Below, one piece after another: positions 1 to 64,000 of a DNA stretch of 64,000 nt. The notes beneath the pieces were generated by a model. It was not told the DNA's origin and did not search any database. It saw only the letters and a list, made by a program, of their open reading frames with translations. Numbering within the stretch: position 1 is the stretch's first letter; every line of letters begins with the position of its first letter. Origin of the DNA: Hysterangium stoloniferum (lineage: Eukaryota; Basidiomycota; Agaricomycetes; Hysterangiales; Hysterangiaceae). Location of the stretch: contig WHVD01000055.1 of the NCBI GenBank assembly GCA_015178975.1, positions 186,001 to 250,000 on the forward strand, written 5' to 3'. A program made the position numbers and the translations under genes.

Positions 1-3000
1 TTGGTAACGAAGTCTTGAGCATGGGCGGATGCGAGATCGCGTTCCGGGTGGATTGCGATGTTGGGGTTGTAGCCTTTATTTGCGAAGAAAGGCGAAATGC
101 CAGTAGTGGCATTCGGTGCGTTGTTGTATGCAAATTCGGCTAGTGGTAGTAGTGATTTCCAATTGTCTTGTTGATAGTTGCAATAAACATGGATGTATTG
201 TTCCAAGGTTTGATTCATGCGTTCAGTTTGTCCATCGCCTTCCGGGTGATAGCCTGAAGTGAAATGTAGCTTCATGTCTAGTGCTTTTCCGAGTGACCTA
301 AAGAAGTGAGAAACAAACTCAGATCCGCGATCAGATGTGACATGTGATGGAACGCCATGCTTGGAAAATACATGGGTGACAAATAATTCAGCTAACTGTA
401 CAGATGTTATCGTGTCATATGTTGGAATGAAAATACTTTGCTTTGAGAGCTGATCCACAACAACTAGGATTGCTGTGTGACCTTCGGATGCCGGTAGGTG
501 CTCGATAAAATCCATAGAAATTAAGTTCCAAGGTTTTTCCGGTATCGGTAATTGTTTGAGTAGGCCATATGGTTTGTGTCGCTGTGATTTAGAGCGTAAA
601 CACGTAGTACAAGATTTACAATAGTGCTTGACGAAATCTCGGATGCCGGGCCATGTATATTGTCTTCTAATGAGTGAGAGGGTCTTATTGAGGCTGAAGT
701 GTCCTGAGATTGGGTGGTCGTGCTTATGTTGTAGGATTCGCAGCCAAAGGGTGTCAGAGTCCGGTACATAAATGTGATTGTCAAGTCTAATGAAACCTTG
801 TGAGTCTAATGACCATCGGGGTTGATCGGGGTCGGACGGGTTATTGAGGTGTGCTTTGGTGACTGGGTCTAATGGAATTGCCGATAGTATATCTTGATGT
901 AACTTTTCAGTATCCATAAGGATAACACTTCGCAAGACTGGATGAATGAGGTAAGTGGCTCAGATAGACGCGGACAGTTGTTCTGATGAAAACATAGGCT
1001 TGAAATTATGCGGGTTAACTGTGGCGTAGTCGCTACTCCCCTCTTTAGGATAGATGTCCCATCGTCTAGTCATAGCGTCGGGTTTTCCACCGAGGTGGCC
1101 GGGACGGAAGCGAATTACCATGTTGAAAGCAGAGAGGTATTTGGACCATCGAGCTTGTCGACGGGTGAGAAGTTTTGTGGTTGAAAAGTAAACTAGATTT
1201 TTGTGGTCTGTAATAACATCTACCAGGTGGGCCGAGCCTTCCAAATAATGTCGCCATGTCTTGAAAGCTTCAAATATTGCGAGTAGTTCCTTATCGTGAA
1301 CATCATAGTTGAGTTCGGGTGCCGAAAATGTGCGAGACAGAAAAGCTACTGGGTGTACTTCACCATCGGTGTCCAAAATGGACAATATCGCAGCAAGCGC
1401 ATAGTCCGAGGCATCAGTTTCCACGATGAGTTGAACGTCAGGCTTCCAGTGTGACAAAATAGGGGCGGATGTAAACGCACTTTTCAATTCCTGGAATGCC
1501 GATTGGCATTCTTTGGAGAAAATCCACGGGGCATCTTTGTGAGTAAGATGAGTGAGCGGAATGGTAATTTTTGAGTAGTTGTGAATGAAATGACGATAAA
1601 AATTGGCGAAGCCTAAAAAGGACTGAATATCCTTAACCTTTTGGGGTTCCAGCCAATCTTGAATGACTTGAATTTTAGAGTTGTCCATGCGGAGACCGTC
1701 AGGTCCCATCATAAACCCTAAATATTCAACTGTGTTGACATCAAAAGAACATTTATTACCATTCGCAAAAAAACCATGTTTTCGGAGTCTTCAGAGAACT
1801 TCACGAACGTGTTCGTCATGAAGTGTAGGATCTTCGGAGAATATGAGGATGTCGTCTAAGTACACAATGACAAAGACATCGAGGAGGTCGGAAAAGATGT
1901 CGTTGATAAAACATTGAAAGACTGATGGAGCGTTGGTGAGGCCGAAAGGCATTACTAACCATTCGAAAGAACCATAGCGAGTGCGAAAAGCCGTTTTCCA
2001 TTTGTCGCCTTTGGCGATCCGAACCAAATGATAGGCATGCTTGAGGTCTATCTTTGTATAGATTCGGGCCTTCTGAGGGGCATCGAGTAAATTGGAGATT
2101 AGTGGTAATGGGTACTTATCTTTTTGAGTGATCACGTTTAGTCCTCGAAAGTCAACGCAAAGCTGAAGGGAACCATCTTTTTTCCAAACGAATAGGACAG
2201 GGGCTCCATAAGGAGACTTTGAGGGTCGGATAAAACCTATAGCCAAATGTTCGTCCAAGAAATCTTGGATAGCCGATAATTCGGACTGCGAGAGAGGATA
2301 AACTGGGCCTAGGGGCGGATGTGAACCATCTTCAATATCAATTTTCAAATCGTAAGGCCTGTGAAGGGCGAGTCGATCTGCTTTTTGTTTACTGAAGACA
2401 TCTGCAAATTCATGGTATTTTTTGGGAACACCTTCCAAATCTGTGATCGGTTCGGTCACCGGGGATGCAAAGTGACCGGTGACTTCGTCAACTTTAAGAT
2501 TGACTGTAAATGCTCGGGAGCCGTCCAACTTGATGGCTCTCATACAAGCTGTGGCGTTTATTAGAGAGACGGGCGGCGGAGAGCTCGGATTTGCCACGGG
2601 GGCCAGAGGTGCTGTAGAGGCCATATTTGCCGAAACAGGCGGAAATGGAGCAGTCGTATCGGGTGCCGACGGGGTTCGGAAATGGATACTGCCCAATACC
2701 CAATCAATCAACGGATTGTAGCAGGTGAGCCAGTTATGTCCTAGAACCACGGAGCAACTCGGGTCCAACTGTGTTACAAAAAATGTAACTGTCTGAAAGG
2801 TTCCACACGAGAACCTAAGTCGGAGTTCGCAGGCTTGCGAGATTACAGAGTTTGAGGTACCATCAAAGAGTCGGAGCAGAATCGGATCTATTGCATAGGT
2901 TTTTAACTGATTTTTTCGGGAAAAACTTGTATCTATAAAACAATGGGTTGAACCTGAATCTATGAGAGCTCGAAAAGTGAGACTCCCAAGAGGTTCCGAA

Positions 3001-3133
3001 GTAAGATTTATGAACAAAGAATTAGGATCATACAAGGCAGATGCGTTAAGGTGACAATTTTCCGGTGTGCGAGGAGATTCAATGCAACTCTCCAACCGCA
3101 CAGAATCCAGAGAGTTGCTTAATCTTTTTTCGA
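1..3133 (-). pseudogene. Family A pol: protease, reverse transcriptase, RNase H, integrase (broken, 3' truncated by window)
   Basis: Pol polyprotein for reverse transcription and integration. The aspartic protease motif LIDSGSTHCF lies near 2966. The reverse transcriptase shows PFGLTNAPSVFQCF and the active-site YLDD (near 1860). The RNase H segment with ETDASDYALAAIL is near 1400-1440, and the HHCC zinc-binding part of integrase (H..H then CKSCTTC) near 600-740. The DDE core follows to the left edge, with GYHPEGDGQTE near 225-260. In-frame TGA codons stand near 1790 and 960, and at both the plus-strand copy has arginine. Pol is in the -1 frame relative to gag. The sister copy is at 51180-54410. 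Confidence 0.92.
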
Positions 3134-4417
3134 CTCGGCAGCCGGCTTGGCCGGTTGTGAGGTCGTGGCCGTATTGGCCGATCGGGCTTTTGTGGCTTTT
3201 GGGCATGCAGCGACTCAGTGTCTGGGATCTGCGCACAACAAACAAAGGTTGTTGTCCATTCGGCATTGCTTTTCCTGTGGTAGGAGCTTGCCATCGGAGC
3301 CAAGTTTGCCAGTTAAGTCGGGTTTGTCTTTGTCTTGAGACTTATTCGACTGTTTTCCCTTGCCTTTTTTGTCATTAGCCCCTTTGTTTTCGGACTTCTT
3401 ATCGGAGGTCGAGTTGCCACTGTTGTTGGTGTTTTGATTACCAGACTTGTTGGCGTTCTTATTGTCCGATGATTTTTTGTCCGAGGGGTTTTCGCGACTA
3501 ATTTCCGAACGTCGTTCCCAGTATTGGGCATCTGCATTTTGGGCTTTCAGATGCATGAGAGGGAGGGTCTTCGGCTTGCTGGTCTCTCCTTTGGAAACTT
3601 CGTCTTTGAGGTGAGACGGAAGGCTGGAGTAAAACTGGTAACGGAGGGCCGAATCGCCCCAGTCACAACGTGCGGCGAGGTTGTTGAACTGGACGATGTA
3701 ATCGGTGATGTGCTGAGTGTCTTTCATTTTGAGATTAGAAAGCATGGTTTTGGCATCGCCGATTTGGTCGTAGGGACCGAAGTTGGTTTCGAGTTCCTCG
3801 ACAAAGGCATCCCAATCGTGGAGCCAATCGGGGTCTTCGGAGGTGAGGCCAGAGAATGTGGGTTCGAACCAGGCTGCTGCGGAATCCTTAAGGTATGAGA
3901 GTGCGAAGTTTACCTTTCGGTCATCCATTGTGAATGCAGCCGGTCAGTCCCGAAAGTTGAATCGACATTGCATAAGAAATGTCGGCAATTTCTTCGGGTT
4001 TGAGCCAGTGAATGGCTCGGGTTTGTTGACTCGGGTTTGCCCAGGTTCCTTTTCCTTGATATTGCTTCTAAGGAATTCGTTAAGGGATCCTAGAGTACCT
4101 GAAAACAATTCCCATGTCTCTTCAGGGTCGAGAGCCGGTTTCTTTTTTGTGGATTTCTTGGAACCACTAGCCTGAGGTTGATCGCCACCCTCAGGTTCGT
4201 GTTCCAGAGCTGATTGATTGTTAATCTCTTCAGTTGCTTCGGGTTTGGTTGCTTCAGTTACTTCTTCAGCATCGCCGGTGATCTCCACAAAGCGAGATTC
4301 TTCGGAGGTTTCTGGTAACAGGGTTCTCTGAGTAGTTCGGGCTGTATACAGGAAAGGAGACTTGAGAGTGGAAGATTCTGCTTCGCCACTTGGCTTGGCA
4401 TTTTTCCTCGGAGGCAT
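3119..4417 (-). pseudogene. Family A gag (capsid/nucleocapsid), two premature stops
   Basis: The start is MPPRKNAKPSGEAESS at 4417, with no nearer in-frame ATG after the LTR. An acidic, Glu/Pro-rich N-terminal part is followed by a Ty3-type capsid domain (AAWFEPTFSGLTSEDPDW, YIVQFNNLAARCDW near 3690-3870). Then comes a Lys/Asn/Ser-rich linker and a CCHC zinc knuckle of the form CLLCADPRH-x4-C near 3190-3240. Two TGA stops interrupt it, near 3944 and inside the knuckle near 3215. Both fit Arg CGA to TGA changes, since the plus-strand copy and the knuckle pattern have arginine there. The frame ends at TAA (3119-3121) right after an A-rich stretch, which is where pol takes over in the -1 frame. 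Confidence 0.9.
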
Positions 4418-4442
4418 GATTAAACGGAAAGTGCGAGTGTGA

Positions 4443-4453
4443 AATCAGAATAT
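4443..4453 (-). promoter_or_regulatory. Primer-binding site of family A, candidate self-priming type
   Basis: Two bases after the LTR end the element strand reads ATATTCTGATT. There is no TGG start as expected for a tRNA primer. The 11 nt are the exact complement of AATCAGAATAT in the LTR (4758-4748). The plus-strand A copy keeps the central 8 nt at 38226-38240. Confidence 0.5.
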
Positions 4454-4455
4454 AC

Positions 4456-5174
4456 TGTTAAGAACTAAAAACTGACTAATGTCGGTGGCCGACGGGGACC
4501 AATCGGAAGGACTTGGCTTCAGCTTATGTGCTGCGCCCTCGCAAATATCCGTAGGTTGTCCTTAGATTTCGGACGGGCGAAGACTAATCCTAAGAAGAAC
4601 CTTTCGGCGAGATACCGATCGGAACCGAAGGACAAGTCAAGTGTCGGGCCAAGGGGTCAGGGCCAAGAGTGGGGGAGCACACGCGAAGGCGGATAAGGGA
4701 ATTCTTAGTATGAGACTGTTGCAGACGTATGAGGGTATTCTGAGTCGATATTCTGATTGCCTAGTAACTACAACTACAGCGGGTTCATATACAAGTAACA
4801 GGCATCTAGAAAATACTAATGGGGAGAAAGGCAGAAAACGGCATTAACAATAAGCTTGACTAGGAACAGGAAGTTTATGATTAGTTCGGAGGCCGATGAT
4901 AACCGAGAGCGAAATTACGATAAAAGGAAATAGTTCGAGGACTACAAATATAGATAGACATGTGTGAAACATAGAGTGGGACAGATCAACATAATGAAAG
5001 GGACGTATCAAAGCATAACCAGACAGAAAGGCGTAGTCGGGTTTGATTGACCGGAAGGCATACGTCAGCGTCGGGGGTCCGACGGCTTCCGAGATCTCGT
5101 CTTGTTGAAGATGTATAACTAGACATACCATCGGGGACCATCGGCGTGCGAAGGGTTGCAACACAGTCGTAACA
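4456..5174 (-). repeat. 5' LTR of family A element (719 bp, TG...CA)
   Basis: In the element direction it begins TGTTACGACTGTG and ends GTTCTTAACA. It is recognisably the same sequence as the LTRs at 36076-38225, 36993-37961 and 58779-59501. It contains a TATATGAA box, a predicted transcript start about 30 nt downstream, and the motif GCACATAAGCTGAAGCC near its 3' part. The flanking base pairs outside are CTATG (5175-5179), but the matching duplication lies beyond the left edge. Confidence 0.93.
4748..4791 (-). promoter_or_regulatory. Family A LTR core promoter: TATA box and predicted transcript start
   Basis: On the minus strand TATATGAA (4791-4784) is followed about 27-33 nt later by AATCAGAATAT (4758-4748). 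The same spacing is kept in the other family A LTRs, for example at 59164-59210. The second motif is perfectly complementary to the primer-binding site next to the LTR, which supports it as the 5' end of the transcript in a self-priming element. The start site is inferred. Confidence 0.5.
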
Positions 5175-6879
5175 CTATGCAATGAGTTATGATCAGAGCT
5201 ATGACTCAGATACATAGTCATAGCTGGTTGGATGACTCTGAAATACACTTATGAGTCAAGTATGGGAAATACTGACTCATTCTCCTAGTCACATTACTTA
5301 GTAAGCAGGATTCTGGACTAATATAAATACAGGCTCAAATCATGTATTTAAAATATCATTCAATATCACATCACTTGCTCATTTAGCTACACTTGCCTAC
5401 TAGGTCCACACATTGTGCTTAAGTTGAGTACTCTCCTTGCCAATTTGTTGACCGTCTTGTTTCCTTGAGTTGAGCTTTCTCCTCGGAAAAGGGACACGGG
5501 CACATAGTTGAATAAAAGTGGATACTGATTTAATTGACAAAACTCCTACATACAGATTAATTTGAATTTGAATCTCCTTCCTCAAGCTACGCTACTTAAC
5601 TCAAGTAAAAAGAGTTTACAAGTACGCTAAATAGTAATAATACATTACATGGTCTTTGATATAATGAAGAAGAATGTCCCAGGTATATTTCTTCCTCCTT
5701 CATCATCTGCTAGTGATGTACTTACTGGACCACTTGTGTCAGGGTATTGATTTATTTTATTTTATTTTATTATGTACCTACAAGACAAGTACAGGGAAAG
5801 GCATGAGCATGATTACATAATCATGCTGCTGCCCACACAGAAAGTGACACGGCGCAGCAGCACCATGATGCAATGCATCAGTGGCATGGCCCAATGACAA
5901 TGCCAATGTAAGGCCAACAGTGCTGCCACCACTGTTGCAAGGCCACCATCACTGTTGTAAGGACACCACTGGATGAATACACAGTGTTTCACATTGTGCG
6001 CCCACAGGGCCTCCTTGTGCACCAGCACTGCAAAAGCAGTCAGTGCCTACACAAGTGCTGGTGTACTGTGTAGGCCTACACAGCACTGGGCGGGATTACA
6101 TAAGTGCCAAAGTGCGGCTATGCACTACACAGTGCATACATGCCATTTTTAGTGTTTTTCTCAGATTTTTAATAAATAATAAATACTAAATAAATATTAA
6201 ATAAATAGTATAAATAGTAGACCTGTACATACTCATTTATTTAGTTTCAATCTCTTAGGAATCCCACTAAAACAAGTGTGATCTCTCTCCCCTGTCATTG
6301 AGCTGTCCCCTTCTCACTTCATATTTCTATATTCATTTGCATCAAAAATGCCTGTTTGTGTCCCAGTTGATCATGTGCCTGTGAAATGAGAGAAAGATGT
6401 TTGTTCAGATCAAAAACTACAAGGTGATGCATGCTTGAGTTGCTATGGTGCCAGAACTACTGTTTTTCATGAAAAAGCACAGAGATCTTCAAATTAACTG
6501 CTTTGTTACTGCTTCAGACAGTCCAGGTGGCTTTTGAGTGGTTGAAAGAAAGTCAAAAATGAGGGGCAGTTGGGAATCCATGAAAATGTTGTCTTGAGTG
6601 TAGGAAACATCAATTTGAAGAGAGCTGGTAGCATTATTAAAGGAGAATGCCAAAAAAGTGGGAAGAAGAGCTAGAGTCGAGTACATTGTTTGAAGTATCC
6701 ATCTTGATCCATCCAACTATTAATCCATACCCCTAAGCCTAAAACATCATCAATTCATCCATCATCCCTATCCTCTATATCTCCTTCCACACTTCTTCAT
6801 CTAGACAACCCATCTGGTCCTACGTGATCCCTCCCAGATATGTGTATGAGCTGAAATGTAAATAACAAAATGGCTGTGA
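5175..6879. other. Gene-free AT-rich and CpG-poor stretch
   Basis: I see no convincing gene here. 5730-6130 is almost free of CpG and rich in CA/TG steps (for example the many repeats of GCAGTG/CACTGC-like words), the look of an old methylated repeat. A TTTTA run sits at 5750-5773. 6160-6230 is rich in TAAATA words. Short open frames here lack recognisable motifs. Confidence 0.5.
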
Positions 6880-9457
6880 TCCATCAATTTATCACATTGT
6901 TTGGCTGAATATCTGGGTTATTGAGGATTCCTTTAATGTACTTGGCATCAACTTCAAGATTGAAGGTAGGTAGACCAATAAGATAATGTCTGAGGGCCCT
7001 CAGAGCACAATAAACACTATATAGTTCAATTTTTGGCTGTGAATAGTGATATTTGTGATCATTCCAAGCAATTGAGCCATATCTTGAGGGGCATCATTGG
7101 TGGTGTTCATCCAACTGATAGATAATCCATCCTACCATGACATTTGAAGAGTCAATGGCCATGATTATTAGCCATTTGCATGCATAGTCAAGGGGAATGA
7201 GTGCTGGTGCTGATATTACTGCTTTTTTGAGTAAATCCATCAATTTCTGCTGAAGTTCCTCCCAAATGAAAGGCTGGTCTTTTCGTGTCAATGAAACTAG
7301 AGGATGAGAGAGTTCAGCAAACTGCACAATGAAAATTCTAACCACTCCACAAGTGCCCAAGAAGCCTCACACTTCAGTGAGATTTTCACAAGGTGGCCAG
7401 TTAAGGATTTTTGCTATACATACATGCTTGATCTGGGATATGGCCCTGATAGTTACATGTGTGGCAAACAATATTGACTTCCTGCATTCTGGTGTATGTA
7501 GAGCTTGCTTGCTGAAAATGTTGCTCCAGCATATTTCATATGGTGAAATATCCTGTTAACATCTAAAAAATGTTCCCAAACAAAGCATTGAATACCACCA
7601 TTTTTGGGGATAGTTTCATAACTGCCATCCTGCAACTTGTAGTGTGTCTTGGGTCCCAAGATAGGTATATCATTGAGAAAATGGGGGGCAATGTCAATTT
7701 CATCCTGCAAAATAAAAGTAATATGGCCATGAAAATAGAAACTGAATTGGACCATCCTATTGGTAAGCATGTGAGATGGTGGGGTCTGAGGGGGGTTTGG
7801 AATGTAGTAAGGTCTTGGGATTGCCTTGCCAGCAGTGCATGATCATAGCCAACATACAAGTCACCCAATGTGTAAATTGATTGTCCCATGCAATGCTCAG
7901 CATAAGGCTCAATGTTGGGGGGGACACTGGCATCTTTGACAGTAACTGCATTTAGAGGTTGTAAGTCATGAACAATATAAAATTTCCCATTTTTCTTTGG
8001 CACACAAAACCATCATGATCTGTAGGAAGAGCCTGAAGGTTCATAAACACCAATGGAGATTTTTTTTGATAAATTGTATGATTTCATCTTTGAGCCCCAG
8101 TGGAATTGGTATGTTCTTGAGGGCTCAAGGTTCATGTTCAATGGTTGGAATAACTATGGGTGAAAAATAGTCAGTGTGGAATGTGCCCCACTCAGAATCA
8201 TCCCATGCTAGAGCTGATTCATTGCAGAGGAGGACTTAAAAGGTTAATTTTAATTCTTCAGTACTCAAAACTTCCCAATCAATCCTGAGTCCTTTCCAAT
8301 GCTCTTCCATAAGTTGGGGACCAAACTGGACAATGTTGGGGGGAAGGGGGGAGAGGAGAGGTAAAGAGTCAATAGGGTTGTTAGGGAACTGCCACTTTGG
8401 CACTGCATTGTTAGGCATAGTCATGGCCATGGGGCAAACATTTTGGGTGACAGGCTTGGATTTCAGAGCAAGAGTAGGGGAATGAGAATCATAAACTGTA
8501 TGAAAATTCTGCCCAGCAAAATGAGAGTGGGAAGAGGGGAAGAATTGTGTGTTGCTGGTTGCAGGGGGTGAAATGATGAAGTTGTTAATATGTTGGAGAC
8601 AACAGCCATAGGAGGTGGGAAGTCCCCTTCATCAGAAAGATACAGGTTTGATGACACATCTGGCACCTGTGGTTGTGAGTGCAGTTATATCAGGACCTGT
8701 AGCTTGAATCCTGCCCTGGAAGGATCCTGCAGTAACAGGGTCTTGCCAATATTTGGAAAGGCCAGCCTAAAAGCAGATGATAAGGTGCATTCTGAATAAT
8801 CCAAGCATGAACATGGATTGTGACACTGCCTATCAGAAGCTGCAGGTTCTCAATAATGCCAAATGTTGTACAAATGCCACCATTAGCATCACACATGTTG
8901 AGTTTTAGGTCAGTGCTGAATGGTAGTTCCATATCTTTTACAGCACCTTCACTTATGCACATGACTTCCAAACTGGGGTCATAAAGTCCTACCTCTGCAA
9001 TCTTTCCCTGAATTTTGACATCTAATTCCTTTATTGGGGCAGAATTGAGTGGCATCACTTGTGCAAGTAGGGAAGATGAGGTTGCAGGGGATGTGGTGGC
9101 TGAGACAGTGGCAGGAAAAATAGGAATGCAGTTTACCTTACAACCGTCAACAAAAAGCTTTCAAACTTCAGGTGATAATGCAAGGAGCTCGCCATGTGAA
9201 ACTGAAACTGAAGAGTCCATTATCCTTTTGAAGACCTTTGGTGCAATATCCAGATCCTCAATTTTTGCCTTGTATTGGAATTGGGGGGGTTTCTTATCAG
9301 GTGATGAGGAAGAGGTGGGGAGACATACCTCAAGTGACTGATGTTGAGGCTGAGGGAGGACTTCTGCCAATGGTTTTACCATTGTAGTTAGCCAAAGTGA
9401 GCTGATATGAGTCATAGGCCTTCTGAACCACACTGTAGTCATCAGTGATGTCTTCAA
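6880..9457 (-). pseudogene. Old Ty3/gypsy gag-pol remnant (family G), heavily decayed
   Basis: Fragments read in element order. 9161-9457 is a gag-protease linker with KIEDLDIAPKVFKRIMDSS and ELLALSPEV. 8690-9058 is a retropepsin-like domain whose DxG site has decayed, with a late LLLGWPF motif. 7563-8003 is the reverse transcriptase N-half with KKNGKFYIVHDLQPLN and LTCLPIGWSNSVSIF. 7094-7360 holds the thumb and RNase H start with PLVSLTRKDQPF and IIMAIDSSNVMVGW. 6880-7090 continues RNase H (SQPKIELY, ALRHYLIGLPTFNLEVDAKY). Integrase is missing. The stretch is full of stops and has almost no CpG, so it is much older than families A and B, and not closely related to them. Confidence 0.85.
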
Positions 9458-9969
9458 TACAACTGTTTTGGCCTGTGAATCGAACCTGGCAAGGCCATTT
9501 GACCATAATGGGAGTGGAGCTCAGTTAGAGAGCTGATGGGTTGTCTGGGCAGAGTCCAGTGACTGGTACATGGAATGGAGTCAGACATAGACAGGTTTGA
9601 CATGTACAGGTCCCAGTAGGTTGTCTGGTTGTGAACTTCGACTTGGTGGACATATGTAGAGTTGGGTGCATATGTATAAGGTGGGGTCCAGAGCCCAGTG
9701 GGTTTTCTGGTCCTATCAGGTTTCTGGTGATTGTTGCCATCTTGGGACACATAAAATTAATGATTATATAACCAAATAATTTCCTAATGTATTATGTCAG
9801 GGGGATCTGAGTATACATACATATGTATGGGTTATGATGAACAAAAATCAGTATGGGTTATTGGTTATGAGTATGGGTTATCAATACAAAATCCCCACAA
9901 ACTGACTTGGAAAATTGAAAATCCTATGGGTTATTAAGGAGTATGGGTTATATGGGGTATAGGTTATAT

Positions 9970-10331
9970 CAGAGTCAACTGTATGTATATAGTCTGGCAG
10001 ATGTTGTACATACAATCCAGTCAGAAAATCAGCTTAGATTCTCCCCAGTAATCTTAGTATATTCTCTGCTCTAAATTCCTCTTTGAAACACACTGCTCTT
10101 ACTCATTGGAGCCCATGGGCTCCAACACATCTATCACTTGACCTCTGACTTATCTATCTCGACTCCCCAACCTCTCGACCCACAAACCCTGCCCAGACTC
10201 CCTGGGAATCCCATCCACCCATTTGAATTGGACAAGATGATCTCATGAGGGCACAGCCTATAAGCTGAAGCCAAGTCCTACCGGCTTTCCCGTGGGTTTC
10301 TCTGGAAACCCTCCATGTATGCACCTTAACA
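9970..10331 (+). repeat. Old LTR fragment related to family E
   Basis: This stretch aligns with the reverse complement of the 56791-57610 LTR. Shared landmarks include CTGGCAGATGTTGTACATAC, the GGAGCCCATGGGCTCC palindrome, AAGCTGAAGCCAAGTCCTACC, and a TTAACA end. Most differences are CpG lost to TpG or CpA. The left boundary is unclear; a TATGGGTTAT word recurs several times just upstream (9826-9965) and may belong to it. Confidence 0.75.
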
Positions 10332-12963
10332 GATGGCCATATTCGGCTATACAGCTACATGGTCATACAGTCATGCAAAGGTCACAATATGGCCTTATGA
10401 CCATATAAACACAGGTAACAATAGTTGTTTCGTACCCTTGTCTATCATATATTTGCAAGATGTTTCTGATATATTATATGGATATTTCTCTTGGCTCCTA
10501 AATAGTTTAAATACAAGACAATTTAGTTAGTATCACCTCAGCTATTTAGCATACTGCATGCAAATACTGAGTATTAATTGTTGTATCTAGACTCTTAACG
10601 CTAATAAGTACTGGATGTAAGTTGGCACATACACATCTGTCATCTACTCAAATACTTAAATGTGCTTTTCCTTTTAAAGTTTCAGCCTCAAATACCTTAA
10701 GGTGGCACCGTGTGGTTCACTCAGTCTTGATGTTATTTCAGCTGCTGTGGTCTTTATCTGTGTTGGAGTCTGTGAGCCATAGAAGCTGCAAGACTCCCAT
10801 TTTGTCTCAGATGATTGATTCTGAAATTGAATTAAGTACATTGGGGTAGATAAAGATCATGTAGTTAGTGTTATACAATAGTGTGCTTGCCCTTATACAT
10901 CGAGACTCCCAAAATATTTAACAATCTAGCGGCTGAAGATGGAGGTGAGTTCACTCACAGATGACCTATTGTATATTAGACCTAGAAAAACTATAGAAAC
11001 CAACCAGATATAAAAAGGATTCCATGAAAAATGCCTCCATTCTCTATTGGCTAATCATCAATGCTGGGTCAGTTTTACTGTCATCTCACTAACTTGGTTG
11101 GTTCCCCCCTCCTTTCTTTCATTTCTCTGGCTTGCAAAGTTTTGTAGGTTCATTTATGATTTCATAATGTACCCTTTCAGTCTGTACTCGTCAACTGTCC
11201 TGGACAGTTTGAACCAGTCGGTTCAAGTCTTACTGTTATTTTCAGCTGGAACCTAGCAAGTTTGTGTTCTATCCCCATTCTATCCCCACTCCCTATTAAA
11301 AATAGTATGAGTTGGCTTATTGTAATACACAATCAACAAGGTGGTAATAGTCTTGTAATATAAGTATTTAAGTCTCAATCAATGTGTCAGTTAGTGAATC
11401 ACCTTCTGACATAGTAGGTAGGATGCTAGTTTAGGTGTACACTGGTTCTGGCATGGTCCACAATTAGCATCCTCCTATGAAAAAGTGAAGAAATAGGTGA
11501 ACCGCTCCTAAGAAAAGGGTGGTTTCATCACCAATTCCAACACTCCCATCTACTCACAAACGACAATGATTAAATGTCAGCTTATTCCACACACCCGGTA
11601 CCCTTATCTGTGCGTTTGTTGTCGATTGGATGACGACATTTACCCCATGTGCTAATAAATGCGCCTATCTAACCAATAGCAGCGGCGGTCCCATAGAATT
11701 GACCACGTGCAGCGTACAGCAGTAGGTCCGCTCTTTGAAGCCACAAGACCAGGCTAGTTACCAGGCTACGTTATAAAGTAAACAAGTAGTACGATATCAG
11801 AAAAGGGACGACACACTCCAAATTCGCCAAAGTTCAAGAAGATACCGTAGATAACGGAAATCTACTCATGATGATTGGAAGAATAACTCTGCAATCATAA
11901 TGTGCTTGGAGTTGAGGCTGTTGTAATTCGTTACTAACTACTGAGATGTGATGATTCACACTATAGTCTTCCCGCCCATAATAGCTGGTACACAACACCT
12001 TCTTATTATCTAACACATTAGTTACAGCAATCCATTTTTCGGTAGCCCCGATTCCGACCGCAGTAACTCTGGTCCCTTTTCGTCGGCAGTGGCATGGCCA
12101 TCCTCAGCGCAATCATTCATCAAACATATGAACGGCGACGGCATGCAACAAGAAGACAAGGAGGTAGGTTGTATATTTCCATCTAACGCTTGCTGATTCA
12201 TGTCCTATTTCTGGTATCAACAACTTCCGTGCTTATCTCCAGGCTAACTGTTGCGACATCGGGCAGATACGTCTCGACTACGATAGCTCTCCAGAACCAA
12301 AACAGACTGTCACGGAGAAGGCGTGAGCCTATCGTACTGAGACTGAGAAATTAGAATCCTCGCAGCAAATGACACGATCATGTCGTAACCACGAATACCT
12401 ACTACTCGAAGGCTCGCATGTTAATTTAAATTTCTCTTTTATGTCCTTGGCGCACTACTGCTGTTTCTGCACCAGTTCCCCTTCATCTCTTCAAAGTCTG
12501 CTGACAATCCTATCGATACAACAGATAATATACAGGCTGCTTGGTTGATGATGTCGTTATTATCGATATTCGTTGTACCGAAGCAGTGCGGTAGATGTGA
12601 TCTGATTCCATGGTTAGTAAGACACTAACGACCAATTGCCACTATGAAGGGCGGTGTGTGTACTTGAGGTTGCAAATTGGGCGTCCCCCCGTAAGAGACG
12701 GTCGTAGCCAACCGAGTGGAGGATTGGTATAAATGCATACACTATTCAAAAAATTGTGAATCGCCCATGGCATCGAAATCTTATTTTTTTTAAAATTATA
12801 ATCTCTCTATAAGAAGCACAATAACCCTGAATTTCATAAAGAAGCTACAGAGAATATGATCTTTGTTGGGTCATGAGATTAGGTGTGATAATAATTAATC
12901 CGATTTGATGTCTTGGTATATCATTGCTATGACGGCTAAGGACATCGTTGTGCCTTCTTAAAA
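10332..12963. other. Intergenic, no supported gene
   Basis: I find no frame with family motifs. An open minus frame runs at about 11834-12075 (80 codons, ending at the stop near 11834) without a recognisable domain. A possible tiny plus-strand gene starts at the ATG near 12127. It joins in frame across a GTAGGT...CTCCAG intron to a TGA near 12326, giving about 39 residues. That is too little to call. Confidence 0.4.
11285..11420 (+). repeat. Dispersed repeat, copy 1 (inverted copy at 35590-35737)
   Basis: TATTAAAAATAGTATGAGTT and GGCTTATTG-TAATACACAATC are shared with the reverse complement of 35640-35735. Similarity then fades over about 100 bp. The family is unknown, and no terminal structure is visible. 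Confidence 0.6.
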
Positions 12964-15489
12964 TTATTCAAACCACCAAAGAGTGGTTATGCCAACAGGG
13001 AAGGTAAACTTAGCCTGAGAACCATGAATATAATCCTGTAGCAATAAAAGACGGACACACTTGTTTCCCTCGAAATTCGATTGTGGAAGACACCTTTATG
13101 ATGATATAGTTGAGTATGAGTATGTGATCGTTAACTAACAAATTCTCTTACTGAAGTTGGTTTCCATTTGCCGTTGGATTGATCTGGCAATTTATGAAAA
13201 AAATTTCACCTCAGTTGATTGAAGGGAAAAACAAACCGTTCCTAGTCATCCAATTATTTAGTAAACCGAAGACACCCATGCATCACACATACCAATTCAA
13301 CACGACAATCGTCCACCGTTTCGGGTCAGTCGACTTGGCCCGCCGAGTGGAATATGCGCCAACACGCAGGGCCCAGTTATGTGAGCCTCCAACTGTTACA
13401 CCAATACGCTGTGCAAATGGACCACCAGGGTCTTTGGGAAGCACAGCGCGAGAAGTTTGTGCCATGACGTAGTCTGTGACCATGGTAAGAAAAGATCCTT
13501 TTCGCTATGGGAAATTAGGAGCAAAAATAAATGCTCACATTCTTCATTCAGATCGTACCCTCCGTCACCAGGGATGGTTACTACACCACGACATCCAGAG
13601 CCACCGCAACTGTTAGTACCCGGGAGTTTTGGCTGCCCGTTCGAGTCTAAAGCATAATTCCACATCATTGCCGAGCGACTCCAGTTTTCTGGACCTCCAA
13701 TAAACCTATTGAGAATAACTAAGATTGGTGTTATTCGAGAAGGAAAGCAAGCTCACAAATGATCCATATACCACTAGAGTTTTAGGATATAGCAAACCAT
13801 TCAATAATTGTGCAGTAATAAGACTAAAAGAACAAACTTTGACGTTGCTCCACCAATCAGTACCAAGAGTGCCACTACACTCAGTGAAATGTACTTCCTT
13901 ACTAGGGAAATCATTATGAAACAGCGACTGGTTTCTGACGCCACCGGCATAGCAGTGGAAAGCTACACCTGCAAATGCACTCCCAGCCATCTGCATCTAC
14001 GCATGTGATAACCAGCGAAGAAAAGGGAACAGTGAATCAGGGGCAGGTTATTGATAGGAAGAGGGACGTCAACATGCGTAAGCATATGAGTATGATACAC
14101 TAACAAGTTCTTTCGGGTATAGTCCTGCATCATTCCAATTATGTTCATAACCAATAATCTTAACCTGAGACCCTCCGTCGTTGTCTAAAAGGGTTCTGAA
14201 GAATCTAGTGAGCATATTCGCAGAGCTTGCAGAGAATAAAAACACTTGCCTGAGCTGAGTGGCAATCTGAGCTTCGACCCACGCTGACACGCGTGCAGTG
14301 GGATAAGTAGGATTGTTGTTTTTCGGCTCATTCTGTTAGATAGTTTTTTTTTGAGAGTTAGTATGAATCCCTTTGTGATGGAAAATAACGAACCTGGATT
14401 CCTATTGCGTAGATGGCGTGACCTTTACTCTGAAGAGCTTGCACAGACTTAAATAGATAGTTCGCGACTGTGCTTTTATTCGTGAAAGCTCCTCTGCTAT
14501 TGAAGTGAATATACTGCTTACAAGCTGTTACATGAGCAGGATTAATACTGCCCCCACGCATGTCATTGCTCGTCTTCATCCAGTAAGGCTGAGTAAAGAT
14601 TAGAAAAACGAACGGACAGTAGCAGGCCGAGGGCGCGGGACCTACCGGACTCCAAGGAAGCAAGAAGATCTTCAGGATAGGATTCACAGATACAATATCA
14701 CTCAGAACAGACCACAGATAACTGGGTGCATTATTGGCAGAAAAGGATCCTAATCCAATGTCTCCCGACTGATCGTCAAAACTATATACTGGAGATAAGA
14801 TGTTAGTGCATATACTTGAGAGCATTCAAAAATAGGAGCTTAACGAGTATTGGAGAAGTCTGTCGCGCCAATTGGCAGCCGAAGCGCAGTAAGGCCAGCT
14901 CCAGCAAATCCATCAGCAGCTACAAGATCGTTCAGACAGTAAGACGGCGGAATACCTATCACATACGATTAAAGAGTTGATTTATGAGAGTCCAATAATT
15001 GTTCAAATTTTGGACCTGTATACTTCTTTGGTTAAAAAATAATTTTGTTAAGATGGTCTTGTTCATACCTTGAGCTGGCTTAGTAACTTTGCGGAGGAAT
15101 CAGCTAAGATGTATGCGATCAGTAATCCAGGTAAAATTAATAATGCCATATATGGAAAGATTCAAGTGCTTCGAAATTCACTAGGATGATAGAATATACT
15201 ACGTACTTAGCGTGGCTCCGAAGCCATCCATTGTTTGAAAAACTTGGGTATCCTCAATGACTATGTCAGCTTGCCCGATAGCACCAGGAATGCCAAAATT
15301 AATCGGTAGGCCATTATTGGTAGACTGGCGGGTAAATAACTTCTGTCTGTCCCAAGTAGTTTGCCACTAAAATTTCGCTGTAAGTTCATCGCTTTTTCTA
15401 TCTCTAGGTAGACGCACAACATCCCAAATTTGTTGAGACAAGGCTGAGTTCGCTAAGGACGCGAGACATAATATAGCTGATAAACGCAT
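12964..15489 (-). CDS. Glycoside hydrolase family 30 endo-beta-1,6-glucanase-like, secreted, 17 exons
   Basis: Predicted secreted retaining glycosidase (GH30, fungal beta-1,6-glucanase type) acting on cell-wall beta-1,6-glucan. Exons, high to low coordinate: 15489-15418, 15366-15207, 15103-15069, 15015-14967, 14919-14845, 14788-14646, 14588-14394, 14332-14250, 14204-14105, 13996-13838, 13773-13757, 13705-13539, 13473-13293, 13241-13237, 13183-13152, 13093-13061, 13014-12964. They sum to 1557 nt (518 residues), all in frame and usual for the family. The start gives a clear signal peptide (MRLSAILCLASLANSALS). Landmarks: WQTTWDRQKLFT, MDGFGATL, GIQNEP (acid/base Glu), KIIGYEHNWNDAG, FHCYAG, FTECSGT (nucleophile Glu), ALDSNGQPKLPGTNSCGG, FTFPVGITTL near the end. 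Introns are mostly about 43-70 nt; intron 9 is 108 nt. Intron 8 is GC-AG and exon 14 has only 5 nt. Substrate is inferred from family resemblance. Confidence 0.9.
13237..13241 (-). other. 5-nt micro-exon (exon 14) of the GH30 gene
   Basis: On the coding strand GAACG is flanked by a 51-nt intron ending ACTAG and a 53-nt intron starting GTTTGT with a CTGAG branch-like motif. Direct splicing of exon 13 to exon 15 gives an immediate TGA. Including GAACG restores the frame and produces VVLNWNDQSNGKWKP, which is what the family has at this place. Confidence 0.75.
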
Positions 15490-16292
15490 GACTATTGTTG
15501 ACGAAGTCAACTAGATGCGGATGTAATATCAAAAGGTAAAATATGGGCTTTCCTTTATATGCTAGGGTAGGAGGGTTTAGACAATTTCGTAGGGTATATT
15601 TGGTCGTGCGACATTTTATAGTGGACATCATGCTTGCAAAGCAGGGAAATCCTTGGCTAAATGACAAGTTGAGATCCTTTAGGATTATGAGTCTGGTCTT
15701 ACGAATAGCGAAGCTCGAAATGCGAAAGAGTAGTGAGCCACCTGTCAAACCAGTATGACGCTCAAGAGTCCTGAGTAACACATATGGTTCTGGTTCTAAT
15801 CCCTCAGGACAACTGGGTAAACGACATGTACATGCCACCTGGTGAATTGAACCCAAATAAGTAAACAATATGCCATCATTCAACCCTATGAATAGGGAAA
15901 GGATCAAATAGTACAAGTAGTGTCATTTGGTGTGTTGGAATGCTTTCGGTGTTGCATAGCCATTGAGGTCGCACGTAGCAGCTTACGGTGAGTGTGACTT
16001 TGGAATATTGCGATTACTCTGTCCCGGAGACTGGTATTTTTTTCCCAATTTATTGTGTGTCAATTTGGATATTAAAGTAGTTGTAATTAGTTGTAATCTA
16101 CAAGGAACTTTGTAGTCCCTTCACCTGAGAAGAGAATCCGCCCACCGTATACTTCCAATATCGTGCATTGGTTTGAACGTATTAAACTTCGCCACACCTC
16201 ACTCCAAACTCCACACAGTCCGGTGCAAGGCTCAATAGTCCACCATAGGAGCCCTTAATGGTAATAAAAAATCCCAGTGAGCAGGGACGGTG

Positions 16293-16337
16293 TGACAAGC
16301 GTCGCATGGTCATACTATGACCATGCGACGCTTGTCA
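16293..16337. repeat. 45-bp perfect palindrome (22-nt arms, 1-nt spacer)
   Basis: The left arm TGACAAGCGTCGCATGGTCA-TA (16293-16314) and right arm (16316-16337) are exact reverse complements around a single C at 16315. It lies in gene-free DNA about 800 bp upstream of the GH30 start. Confidence 0.95.
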
Positions 16338-17325
16338 TAGTATAATGACGTTGCTCGACACTAGCAGCAAGCGATTCACGATTTAACGTGTCCGATCTCC
16401 AAACAAAAATCGGTGGTCATTTTGAGTGTCTTATCCCGCTACAGGGCCTTCTGAGATGCTGAATAATTCGTATCAGCGTAAAGCAGCCACTCTATTTGTG
16501 CACCTTTGAGCTTATATCATAAAGTGCTTTAGTGATATCCCGCTGGCATGTATCCTCCATTTGAGCGTACATCTCTTAGACTCCGCTTCGCGTTGCTCTC
16601 GACTTCCAATTTCCACTTTTAAACTCATTTGTATTGGAGTCACTTCCTGCCCTGGAAATCCCCAGTTTCCGTGTATAGACATGTGATACCTCTCTCGGTC
16701 TCAGAATGATGGCACCATTAAAAATCAAGGCTCATTAAGATACTAATGTAAGCAGTGACACCTCGTCTCTATCCGCTCGGCATGGTCAGCGAGGTGAAAA
16801 CGATGACTGTATTCTTTTGGACGCAAAACAACACTTCATTTGTTGGAGTACCAATAAGTTCCATATTTTTTACACCGGGAGGAAAGTTATCAGGGATCTC
16901 CGAGGATCTTACAGGCTTGCCGTGTAAATGCTCCATAGTTGTGTAAACTACGAGGTTATCTTACTGTACTTGGTGGTGTTTCATAATGCCGAAGGTACGA
17001 CCAGTGCTAACTGTTCATATTTCGTGAAGCCTTCAATCGACACCTCTAATTTGACATTATTCACCAGAGACCTGTAATATTTCAAATTTTCAGAATACTT
17101 ACAGTTACATATAGGCAGACTCTCCTAGACTGCCTACTCCTATAGTAAGCAATTATATTGACCAGTTAATAGGAACCTCGAAAGGTGGCTGCCTCGCTAA
17201 GTCGTCTAGCTGCACTAGTGAGCAGACCAAGGTGACAGTATACATCCCGAATTTCTGATGCTCATTTCCCTGTTTTATTTTATCAAGAAAAATTATTGAC
17301 TTAAAAATATCGGCCACCTCCCCTA

Positions 17326-17570
17326 CAATGGTTCAGCTGTCATTGTTTTGGCCACATCGCTGCCTATTGCAAAACCTGTCCAAGTGTCGTCATTGTGCCA
17401 GCAACCATCCGAAATGCCAATGCCTAGAAGCTCAGCGCTGTGCTGATTATTCAAGTACCCCTACATTAAAACCCTGTGCGCTCTATGCTCTGGCCCTCAT
17501 CGTGTTACAGACCGCTCCGATCCTGCTTATAAAGGAGCCCTGCATCATAGCATGAGAGCAAGCCACTCGG
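17326..17570 (+). pseudogene. Cys/His-knuckle remnant, possibly LINE ORF1/gag-like
   Basis: Across shifting frames the plus strand shows CFGHIAAYC, then KCRHCASNHPKCQC and CALCSGPHRVTDRSDPAYK. This is the arrangement of repeated zinc knuckles seen in gag-like ORF1 proteins of non-LTR elements. Frame changes near 17385 and 17465 mean it is not intact. No reverse transcriptase is seen nearby, so it is a fragment. Assignment is by motif spacing only. Confidence 0.4.
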
Positions 17571-19141
17571 AAAACCCATTCTTTCCGGCAATAGCACCGC
17601 AGTTCGAGTGAGCTGCTTGCCAACCGGCACCAGCAAAATCACTTCCATCAAAACCTCTAAAACCCTTAATCCTATCACAAGCCCACCTCCCTTCCTCCCT
17701 TCTTCACATCCTCACTAAGGGACGGTTAACCCCCTACCACAAGCTCCCCTTTTCCACCTCCAATCCCTCCCCCCCCCGAACACACACACATACCTTTGTC
17801 TACTGCAGCCTGGGATGTACATAGTTCATTTCAGAAGAGGCTACATAGGCCTTTCAGGCCAGAAAGCTGCTATAAAAATGGAGATAACTAACTAATAAAG
17901 GATTTAGGAGAAAGTGAAGGATCAAGAAATCGTGAATACCGAGGGAAAATGGCCTTCAACTGAATTACATCCGCATAGCTCCTATACACAATTATCCTGG
18001 CGGCCCTCCAGTTCGGACATTCTCTATACACCGCCACAAATCTGACCTCGGGGTTGGGACATCGATGGCGCATTACCGTCCATCTCAAGCTAGCCTAAGC
18101 CCTAAAAGCGAGGAAGCAGGTCGACTTAAGTATTTAATATCCTTTCCCAGTGTTCTCTAATCTCAGGGCTCTTGACTCCCCCCGTTTCCTGCCCCCTTCA
18201 ACAGATGTTCCGCCCAGTCAAAATACTATTTTCGATCTACTAAATTTCAAATACCTTAAATTTCACACGGCGATTTACAATTGCCCCCTTTGAAGCTTGA
18301 AGGCCCTCAACACCAATCAGAATCATTCTCAAAGCTGTACAGGGTTCCGTTCCAGTATAACTATCCCTGGGCTATGCCTGAAAGCTGTACAATTGGTGTT
18401 CTGATCGGCCTCACGAAGGTCGGATAGGATACACAAAACAAGATGGAGCTTGAATTCAGGTTTTTTCTTAGAGACTGCCGTTTATCGAGTTTGGAGCTAG
18501 CGCGATGGTTACGAGAGAAGTTAACTGAGGAAACATGGTCCGTGGGAACTCCTGAAGAAGTTCAAGAAGGAAATGTCGATAATCAAACTGGACGTCAACC
18601 TTCAGATTGGAATCTTGCCAAAGATAACCTCATTGAGGCATAGTTGAGATTAGCTATATATATCCCCCTTCATCCACATTTAATTAAAATCTACTCGTTT
18701 TAGTGGCTCCAATCTTCATATATTGAACTTCAATCAGAAATATAATGCCATGCATCTACCCTGGTATTTTAAGCAGATAGACCGTATTATGATATGATAG
18801 AATGTTGGATATTGTGGTGTAATGTAACTGTTTAAACGATCAATTGTCAGCTTGAATTGGGAAAGGAAGTCGTGTTTGAAAGGTTGTTTTAGATATAATC
18901 TCTTCTAGGCTCATTTAATATATCTGTATTGTTTTTCTTTTAGAATACTTAATATGCTGAAGTGCTCTCCTGTAAAAGTTGATGCAGCATACCTGCAGTT
19001 ATTTGGCACGTTTCACGATGCATCAATATATATATATATTACAGCTCATCACTGCACTGCCAGTGTAGTCCAAAGGTCCGATAATAGTAAAGCGGGTGTA
19101 ATCCGGTATCAAGAATAGTTCTGCATTCTAGCACAGAACTG

Positions 19142-19281
19142 CATCAGTAAAATGGTATTTGTTCCGGATGGCTCCCGGAGGAGATCCCCCCATTCTAGGA
19201 AGCTCCTGGACGTTGTGGAGCGTGTGGAGCATCCCAGAATAGGGGTACCTCCTCCCAGCGTTTAATACCATTTTACTGATG
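19142..19281. repeat. 140-bp foldback with 18-bp perfect termini
   Basis: CATCAGTAAAATGGTATT (19142-19159) returns as its reverse complement at 19264-19281. The interior also pairs imperfectly (GCTCCCGGAGGAG with a CTCCTCCCAGC-like right arm; CATTCTAGGAAGCTCC with GGAGCATCCCAGAAT). The whole could form a long hairpin. No clear target duplication flanks it. Confidence 0.85.
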
Positions 19282-22266
19282 TGCACAAGTATTTTCCGAC
19301 AGGTTGTGATGCATACAATCTTTGACACAGCTCCAGGTAACGCACGTGTTTGAACTTGTAGGATAAGCCTGGAACTACAATGGGCGCGTGAAAGAACAGT
19401 TCTTCCCTGTAGATGGCACCCGGAGGAGTCTCAAATCCAATTGGCTGTACATTCCAGTCCTGTGACTGGCATTACGGGCGGGCCGGGCCGTATGGCGACT
19501 CATAAAATGTTGTGGTGGTGGATTGCAAGGCATGGAAAGCTTATAGGTTGCGACTTGGCCGATAGTGAGGTTGAAACTTGAGGGTAATATTTCGAATGCC
19601 ATTGTAGACATCGGAGTAAATACAATTTTGACCGCCAACGAGTCAATAGTTGCCGCTCAATTGTGGCATTCTGGCACTCTTCGTAGCCTCAACTTGTGTT
19701 CTTACATAAACTTACTCCAAATAGGTCTTGCTGCCACCGTTGTATCTACATGCGCCGCAGCGGAGTTCTGCTGGCAGATCGATGGGATTCGTTATCCTGA
19801 TTTTAGTAAACGATTATGTTGCGCTGAAAGACTCTGATGCCTGCATGGATCAGGCGCTTGGCGTCGATATCAGACCTTTGAAATTGTGACTTAATTAATT
19901 AATGAAGGATACAACGCCACATACTCTTTTCGGTGGGAGTTTCACTAGCAGTAAGAAAGGAAATTACCAATATCGTCAGCGATAAGCGAACCTCCGTCCC
20001 AGATTATTTAATAGTACGCTTAATGCTTCTGACTTTTGCGTTGCAACGAGACGTGTTACTCTCAAGAGCATGCGATTATCGGCGTCCGGGGTCTATATTC
20101 CAAACAGAAGTATTTGTAAACATCTCTATTCCCATTGACATTTGCGACTGGCTTAGACATAAATTAATCAGTGTTAGTAGACGCTGTAAACGGAAAGAGT
20201 ATCAAGTATCAAGTACAGGTGGGATGGGAATGGAAAAACTTACAGCTGTGCGTTGACGCTGGGCTGACAGTCAAACCCATACTGTCACACACCTCATAGT
20301 TAATCTGATAGAAACACTTCTATTCCGCCTGTTTGGCCAATGGAAGAACGGGGAAACCAAATCCACCTAACAGCATTACGTGAAATTGACAATTAAGCAT
20401 CCCGAGTCAGAGTGACGCACACCTTCGATATCGTATCGACTGTTGGCATGAACTCGTAACTGGTGATCTTTACATCACGGGGATAGCTGCTTACATTCTC
20501 TCTGAGGTCCATGTCATTTATAGCGCCTTAAGATGTTAGCAAACTTTAGATATGACGCTGGGAGGTAGAACCACGGGGGAATTCACGATCCAGGAGCTAA
20601 ATTAGCCGTGGCTGTGAGCCTGGGGTTACCTGTAACCATGGTGTCCGAAACTGTCTAATAATATACGAAGGTACCATATTCTGTCGTCAAATAGGTGACT
20701 ACGAGAGTTCTGGTCTTAATACGGATGGATTACGAACCAGAAGGGAAGCCTCGCCATAGTTGAATTGGCGGGGCAATAGAGAAGTGTAGTTTGATACCTA
20801 TTAACGGTGCGCCATAGTCTTTTACGTAGAAACCCTGAATCATGACTCACTGTATTGCATTCGATAACAATCGGAGTGTAACCAGTTCTGATTGGACAGT
20901 GGAGTATAGTAAACACGGGCTGCCGTACTCCATATACCCCAATACAGCCACGATTAATCCTGAACCGGCGAAAACCAGATATGGCGAATACGAAAAAGCC
21001 AGCTTATACCATAAACCCACACACCGCATTTGTAAGCACCTTCGTGGCGTATATCCCTCACAGTTGACGTCAGGCGTTACAATCGGAATTGGTTATAGGT
21101 GTAGCATGTCCACGGTTTGCTATGTAGAAATTTCTTAGGATCGTCATAACGACCACTGTCTCTGTAAAGACAGGCCATTACACACATGTCATTACAAGCC
21201 GAAGGAGAAGAGGAGAGGGCCTTCTATATCAAAGCGGAGCCGGTTGCATTCCAGAGTCGACAACAAATTAATGGAGATCGATATAGATGTCAACATTATT
21301 ATGACATTGAACCTGGCGTGACTGTCTGCGATGCTGTGTTTGCATACTCAAGTACAGGGTTGTCCAAGTTCTGATCGAGGATAGGAAGCTATGCCAAGTC
21401 AAATTTCTGACAGTGATAGAACCAGCAATTTCAATGTAGCTTCCAGTGAACGTGAGCGGGAGGCACAAGCGATCCATGCTGGTGGGCTTTAAGACTGAGA
21501 CACCGAAGGAGGAAGTCCACATTTGCCAGTTGCTAACGTTATAGTGAATGTTTCCGAGCCATGGCTGCCCACGAGGTGTTTATAGCGGTGCAACATATTG
21601 GTTTAGTCCACAATTTAGTTTGTATTTGAACCAGGGCAATATCAGTAACTTGAACACGCACAGCGCGCGTGTGGGTGCCAGGAGTAATAATTACAAGACG
21701 CAAGAGTAATTGATCAGAAGGTACGTAACCCCATTCGGAGAGCCAGTTCCAAAATCATCGCTACCTTCCATTCCGATGGACAAGCTCAAACTGAAGCAAT
21801 GCAATCGGTGTCTCGGTGATACACTAGTAAGCGAAGTACCGGGTAGATTTGGGCTTGCTGTCATGTATCTTTGACAATTGAGAATTACCATTAGCTTGGG
21901 CACGAAAAAGGAAAGATGCAGATCACGAGAAGGCATTACATAGCGCTGTCATCACGACGGCGATTTCTGGTGGATCCTGTGCACATTCGCATTTCGCCCT
22001 CGGTAGTGAAGTAAGTAATGCAAACGAGCGCCGTCTGGGTGTATCCTAGTCGACGTTCTAGAATCACAAGAGTCATCCGTTCAGAGAAATCCTGTCTTCT
22101 GGCACGGGTATCCAAGACTCTGGCAGTGTCCTGTACGCTGCATATACCACTAGATTGATAAAAAATAAAATCGATCCATTTCGGATGTCATCAAAGAAAA
22201 GAAGCCGACCATAAAGAAAAAGGTCTTCTACCTGCATTGTCGTTACGTATTACTTTCAAACTGACA

Positions 22267-22519
22267 GCCATCTCCTGTCTTCCATCGAAGGCGAGCCGGC
22301 AGCAGCTCAACGTAATCGATATAAAGCAAAGCATCTGGGATTTCATTAGTCAGGGGCAGGTTAGTAATCTCGCTGGCAGTGCAATTGCGGATCGCTTCCA
22401 AAACGATTGCCATTGTCTCCATTAAGAAGTCGGACGGCAACAACTCAATTGGACAATGTGGAGCGAAGCATGGGGGATTCGGTTAGTCGGGGCCAGGTCG
22501 GTAGCCTTTTGGTGGAATG
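22267..22519 (-). repeat. Diverged tandem duplication, about 142-bp period
   Basis: 22267-22380 and 22409-22519 align along their length. Read on the minus strand both encode similar stretches (NLPLTNEIPDALLYIDYVEL and DLAPTNRIPHASLHIVQLSC), suggesting duplication of an exon-like unit. Only the lower-coordinate copy is open for long. Confidence 0.55.
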
Positions 22520-25331
22520 GCGGTACAACATGCCGAAGGGTACTCGTGATGAAAATAGCCCGGTGACGCAAATAATGCTTCTCCCTGCCTTGCCAACTGC
22601 TTCTATTCCCCAAACTGCGGACTGGGCCTTGTCAAACAATGCATTTTCATGACCAATACATCCAGGAGCCCAAGCATAGCACAATTCATCGCTGACGGTA
22701 GATAGCAGCAGACAGCCAATAGCTGAGCACGAAACGCCAGGCTGTCCCGCGGCACTAATTAGTCGTTTCATTGAAGACTACATCCACAGCATATCGCGAA
22801 TCTCATATCCTCAGCCTCAACCCAGCCTAGACAGGGCCGGCCGTCTAGTAAAGGGATCAAGACACCGTTGATGAGATGAGCCACAAAGTCGTAAGCAAGG
22901 GGGAACGACCGGGGGGGGGGGGGGCATCTTGCGCGGGAGATGGACAGAAAAGGCATGCTCACATAAACAGAACATCCACGCCCCGCGAAACCTAATATGG
23001 CAGGCACTTATCCAAGTCCAAATGTGGCGCCTCGCCAAAGCCGACGAATCTTCGCGCGCGTAGACATGTGCGGCTGCCGAGACGGTGGACCAATTCCGCG
23101 AAATTACGGGGTGCGTTGAGAAGTCTGTTGCGCAAGCGCGCGTTAGTTACAATTACCCAAACTTAAAAAAAGATCGGCAAAGGATCCACATGGCGGATCC
23201 TCTGCCGACAGTGAACGCTTATACAAACAACTTTTATTTGTACACCGAGACGACATCAAAAAAAAAAAGCTGAGCCGAAAACCCGGGATCGAGTCAATTG
23301 TTACTTTGATTGTGATTATCACCCTCAAAGGGAGACTCGTTGGAAATACGAAACGTGCTTCTTCTATAAAAGGAGGGTGATCTTCCCCTTTCCGTCAATC
23401 AAAAAGCATAGCCCTTACCGGGTATTGACTTGTCGTGTACATCGGTTTCGGTTACTTTCATGTGGAGTAACCGTGGCACGGCACTTCATTAAAGGGCGCA
23501 TGTGCCAGTTCAGAGTATTACGTGCAGAAACTCTGAAGATAGACTGCGTGATTATATTATAGATGCGCAGCCAAGGTGAAAATGGGAAGGTCGCCGTGCA
23601 GACGCGCAAGGGTAGCACAGGTTTTCAGGGATGTGGGAGCGTGGGGTGGAGCTCGCCCGGGAGAGAAGAGGCGATCCTAGGAAGAAAAAAAAAATCTATT
23701 AATATCCTAGTTTGAGGCACTGAATAGATGACAAGGACAAAGTAGCACAGCTGGTCAACGTTGAATTGAACCAAGTCAAAACTAACAAACGCACATGACA
23801 CAGCGTTCTTGTCATAAACGTATGTGGATCGCCACCCCTTTACCCTTACGCCGATACTTGCCTAGCGGCTTCTGATGATCGGGTAATTGAGGCTGTGGTG
23901 CCCGAGCTTGAGTGATTGTTCTGATTGCTCCGAATCTGGTTGTGGTGACAGATTAGTGTGAAAGATGGGATTGAGGCGAGAGGGGAAGGTGAAAGAGTAG
24001 TGGTAAGTGTGCACGTGTACGTCACAAGTTCCTAGACTGAAGGAGGAAGAGGGTCATCATGGTGTGTAAAGGTGCGGCATGATGTGTCTTGCTGCACTGG
24101 CATAATCACATGTAGAACAGAACAACACAAAGAATTGAAAAGGAAAGATCGAAAACAGAAAAAGAAAAACTACAACAGAAGGATCCACAGCTCTCAGCGT
24201 GTGGGCAGTCCAACCGGGAGAAACCACCGGTCAGGCAAACGGCTCGGAAGCCGCGAAAAAACGTTTTGAATTTGATGTACCAAAAACGTGATGATCGGCA
24301 TTGTGTCACCATGCGAGGCGTCAAAATATCAAATTTTGATCGCTTTAGATCCCGGACGTGTGAGATACGCGAAAGACGCGAGCGGTGTGAATGCGTGTGC
24401 AAATCTCCCGCTTATCGCCGCCCCTCCACACTGACACTGAATGCACCAGACTGGATCAGACGTCAGAACAGAAAACCGGCGGAAACACAAGCCGTCCCCC
24501 GTTTTGTGATTAGCCATCACTCGCGAATCGCTGCCGTAACGAAAAGTAAGATGGGCAGGCTACAGCAGGAACGCAACGGAAATTGGCTGAGATCTAATCA
24601 CTCCGGACATGAAAGTGTGGCGTATTAACAGATATGGTCTCATGAGTTACCGTTTGTCTTGGCGGAAGGGAAAGCACTGTCCGTAGAAATCCAGACATGA
24701 TTGCCGTCCGGGGAAAACTGAAGCCGGGAAGATGAAAAAAGAACAAGTTTACAGTCTATTTGGAAAAAAAGAGGCTCGGGCAGGCGGGCGAGCGGGCAGG
24801 CCGAGCAGGCAGTGTCTTCAGTGCGTGTGTGTGTGTCTGTGTGTGAAAGGTGGAGTATAGGTGAAAATGGAGGAAGGGGAAGGGTGTGAAAGGGAGACTC
24901 GTGCACGATCTATATTTACAATCTAATTTCATTGGTGAGCCAGCGCGCCTATATATTCTCCTCGTGTCGTCGGCCTGGACGCAATTGTCGGCCTAATAAC
25001 ACTTACGCTGAACATCACATGGAGAAATGGGTATATATGCCATGTACATTGCAGAAAAGGGCAAGGCCATAAATAACTAGTGGCCGAGCTTCTGGGGTTG
25101 ATAATTAAAAAGTTGGGCAGTAAAGAAATTCTGATGAAGTGACCTTGGACCTTGATTTGTGTTACGAGTACCGCTTCGTGTCGGATGTAGGATAGCGACT
25201 CCGGTGACTTTGAAGAACTAGTCTTCTCTTCAGTTACCATGTGTTTTGTTAGGCCACGGGGTCCGTGACAGACTGCAAATTCAAAATTATGTAAGTGTAA
25301 TTTATGATGATGCTAGTCAAAATGGAAGGTT

Positions 25332-25550
25332 CCATGAGATGTGGCTCGAGGGCGCGCTGGAGGGAGAGTATGAGGACTGAAGTGCGATGTGAAGCGGGTG
25401 ATGTGAGACAAAGATGGGGATAGAAATGCCATGAGGTGTGGTAAGACGAGTACCGATGCAAGATGGAGCGCACGTAGGAGGGATAGTATGAGGACGAAAG
25501 TCCCATGTGAAATGGGTGGTGCGAAGCGTGAGAGAAGGATGAGGGTTATG
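25332..25550. repeat. Diverged tandem repeat, about 97-bp period
   Basis: CCATGAGATGTGG at 25332 and CCATGAGGTGTGG at 25429 start two similar segments that share AGTATGAGGAC and ATGTGAA-CGGGTG-like words further on. No function is visible. Confidence 0.45.
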
Positions 25551-28500
25551 GATGCTGGCCTTCTGATCTTGCCTTCTGGATTCAAGATTCATATTAGGAC
25601 AAGAATAACACAAGACGTTGGACTGACATTGGGATTGAAAATAGGGCGATGAGCAGCGGGACTCCGGGTATACAATCCGAAATGGGATCAGGATACGGAT
25701 ACGAATGAAATGGCGTACATTACTCCCAATCCAAGCTCGAGGATGACCCTATCGGACATAGGGGCAAGGGCAGCAAAGACATTGATCCACGTTCTAGCAC
25801 CGCGCTCCGCGAGCGGCATCAATTTGAATTTGAATTTGCATGGGGTACTCGGACCCAGACCTTAGGCTTGAGCCTGACCTCAACCTCGAGGCTTTGTAAA
25901 TCGAGAGCTTGTGAGCGGGAGAGAAGGATACACATGAGCATGGCGATCATGATACGATGGGTCTTCTCACGGCAACAGTTGAGATGTGCGCCCATCTATT
26001 TGAATTCAGTGGCAGGTGACTGCAACGAACGGCAACCAATACCGAGCCTTGTGGAGTGCAGACCAGGAACAAAGTTGAAGCGTCATGGAGGGTGCTCATA
26101 CTATGTGGGTATGAAGGGCCTTTATTGATCGGCTCTCGGGCTTGGCGGAACACAAAGCCTAGAGACGAGACGGAGCCTCAAGGACAAAGTCCAAGCTGCA
26201 TCGAAAGTCCAGTGGGCCGACAATCAACTACAATACGGATACGTACACGTAAGAGGTGACGGACACGTTTCCCCACCAGTAAGTTCAGGCCGAAGCAGGT
26301 GTCAAAGGTGATCTCCTTGGGCTCGTCAGCCAATTGACTGTTGGGAGTGTTGCAAGAAGTGTATTAAGTCGGCACGAGACTCGGCATAGGGCGGCATATC
26401 GCTCCGTGGTACCGGTACGATCGACAAGCACGCAGAGTTTAGGCTTTTGAGTTTCTCAGTTCGAGGCGTAGCTGCAAGCACTGCTGCAAAGAGCTCACTC
26501 TTGCATCGCCACAAATGGAATCAGGGAGGTTAATCAAGGCCATGCGACATTTCATGTCACATGTATGTATCTTCCAGACGTGTGCCCTTGTAAGGAACGA
26601 ATCGTTGAAAGAGTTTTTAATAATGAAATGAAAAGGCCTTGGTAAATTGTCAACGCCAAAAAGCTCATCCAGACGCACATGAACAAGCTTCAACCCTTTA
26701 CACACACTGCAAGCGAGCAACACGCTGTTGGCAAGTGGTCCGGCGCAACCGCCAGGTCCAAACAATGCAAAGCAAACGCCGTATGTCGTGAATTTTTCAA
26801 CGCTAAAAGGCTCGTTTGAAGACATATACACACCGCACGCGAGAACCGCGCTAATCAGCGACAAGGTGGAACGTCGACCTTGACCTCAGGACGGAAATCA
26901 GGACTGGGGATGGCGCATGTATCGTTCTGTCAATGGGCGCCAGGGTCAGATAACGCTCCAGCAGACTCCTAGAATGGGATCGGCATGCATGACGGTTCCG
27001 GCCCGGTGTGTAGAAATGCGATGCGGATCTGGAACTCTCAGTTTAACTTATCGTGAGCGGCCGACCATTACTATGATGTAAAGATGGTACTATGTGTTAT
27101 CAGATATCTCGTACATGCACTCAACGACGCCGCAGCGCTGAACGTAGAGCTCCATATGGATCTTATCCTAGAATGGGTATCGATCCTGGCAGGGTCGGCA
27201 GGATCTGCATGATACATAACTATTACCGTTCCGGTGTGAACTGAGGATCTGGATTGTCGAGGCGGTGTATATATGGTGACATTTACTGTAAGGTGCTGCT
27301 TATCAGGTGTTTGAAAATCAAATAAATAAATACAGATGTTTCTACGAATAGTGTATTGCACTGCACCTCTGTCCCAATCAGACTATGTTAAGGTTAAACG
27401 CAATTAAAGGGCAATTAAAATTCGATTCATATCGCCAATACGTTCGATGTTTATACGCAGAATGCAAGTGTTCATTCTACCCCATTCTTGGTCTCATCCC
27501 TGCGCATGGGCGAACTAACACTTTGGGTGGCAAACACGTTGCAACGAGCACTCCACCACGCCGCTCCCAATGTTTCCTAATTAGGGTTAAGGTAAGGCAC
27601 CTGCAACGAAAACATCAGAGATCACGCCAAGTGCGCTTCGAAAGTGATACAAGCCGCTATTACTATAGACATAGGAAGTGCAAGCCATACGACTAGGAAC
27701 CTTTTCTTGAGAATTTTGGAGCGGGGAAACGCGGCAGTGGAATGATCGGCATGGGAACGGGGACCAATGGATTCAGAGCCGAGAGGGAGCCGAAGTAAGA
27801 TGGTCGTACAGAGAGCGGTGTTGGCCTTTGATGCCGCAACAGAGTACAATTATAGCATCTGGTTACGGATGTCAGTTGGTGCCAAAAAGTTGCGATATGC
27901 GGATGTTCTGTAGAGTGCGTGCTCATATGGGGATCACGAAACACGTTGCTAGCGGTTTTTACGTGTGATTTAGAAAGATGGAGATGTAGACTTGGATTTG
28001 GGCGCGGAGACGGCTAAAACGGGAGTCTGTATACAAAGGGCACGGGGAGCATCAGGTTGATTGGGGAGTCCGTCGACTTGGGCAAAAAAAAAGGGAATCT
28101 GCCCCTTGTAATGCGGGGGGTACCCGACCTTGTGATATGATAATTATGATAGCCAGGTTGTTAGTTGTTCTGATTCGAGTCGAGTGTACCAGGTTTGGAA
28201 GGTGGTCTGGGGGCAGTACGGGCGCCTATTTGAACAACAAGCAGTGTGCTCTCACAGGATTAAACCTGTACTCTCTAATTAAGTAAATATATATTTAAAC
28301 CCAAATCAGGTATCAAACACCAAACACCGCCCATAGGCAATCTCCGGAATCCTTTTTTCTTCGAGCTCAACTCGAATTCTCGATTAGTCATCCAGAAAAC
28401 GTGTATCGTGAGAACTCCCCGATTCCAGTATAAGTAACAGCCTCCGCTTTGCCTGCACAGCTCTGACACTCAACTGTTCATCCCTGATCATCCCCCCCGA

Positions 28501-28552
28501 CTCTCATACCCCATACAGCTATATATCTACTCCACCCACTGACCCTCCCAGG

Positions 28553-31500
28553 ATGTCTCCTTCCCCTTTAAACGACGACTTTGATATCACTCTCCCCGAC
28601 GAGCACCACCCCAGCCCCCCAATAAACATCAGCATCCAATCCGCAGACCGCTTCCCAGCTGCCCCTTGGAGTGACTACGACACCGATTGGAAGTTCCCCA
28701 TCTCGACGCCCGACGTGGAGGCCCCAGGCAGCAACCCCTATACCCCTTCGTACGCCGGCAGCTTCAACTCTTGGGGCTCACGATCCGTTTCTTGGGGGGG
28801 CAGAGAAGACTCAGACCCGATGAACTTGTACGAAGACAGGGACTATCTCATGGACGACGCAACCTCCTCGCGCCGGGACCTCAACAACAACAACAACGAC
28901 GATTACGACCCAAACGCCTACGATAACGACCTCGTCGGCGACATGGAGGGCATCCCCGCCGTGTCCCTCACCCCCGCCGCCTTCGACACCACATTTGCCC
29001 CGCCCCAGCACTCGCCCGTTTTTTCCGACGCCCCGTCGTCCCCGGGGTCCCCCGGCGCCCGCTCGCGCGCATCATCGACGTCGTCTTTGCATTTTTCCCC
29101 CACGAACCCCGCCGCCGCCAACTCCAAAGCGCCATCCCCTCCCCTGCTCGTCATCCCAGACGGTCCCGGGCAAGGGATGGCACCCCAGACCGCCGGATTA
29201 AACTCCAACGCGCTGGGGGTGTCTATCCAAATCGTGCCCAGTACCCCCGTGGGCGGACTGGAGAAGGGTGAGTATCTGCTTATAGTTTAAATTTTTTTGG
29301 GTTGTTCTTTCTTTCTCCCGCTTTTCTCTCTCTTTCTTGGGGTCTTATATACCCTATCTCGGATCACCCACACTGCCTGCGGCCATCCTGTTCTTTTCTG
29401 CGTTTTGAGAGGGGAATGGCGAACTGTGCTTGATACGGCATCGCCTCAATGACCGGTGCTAAACTTTGCAAGCGCCCGTCGTTACACCGCCTGTGTATCT
29501 TTGCTGTGATCCCATCCCTTCCCTTGATGCAGAGTTTGGCCTTGATGGCGCCTCGTGGTCCGCTTTAGGTGTCGGTACTGGCCCCTAGTCCCTGAGTTTC
29601 ACCGTCTTTTCTTATATTAACCTCGATCACTTGTTTTCGGCCCTGCCATTTTCGTCCTTGTCCATCACGATTTCATCCAGTCATCCCCTCACTTGTTTAT
29701 TGTCGAATAATCACACTGACCATTCTATCTCTCTCCTCCTTAGATACCAGCAACGGCAATAACACCAACACCAACACCAGCGTCAGCACCACCAACAACA
29801 ACAGCCACCACCACGACAACAACAACGACCCCAGCCACAACACCCCTGCCCGCTCCCGCCCCACATCCGGCGAGTTCTTCCAGCATCGCTCTCCAGCCTC
29901 TTCGGTGCACGGCTCCCCTCTCCCTCCCTCAATGACAAATTCGCCGCTGCCATCGCTCCACTCCCCCATGCCAGGATCGACACAAAACAGCCCCCTCCCC
30001 TCATCATTACATAACTCGCCCCTGCCTTCCTCCCTCCATACATCGCCGCATCATTCGCAGACACAGTCACCTGTGCCGGGCTTCTCACAGCTCAGTACCT
30101 CGTCGCCTGCGCCGCGACGGAACGACGACTTCCTATACCAGCACGACCGCACGGGCAGTGGTGGTGGCGGGAGGGAGGATTTCCTCATGCCGGACGGACC
30201 GCAGCGCCAGCAGCAGCAGCGGCCGTCGGCGAGGGAGGACTTTTTGCTCCCCGATCATCATCCTGGGTCGCAACGGCCCAGGTCTGTCAGTTCCGGGAAT
30301 GGAGAGAGGATGTGGAATAACGACGCGTTGGGCTTGGGGGGCCTGGGGCTGGGTGGGAGGCATGGACAGCACGGCCAAGGACAGGGCGGGACTGTGGACC
30401 CGCATGACGTCTCGCGGCCGCTGTTCCAGCATGCGAATCCGTTTGGGGGCGGCAACACCAACAACGGTAGCGGCGGTTACCCGCAGACCGCAGCGCCTTC
30501 CTCGACGTTCCTGAGCCCGAATAATGGCGGTGGGGCATCATCGCTGCGGCGGGCGCGCAGCAGTGTCGATCACCGGCGCGGGGTGAAGAGCGAGGATTTG
30601 CGGTTTAATATGAATATGTCCGAGTTGTTCCCGTCCCACCCGAATAACAACAACAACAACAACGGCGCGGCGTCGTCGGCGCCCAACAACCCGTACCCCA
30701 CCTCCCCGCCGCATCCCTCGCCGTCGTCGCTCCTCCAGCCCCCCGGCTTGATGGGCAGCCGGGTCCCCTTCCACCACGGCCGCCACTCGTCGCTGCACAC
30801 GTACCCGAACCGCACGCACAGCCAGCGGACGAGCCCGTATCCGAGCCCGCACGCGAGCCCGAACCTTCGCGGCGCAGGGGGCCTGCCGGACCTCAGCGGC
30901 GGGGGCAGCACAGTGGGGAATGTGGGCGGCGGGCACGGCGTGGGCTATGTCGGGTACAATCCCTCGATGGTCCCCATAGGCGGCGGCATGGGCGCGTATC
31001 CTGGGCCCGGCAGCAGTCTGCCCGGCGCCCCGGAGCTCATCAACACGCGGGACCCGCCGAAGAAGCTGGTGACGACGAAGGCGACGCACGATGCGTCCTC
31101 GGCGCGGCGGAAGAACGAGGCGGGGTTCGTGTGCCCCGTGGAGGGGTGTGGGAGCACGTTTACGCGGTCGTTTAACCTCAAGGGGCACATCCGGTCGCAT
31201 AATGAGGAGCGGCCGTTCAAGTGCAAGTGGCCGGGGTGCACGAAGGGCTTTGCGCGGCAGCATGATTGCAAGCGGCACGAGGCGCTGCATTTGAATATTA
31301 AGCCGTATACGTGTGCGGGGTGTCGCAAGACGTTTGCGAGGATGGATGCGTTGAATCGACATCGTGAGTTTCTTTCTTTTCTTTTCTTTCCTTCTTTCCT
31401 TGCCTTCTTTCCTTTCTTTCCTTTCTTTCTTCTTTTCTTTTTTGTAAAAAAAACCTTTATTTTGAAACGTCATGATTGGTTATTAATGACTGAACGCTCA

Positions 31501-31684
31501 CTCAGTCCGTTCTGAAGGTGGCGCGGATTGTGTGGGGCACCAACAGCCGCTGCATGAAGACGATTCACCGCATCCTGCGCTGGGGTTGGGCTCGCATCCG
31601 CCTGGGTCAGCGCCGAATGGGAATGGTGGTGGAGGAGGAGGAGGAAGAGGCGGCCGGGGTGATATGGAGGGGTTGATCATGTGA
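28553..31684 (+). CDS. C2H2 zinc-finger transcription factor, Crz1-like finger block
   Basis: Probable nuclear DNA-binding regulator. Exons are 28553-29267, 29744-31363 and 31506-31684 (2514 nt, 837 residues), with donors GTGAGT and acceptors TTAG and TCAG; all joins keep the frame. The first 700 residues are low-complexity: acidic N-terminus, Asn runs, His/Asn and Ser/Pro-rich repeats (NSPLPSS-like), Gly-rich parts. Three fingers near the C-terminus follow. Finger 1 is CPVEGCGSTFTRSFNLKGH (from residue 702, C-x4-C, H-x3-H), and finger 2 is CKWPGCTKGFARQHDCKRHE. Finger 3 is CAGCRKTFARMDALNRH, running into LRSEGGADC without a normal last His. This FAR-HD-KRHE and FARMDAL-RH-RSEGG pattern resembles fungal Crz1/CrzA-type and related regulators; true orthology is not shown. 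The 476-nt first intron could hide a further small exon. Confidence 0.88.
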
Positions 31685-34600
31685 TCGACTCGTCCGTGTT
31701 GTCATTGCCACCATGGACCCTTCCCTGGACGTTGTTTCTTTTTCTTCTCCTATTCCTCTGTGTTTCTATAATCCGGCACCTGGCCTACCCGTACTAGCAC
31801 CAACACCAGCACGCAACACGTCTATTCCACCTTGCTCCACTTCTCCGATTTCTCCCGTCCTTTTCTATAGGCCCATATCTCTCAAATTTTATTCCCACAA
31901 AGAAATCGTCATTTGTGTGCCACGCGTACCCGGCTGGCTACTACGATGATGTTCCGATTATTCGAAGATATCCTATCCCTATCTATCCCTATCCCTTACT
32001 ACTACTACTGCTCCTACTATATGCCTGCTGGGACCACTACTGTCCGTCCTCGCACCTTATTTACTTGTCCCATTTTCTGCTTGCGATCCAGAGTTGGGCT
32101 CTCGTATCTTATCGTATCGTATCGCTTCTGCCTGTGTTCGTCAATACCATGTAGCGCTTTTTGTTTGTTTGTTTGTTTGTTTGTTTCCTTGTTCCCTTGT
32201 TTGTTTGGCTTGGCGTGTTTGTTTCTCTGACAGTTTTTCTTTTTTCTTTTTCTGTCGTTTTGTTTGTCTCTTATTCCTTCTTCCGAGTCGATGGTTTTTC
32301 CTCGGGGGATTGAAGATGATGGAAGTATTATATTATGATAATGACGGTGTTTATATACACGTTGCCAAATAGAATGATGTCTGTGTGTTTGTGTTTGGTT
32401 GGAGGTTTTATCTCGAGCTATATATAATGTGGTGAGTTTGGACTGACCAGTACCACAGCGGGATCCAACATTCACGGCCTTGTAGTAGTTAGAATACCAG
32501 GTTTCGAGTAATCGGCGCCTGGTAGACGGAATGTTACGTAATTAATTAGTGTGTTCCGCTCAAGCTCAAAAAGTGCGTTTTGAAGTCAGCTGTCTTTATT
32601 TGATATTCGTGTAAGAGATGTTAGTGAAGTCCACATTAGTTGTTTATATTCCAAATAGTTCCAGTGTGAATACCTGTTGAAATATTAGCATTACCTAAGC
32701 TACCTTTGGTAAGCTGGAACGCAGTGTAGGGTAACTGTATAGTTACATTACGCTTATGGATACTATATTAGTATAGAGACCAATCGCGTAGCCTCTCAGT
32801 GAAGGTTTATCACTCACTGAGAGGTATGCAATTTTCCCTAGTTCTACATTAATAGTTTACTTACTATTAATTCAGTATTATTTAGGTAGATAACAATAGA
32901 TGTTATAGTGAAGGTTTATCACTCACTGAGAGTATTATTTAGAACTGCGCAAATAATCTCAACAATACCTTCATTTGTGTTTGTTAGCGTCGTCAAGTTT
33001 ACCCTAGCCGATATCTAGTACTCTTATCACCCGTGGCCACCACACAAACCCGGGGGTAAATAAATAAAATAAAAGTGCATATATGTACATCATGAACAAT
33101 CATAACTTTTTTTTATTTATAATCACCTTGTTCCTGCCACCCATTCCAATCCACAATGAATATGCTCCAACATCGGTTAAATCGGCCATAGAACACCCAA
33201 ATGCTTCACTGACATCAAATTGAGGGGAAGGAATAATGGAACAGGTTGAAGTCTGCAATACATTTAATAGAATAGACGACAATCGAAACGGGTGATAGTA
33301 TCGAGTGCCGCACGATCCCTAGCTTGCCGGGAGTAGTTCGGCACTCAACGCCCAGCTGAGCGTATGAAGCAATCCCACGCCTTTCTTCCCTTACGACGAC
33401 GCTGTCATCCCACAGTCTTTAGTTTTTCACTCTCTGACATCTTATAATTCATCTATAACTCTCATCTAATTAATTTACCCACCCACCCTGACCCTTTCTT
33501 GAAGGCAGTGACATTAATACAGTAATCATCGGTTTCGGAGTAATATTTTGATCACATTACATAGATTAGACAATGTCAGGAGCTGTTAATGCGCAATGAA
33601 TACCCGCCCTCCCGAGCGGCGAGTCTTCCCACGCACACGCGGAGAGCTAACGCTCTCCCTCTACCCAACCCCACAGCTCTTTACAGTGTCATTCCGAAAT
33701 AGACGAAGCTGGAGTTCGAACACATGATAAGTAGCTTTATCGTTTAATTAAGCACTTATATCATTAATGATATATATATATTATAGAAATACACTTGAAT
33801 TCATTATTTTGAGGTATTGAGGAGGTTGTGGAGGTCAAATGGTGAACAGGAGGGTGCCTTAAGATGCGACGAGACGTTATCTCTTTCTCCTTCTCCTTCT
33901 CCTTCTCTTCCCCTTCCCCCCCTTCGGTTGGTGAGACTTTGTTTGACGTCTCGTTGCAACTGCAACTGAATATCACCCTTACTGATTCGAAAATTCAGGC
34001 TCTTATAACTTCTTCTAATGAATAGCTTTTGATTGTAGCCGGGGCAATACCTATTGGTCCCGACCAGTCGGGATATATGTCCTCCATCAGAGCCTGGTTT
34101 GTTACGCCAATAATGTACTTCACTCGTCGAGATATTCAAAAAAAAAAAAAATTTCAACAGGGCTTTGCAGACATCTTTCTCTAGCCATTAAAAATATCCG
34201 TTCACCGTTTCCGTTATGCTATACAGGGGTATTCAGATCTAATCGTATGTCTCCACTCTCTTCGTTCGATCAATCAATTTGCTATCGGTCGCTCATATTT
34301 TCTTGACCCTCATGTCTTCCTAGGACATAATTTCGAGTACTTGTTGTACTTATTATACACGCACCCCACTCCCTCGACATTATTCTATTAATATATGCCC
34401 TACATCTGTATCGTCCAATCAGAAATTGTTGAATGGTGCAGTTATTCTCTGGGGCCAATGTTTAGATTAAATTAAAGAATATTTTCTCTATTTAGACCCT
34501 ATACAAACAATTTGGTGGGTACTTCAACACACGTGTGAGGGTTAACAAGTCGTACACCGTAGTAATAGAAGCGAGCTGCAAGTCACCAACATATCACCCC

Positions 34601-34730
34601 TCCTGCCACGGTAATCTACGTACTAAGGAATCCCTTACTACTACCATACCATCTCGACATACCGTTTTTTTCGAAGCTGCGTTGTCGCTTTGCCAATAGC
34701 AAGCTAACAAGTGCTGATTCTCCTGATGTC
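31685..34730. other. Intergenic, simple repeats only
   Basis: A likely 3' UTR of the zinc-finger gene is followed by pyrimidine-rich DNA. A TTTG microsatellite sits at 32158-32186. A 26-nt direct repeat GTGAAGGTTTATCACTCACT (plus GAGAG) occurs near 32801 and 32910. A CTTCTC microsatellite lies near 33882-33912, and TA runs near 33767-33783. I see no gene. Confidence 0.6.
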
Positions 34731-35340
34731 GTGGAGCCACTGGGGGACGATCCCGCTTTTGGAATTAAAGAACTTTCATCAGGGATTACCCATAGGGTGG
34801 GTGGCCAGGCTTCAAACATATCAGGATCCCTATTGCTAACATTTTCTGCATTTATAGTATTGTCGCTCTTGATGTCGTGGAGCCACTGGGGGACACATAC
34901 CGTGATCCCGGTTTTGGGATTGAGGAACTTTTGCCAGGGATTACCGTTAGCATCGAGTGAGTGGTCAAGCTTCAAACATATCAGCACATATTGTAACATT
35001 TTCCGCATTTATAGTGTTGTCGTGGAGCAGCCGGGAGACACATGCCATGATCCCGGTTTTGTTTAAGAACTTTCATCAGGGATTACCCCTACTATCGAGT
35101 GAGTGGTCGGGCTTCAAAAATCTCAACATCCTATTGCTAACATATTCCGCATTTATAGTATTGTCGTGGAGCAACCAGGGGACACATGCCATGATCCCGG
35201 TTTTAAAATTAAAGAACTTTCACCAGGGATTACCCCTACCATCGAGTGAGTGGTTGGGCTTCAAACATATCAGCATCCTATTGCTAACATTTTCTGCATT
35301 TATAGTATTGTCGCTATTTGTGGGTTCGATGGGCATCGCG
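34731..35340. repeat. Tandem array of 140-160-bp units (about four copies)
   Basis: The word TTCAAACATATCAG recurs at about 34811, 34971, 35113 (variant) and 35260, and each unit also contains GCATTTATAGTATTGTCG, GATCCCGGTTTT and CAGGGATTACC. Read on the minus strand each unit has a Leu-Asp-x-x-Gly-Asn-Pro-Trp stretch ending at a GTATGT-like donor, with an AATAG-like acceptor about 70 nt later. That is an exon-intron look repeated in tandem. The plus strand happens to stay open across several units (34957-35553). Confidence 0.8.
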
Positions 35341-35589
35341 AGGAATCCTAGATGGTTGCTAATGGGAACCTCTGGCTCCGGGATTCTTTCCCACAGACTA
35401 TACCTACAGTACACATTGTCATATGGTTATGATGCCTATACAGAGAGTCCATTGTCTGAACAGAATTTACATGGTGATGCACAGGATTTCCTTGCACGAC
35501 TTCACATATCTAGGGAAGTGTTGGAAATGGTGGTGAAACACCCACCTTTCTAAGGGCGGTTCACCCCTCTCCTTCTACCAAATCCTTGA

Positions 35590-35737
35590 AAATGTATAAT
35601 GTGGACCATGATCAGTGAGGCTGATGCACATTAACCAACACATTGATTAATACAAGTACTTCATTACAAGTTTATTAAATCCTTGTAGATTGTGTATTAA
35701 CAATAAGCCAACTCATACTATTTTTAATAGGTTATGA
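35590..35737 (-). repeat. Dispersed repeat, copy 2 (inverted relative to 11285-11420)
   Basis: The reverse complement contains CCTATTAAAAATAGTATGAG and TTGGCTTATTGTTAATACAC as at 11290-11335. It abuts the LTR D fragment at 35739. Confidence 0.6.
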
Positions 35738-35738
35738 G

Positions 35739-35946
35739 TGTTAAGTGCCATATCAGGAACTTATTCCAGAACTATCAGGAAATAACTAGGAACTCAGAAA
35801 CTTCTGGATAGGGTCAGGATGTCAGCTTCAGCTTATGTGCTGTGCCCCTATGCAAATGCTCAGAATGTCCTTAATTTCAGAGAAGGGATTTACACTGGAA
35901 GAATACAGATATTCAGAGTTCCAAAGAGTTCTGAATATTGAGCATA
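35739..35946 (-). repeat. Truncated old LTR of family D
   Basis: It matches the reverse complement of the last 210 bp or so of the 54411-54954 LTR: TGTTAAGTRCC start, GGATAGGGTCAGGATGTC, CTTCAGCTTATGTGCTG, and GATATTCAGAGTTCC. Many CpG sites of the other copy are TpG/CpA here. The rest of the LTR is absent. Confidence 0.8.
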
Positions 35947-36104
35947 ACACCCTTACTAACCTTGGTTTCCAGGAAAAAACCAACTTTGGGAGGCCTGTTG
36001 TGTGCAGAATGCATGGTGGTAGGATCTGATGCATGCCTGTGGGTCTCAGCAGGCCCTGTGTACAATGCAACTGGTTGTTACGACTGTGTCACAACCCAAT
36101 GGTC

Positions 36105-36534
36105 TGTCACAAATCGATTATTCTTCAATAGAGTCGAATAATATTCTACTAATCGAACTCGAAAGCCTCATTCGACGAAGTATATATTCGCCCTGTCGAT
36201 GAAGTAAGAGGCTATTACCAGTCACAAGAACTCACGGAAGTATTTGTCGAAGTAGTTATGACAAGATAGATTACTAATATCACTAATATACAGATATTTC
36301 GACTGACTTCCCTCGCTCCTTTCGTAGCTCTTTTATGCTTTTTGTTGTATTGTTATGACTATGTTATGAACTAATTATGAAATCATATATGATGTCGAAA
36401 TGAGACATGTCGAAAGAGATTCGATGGTGTTGAATAATGTTCGGTTTTGTTGAGTTGAATTCGATAGGTTGAAGAGTTGTCGAAAGTTACCTTTGAATGT
36501 TTGTGACAATATGTGACATGTGACGGTTGTCACA
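36105..36534 (+). mobile_element. Nested solo LTR, family F (430 bp)
   Basis: It begins TGTCACAAATCG and ends GGTTGTCACA, bounded by TGGTC (36100-36104) and CGGTC (36535-36539), a 4-of-5 target duplication. Removing it rejoins the family A LTR exactly. Rich in TCGA words. No other copy is in the window, so orientation is not certain. Confidence 0.75.
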
Positions 36535-36992
36535 CGGTCCCCGAGGTTATCACCACCTATCAACAATTCAAGTCATCGCTCAAGTCCTCGCATCGGAAAC
36601 CATCAGTTTCCCAATGCTGATGTATGCTTTCGCAGTGATCAAACTCCATTTACACCCCGTCAAAATATACTCATACGATCTGGTTAAACTCTGATATGTC
36701 CCTTTTATTATGAGGATCCATCCTACTCTATGTTTCACATATGTCTATATATACTTGTAACCCTCAGACTATTTCCTTTCTTCATAATCCCACTCTCAGT
36801 TATCTCACAGCTTCCGAACTAATCATAACCTTCCCGTTCCTAGTGAAGCTTATTTGTCAATACCGTTTTCCACTCTTCTCCTAGTTAGTATTTCCTAGAT
36901 GCCGAATACTCGTATATGAACCCGTTGTAGTTGTAGTTACTAGGTAATCAGAATATCGACTCAGAATACCCTCCTACGCCTATAAAAGTCTC

Positions 36993-37961
36993 TGTTACGA
37001 CCGTGTTGTAACCCATGTCGCAACCCGATGGTCCCCGAGAATACTACGGTCTATCGATGTTCCAAGTTATTGATCAAGTCATCATTTCGGAAACCTTCGG
37101 AATACCGACACTGATGTATACCTTCATGGTGATCAAACCTTGTTTACGCCCCTGTCAAAATATACTCGTACCATCTGGTTATGCTTTGATATGTCCCCTT
37201 TCATTATGATGATCTGTTTTACTCTATGTTTCACATATGCCCATATATACTTGTAGTCCATGGACTATTCCCTTTTCTCGTAATCCCGCTCTCAGCTAAA
37301 TCTCGGCTTCCGATCTTATCGTAACTTTCCGGTTTCTAGTCAAGTCTATTCGTCAAATAGTGTTTCCGCTCTTCCCTTAGTTAGTAGTTTCTAGACGCTG
37401 ACAACTCGTATATAAACCTGCTGTAAATGTAGTTATTAGACAATCAGAATATTGACTTAGATCAACTTAGATTGACTTAGATACCCCTCTAATTTCCAAC
37501 TCCATTATCTATTCACGACCACCACATTCCGACTCCATCCGATTTACGATTCAACTTACATTTACGACTTCAACCTCTAATCTCCGACTCTCTCAATCTC
37601 CAACTCTCAGTCTCCGACTCTTAGTCTCCGACTCTTAGTCTCCGACTCTTAGTCTCCGACTCTTAGTCTCCGACTCTTAGTCTCCGACTCTTAGTCTCCG
37701 ACTCTTAGTCTCCGACTCTTAGTCTCCGACTCTTCATCTCCAACTCTTGGTCTCTGAACCCTCAGCCCAACCTTCAACTGATCCTTCGGTTTCCAATCGG
37801 TAGTTTACCGAGAGGTTTACTTGACAGGACTAGTTTTCGCCTGCCCAAAATTTAAGGACACCCGACGGTAACTTGCAAGGGTGCAGCACATAAGCTGAAG
37901 CCAAGTCCTTCCGTTCGGTCCCCGTCGGCCAGCCGACATCCGTCAGTTTCTGCTCTTAACA
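36993..37961 (+). mobile_element. Nested solo LTR of family A (969 bp) inside another family A LTR
   Basis: TGTTACGACCGTG...GCTCTTAACA bounded by perfect 5-bp duplications GTCTC (36988-36992 and 37962-37966). It is longer than the 720-bp siblings mainly because of the 14-bp minisatellite and neighbouring CTCCGACTC-like sequence at about 37480-37760. Confidence 0.93.
37611..37736 (+). repeat. 14-bp minisatellite within LTR (9 units)
   Basis: TCTCCGACTCTTAG is repeated eight times exactly, with a ninth unit ending TCTTCA. It lies inside the nested family A LTR, downstream of its predicted promoter. Confidence 0.95.
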
Positions 37962-38294
37962 GTCTCATACTAAGTATTCCACTATCCACCTTCGTGTGCA
38001 TTCACCCACTCTTGGCCTCCGACCCCTTGGCCCGACACTCGACTTATCCTTCACTTCCAATCAGTAGTTTCACCGAGAGGTATTCGTTAGGACTAGTCTC
38101 TGCCCGTCTGAAATTTAAGGACACCTGACGGATTATTGCGAGGGCGCAGCACATAAGCTGAAGCCAAGTCCTTCTGATCGGTCCCCATTGGCCCACCGAC
38201 ATTAGTCAGTTTTCAGTTCTTAACAGTATATTCTGCTTTCACACCTGCACTTTCCGTTAATCATGCCTCCGAGAAAAAAAGATGCCAAGCCAAG

Positions 38295-38936
38295 TGTGAA
38301 GTGTCACTGGATTCTGACCATTCAATATACGAAGTATAGTGTTTATGTGACTACTATTAGCAGGTATTGACCATTCAGTACAACACCGTAGGTTACTAGA
38401 CTGGCAGTACTAGTAAGGAGACACACTATGCGTTGCAAGAGCAACTGTACAGTTGCTCTTGACGGCTAGAATGAAAGAATGAAAGAGTTGACCTTTACGG
38501 TACAACTCGTAGCTAGATGTAAAATAGATAATCAATGAGAGGTTGAATATATAAAGTAAAGAGATAGTAGCGTGAGTCGACTATAATGTCGACGAGTGCA
38601 AAGACCTTTGAGTGGAACTTGACCTTCGCGGTTCGAGTCCAAAGTCTGTTAGTATGCGAGAGAATACTACCTTTATAGGTAGTTGAGACGTTACCCTTGA
38701 CACCTCTCGCTATTCGACGTCTGGGTCGTTTACGAGGTGGTGTCTGCTGGGTAAAAAGTGTCTATCGTTTGGCGCCGAGAGCGCCCATAGGTATACACAA
38801 GACTCCGAACTAAGAAATACGGGTATGCTCGAAGGATATAGGGAATTAAAGAAAAGAAATAGAAACTAGATAATATAGTACTATAATGTGCATATTAATC
38901 CACTGTCCAATTATGCATATATGCATACCCTTCACA
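38295..38936 (-). repeat. 3' LTR of element B
   Basis: 642 bp, 12 differences from the 5' LTR; 9 of them include a CpG present in the 5' LTR that is TpG or CpA here. It contains a perfect 26-bp palindrome at 38436-38461. Confidence 0.97.
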
Positions 38937-38949
38937 GTGCCCCCCCAGT
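38937..38949 (-). promoter_or_regulatory. Polypurine tract of element B
   Basis: The element strand reads ACTGGGGGGGCAC directly before the 3' LTR. It is short and G-rich, the expected place for the plus-strand primer. Confidence 0.55.
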
Positions 38950-39127
38950 TCGAAGGGATGTGCTATACAAGGTGTCGAAGAGCATCTGGGACGCCGCCCC
39001 AAGCCTCCTGTGAGGATCCCCCAAGGTCCAAGATGATGTTTCCCCATCATTCCCTTTTTATTCTGAAGGATTCGGCTATTCTCGCTCGAGCCAAATCACT
39101 AGAATTCCTGTACAAGGAGTCGGCCCA

Positions 39128-41070
39128 TCATCTGTAGGCTTTCTCTCTGCAACGAATGACTGCGCGGACACTAACCGGCGGAGCGGAAATCCGCACGAGA
39201 AGAGGAGCATTGGGGAGGGGAAATGAAGATGTGGGTAGCGGGGCAGGAATGTGTGGCTGCGTAGTGGTCTCTGTGGGAGGCATCAGGACGAGGGCCTCGA
39301 GTAAATCTACGAAGCCAGCAATAGAGAGGACACTCACTGAGTCTGGGGGCAGACGGTGAAGCTCCACTATGATGTGCCGGAACATAGAGAGTTTAATCTC
39401 CTGAGCTGCTCGCGCAAAGTTCTTCCCCTCTGCAAGATCCTCGAAGGAGAGATAGAAATCCTCCATTATCTCCGATAATGGAGCCAGACCGCGACAACCC
39501 TTAAGGCTCCCGTGAAGGACCGGTTGCTGAAGTACCAGTACTAGCTGTGATAGCACCCTTCTGACAGGAAACTGTTCGGAAGGGTAGTTGACAGCTACTC
39601 GCATCCAGAAAGTTGTGGATACGAGCTCAGTGGGGGGAAGCGGGCTGTCAGGGACAGGAATAGGGGATTGCTCTCGGAGAGGAGTGGTGGCCTTCTGCAT
39701 CTCCTTCGCCTTTTCGCTTATCATGGGAACAATGATGTCCGGTGTAGGAGGGTTCAAATCGACATCCATTTGCTCTTGTAGAAGGTCGTGGATAGGGCTA
39801 CCTAAGGACATGCAATATGAATACGGAGAGTCGGGAGGGATACCCGGTGACGGTGGAAGTGGGGTTGGGACCGGTACAGCTTTTGGGGAGGGAGCGAGAC
39901 GAGGCGCCAGAATCAGGGCTGCAGGAGTGTGTGCCGGAAGGAGGATGGGAAGGGGCCTCGACGTTGGCGAAAGGCGTGGGACTGGAATTGGGGAAGGTTC
40001 ACGTTGGGCTGAGAGAGTGTGTGCCGGGTTCGGGATGGGAGGGGGCCTCGACATCTTAAGTGAGTTGGGATCGGTACAGCTTTTGGGGAAGGAGGTAGAT
40101 GAGGTGTTAGAATTGGGGCTGAGGGAGTATGTGCTGGGTGAAGGATGGGAAGGGGCCTCGACGTTGGCGAAAGACATGGGACCGGAATCGTGGAAGGTTC
40201 GCGTTCCTGTGACTGTTGACTAGGGCGGTGACCCCTCCATACTTTGGATGATGGTTTCCGTGTTTGTCTTTGGTTGGGGTCACTGGTTACGAAGCGAACT
40301 TTCGACAGGAGGAGGAACCCTTCATGGCAATCCTCTCCCAGATATCGGATGCTGTACGCACCATTCCTGTTCTCGTCTTCCTCCTCATCCTCATCCGAGG
40401 AAAAATCAATTGGTCCCCTACGGTATCCTTTTTCTCGCTGGGGCAACATTTGACCGTCCCCTTGGGTAAGAACTATTCATTGCAACTTAATGCGTCGAAG
40501 TAGTTCACAGTCATAAAAGATGGTACCCTCCTTCTCCTTCCAGCTCTTGGTTCCCGTCATCCTAATGCAAGGCGTCCCACCCTCACTATCATCGGTCTCC
40601 GCGAAGTCGGCCCATTTCTCTCCGGGAGGGGGAAGGATCGGCGCGGAAGCTCTGTTTCTGAATTGCGCTCTGTCCTCATGCCGCTGTCACTTGGAGGGGA
40701 CTCCTTCTCTTGCTCCCCTCGCCTCCTGCTGACTTCTATACTCAGCGCGCCTTTCTCTTTTGTGGGTGAGCCTCCTTGTGTTGTGTTCTTCCATAAACGT
40801 TTCCTGCCTCCGCATACTAGCAGCGACTTCCTCTGATGATGGTCTGACGGAGGGCCCTAACAGCTTACTCCAATCCGTACCGGTATTTCCCCCCGGCTCA
40901 GCACCAAAGGGGGGGTTTGATTCTTGGGTACTCCAATTGCTCTCGACATTGTCTGTACGAGGCATGCGGGTGATGAATCCCCCACCGGTCGTGGATGTAC
41001 TGGCTGTCGGGGCCCGCGGGACCTTTTTGAACTTAGGGAGGACTTGCTTGTTTTGTTGGAATGGGAGCAT
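39128..41070 (-). pseudogene. Additional sense ORF of element B between chromodomain and 3' LTR (unknown function)
   Basis: From MLPFQQNKQVLPKFKK (41070) one frame runs to about 40060 with only two TGA codons (near 40687 and 40489), each compatible with a former Arg codon. A single shift near 40060 then carries it to 39128, making about 640 codons. Features in order: basic N-terminus, Arg/Glu-rich helix (RREETF..RKRERRAEYRSQQEA type), an acidic run DFSSDEDEEEDENR, two to three Pro-rich repeats around SPTSRPLPIL-PAHTP, and a C-terminal helical block (YLSFEDLAEGKNFARAAQEI, HIIVELHRLPPDSVS). No membrane segment is seen, so it does not look like an envelope. I do not recognise the protein. Element C is cut before this point, so conservation cannot be tested here. 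Confidence 0.65.
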
Positions 41071-41425
41071 TATAGCACGATAAAGTGGTGAAGTTGAAGA
41101 TAGAGGGAAGGGCTGTAGATAGGTGAAGGACGTGGTATGAAAGATAAAGAAAATTTATGCGAATTTACGTGTACTTTTTTTTATTATATATATTGAATTG
41201 AAACTCCGCTCGGTTGGTCATTAAATAAAATTCATTAATTGTGGCTGGGTTTTGGGTAAATGTGTCTGCCACTGGTTGTCCCAATTGACCGGAGGGATAG
41301 AAAAATGAAAGAGAATAAAAGCCAATGAGATGGCTCGCTGAATGACTGAGATATTTCTGGAAGGAAGTTACGAAAGAAATGGAATAAATGATAGAATAGA
41401 TGATTCCTTGAGCGCATATATCCCG

Positions 41426-43880
41426 TTAAATTTTGAACAGCGCCTTGTATGCCCTCAGAAGTGCCGGAGCATTTCTGAGGTTAGTGCTGCTTAACCACGA
41501 ATCCTCTTCGGGTCCATAACCTTTCCATCGCACCCTAAATAGCAGACAATTTCGCTGTTTTCTATGTCCAACAATAGCTTCAACTTCGTATTTTTCATGA
41601 TCTGATTTCAACTCTCTTAGGTTCTCAAGTTGGGGTCTTGGACCTAGGTTGGGAGGAGAGGGTCGATATTTCCACAGATGATCCCAATTAATGACTGGAT
41701 GCATCGGATACTCCGGGGGAATCTTAAGCCTAAATACTTGAGAGTTCAATTTCTCAAGGACCTCGAATGGTCCAATCCGTCTTTGTATTAGTTTCTTCCC
41801 CGTTCCCTTGACTTCCACCAGTTCGAGGGAGTGGGGGTTCACTAATACAAAGTCTCCCTCGGAGATATCTTTGACAGGTCTTTGCTTCTTGTTATACGCT
41901 CGTGCTTGAATCTCTTGGGCTCGAGCAATTGAATCCTGCGCCATCTGTCAATGACTCTCTAGTTCGAGAATCCATTGGTCGGCCATAGGGCTGTCTGATA
42001 GTTCTCTAGGAACTAGGGGTTCGTCACCTCCTAGAACTTGAGACATCCCTCTTGGGAGGTATCCCATTAATAAGAAGGCCGGAGCGTAGTTCGTTGAACT
42101 GTGAACGGTTGAGTTGTACGCATGGACTACCACCTCAATCCATTGGGACCAGCTCTCCTTAGCAGAAGCACAATAGGCTCGAAGCATTTGTTCTATGGTT
42201 GCATTCATATTCTCCGTCTGTCCATCCGTCTGGGGATGATGGGCAGAAGATACCGCAAGGGTGGTGCCATAAATCTTACAGACTTCCTGCCAGAACCTGC
42301 AGGTCCATCTCTTGTCCTGATCGCAGATTATTCGAGAGGGTAGTCCGAAGGGGCTGGCCACCTGTTTGACAAACATTCGTGCAAATCCTTCAGCCATAAG
42401 GTTCGAGAAAGTAGGTATTGTAATAGCGAAACACGTTAATTTATCAACGGCGACGAAAACTGCTGAATATAAATCCTTTCCTGAGTCAGGTAGTCCAGTG
42501 ATCAGGTCCATAGAAACTACTTCGAAGGGCCTAAAAGGTACATCAGCAGGTCTGAGGGTTCCTTGACGAGCGGTGCAATCAATTTTGGTCATTTGGCAGA
42601 TGTCGCAGGTACGCGCGTACGACACGCAATCTTGCAGCATTTTTGGCCAAAAGAACCGGTCTTTCATTAGGTTGAACAACCACTGACCTCCGGCGTGCGC
42701 TCCCTCAAAAGGATTATCATGTACCAACCTTAAAATAGAGTTAGTCATGGTTCTGGGCACGCAAACTTGACTTTTCCAGTCCGAGTCACGAAAGTACAGG
42801 AGTCTGTTTGCTCCCACGAAGTAGTGAGAAGGAGTGACAACCGCATTGGGTGAAGGGGTATCTAGAGCGTAGAGGTTTCTGAAGACTGGGTCCTTCGAGT
42901 ATCCCTCTAGAAATTTCTTTATATATCCCTCCTCGATACTGATTAGTAGCTGAGGATGATGCAGTGCAAAGTCGGACTCATCCTCCTGATCGTCCCTCAC
43001 TGCGTTATGAAAATCCCATTCCGACTGTTGAACCTTCTGAGTTACTCCAAAAGGTTCCATGGAATCATTTATGATCGAGAAGACCACCTTCTTAGCAGGT
43101 TCGTCCTTCCATAGTTTTTCCTCAGTGCTTTTGTCCATAGAGGTCGAAGTGATAGCTTGTAAATCATCTCTAATAGGGCTCACGAAGGCTGGTACCCGAG
43201 GAAGTCTGGACAATGGGTCCACATTACTGTGAACTCTTCCTGCTCGATGTAAAATTTCGAGACCTGGAAATGCAGTGTATAGCGCCCCCATGCGGCTAGT
43301 CGACGATTAGTGTTCTCGTACGATCTAGCCCATTGCAGAGCTGCATGGTCCGTAATGAGTAGAACATGTTCACCTTCAATGAAGGGTTGGAAGTGGACTA
43401 GTCCCTCCTTTGCTGCTAACGCTTCCCGTTCAGTGGCAGAATAGTTACGTTCAGCGCTTTTCAGCGTGCGGCTCCAATATGCAATGACTCATTCAACGGT
43501 AACTTCGGTCGCCTCAAAAGTGGGTCCCCATGAATCCGACCACTCAATCTCGGGCTGTTTGGTTTTGTACCGATGAACAAAGGATGGCACATCCTGCGCA
43601 CGGTCAAAAGCTAACTTGGCTTGGGTATAGATTTTAGTGTCCATCAAGTCTCTTAAAGCCATCTTCTGGACTTGTTGGAGACAACAACCTAAGGCAAAAT
43701 CTGAAGCGTCCATATACAATCGATAGGGCATCCCACTAACTGGATGTCCCAGCACTGGTGCTGATCCTAGCGTGATTTTAACATCCTCATAAGCTTGGAC
43801 ATGTTCAGCAGTCCATGTCCAGGGTGTTCCCTTTTTTAGGAGCGAGAATAAAGGGGACACCATCCATGAATAGAATGGTA
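41426..43880 (-). pseudogene. Element B RT end, RNase H, integrase and chromodomain
   Basis: It continues the polyprotein after the TRIM (SLLKKGTPWTWTAEHVQAYE; RNase H with YMDASDFALGCCLQQ). A TGA stands near 43489. A one-base loss in a G run (43290-43294, GGGGG where element C has six) shifts the frame. Integrase then shows HDNPFEGAHAGG, CDICQMTK, MDLITGLPDS and HHPQTDGQTENMNATIEQML. A TGA near 41945 (Arg in C) separates the last part, which ends in a chromodomain (VEAIVGHRKQRNCLLFRVRW, then KGYGPEEDSW; 41426-41600). Chromodomains in this class are known to steer integration to marked chromatin. Confidence 0.92.
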
Positions 43881-43907
43881 TATACTGTTAAAAGTGTAGA
43901 TAATGAA

Positions 43908-43979
43908 TGGCCAGACTGGGGATTGAACCCAGGGCTTCTGCATATATAGCAGGGGTGTTAACCATTACACCACCTGACC
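43908..43979 (-). ncRNA. Complete tRNA-like cloverleaf inside TRIM LTR (copy 1)
   Basis: 72 nt fold as a full cloverleaf. Acceptor GGTCAGG/TCTGGCC (7 bp, two G-T), D-stem GTGT/ACAC with loop AATGGTTA, anticodon stem CCTGC/GCAGA (four pairs, one mismatch) with loop TATATAT, T-stem CTGGG/CCCAG with loop TTCAATC, discriminator A. A box TGGTGTAATGG and B box GGTTCAATCC match the Pol III consensus. The nominal anticodon is TAT with A instead of T at position 33, so it is unlikely to decode. It is part of the LTR rather than a chromosomal tRNA gene. Confidence 0.8.
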
Positions 43980-44190
43980 CTGGGAAGCACTGCTAGCATT
44001 ACTCAAACTAACACACTCCCTTAATGCTAGCACTCAACTATACTATAAGCAGATATAGGTCCTCTCTGGCTCTTTTGTCCAGACTTGTCCACTATACCAC
44101 ACACAAATATAGCTGTTCACTCTACACACAGGAACCATGCCCTATAGCACACAGCGGGGCCCATAACCTGTTAAAAGTGTAGATAATGAA

Positions 44191-44262
44191 TGGCCAGACT
44201 GGGGATTGAACCCAGGGCTTCTGCATATATAGCAGGGGTGTTAACCATTACACCACCTGACC
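44191..44262 (-). ncRNA. Complete tRNA-like cloverleaf inside TRIM LTR (copy 2)
   Basis: Identical in sequence to the copy at 43908-43979, at the same offset within the second LTR. Confidence 0.8.
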
Positions 44263-44301
44263 CTGGGAAGCACTGCTAGCATTACTCAAACTAACATATA
44301 C

Positions 44302-47177
44302 GCCAAAAAGTAAAGGACCATTCCAAGGAACCGTTGTAGTTCAGAGACCTTAGTGGGTGGGGCCAGTTCCAATATAGCGTGAACTTTCTCTTGATGGGTC
44401 GAAAAACCCAACCTGGATACTTTATGACCCAACAACAAGATCGAATTATATCCGATAAAACATTTCTTGGGAGAGAGAGTGATACTGGCCAAAGCGATAG
44501 CGCCAAGCACCTGATTCAGGTGAAGCAAATGATCATCCCAGTTCTTAGAGAATATGACTATGTCATCGATGTAGACTAGACAAAAAATCCACAAGTAGGG
44601 TGCTAACACTATTTGCATGACGTGCTGAAATGTGGAGGGGCCGTTTCTGAGCCCGAACAGCATCCTCTTAAATTGCCACAGCCCTCTATGAGATCTAAAG
44701 GCTGTTTTGGGCTTATCATCCTCCAACATTTCTAATTGAGTAAACCCAGCTAGCGTGTCGAAAGAAGAAAGAACATTTGACCCCGACAACGCCTGCATGA
44801 TCTCTGATTGACGTGGTAAAGGGAATTCGTCTGGAACAGTGAGATGATTAAGTTTCTGATAGTCGATGACCACCCGCAGTTTACCATTGCGATATACTAC
44901 AAAGGCTGGCACCCCCCAGGGGCTTTTAGATGGCTCAATGACACCCTGTTCGAACCAGGTATCCATTTGCTCGTCTATAACTCTCCTATTGGCAGGGGAC
45001 GAAGGGAACATAGGCATGGATATGGGCTGGGCGCCCTCTTTCAAAGGGACAGGGACTCTACATTCCACTTGCCCTAACCGTCCATCGACTCCGAAAGCCT
45101 TAACGCTCTCAGTCAAAACTGATCTGAGATGTGGCAAGACCTCCGTTGGTATATCTGGTCCCAAGTTGACTAGCTTGTGAAGATCCTCTGAGGCAAATTG
45201 TTCATTATCAGCCACCGCAGCCGTCTTAGGACCAGGCGGTTCGAAATCATCCGCAATCTCTGGTTCAACAGGTGGCTTAGGCCTCTCTGAGGCGAATTGA
45301 CGGTCCTCTTCAAGTTGAGAGAGACTTTCGATAAGGTGTGCGATCTTGGTCGCGCTGGCTGCCATTAAACCTTTCTCCTCAAGTGACCTGGGCTTGTGAG
45401 CCCAACGAGCGGGGTCATGAATTATCCCTATTGTCTCCCCTCGTCGGATAGTCTTAGGGGTTAGCGATGGATTGGCTAAGGGTACTGCCACACTATTCCT
45501 TGAAATTGCTGTGATTGGTGTGGCTAATATGGAACCGTCCTCGTTTTGCAATACAATTCCTTCAACAATCCATTCCTCGCCCTTTAGATCTTCAACAAAA
45601 ATAGGCACTAGTCTGGCTGACTCTGGATCGATAGTGCAATCCTCCAAGGCTCGCACGACTCTTTCAGTACGCACACCTTTATCAGGGAGAGAGGTGAGCT
45701 TGGGTTGCTCCTTCTCATGCTTCCCGAAAGGGGCCTTATTGACGGTGAAGGTCAAAGGTTGAGGTTCCTTAGAAGAACTGGCTGGAATAAAATGCTGTTG
45801 TCCCGGGAGAATAAGTCTAGCCAACGGCTGATCTCTTAGAGTACCGATTTCATAATTAATATGGAAGTCTTCTCCTAAAAGAATTGGCACCATCATTCCT
45901 CTAACGACATACGTTTCCGCCGCGAACTTCAGTAACGTTCCACTGTCGTCCTCCAGGTAAATAGGAATATTAACATATCCGATAACCTTAGCGTTACCCG
46001 TGAGCTGGATTAGATGCAACTTGAGTCCTTGTTTCAACTTATATATGCCCTGCAGCCCCTTGTAGAATTCCTCCGATATAAGGGAAAGATCCACTCCCGT
46101 GTCCATTCGAACTTTAACGCGTTCGGGTGAATTGGGAGTTCCTACATGACCGAAAACATGGAGCGCTGCAACTCCTATGCTAGAGTAACCACTGGGAGGA
46201 TCCCGTTTTCGATAAAGGATCGTAGTATCCTCCTTCATCAGATGACTGGGACGAGGGTATTGGATTCTAGGCCTCTTACTTTCCTTGCACAGGGACAAGC
46301 TTACATTCCTGCGCTCACTTCGGCAAGGAACATGCTTCGAAGGGGAATCCAATACCGGATCATTGTCGCTGTCCTCCGAATCCGAGTCCTTGTACGGTAG
46401 TAAGTCGGGGGGGTTTCCGGGATCAAACGGGAATGTGTCAACATCAGCTCTGGGCGAACAGAGCAAGTTCGAGCTGATTTGTTCGTGAGAATCTCCAGTC
46501 TGACGGTAGTTCTCGGTCAGGCCTTCAAGGTCCTGCCGATGAGCACTCAACCTGTCTCCCTTTTCGAAGAAATCTGCGGCAAGTATGGATACATAAACTT
46601 CAGATGGAAGAGCCTCACTAGTCGTTCGGTTTTCCTCCCTTACTAATTTGTCTCCGACTCGGGGCGCATAAATGGAAACAAAAGTCAATTCGTCATCAGA
46701 GCTATTTACTTGTCCTTGTATAGATAGTCCATGAACCGCTTCATATAACCTTTGCTCCTCAGCTTCCTCTGACATATCCTGTGCGGAGCATTTGTTGATA
46801 GAGACATAATGAGACATTTTACCAGCTTGGGGGCAGTCTATCTTGAAATGCTCCGGACTTCCGCATATCCAACATTCCTTGGTGGGTTTGACCGAGCTCT
46901 TCTTGTTACTCCTCTTGAAGAACATTTTTCCGTGACACTTTCCCTGCGTTGGATTAGCGACGTCAGGGATGGTCCTTCTCATCGAGCCTCTCTCGTTAGT
47001 CTCACTAACGAGAACATGGTTAGGTGAAGAGAAGTCGTCGGTGACTCTAAAATCCACTTCCTGACCCTCTGATAACATTACGCACGGTTTCTGAAACCTG
47101 TAGCATTCCCAGTGTGTTTGGACCCAAGCGTTAATCAGAGCTTCTTGCAGGTTATTAGCATAGGTCTGCAAACTCAT
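44302..47177 (-). pseudogene. Element B zinc knuckle, protease and N-terminal reverse transcriptase
   Basis: CWICGSPEHFKIDC (CCHC knuckle) lies near 46830-46870. The aspartic protease motif VRMDTGVDLSLISEEF is near 46080-46120, followed by a VPILLGEDFH flap/domain end. Reverse transcriptase shows VVIDYQKLNHLTVPDEFPLP, FGLRNGPSTFQHVM and active site YIDD (near 44570). The frame is open for 963 codons, unusually well preserved, until it runs into the TRIM at 44296. Confidence 0.92.
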
Positions 47178-49187
47178 GATATCGTCGATGGGTTGTCCTT
47201 GAAGAAGATAGAGTCATTCCGTAGGCAGCATGAGAATGAGTCTGCGCGTCTCATCTCCTCTGTCCTGGTGGAACCTGTACAGGAAATGATAGAGTTTAAC
47301 TCTCCGCTGGATATAGTGGACGGGTGCCTCACGATCGTGACCAGCTTGTCGAAATTTCATGGCTTCCCATTCTAAGGCCAGGGATTCATGCCAGTGAGTT
47401 CCAAGCAATCCTTCCACAATGCCCCAGAGAAATGACCCGTGAGATTGACTGAATTCAGTACGATGCTCGCAGTCTAGGGTGCTCCACCAGACCTTAGCGT
47501 TTCCCATGAGTCGTCTTGGCAGAGCAACTCCTAACATCACACTCAAAGAGTCAGATATCTCCGCTAGACTCATGATGTCCATGATATAATCCAGAGCCTT
47601 GTATTGGGCTCCATCGTATTCGGGGAGGTCAGACCATTTGATCTTGAGGTCGCTGGTGTTAAGAGTAATCTTCTTGTCCTTAGGTAAGTCATCAATAAGC
47701 GTGCTAGCTTGAGACCGCATCGGAGTTCGAAAAGGGGTATTAGGCACTCTATTGTGATGCTCCCCACATCCCGAGTTCCCTCCTCGGTCTGAAGTATTTG
47801 AACTCCCGGATGAATCACTAGGGGGTCCTCCTGATGGCAAGAAGGGATTCGAAGTGATCAGCAGAGAATGGCGGGGACCGTCTGGGTTCAGCGATCCTCG
47901 ACCAGCAACTGGGCCAGCTATACCCTCAGTGAACGCTGTAGAGAAGGACGGTCGACCCTTGCTGGCGACCGATCGGTTTCTGACAGTGGTCACCTCGTTC
48001 CTGACGTTAGGGCTGTTGGAAACTCCCTCAAATGCGACGTGAGAGTGAGGATCTCCCTGAAAAGGCGTGGGACCAGATTCCATCGTGATTTGTCTCTCCA
48101 TCTCCATCGTGTTCAGGAGTCGACGCGGCTGAGGTTGATGAAAGGGAGCACAGACCTCAATCCTCTTTTCTTGAAGGTGTTCTATCACCTGTGTCCTCAA
48201 GTCCAGCGGAAAGTCCTCCATTATCACAGGACGGTTGAGAGAACATAGGAAACGAGTATCTGGAGACCCATTTAGGTTGCGAACGAACGAATCAGTCGTG
48301 GAGATAGGCGAATCGGGGACCTGAATTGAGCCATTATAGGGGAGGAGTACCTCTAAAACCATCTTATCGAGTCTTCTTTGATTTCGCTTCAGCTGATCCC
48401 TTAAAGTGAAGTACGCAAACGGCAGCTTTGGCGTGACTCCATTGAGAGACTCCTCCAACATGCAGATGTACATGTACTGGTAGTCGACCTTAGGCACGAC
48501 ATGGTCTCCGCCGAGCAGGACATGCAGGATCTGCAACGCATCATCATGCGTACGAAGTGCTTCAAGGAATAGAGAAAACACCTCCCGCTTGAGAACCCTT
48601 CTTCCTCCTTCCGTAGTGGTAGTCACCTCGTTCAACCATTCAGGAATCGATCGGGTCAAGTCCTCAAGGTTCCCTGGTCGCGTGAATAAATCTCGCGCCG
48701 ATAAGATCGCCTGGTAACGACCTAACCAAACTGCTACAGTCACTGGTAAAATGGGATAATCCGTATTGTACTCCTCTACAAAGGGAGTAACCAGATCCTC
48801 GGAGATTCGATTGGTGTAGTACATATCCCATTGTAGGTCGATGGGCTGAGCATAAATCATATGACCTCCGAGGAACTGCTTGAGAATAACCTGTCTCGGA
48901 GGGAACTTAAGAACTGGCGAGGGTGCTCGACCAGGCTCAACATTGGCTCCAGGGGGATTCAACTGCCCGGGTGACGAGTGTTCTTCAGGTGGATCAGGGG
49001 GAATGTTCGTTGACGATGCAGCTACTAATCCGGGGGAATCCTCCAGGGGAGCTGATCCTTGAAAAGTCGACAAAGACTTCCTCAATGTGACGTTACGGGG
49101 TGGTTCCAAATTAGCGGATTTTTGACGAGGCATGGAGCTACTCGGAGCTGATGAAGACCTAGGTGTTTGGTTCTTGCCCGTAGTCAT
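47178..49187 (-). pseudogene. Element B gag region
   Basis: It starts at MTTGKNQTPRSSS (49187), the first ATG after the primer-binding site. The Ser/Pro-rich N-terminus is followed by a long helical capsid-like part; SDLPEYDGAQYKALDYIMDI and LGTHWHESLALEWEAMKFRQ occur near 47370-47640. A TGA near 47214 interrupts (LMLPTE-stop-LYLLQ), where element C has TGG Trp. The frame then continues unchanged into pol, so gag and pol appear to have formed one open frame. Confidence 0.85.
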
Positions 49188-49249
49188 TCGCGTGTTCGGG
49201 TTTTAGTAGTCTGATAATAAGATCTTTCTTCATAGGAAAAGAACGGTCT

Positions 49250-49263
49250 GGCCCGGATCACCA
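49250..49263 (-). promoter_or_regulatory. tRNA-type primer-binding site of element B
   Basis: One base inside the 5' LTR the element strand reads TGGTGATCCGGGCC, fitting the complement of a tRNA 3' end (CCA). The tRNA is not identified. Confidence 0.6.
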
Positions 49264-49264
49264 C

Positions 49265-49906
49265 TGTGAAGTGTCACTGGATTCTGACCGTTCAATATAC
49301 GAAGTATAGTGTTTATTCGACTACTATTAGCAGGTATTGACCGTTCAGTACAACACCGTAGGTTACTAGACTGGCAGTACTAGTAAGGAGACACGCTACG
49401 CGTCGCAAGAGCAACTGTACAGTTGCTCTTGACGGCTAGAATGAAAGAATGAAAGAGTTGACCTTTACGGTACAACTCGTAGCTAGATGTAAAATAGATA
49501 ATCAATGAGAGGTTGAATATCTAAAGTAAAGAGATAGTAGCGCGAGTCGACTATAATGTCGACGAGCGCAAAGACCTTTGAGTGGAACTCGACCTTCGCG
49601 GTTCGAGTCCAAAGTCTGTTAGTATGCGAGAGAATACTACCTTTATAGGTAGTTGAGACGTTACCCTTGACACCTCTCGCTATTCGACGTCTGGGTCGTT
49701 TACGAGGTGGTGTCTGCTGGGTAAAAAGTGTCTATCGTTTGGCGCCGAGAGCGCCCATAGGTATACACAAGACTTCGAACTAAGAAATACGGGTATGCTC
49801 GAAGGATATAGGGAATTAAAGAAAAGAAATAGAAACTAGATAATATAGTACTATAATGTGCATATTAATCCACTGTCCAATTATGCATATATGCATACCC
49901 TTCACA
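49265..49906 (-). repeat. 5' LTR of element B
   Basis: 642 bp, bounded on the outside by CCAAG. The palindrome is at 49406-49431. Its CpG sites are better preserved than in the 3' LTR. Confidence 0.97.
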
Positions 49907-49911
49907 CCAAG

Positions 49912-51178
49912 TGGCGAAGCAGAATCTTCCACTCTCAAGTCTCCTTTCCTGTATACAGCCTGAGCTACTCAGAGAACCCTGCAACCAGGAACCTCCAAAG
50001 AATCCCACTTTGTGGAAATTACCAGTGATGCTGAAGAAGTTACTGAAGCAACTGAACCTGAAGCACCTGAAGAGGATAACAATCAATCAGCTCCAGAACC
50101 TGAACCCGAGGATGGCGACCAACCCGTACCTCAGGCCAGTGGTTCTAAGAAGTCTGCAAAACAAAAACTGGATTTCAATCCTGACAAGATATGGGAGTTG
50201 GTTTCAGGTACCCTAGGATCCCTTAACGAATTCCTTAAAAGCAATACCAAGGAAAAAGAACCTGGGCAAACCCGATTCAACAAACCTGAACCATTTACCG
50301 GCTCAAACCCAAAGAAATTGCCGACATTTCTCATGCAATGTTGATTCAACTTTCAGGACCGCCTGGCTGCGTTCGCAACGGATGACCGAAAGGTAAATTT
50401 TGCACTCTCGTACCTTAAGGACTCCACAGCAGCCTGGTTTGAACCCGCATTCTCCAGCCTCACCTCTGAAGATCCCGATTGGCTTCACGATTGGGATGCC
50501 TTTGTTGAGGAACTTGAAACAAACTTCGGTCCCTATGACCAAACTGGTGATGCCAAAACTGCGCTTTCTAATCTCAAAATGAAAGACACCCAGCGTATCA
50601 CCGATTACATCATCCAGTTCAACAACCTCGCTGCGTGTTGCGACTGGGGCAATTTGGCCCTCCGTTACCAGTTTTACTCCGGCCTCCCATCTCACCTCAA
50701 AGACGAAGTTTCCACCGGAGAGACCAGCAAACTGAAGACTCTCCCCCTCATGCGTCTAAAGGCCCAAAACGTGGATGCCCGATACTGGGAATGACGTTTG
50801 GAAATTAGTCACGAAAACCCATTGGACAAAAAATCATCAGACAATAAGAATGCTACTAAGTCTGGTAATCAAAACACCAATAATAGTAGCAATTTGAACT
50901 CCAATAAGAAGTCTGAAAACAAGGGTTCTAATGACAAGAAAGGCAAGGGCAAACAGTCAAATAAGTCTCAAGATAAAGACAAACCCAACTTAACTGGCAA
51001 ACTCAGCTCCAACGGCAAGCTCCTACCACAGGAAAAGCAATGCTGAATGGACAACAATCTTTGTTTGTTGTGTGCAGATCCGAGTCGCCGCATGCCCGAA
51101 GGCCACAAAAGCCCAATCAGCCAATACAGCCACGACCTCACAACTGGCAAGCTGGCTGCTGAGTCAAAAAAAGATTAA
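49912..51178 (+). pseudogene. Plus-strand family A gag, main part (start at 38263 separated by element B)
   Basis: The first 10 or so codons (MPPRKKDAKP) are at 38263-38294; the frame resumes at 49907 after the duplicated CCAAG. It has the same capsid layout as the minus copy (AAWFEPAFSSLTSEDPDW, YIIQFNNLAACCDW). Stops near 49965, 50341, 50793 and 51043 break it; at the last three the minus copy has Arg, so they are CGA-to-TGA changes. A knuckle start CLLCADPSRR is degenerate. An uninterrupted A run (AAAAAAA near 51167) precedes the gag TAA at about 51175. Confidence 0.88.
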
Positions 51179-54100
51179 GCAACTCTCTGGATTCTGTGTG
51201 GTTGGAGAGTTGCATTGAATCTCCCCACACACCAGAAAATTGTCATCTTAATGCATCCGCCCTGTATGATCCTAATTCCTTGTTTATAAATATTACTTTG
51301 GAACCCCTTGGGAGTCTCACCTTTCGAGCTCTCATAGATTCAGGTTCAACCCATTGTTTTATAGATATGAGTTTTTCCCAAAAAAATCAGTTAAAAACCT
51401 ATGCAATAGACCCGATTCCGCTCCAACTCTTCAATGGTACCTCAAACTCTGTAATCTTGCAAGCCTGCAAACTCCAACTTTGGTTCCCATGTGGAACCTT
51501 TCAGACAGTTACGTTTTTTGTAACACAGTTGGACCCGAACTGCTCCAACATAACTGTCTCACCCACTTCAATCTGTTGATTGATTGGGTATTGGGCAGTA
51601 TCCATTTCCAAACCCTGTCAGCACCTGATACGACTGGTCCATTTCTGCCTGTTTCAGCAAATATGGCCTATACGGCACCTTCGGCCCCTGTGGCAAATCC
51701 AAGCTCTCCACCGCCCATCTCTCTAATAAATGCCGCAGCCTTTATGAGAGCCATCAAGTTGGACAGCTCCCGAGCATTTACAGTCAACCTTAAAGTTGAC
51801 GAAGTCACTGGTCGCTTTGCATCCCCGGTGGCCGAACCAACTGCAGATTTAGAAGGTGTTCCCAAAAAATACCATGAATTTGCAGATGTCTTCAGTAAAC
51901 ACAAAGCTGATCGACTTTCCCCTCACAGGCCTTACAATTTGAAAATTGATATCGAAGATGGTTCACATCCGCCCCTAGGCCCAGTTTATCCTCTCTCGCA
52001 GTCCGAGTTATCAGCTATCCGAGATTTCTTGGATGAACATTTGGCTATAGGTTTTATCCGACCCTCAAAGTCTCCTTATGGAGCCCCTGTCCTGTTCATT
52101 CGGAAAAAAGACGGTTCCCTTCAGCTTTGCGTTGATTTTCGAGGATTAAATGTGATCACTCGAAAAGATAAGTACCCGTTACCACTAATCTCCAATTTAC
52201 TCGATGCCCCTCAGAAGGCCCAAATCTATACAAAGATAAACCTCAAGCATGCCTATCATTTGGTTCGGATCACCGAAGGGGATGAATGGAAAATGGCTTT
52301 TCGCACTCGCTATGGCTCCTTCGAATGGTTAGTGATGCCCTTCGGCTTCACCAATGCTCTGTCGGTCTTTCAATGTTTTATCAATGATGTCTTTTCTGAC
52401 CTCCTCGACATCTTCGTCATTGTGTACTTAGACAACATTCTCATATTTTCCAAAGACCCTACACTTCATGATGAACACATTCGTGAAGTTCTCCGAAGAC
52501 TTAGAAAACATGGTCTTTTTGCGAATGGTAAAAAATGTTCTTTTGATGTTGACACAGTTGAATATTTAGGTTTCATGATGGGACCCGACGGACTCCGCAT
52601 GGACGACTCTAAAATTCAAGTCATTCAAGATTGGCTGGAACCCTGAAAGGTTAAGGATATTCAGTCCTTTTTAGGCTTCACCAATTTTTATCGTCATTTC
52701 ATTCACAACTACTCAAAAATTACCATTCCACCCACTCGTCTTACTTGTAAGGACACCACATGGAATTTCTCCGAGGAATGCTGAACGGCATTCCAAGAAT
52801 TGAAAAGTGCATTTACATCTGCTCCTATTTTGTTGCACTGGAAGCCCGACGTTCAACTCATTGTGGAAACTGATGCCTCGGATTATGCGCTCACTGTGAT
52901 ATTGTCCATTATGGACACCGATGGTGAAGTACACCCAGTAGCCTTTTTGTCTTGCACATTTTCGGCACCCGAACTCAATTATGATGTTCACGATAAAGAA
53001 CTACTTGCGATCTTTGACGACATTATTTGGAAGGATTGGCTCACCCGATAGATGTTATTACCGACCACAAAAATTTAGTTTACTTTTCAACCACAAAACT
53101 CCTGACCCGTCGGCAAGCCCAATGGTCCGAATTCCTCTCTGCTTTCAATATGGTAATCCGTTTCCATCCTGGCCACCTTGGTGGGAAACCCGACGCTATG
53201 ACTAGATGATGGGATGTGTATCCTAAAGAGGGGAGTAGCGACTACACCACAGTTAATCTGCATAATTTCAAGCCTATGTTTTCATTGGAACAACTGTCCG
53301 CATCTATCCGAGCCACTTACCTCATTCATCCAGTCTTGCGAAGTGTTATTCTTATGGATACCGAGAAATTACATCAAGATATATTATCGGCAATTCCATC
53401 AGACCCAGTCACCAAAGCACACCTCGATAACCCGTCTGACCCCGATCAACCCTGATGGTCACTAGACTCACAAAGTTTCATTAGACTTGACAACCGCATC
53501 TATGTACCAGATTCCGATACCCTTCGGCTGCAAATCCTACAACATAAGCATGATCACCCGATCTCAGGACATTTCGGCCTCAATAAGACTCTCTCACTCA
53601 TTATAAGAGAACATACATGGCCCGGCATCCGAGATTTTGTTAAGCACTATTGTAAATCTTGTACAACATGTTTATGCTCTAAATCACAGTGACACAAACC
53701 ATATGGCCTACTCAAACAATTACCGATACCGGAAAAACCCTGGAACTCAATTTCTATGGATTTCATTGAGCACCTAGCATCTGAAGGTCACAGCAATCCT
53801 AGTTGTTGTGGATCGGCTCACAAAGCAAAGTATTTCCATTCCAACATATGACAGGATAACATCTGTACAGTTAGCCGAATTATTCGTCACCCACGTATTT
53901 TCCAAGCATGGTGTTCCATTGCATGTCACATCCGATCACAGATCCGAGTTTGTCTCTCACTTTTTTAGGTCACTCGGAAAAGCACTAGATATGAAGTTAC
54001 ATTTCACTTTGGGCTATCACCCAGAAGGCGACGGCCAAACTGAACACATGAATCAAACTTTGGAACAGTACATCCGTGTCTATTGTAACTATCAACAAGA

Positions 54101-54410
54101 CAATTGGAAGTCACTACTACTGCTAGCCAAATTCGCATATAACAATGCACTGGATGCCACTACTGGTATTTCGCCTTTCTTGGCAAACAAAGGCTACAAC
54201 CCCAATATCGCAATCCACCTGGAACACGATCTCGCATCCGCCCGTGCTCAAGACTTTGTTACAAATCTTGACGAGCTACATCAAGAACTTCGTAAAACTA
54301 TTGCAATGGCCCAAGAATGATACCAATGGTCCACAGATAAGAATCGACTTCTGCCCCCTGATCTCAAGATCAGAGACTGAGTATTCGTTAAAGCCGAGTT
54401 TTTCCGAACT
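51160..54410 (+). pseudogene. Plus-strand family A pol (protease, RT, RNase H, integrase), truncated
   Basis: Order: protease (LIDSGSTHCFIDMSF near 51335), reverse transcriptase (PFGFTNALSVFQCF; the active site reads YLDN instead of YLDD near 52430), RNase H (ETDASDYAL near 52870), and integrase HHCC and DDE core (YHPEGDGQTEHMNQ near 54020). The frame shifts near 51540, where a short deletion lies between CSN and HNCLTHFN. Stops lie near 52644, 52782, 53206 and 53455. Coding ends abruptly at VKAEFFR|T, where LTR D starts. Confidence 0.88.
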
Positions 54411-54954
54411 TGTTACGACCCGTTCCCGGATGTTTCAATATCTGACTTCCGATCTTCGACTACGGAACATCATAGTTACCATATCATCTGCATTCTTCCC
54501 TTGTTCCGCATTTGGTAATTTGTCCATTGACAAGTATTCACTCGTTTGTTTGTTGTATTCCCATTTTGGAATATTATCTCCCTAATATGTCTTATTGTAT
54601 TTCTGTTTTAAGAACACTTCCGTTTCTGTCTTATTATGGTCTTAGTTTGTAGTACAATAACGAGTAGACTTATATTAGTTTCCGCGAATTTGTACTTTAC
54701 CTTAGATCTGATATCGACTTAGTTTCTTATTCCTCCTCCCGTCTTTCTGTACGCTCGATATTCAGAACTCTTCGGAACTCTGAATATCCATATCTTCCGT
54801 CGTAAACTTTACTTCTGAAATTAAGGACATTGAGCGTTTGCGTAGAGGTGCAGCACATAAGCTGAAGCCGACATCCTGACCCTATCCACGAGTTTCCAAC
54901 TTCCCGGTGACTTTCCGATAGTTCCGGAATAGGTTTTCGACACGGTACTTAACA
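54411..54954 (+). repeat. LTR of family D (544 bp) at a junction between two different elements
   Basis: TGTTACGACCCG...GGTACTTAACA. The left flank (GAACT) is family A integrase, the right flank (GTGTC) is element C chromodomain, and the flanks do not match. It carries the GCACATAAGCTGAAGCC motif near 54852. An older truncated copy is at 35739-35946. Confidence 0.85.
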
Positions 54955-56785
54955 GTGTCCTCCTCCTGTCCATATCCTTTCCATCAAACCTGGAAAAGGA
55001 GTCAATTTCAATGCTTTTTGTGCCCTACTATAGCTTCTACTTTGTACTCCTTGTCGTTACAATTAAGTTCTCGAGGATTCTCGAGTAGCTCCCTGGATCC
55101 GAATTCCTTAGGGGAGAGATGGTATTTTTTAAGATGGTCTCGATTAATCACTGGGTGTAATTGATATTCTGAGGGAATGCGGAGTTGGAAGACTTGAGGA
55201 TTGATCTTCTCCAAGACTTTGAACGGCCCTATCCGTCTTTGTATAAGTTTCCTTCCGGGTCCCTTGGCTTCGACAAGCTCGAGGGAATGGGGATTAATCA
55301 AAACATAATCTCCCTCTGAGATATCTTCTACCAATCTCCGCCTCTTATTGTAGCTACGAGCTTGGGTTTCTTGTGCTCGCGCAATCGAATCCCGCGCTAC
55401 TTGTCGGTGGTTTTCCAATTCTAAGATCCATTGGTCGGCTACGGGGCTATCCGATAATTATCTGGGGACCACAGGGTCGTCTCCTCCTAGACAGCTAGAC
55501 ATTCCTCTTGGTAAATAGCCCATCAGTAAAAAGGCCGGTGCATAGCTCGTTGAGCTTTGAACCGTCGAATTGTAGGTATGAGCCACTACTTGAGTCCATT
55601 TAGACCATTCCTCCTTCGAAGAGGTGCAGTACGCTCTGAGCATTTGCTCCACGATAGCATTGGCGTTCTCCGTTTTACCATCGGTCTGAGGATGGTGGGA
55701 CGAGGATACCGCAAGGGCACTTCCATATACCTTGCAGACCTCTCTCCAGAACCTACAGGTCCACCTCTTGTCTCGATCACAGATTATCCTTGAAGGTAGG
55801 CTGAAAGGAGCGGCTACCTTATTCACGAAGATTCGCGCAAATCCTTCTGCAGATAGATCTGAAGTGGTGGGTTCACAAATTAAGAAACGAGTGAGTTTAT
55901 CCACAGCAACGAAGATGGCTGAATAAGCACCCTCTGTAGAAGGAGGCAATCCGGTAATCAGGTCCATCGAGACAACCTCAAACGGCCTTAGGGGTACATC
56001 TGCGGGTCGAAGAGCTCCTTGTCGAGCGGAATGATCGACTTTAGTTTTCTGGCATATATCGCAGCTGCGAGCGTATGCCATGCAGTCATGCAACATCCTC
56101 GGCCAGAAGAAATGGTCTTTCATCAGATTAAAGAGCCTGTGGCCGCCTGCATGAGCTCCTTCGAAGGGATTATCATGTATCAGCTTGAGTATGGTTGTTG
56201 TCATGCTGCTAGGAACGCAGATTCGACTTTTCCAGCCCAAATCTCGAAAGAACAATAGCTTATTCTTGCCGATGAAATAATGCAAAGGAGTAGTTACCAT
56301 GTTTGGAGAAATGGGATCGGTGGCATAATAATTTCTGAAGGCAGGGTCTTTCAGGTATCCATCGTGAAGTTCCTTAGCATAATTTTTGTCGATCTCTATA
56401 AGCAATTGTGGATTCGAGAGAGTAAAATTCACTTCATCAGTTTCATCGTTTCTAGGGAGGTTGTGCAAGTCCCATTTCGTTTGGGGGACCTCTTCCATGG
56501 TTCTGACTGGTTCGACTAACTCGTGATGAGTGAAAAAGACGGCCTTTTTCGCTGGTTTGTTCTCCCATAACATCTCATCGTTTTTCCGGTTATGAGAGTC
56601 CGCTACGATCGGTAAAAGGTCATCTCTCATGGGGCTAGCATAGTCTGGTACTCGAGGAAGTCTGGACAATGGGTCAACATTGCTATGTATTCATCCTGCT
56701 CTATGTAGGATTTCCAGACCGGGGTATGCAGCGTATACCGCCCCCCATGCGGCCAGTCGATGATTAGTATTCTCATAAGATCTGG
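54955..56785 (-). pseudogene. Element C integrase and truncated chromodomain
   Basis: HDNPFEGAHAGGHRLFNLMK, CDICQKTKVDHSARQGALRP, MDLITGLPPSTEGAYSAIFV and HHPQTDGKTENANAIVEQML mark the integrase. The chromodomain starts VEAIVGHKKH, then has three TGA codons at positions where B has or should have Arg, and stops at GYGQEED where LTR D begins. Confidence 0.9.
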
Positions 56786-56790
56786 CCCAT

Positions 56791-57610
56791 TGTTAGGATA
56801 CACACACAGGGCAGGTTTCCGGAGAAACCCGCGGAATATCCGGTAGGACTTGGCTTCAGCTTATAGGCTGCGCCCTCACTAGATCGTGTTGTCCAATTTC
56901 AGACAGGCGGACGGGAATCCCGGGGAGTCCGGGCGGGGGTTCGTGGGTCGTGAGTCGTAGGTCGTGAGTCGAGAGTCGTGAATCGAGATAGTCGAGAGAG
57001 ATAGATGCGCCGGAGCCCGTGGGCTCCGACTAGTGCGAGCGGTCTGATAAGAGTAGGGTTTTAGAGAGGAAAATGTATTAGATTACTGGGGGGAATCTAA
57101 GCTAATTTTCTGACTGGATTGTATGTACAACATCTGCCAGTTTATATAGACCGTGGAATGCATGACATACCGAATCCAGTAATAATGAGACGAAATGAGC
57201 AAAACATAAAACGGGAATAGTAAACACCAAATTGGTGTTAGGAACGGGACGGAACGGAGCGGAGTCCGAATCGTGACAAAGCATAACCCATAACGGGAAA
57301 CGGAGTGGGAGCGGAGTCCTAAATCGTGACAGGTCATTTGACTAAAACGGGAACGGGGCTCGATTAGAGCGGTGATGGGATTCTAAGCGGGTTCCGGTGA
57401 CTGATGCGTGGGATGAAGACGGACATAGACAGAGACGGAGTCCGGGGGAAGTCCGGTGACTGATATGTGTCTTAATGAGGTCGAACGTAATGAGTCTTGA
57501 CGTAACGGAGTCCGGGCGGGAAATCCTATAAACAGACGATTGGTGCTTGTAGCACGTGGGGGCGTACGAGTTAGTGCCCAGAGTCCGGCGGGATTTGTCC
57601 GGTCGTAACA
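56791..57610 (-). mobile_element. Solo LTR of family E (820 bp) in element C RNase H
   Basis: In the motif-matched direction it starts TGTTACGACCGGAC and ends GTATCCTAACA, bounded by perfect CCCAT duplications (56786-56790, 57611-57615). It contains the GGAGCCC-GTGGGCTCC palindrome, GTCGTGAGTCG-like repeats (56942-56990) and the shared AAGCTGAAGCCAAGTCCT motif. A CpG-depleted relative is at 9970-10331. Confidence 0.93.
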
Positions 57611-58778
57611 CCCATTGTAATGCCGCATGGTCAGTGATCAGAAGGATATGTTCTCCTTCGATAAAGGGCTGGAAATGGACTAATCCTTCTTTAGCTGCTA
57701 ACGCTTCTCGCTCTGTGGCTGAATAGTTACATTCTGCTTGCTTGAGTGTACGGCTCCAATAGGCGATGACGTGTTCGACCGTGACATTGGTGTCATCAAA
57801 ATCTGCGGCCCAGGAATCTGTCCAGGTAAATTCTGGCTCTTTGGTTTTATAACGAGTAACAAAGATGGGCACATCTCGTGATTGATCGAAGGTTGCTCGT
57901 GCTTGGGCATAAATTTTCGTATCCTTTAGGTCCTTAAGCGTCATTTTCTGTATTTGTTGGAGACAACATCCTAACGCGAAGTCCGAGGCATCTGTGTATA
58001 ACCGATAAGGCATACCGCTCATGGGGTGTCCAAGTACTGGAGCTGAGCTCAACGCAACCTTGATGTCCTCAAAAGCTCAGGTGTGTTCAGAATCCCAATT
58101 CCAATGAACTCCTTTCTTCAAGAGGTTGAAAAGTGGAGCAACCATCCAGGAGTAAAATGGTATGTACACAGAAAAGTACAGAACCATCCCTAGAAAACGT
58201 TGAAGATCTGTTATCTTAGAAGGCGTAGCTAATTCTAATATAGCAGTGACCTTTTCTTGATGGGTTGAAAAGCCGAGTCTAGACACCTTATGTCCTAGCA
58301 GTAGAATCGAATTATACCCCACGTAGCACTTTTTTGGCGAGAGAGTGATTCCTGCTGCAATTATGGCTTGTAAAACCTGGTCTAAATGTTCTAGATGATT
58401 GTCCCATGTCTTAGAAAAGATCACAATGTCGTCAATATAGACTAGGCAGAATATCCATAAGTAAGGTGCAAGTACGGTTTGCATAACCCTTTGGAATATA
58501 GAAGGTCCATTACGAAGTCCAAAGGGCATTCTCCTGAATTGCCACAGTCCTCAATGGGATCTGAAGACGGTCTTCGGCTTGTCTTCCTCTAACATTTCAA
58601 GTTGGGTAAAACTGGCTAGTGCATCGAAGGAAGATAAGATGTTGGAGCCTGAGAGTGCTTGCATGATTTCTGACTGGCGTGGCAGTGGAAATTCGTCGGG
58701 GACTGTTAGGCTGTTCAACTTTCTATAGTCGATCACTACTCGTGGTTTCCCATTACGATAGACGACAAAGGCTGGTGC
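57611..58778 (-). pseudogene. Element C reverse transcriptase and RNase H
   Basis: VVIDYRKLNSLTVPDEFPLP, MPFGLRNGPSIFQRVMQ, the active site YIDD (near 58440) and RNase H YTDASDFALGCCLQQ (near 57990) are present. A TGA near 58555 and a stop near 58077 interrupt it. Upstream the frame is cut by the family A solo LTR right before APAFVVYRNG. Confidence 0.9.
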
Positions 58779-59501
58779 TGTTACGACCATGTCGCAACCC
58801 TACCGGTCCCGAGGTTATCGCCATTTATCAACATTTCAAGTCACCATCTCGGAAACCATCAGCCCCGAAGCTGACGTATGTTTTCGCAAAGATCAAACTC
58901 CGTTTACGCCCACGTCAAAATAACCCGTATTGTCTGGTCAAACTTTTGATACGTCCCTTTTATTATGTTGATCCGTTCAATCTTATGTTTCACATATGTC
59001 TATCTATATTTGTAGTCCTTGAACTATTTCCTTTTATCATAATCCCACTCTCGGTTATCATTGGCCTCCGAACTAATCATAAACTTCCCGTTCCTAGTCA
59101 AGCTTATTGTTAATGCCGTTTTCCACCCTTCTCCCCATTAGTATTTTCTAGACGCCTGTTACTTGTATATGAACCCACTGTAATTGTAGTTACTAGGCAA
59201 TCAGAATATCGACTCAGAATACCCTCATACGTCTGTAACAGTCTCATACTAAGAATCCCCCCATCTGCCTTCGCATGCGCTCGCCCACTCCCAGCCCCGA
59301 CCCCTTGGCCCGACGCTCGACTTGTCCTTCAGTTCCGATCGGTATCTCGCCGAAAAGAGCTCTTTAGGATTAGTCTTTGCCCGCCCGAAATCTAAGGACA
59401 CCCTACAGATATTTGCGAGGGCGCAGCACATAAGCTGAAGCCAAGTCCTTCCGATGGGTCCCTGTTGGCCACCGACACTAGTCAGTTTTCAGTTCTTAAC
59501 A
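58779..59501 (+). mobile_element. Solo LTR of family A (723 bp) in element C pol
   Basis: TGTTACGACCATG...CAGTTCTTAACA with perfect GGTGC duplications (58774-58778, 59502-59506). Removing it and one GGTGC rejoins the RT reading frame (PSKSPWGAP|AFVVYRNG). TATATGAA (59167-59174) lies about 30 nt before TCAGAATAT (59201). Confidence 0.95.
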
Positions 59502-61511
59502 GGTGCCCCCCAAGGACTCTTGGACGGTTCGATTACTCCCTGCTGGAACCAAGTATCCATTTGTTCATCAATGACCTTCCTATTAGCTGGGGAGGTTGGG
59601 AACATTGACATTGAAATAGGTTGTGCACCCTCTTTCAATGGGACAGTGACCTTGACATCTACTTGTCCCAATCACCCGTCTACTCCGAAGGTTAGGACGT
59701 TCTTAGTTAATACCGACTCCAAGTGGGAGGAGACATCGGTAGGGATGTCAGGTCCTAAGTTAACCAGCTTATGCAGATCTTCTGCACGAAACGTTTCCGT
59801 GGTGGCAACCTCTGACGTTTTAGGGCCTGCTGGGTCGAAATCATCTGCGAGTTCCCGTTCTGGGGGCAGTCTGGAAGAGTGAGGATTAAGGACACGTTCC
59901 TCTTCTATTCTTGATAGACTCTCGACGAGATGGGCGATCTTGGTAGCCGTTGACTGTATCGAAGCTTTCTCAGTCGAAGATCTAGGGGTCTGGGCCCATT
60001 TGTTCATGTCGTGAATTAATCCAACGGTTTCCCCTCGTCTAATGATTCTTGGCATTGGAGAGGGATTAGCGAGAGGTATTGCGGCGTGTTCCCTAGAGAT
60101 GGTGGTGGTGGGAGCAGCTAGTATACTCCCATTGTCATTTTGCAAGACAATTCCCTCGGCTATCCATTGGTCACCAGTAAGATCTCCTACAAAGATTGGT
60201 ACTAGTCGAGCCGATTCCGGTTCTATAGTACAATCCTGCAAGGCCTGTGCGACTCTTTCAGTACGCACTCCTTTGTCTGGTTTGGAAGTCAATTCAGGTG
60301 AGTCATTGGTTAGTTCCTCAAGAGAGGGTGTTTATAATTACTATAATCTCAAATATTTACTAATAAAAGTCTTATTTTTACAAAACTCCATCTTTAAATA
60401 GTGATATCTATTCTGAAACAATTATATCATCAAAAAACAACCATCAGAAATAGTTCTCCATATTACATCTTATACAACCCATAGTTATTTAACAAATTCC
60501 ATTGTATATAATTTCCTTCCTTTTACAGATGCCTACTAATATTTTATTAGTACTTTGTTTTTTAAAAGTTGTAATGAAGTTATTTCCATGTAAAATATGT
60601 AAAATATTATTGGAAATTCTTCATACTACAGCTGTCTTTATTAAGTAAAACCCCCTATATATTCTGGGTATGTTGAATCAAGTAGAAATCTGCTTAGATT
60701 GACAGATCTATTCCGAAGTAATACATATGTATTTAGAGGTGCCAATGATATACATATGCATGGAATGGACTATTTAAAGGTATCTATTTTTTAAAAGTAT
60801 TAGTGTTTCAAACTACTAATTTTTTTTATTGTCTACTTGTGTCCAGAAAGATTCATTAGTTTGTAATGTATGAGAGAGTTAAAACTTTTTGAAAGTTTTA
60901 AAAACCAAATTATGTTTGAATCACATCCCAGGTGTTTAAATGACCTTTAGAGTATATTAGAATTTGGTATACTTAATAGTTTTCAGATATCCTCCAAGGG
61001 GGATTTTGCTAATCGAAAAGGCTAAAGGCTGCGGCTCCTTGGAAGAACTAGCTGGGATAGATCCTGCTCTCCCAGGCAAAATCAATCTGGAGCCCAGCAG
61101 TTGGTCTTGCAGTGTCCCGATCTCATAGTTCACGTGAAAGTCTTCTCCAAGAAGAATCGGGATGGTCATACCTCGGACAACGTACGTTTCGGTGGTAAAT
61201 TTAAGGAGCATACTGGTGTCGTCCTCGAGATAAATGGGGACATTGACATATCCTAATACTTTGGCATTACCGGGAAGTTGTACGAGGCGCAGCTTGAGTC
61301 CTTGCTTGAGCTTAGGGCGGTCCTCTAGTTCCTTATAGAAGTCTTCTGAAATTAAGGAGAGGTCGGCCCCAGCATCCAGCCTGATTTTAATAGGATTTGA
61401 GGCTTCTGAATTCCCTACGCGTCCGTAGACATGTAATGCTGAAATCCCAATACTGGAATATCCACCTGGAGGGTCCCTTCTGCGATAGATAATAGTTGAA
61501 TCTTCCTTCAT
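59502..61511 (-). pseudogene. Element C protease and RT-proximal region
   Basis: The retropepsin-like motif IRLDAGADLSLISEDF (DAG in place of DTG) lies near 61370, VPIYLEDD and ILLGEDFHVNYEIG follow, then an AT-rich insert breaks the linker. Colinear sequence continues at 60292 with KPDKGVRTERVAQALQDCTI, as in B. A TGA-like break near 59671 separates the FGVDG end from QVDVKVTVPLKEGAQPISMS. Confidence 0.85.
60331..60984. mobile_element. AT-rich insertion of unknown type in element C pol (about 650 bp)
   Basis: B and C align on both sides, but C has about 650 bp of very AT-rich sequence between KIPLGGYLK and the EELTNDSPEL linker. Composition differs sharply from the rest of C. No long open frame, no clear terminal repeats and no clear duplication could be seen. 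Ends are approximate. Confidence 0.6.
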
Positions 61512-61769
61512 AAGCCGACTGGATCGGGGGTATTGGACTCTAGGTCTTTTGCTTTCTTTTCTTGTAGCCAGTTTGACATTCCTCCTGATACGTCTACCGT
61601 TAAGTACCTTGGGAGTGGGGTTCGAAATAGAGTCGTCTGCTTCAGAGTCTGATTCATCGCTAGGAATTAAGTTGGGTAATTGCCCTGGGTCGAAGGGGAA
61701 GCTCTCCTCCTCCGATCCCTCTGACTCAGAGGGGTCTTCTATAATGTAGGTCTGACTTATTTCCTTAGA

Positions 61770-64000
61770 TCAGTTAGCAAATGCGTCCTCGTCGACGATT
61801 TCCTCAATGGTGGGAGGTTCAGGTCGCGATAAAACTCTCATCTCAGTCAGACCTTCACAGTTCTGATGATGAGTGTCTAACCAGTCTCCTTTCTCGAGAA
61901 AATCACAGTCTGATATAGAAACATCAACTTGCGATGTCTCGTTCTCATTCGAAGATGTGTTCACGTCTGAAATGATGTTGTCCTCTGGCTGAGGAAGGTA
62001 GACAGAAATGAAAATCGATTCCTCATCAATGATATGTACTTGTCCTTGTACACTTAATCCATAAACCATTTCATAAGCCCTTTGATCCTCCGCCTCCTCC
62101 ATTGGGTTCTGCACGGAGCACTTGTTAATAGAGACATAGTGCGACATCCTGCCCACATGGGGGCAGTCGATCTTGAAATGTTCTAAACTCCCGCAAATCC
62201 AACACTCCTTCGGGGGTTTGGCGATGCTTTTCTTGTCACTTTGTTCGAAAAAGAACTTGCCGTGTTTCTTACCCTGCTTTGCGTTCGATCTCCTAGGGAC
62301 GGTTTTATCCTCGAGTTCGCCGAGGAGGACGTGACCTCGGTTAGTGGGGTCGATTCCTCTAGAGTGTTCTTCCTCATGCCAGGGATCCGACTCGTCTTGC
62401 TTGGCGATCATGACTCTGGGCTTTTGGAACCAATAATGCTCTCGATGTGTTTGAACCCAGGCGTTAATCAGAGCCTCCTGTAAATTGTTAAATTGTTCAC
62501 ATAAGTCTGCAGGCTCATGATGTCGTCGATAGGTTGTCCCTGTAGAAGGTAAAGCCATTCCGTGGGCAGCGTCAGGATGTGTCTGCATGTTTCATCCTGC
62601 CAGTTTTGGTGGAACCCGTATAAGAATCGATAGAGCTTGACCCTCTGCTGAATGTAATGAATGGGTGTCTCACAATTATGCCCGATTTGTCGAAATTTCA
62701 TGGCTTCCCATTCTAGAGCTAAGGATTCGCGCCAACGAGTTCCAAGTAATCCTTCTACGATACCCCAAAGAAACGATCCGTGAGATTGACTGAATTCAGT
62801 GCGATGTTCACGGTCTAAAGTGCTCCACCAGATCTTGGCATTGCCGGTAAGTCATCTTGGCAGAGCGACCCCCAACAATGTACTCATGGAGTCTGAGATC
62901 TCTGAGAGACTCATAATATCCATGATGTAATCCAATGCCTTGGACTGAGTTCCGTCATATTCGGGAAGGTCTGACCATTTTATCTTGATGTCGTTGGTGT
63001 TAAGAGCGATCTTTTTATCCTTAGGTAAGTCATCGATAGGTGCTCTGGCTTGAGGCTGCATCGGAGTTTGAAAGGGAGAGTTAGGTACTCTATTGTAATG
63101 CCCCCCACATCCCGAATTCTCTCCATAGCTTGAGGCACTAGAACTCCCAGATGAATTACTAGGGTGTCCTCCTGCTGGCAGAAAGGGGTTCAAGGAGATT
63201 GGCAGGGAATGGTGGGGATCGACTGGATTCAGCGATCCTCGACCAGCAACTTGACCAGCTATACCCTCGGTGAATGCAGTAGAGAAAGACGGTCGACCCC
63301 TGTTGGCAACTGATCAATTCCTAGTCGCAGCTTGTTGATCACCAACATTAGGACTACTCGGAATTCATTTGAACGTGACATGAGAACGGTGAATTCCCTG
63401 ATGGGGGGTAGGGCTAGGTTCCATTGTGATGCCTCTCTCGATTTCGGTCGTATTCAAAGGTCAACGAGGTTGAGGTTGATAGAGGGGAGTGCAGATTTCC
63501 ATTCCCTTTTCCTGAAGACGTTCTGCAACTTGTGTCCTCATATCCGACGGGAAGTCTTGCAAAATAATGGGACGATTGATCGAATGAAGGAAACAAGTGT
63601 TGGGAGACCCATTCAGGGTATGAACAAATGAACTGGTTGTGGAGATGGGCGAATCGGGTACCTGAATGGAATCACCGTAAGGGTAGAGCACTTCCAAAAC
63701 CATCTTATCAAGCCTCCTCTGGTTTCGCCTTAACCGACCCCTTAAAGTAAAATACACAAACGAAGAATTCTGAGTGATCCCATTAAGAGACTCCTTCAAC
63801 ATCCGGATGTATATATACTGGTAGTCAACTTTGGGGACAATGTGATCCCCACTGAGCAGGACGTGAAGGATTTGCAATGTGTCATCATGTGTGCGGAGCA
63901 CTTCTAGAAATGAAGAGAACACTTCTTGCTTAAGAATCGTCCTTCCTTCTTCCATAACAGAAGTAACCTCACTCAACCATTCGGGAATCGAGCGGGTCAA
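61770..64000 (-). pseudogene. Element C gag and zinc knuckle (5' end outside window)
   Basis: The CCHC knuckle CWICGSLEHFKIDC lies near 62170-62215. SDLPEYDGTQSKALDYIMDI, QIGHNCETPIHYIQQRVKLY and PDSPISTTSSFVHTLNGSPN are colinear with element B gag. Several stops and small shifts (near 62500, 62850, 63310, 63460) break the frame. The start codon and 5' LTR are beyond 64000. Confidence 0.88.

Follow-up and report, generated by a model that had tools for sequence, protein, structure and literature searches.

Evidence for recent activity of a Helenus-type miniature LTR retrotransposon with tRNA-like LTRs in Hysterangium stoloniferum

The stretch of Hysterangium stoloniferum DNA analyzed here (64,000 nucleotides in full, hereafter the window) contains an intact miniature LTR retrotransposon of 411 bp at positions 43886-44296, read directly from the sequence. 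We put a probability of about 80% on the reading that this element is a TRIM of the Helenus type, active recently and with a decayed tRNA gene in its LTRs, and that it moves by a cycle of Pol III transcription, priming by initiator tRNA-Met (iMet), and mobilization by Copia proteins.

A miniature element with identical LTRs, TATAC duplications, and a 155-bp non-coding core had been described in the first-pass annotation, and direct reading confirmed each of these features (Table 1). The LTRs agree at 128/128 bp (134 nt at 99% when the repeat comparison includes flank), the termini are TGTTA...TAACA, and the longest stop-free frame in the core is 51 codons, with one antisense frame free of stops for its full 51 codons. 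The polypurine tract (PPT), primer site, and tRNA call are all on the minus strand, which is therefore the sense strand; the strand of the cloverleaf was absent from the annotation. When up to 3 mismatches were allowed, a 40-bp probe from the LTR matched the window at 2 places, which are the two LTRs (0.00 expected). Minus-strand ORFs flank the element at 44287-47177 (RVT_1) and 41949-43291 (rve and its zinc-binding domain), the RVT_1 frame ending some ten bases within it, and the element apparently sits inside a Ty3/Gypsy-like element, the Gypsy label being read from the domains. The window as a whole abounds in RVT_1/rve retrotransposon ORFs (1792-3266, 41949-47177, 51354-52646, and 55459-56669). 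At least 120 protein matches were listed, and the species they name belong to the agaricomycetes, in keeping with the host.

Table 1. Features of the window element, with genomic sites bearing on its partners (positions without a contig prefix are those of the window; LTR2 and core2 belong to family 2; slashes mark joints).
Feature	Position	Strand	Basis or remark
Target site duplication TATAC, left	43881..43885		read from sequence
Target site duplication TATAC, right	44297..44301		read from sequence
5' LTR (sense orientation), 128 bp, TGTTAG...CACTTTTAACA	44169..44296	-	sequence
3' LTR (sense orientation), same sequence as 5' LTR	43886..44013	-	sequence
Core, 155 bp, without long ORF	44014..44168	-	sequence
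Primer binding site GGTTATGGGCCCCGC, complementary to host iMet nt 25-39 (anticodon arm)	44154..44168	-	
Polypurine tract TTAAGGGAGTG, adjoins 3' LTR	44014..44024	-	sequence; PPT-like by position
tRNA-like cloverleaf, 5' LTR (LTR positions 35-106)	44191..44262	-	ARAGORN, RF00005, fold
tRNA-like cloverleaf, 3' LTR	43908..43979	-	ARAGORN, RF00005
A box TGGTGTAATGG	44245..44255 (5' LTR); copy 43962-43972 (3' LTR)	-	
B box GGTTCAATCCC	44202..44212 (5' LTR); copy 43919-43929 (3' LTR)	-	
TTTT, possible weak Pol III terminator	44173..44176; copy 43890-43893	-	
Putative second plus-strand start, GGTCAGGTGGTG then T, LTR 35-46	43968..43979	-	putative role
Putative third plus-strand start, ATAGGGCATG then G, core 24-33	44136..44145	-	putative role; L028 begins here
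LTR-end/PBS sites with tRNA-like LTR	C1:1655683, C1:3022713, C1:4138298, C2:58426, C2:1333416, C2:477532, three in C4 array, C5:304367		
PBS sites with Copia RT	C1:2071494, C1:2133457, C1:2390962, C9:107522, C13:636534, C13:1333103, C14:162271, C14:166900, C24:730191		
Hybrid, LTR2-Copia-Copia LTR	C35:906369		duplication AGAGA (5-mer match, local chance 3%)
Hybrid, LTR2-Copia-Copia LTR	C14		no duplication (GACCA/GGAAC)
Hybrid, LTR2-Copia-Copia LTR	C256		no duplication (CTTCT/AGTTT)
Hybrid, LTR2/Copia interior-Copia LTR/core2-LTR2	C2:477284		duplication TTTTT
Hybrid, Copia LTR/core2-LTR2/Copia interior-Copia LTR	C259		duplication ATCAC
Hybrid, Copia LTR/core2-LTR2/Copia interior	C35:1081 kb		left part and joints read

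Across the 64 kb ARAGORN called just two tRNAs, both 'Ile TAT', with one lying in each LTR, and Rfam RF00005 scored 46.8 bits for each copy (cut-off 29; E 7e-9). Minimum-energy folding of the 72-nt segment gave a cloverleaf (z -2.18, with 7/200 shuffles equally good), the D-loop GG and the T-loop TTCAATC are both present, and the A and B boxes were recognized by the box consensus. These results confirm the cloverleaf, boxes, D-loop GG, and canonical T-loop claimed earlier from the letters. A chance cloverleaf was rejected on the RF00005 E-value and the 430 related LTRs described below. At gathering cut-offs, Rfam reported tRNA alone and no 5S rRNA, the latter being a trait of Cassandra. A tRNA finder would score such LTRs as tRNA genes; a functional tRNA-Ile(UAU) was nonetheless rejected, given A33 instead of U33 and, in other copies, abnormal anticodon loops that depart from the 7 nt of a functional tRNA. 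The window copy also has a C-A mismatch in the anticodon stem, the loop of the core-bearing copy L129 carries 4 extra nt, and that of a second family (family 2, below) is enlarged. The anticodon loop thus argues against decoding, as had been suggested from position 33. Neither an exact D-arm pattern (GTGTAATGGTTA[GT]CAC; 0 matches in the genome) nor the 63 of 5384 tRNA candidates that were scored pointed to a parent tRNA, and an exact IMG/VR search with the 5' part of the tRNA-like sequence gave 0 matches. Separately, 28 ARAGORN calls in 30 tRNA loci (some overlapping) are an intron-bearing tRNA-Lys(CTT), many with similar flanks, at C112:987000-1219000, C68:744000-852000, and also C410 and C290, which are among loci L044-L067; this looks like a repeated or mobile unit separate from Helenus.

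Variation in the tRNA-like part of the window family (family 1) is limited. Among 118 overlapping matches there are 26 distinct segments, most with few changes and too little for covariation; boxes A and B have their commonest form in 89 of the 118, while individual copies carry changes. Scores reach 52.9 bits in a diverged subfamily (L088, L013), versus 46.8 for the window form; were that subfamily the older one, the young form would have decayed as a tRNA while spreading. Several copies in the ten loci scored fall under the tRNA cut-off (in L013, L030, L104, L129, and L150). It could be that the tRNA-like part has been retained for RNA structure, serving packaging, RNase P/Z end formation, or RNA stability and not as a promoter. 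The acceptor, D, and T arms do pair in the window copy, and all four stem differences between the L088/L013 subfamily and the window copy give pairs when G-U is counted. We nevertheless consider this explanation unlikely: a cut after the discriminator base would be expected to sever the 5' LTR RNA from the primer binding site (PBS), the minimum-energy fold of family 2 is not a cloverleaf (z -0.30), and cores follow in L104 and L129 even though both score under the cut-off.

The 111-Mb assembly holds many close relatives of the element. A 31-nt T-arm pattern (up to 2 mismatches) located 430 LTRs genome-wide, with 0 for the reversed control, and a 34-nt pattern across the LTR/PBS/core joint (up to 3 mismatches) located 84 joints, with 0 for the control. 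All of the best 40 of 540 LTR candidates and all of the best 40 of 130 core candidates scored 99-100%, in agreement with the very recent movement that the first-pass annotation had read from zero LTR divergence. Of these 40 core matches, all but C1:4138155 and C1:3022716 were read, as was C541, and L002, L005, L006, L008, L011, L012, and L014 were dropped as overlapping other loci. Among 38 loci checked for a target site duplication (TSD), L003 (an LTR without core or TSD), L034 (a duplicate of L016), and L095 (a composite) were excluded, which gave a set of 35. These loci represent the youngest copies because they were drawn from the best matches. A 5-bp TSD bounds 33 of the 35, the exceptions being L016 and L038 (4 bp); in this count, the left end of L018 was set at 47 by hand, and L028 and L037 lie one base off the BLAST edge. 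Every one of these loci has a tRNA-like part in one or both LTRs. Paired repeats with 5-bp duplications therefore recur in other copies, and a chance capture, with the tRNA-like part missing from most copies, is unsupported. The outermost complete LTRs are identical at 23 loci and have 1-4 differences at 7, and one LTR is truncated at the remaining 5.

Other arrangements of family 1 were also found. Perfect 5-bp TSDs flank 17 of 20 LTRs hand-picked as partnerless (not L151, L154, or L156; L151 and L152 have a left flank in common), and the tandems L004, L013, L036, and L091 have the form LTR-core-LTR-core-LTR with outer duplications. In L030 (C141), a young copy with TSD GCAGG has inserted into the tRNA-like segment of an LTR belonging to another copy. 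L016 (C407) and L034 (C71) are one element without a TSD, found with identical flanks on two contigs, and represent either a duplicated segment or an unmerged haplotype. The 5' LTR of L090 (C25:178050-178660) is full, and its 3' LTR lacks positions 1-91 and resumes just past A58. This gap would fit reverse transcriptase arrest at LTR 91, presumably the site of m1A58 modification in the tRNA-like part, as a single case with 1-nt ambiguity.

Several copies differ at their left ends. In L009, L018, L031, and L037 the left end falls at LTR position 47, within the D arm of the tRNA-like part, and these copies have complete 3' LTRs and distinct abutting duplications (GTTTT, GAAGG, ATCAC, and GTCCG). 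L018 is the weakest of the four, as the GTCAGG of the LTR is present in its left flank too. These copies should be separate events because reverse transcription would restore full LTRs from such a copy. The bases preceding the break, GGTCAGGTGGTG before T, resemble the actual tract, TTAAGGGAGTG before T. L028 has its left end at core 34, following ATAGGGCATG, and continues as core-LTR-core-LTR, with an AAGAA duplication one base off the break. Such shortened and extended left ends are those that alternative plus-strand starts would be expected to yield: the left end would be lengthened if the plus strand started upstream of the PPT and shortened if it started downstream. Position 47 might instead be primed by an RNase H-resistant 5'-terminal oligo of an RNA starting near LTR 30-35. 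Four sites have LTR 47 not preceded by G, namely L009 and L031 from above plus L097 and L098; the latter two were rejected as truncations, both being point mutants. Among the titles listed for cryptic plus-strand starts or cDNA recombination, none was on point.

The host has 3 copies of the iMet gene (L069-L071) of one sequence, and the first 15 nt of the element's core are complementary at 15/15 positions to nt 25-39 of this 72-nt tRNA. By sequence and by analogy, the primer site points to half-tRNA priming, as in copia and Ty5; Ty5 and Drosophila copia have the iMet anticodon-arm primer in common with the window element, but are reportedly autonomous coding elements. The tRNA-like part was rejected as the element's own primer, its longest stretch of complementarity to the PBS being 4 nt. 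The LTR end ACA followed by GGTTATGGGCCC has 799 exact matches in the genome (reversed control 0), 100 of which were listed by place, 52 of these on contigs C1-C8. Of the C1-C8 sites, 49 were read, C1:3022713 and C1:4138298 were known by exact LTR match, and C1:2390962 was left out. A tRNA-like LTR is present at 10 of these 51 sites (Table 1); at the other 41, neither a tRNA call nor a B box was seen in the 160-200 nt preceding the PBS. In one batch ARAGORN called L121 alone, and L104 and L129 were identified by B box and LTR sequence. PF07727 (Copia RT) lies 2.7-4.0 kb downstream on the same strand at no fewer than 9 of the 100 listed PBS sites, as judged from the best 150 of 1270 candidates. 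As to the PBS and PPT of an autonomous family, the window element has a PPT-like tract and a PBS, of which the PBS is common with Copia elements; the window core has nothing but this PBS (12-16 nt) in common with the Copia-type interiors read.

A second tRNA-LTR family has 251-bp LTRs, a different tRNA-like part (48.6 bits), and a core of ~66 bp (L085). L085 itself is an array of four family 2 LTRs with an outer duplication GGTTG. The two families bear on the idea that an ordinary Pol II TRIM took up a tRNA or SINE, which its LTR has carried since as an inert insert. An abnormal anticodon loop and the damaged tRNA-like parts of some copies are what such hitch-hiking would predict, yet families 1 and 2 differ in both U3 and tRNA-like parts and in each the distance between B box and LTR end is 44-45 nt, and the same arrangement has been found again in fungi, animals, and one plant, according to the parts of the Helenus paper cited here (PMC10886601). 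We regard hitch-hiking as quite improbable.

Family 2 also forms hybrids with Copia elements. A 217-bp query spanning the family 2 tRNA-like part and one Copia interior was used, and of the best 40 of 449 candidates scored, 6 span the whole query and 34 match the Copia side alone. That six of six hybrids involve one Copia family follows from the query, which contained that Copia interior alone. The hybrids were read at their ends, and at all six sites the joints fall at the boundary of LTR end and PBS. Scored Copia RT lies inside the C14, C35:906369, and C256 hybrids, and another 4 kb downstream at C35:1081 kb. In three copies of the partner Copia family, open frames of 1384-1386 aa surround the RT, and its members L075 and L080 match the window family in the LTR end CACTTTTAACA and in the first 15 bases of the PBS. 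On sequence grounds, it is a candidate helper. Among the loci read, family 1 has no joint with this Copia partner. Its composite L095 instead lies within a distinct PBS-sharing element whose start is gag-like, and L088 (C24:162700-163600) is rearranged, a head-to-head mosaic of two Helenus-type LTRs and pieces of yet another PBS-sharing element.

Two readings of these hybrids were considered. Those that pair a Helenus-type LTR on the left with a Copia interior and LTR on the right may have arisen by plus-strand transfer between two different cDNAs in one Copia particle, with the position-47 starts reflecting plus-strand priming by the D arm or by a 5'-terminal Pol III RNA oligo. We hold this tentatively, at somewhat under even odds; if true, the genome would directly document the autonomous element on which a Pol III-driven TRIM relies. 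Alternatively, the hybrids could be products of DNA recombination at a common primer site and uninformative about the helper, a possibility that we would also place a little short of an even chance. Two of the three simple hybrids (C14 and C256) lack matching TSDs, the composites are shaped as if a one-LTR circle had joined at the PBS, the single-Copia outcome was dictated by the query, and L095 and L088 join family 1 to other PBS-sharing elements, so the joints are not limited to one partner. On the other side, the ~21 bp common at the LTR/PBS joints would be short for homologous recombination, and C35:906369 does have its duplication, though one that a 5-mer match could give by chance.

In the cycle that we favor, Pol III would initiate via the A and B boxes, close to where the tRNA-like part of the 5' LTR begins, pass the weak TTTT at the end of that LTR, cross the core, and stop in or after the 3' LTR, which would locate the tRNA-like part in the terminal repeat of the RNA. 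The 5' half of iMet would then prime minus-strand DNA at the PBS, and the PPT the plus strand, with Copia-element proteins providing reverse transcription and integration and giving the 5-bp duplications. The LTRs, TSDs, PBS complementarity, purine tract at the PPT position, copy number, left ends, and family 2 hybrids are the sequence evidence behind this proposal, together with A and B boxes that keep their commonest form beside an abnormal anticodon loop. From them we infer Pol III use, the RNA ends, the plus-strand starts, and the helper of the window family. Several observations run counter to it. The TTTT at LTR 121-124, which on the sense strand is the sole run of at least four Ts in each unit, could terminate Pol III ahead of the PBS (the first T-runs of the three host iMet genes are 4, 7, and 6), and the joints of family 1 involve PBS-sharing elements other than the Copia partner of family 2. 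The limited match of the window core to Copia interiors, the LTR copies under the tRNA cut-off, and the sampling of the youngest copies also weigh against it.

The closest known system is Helenus, of which the window element is a further member as judged by described features. Helenus comprises TRIMs defined by a tRNA-like sequence in their LTRs, with Agaricomycetes among the hosts (Kojima, 2024; PMC10886601, cited here, as is PMC7215508, from parts of the text). The first-pass annotation had taken plant Cassandra as the precedent for an LTR-borne Pol III gene, with a different RNA; the direct precedent is instead Helenus, which already has tRNA-like LTRs in fungi including Agaricomycetes, so that the RNA type is no novelty. 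Like described Helenus elements (PMC10886601), the window element has two LTRs, a length below about 1 kb (411 bp), and no proteins; tRNA-derived sequence with A and B boxes within the LTRs; a PBS and a PPT-like tract at the core ends; a 5-bp TSD, as in other fungi; a PBS matching the iMet anticodon loop, the usual fungal choice; a tRNA-like part not complementary to the PBS; and solo LTRs with TSDs in its family. In that paper, the tRNA part is judged mostly non-functional, a Pol III promoter role is inferred, and the helper, likely Copia, is argued from PBS similarity and one shared interior; here, the PBS is common with Copia and hybrids are seen for family 2. Copia hybrids and left ends at LTR 47 do not appear in the cited parts of PMC10886601, whose main text has 0 occurrences of 'chimer' and 'hybrid'. 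Among the literature matches listed for 'Helenus', Kojima (2024) alone concerned the elements, and those for 'TRIMp3' were mostly unrelated uses.

Cassandra TRIMs resemble the window family in having a Pol III gene, promoter and terminator included, within the LTR and in their tandem LTR-core arrays, but carry 5S rRNA in plant hosts in place of a tRNA-like sequence in a fungus (PMC7215508). Ajax is also a TRIM with a small-RNA-derived LTR, but one from partial 5S rRNA and in nemerteans (PMC10886601). Tandem copies are not new, being known for Cassandra (PMC7215508) and for the zebrafish Helenus family LTR-11_DR (PMC10886601). According to PMC10886601, nothing points to a helper for Cassandra, and the moving partner of tRNA- or 5S-bearing TRIMs is what the young copies and hybrids described here bear on. 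Because this genome combines young, near-identical copies with hybrids joined at the primer site, both the helper and the plus-strand start are testable in it.
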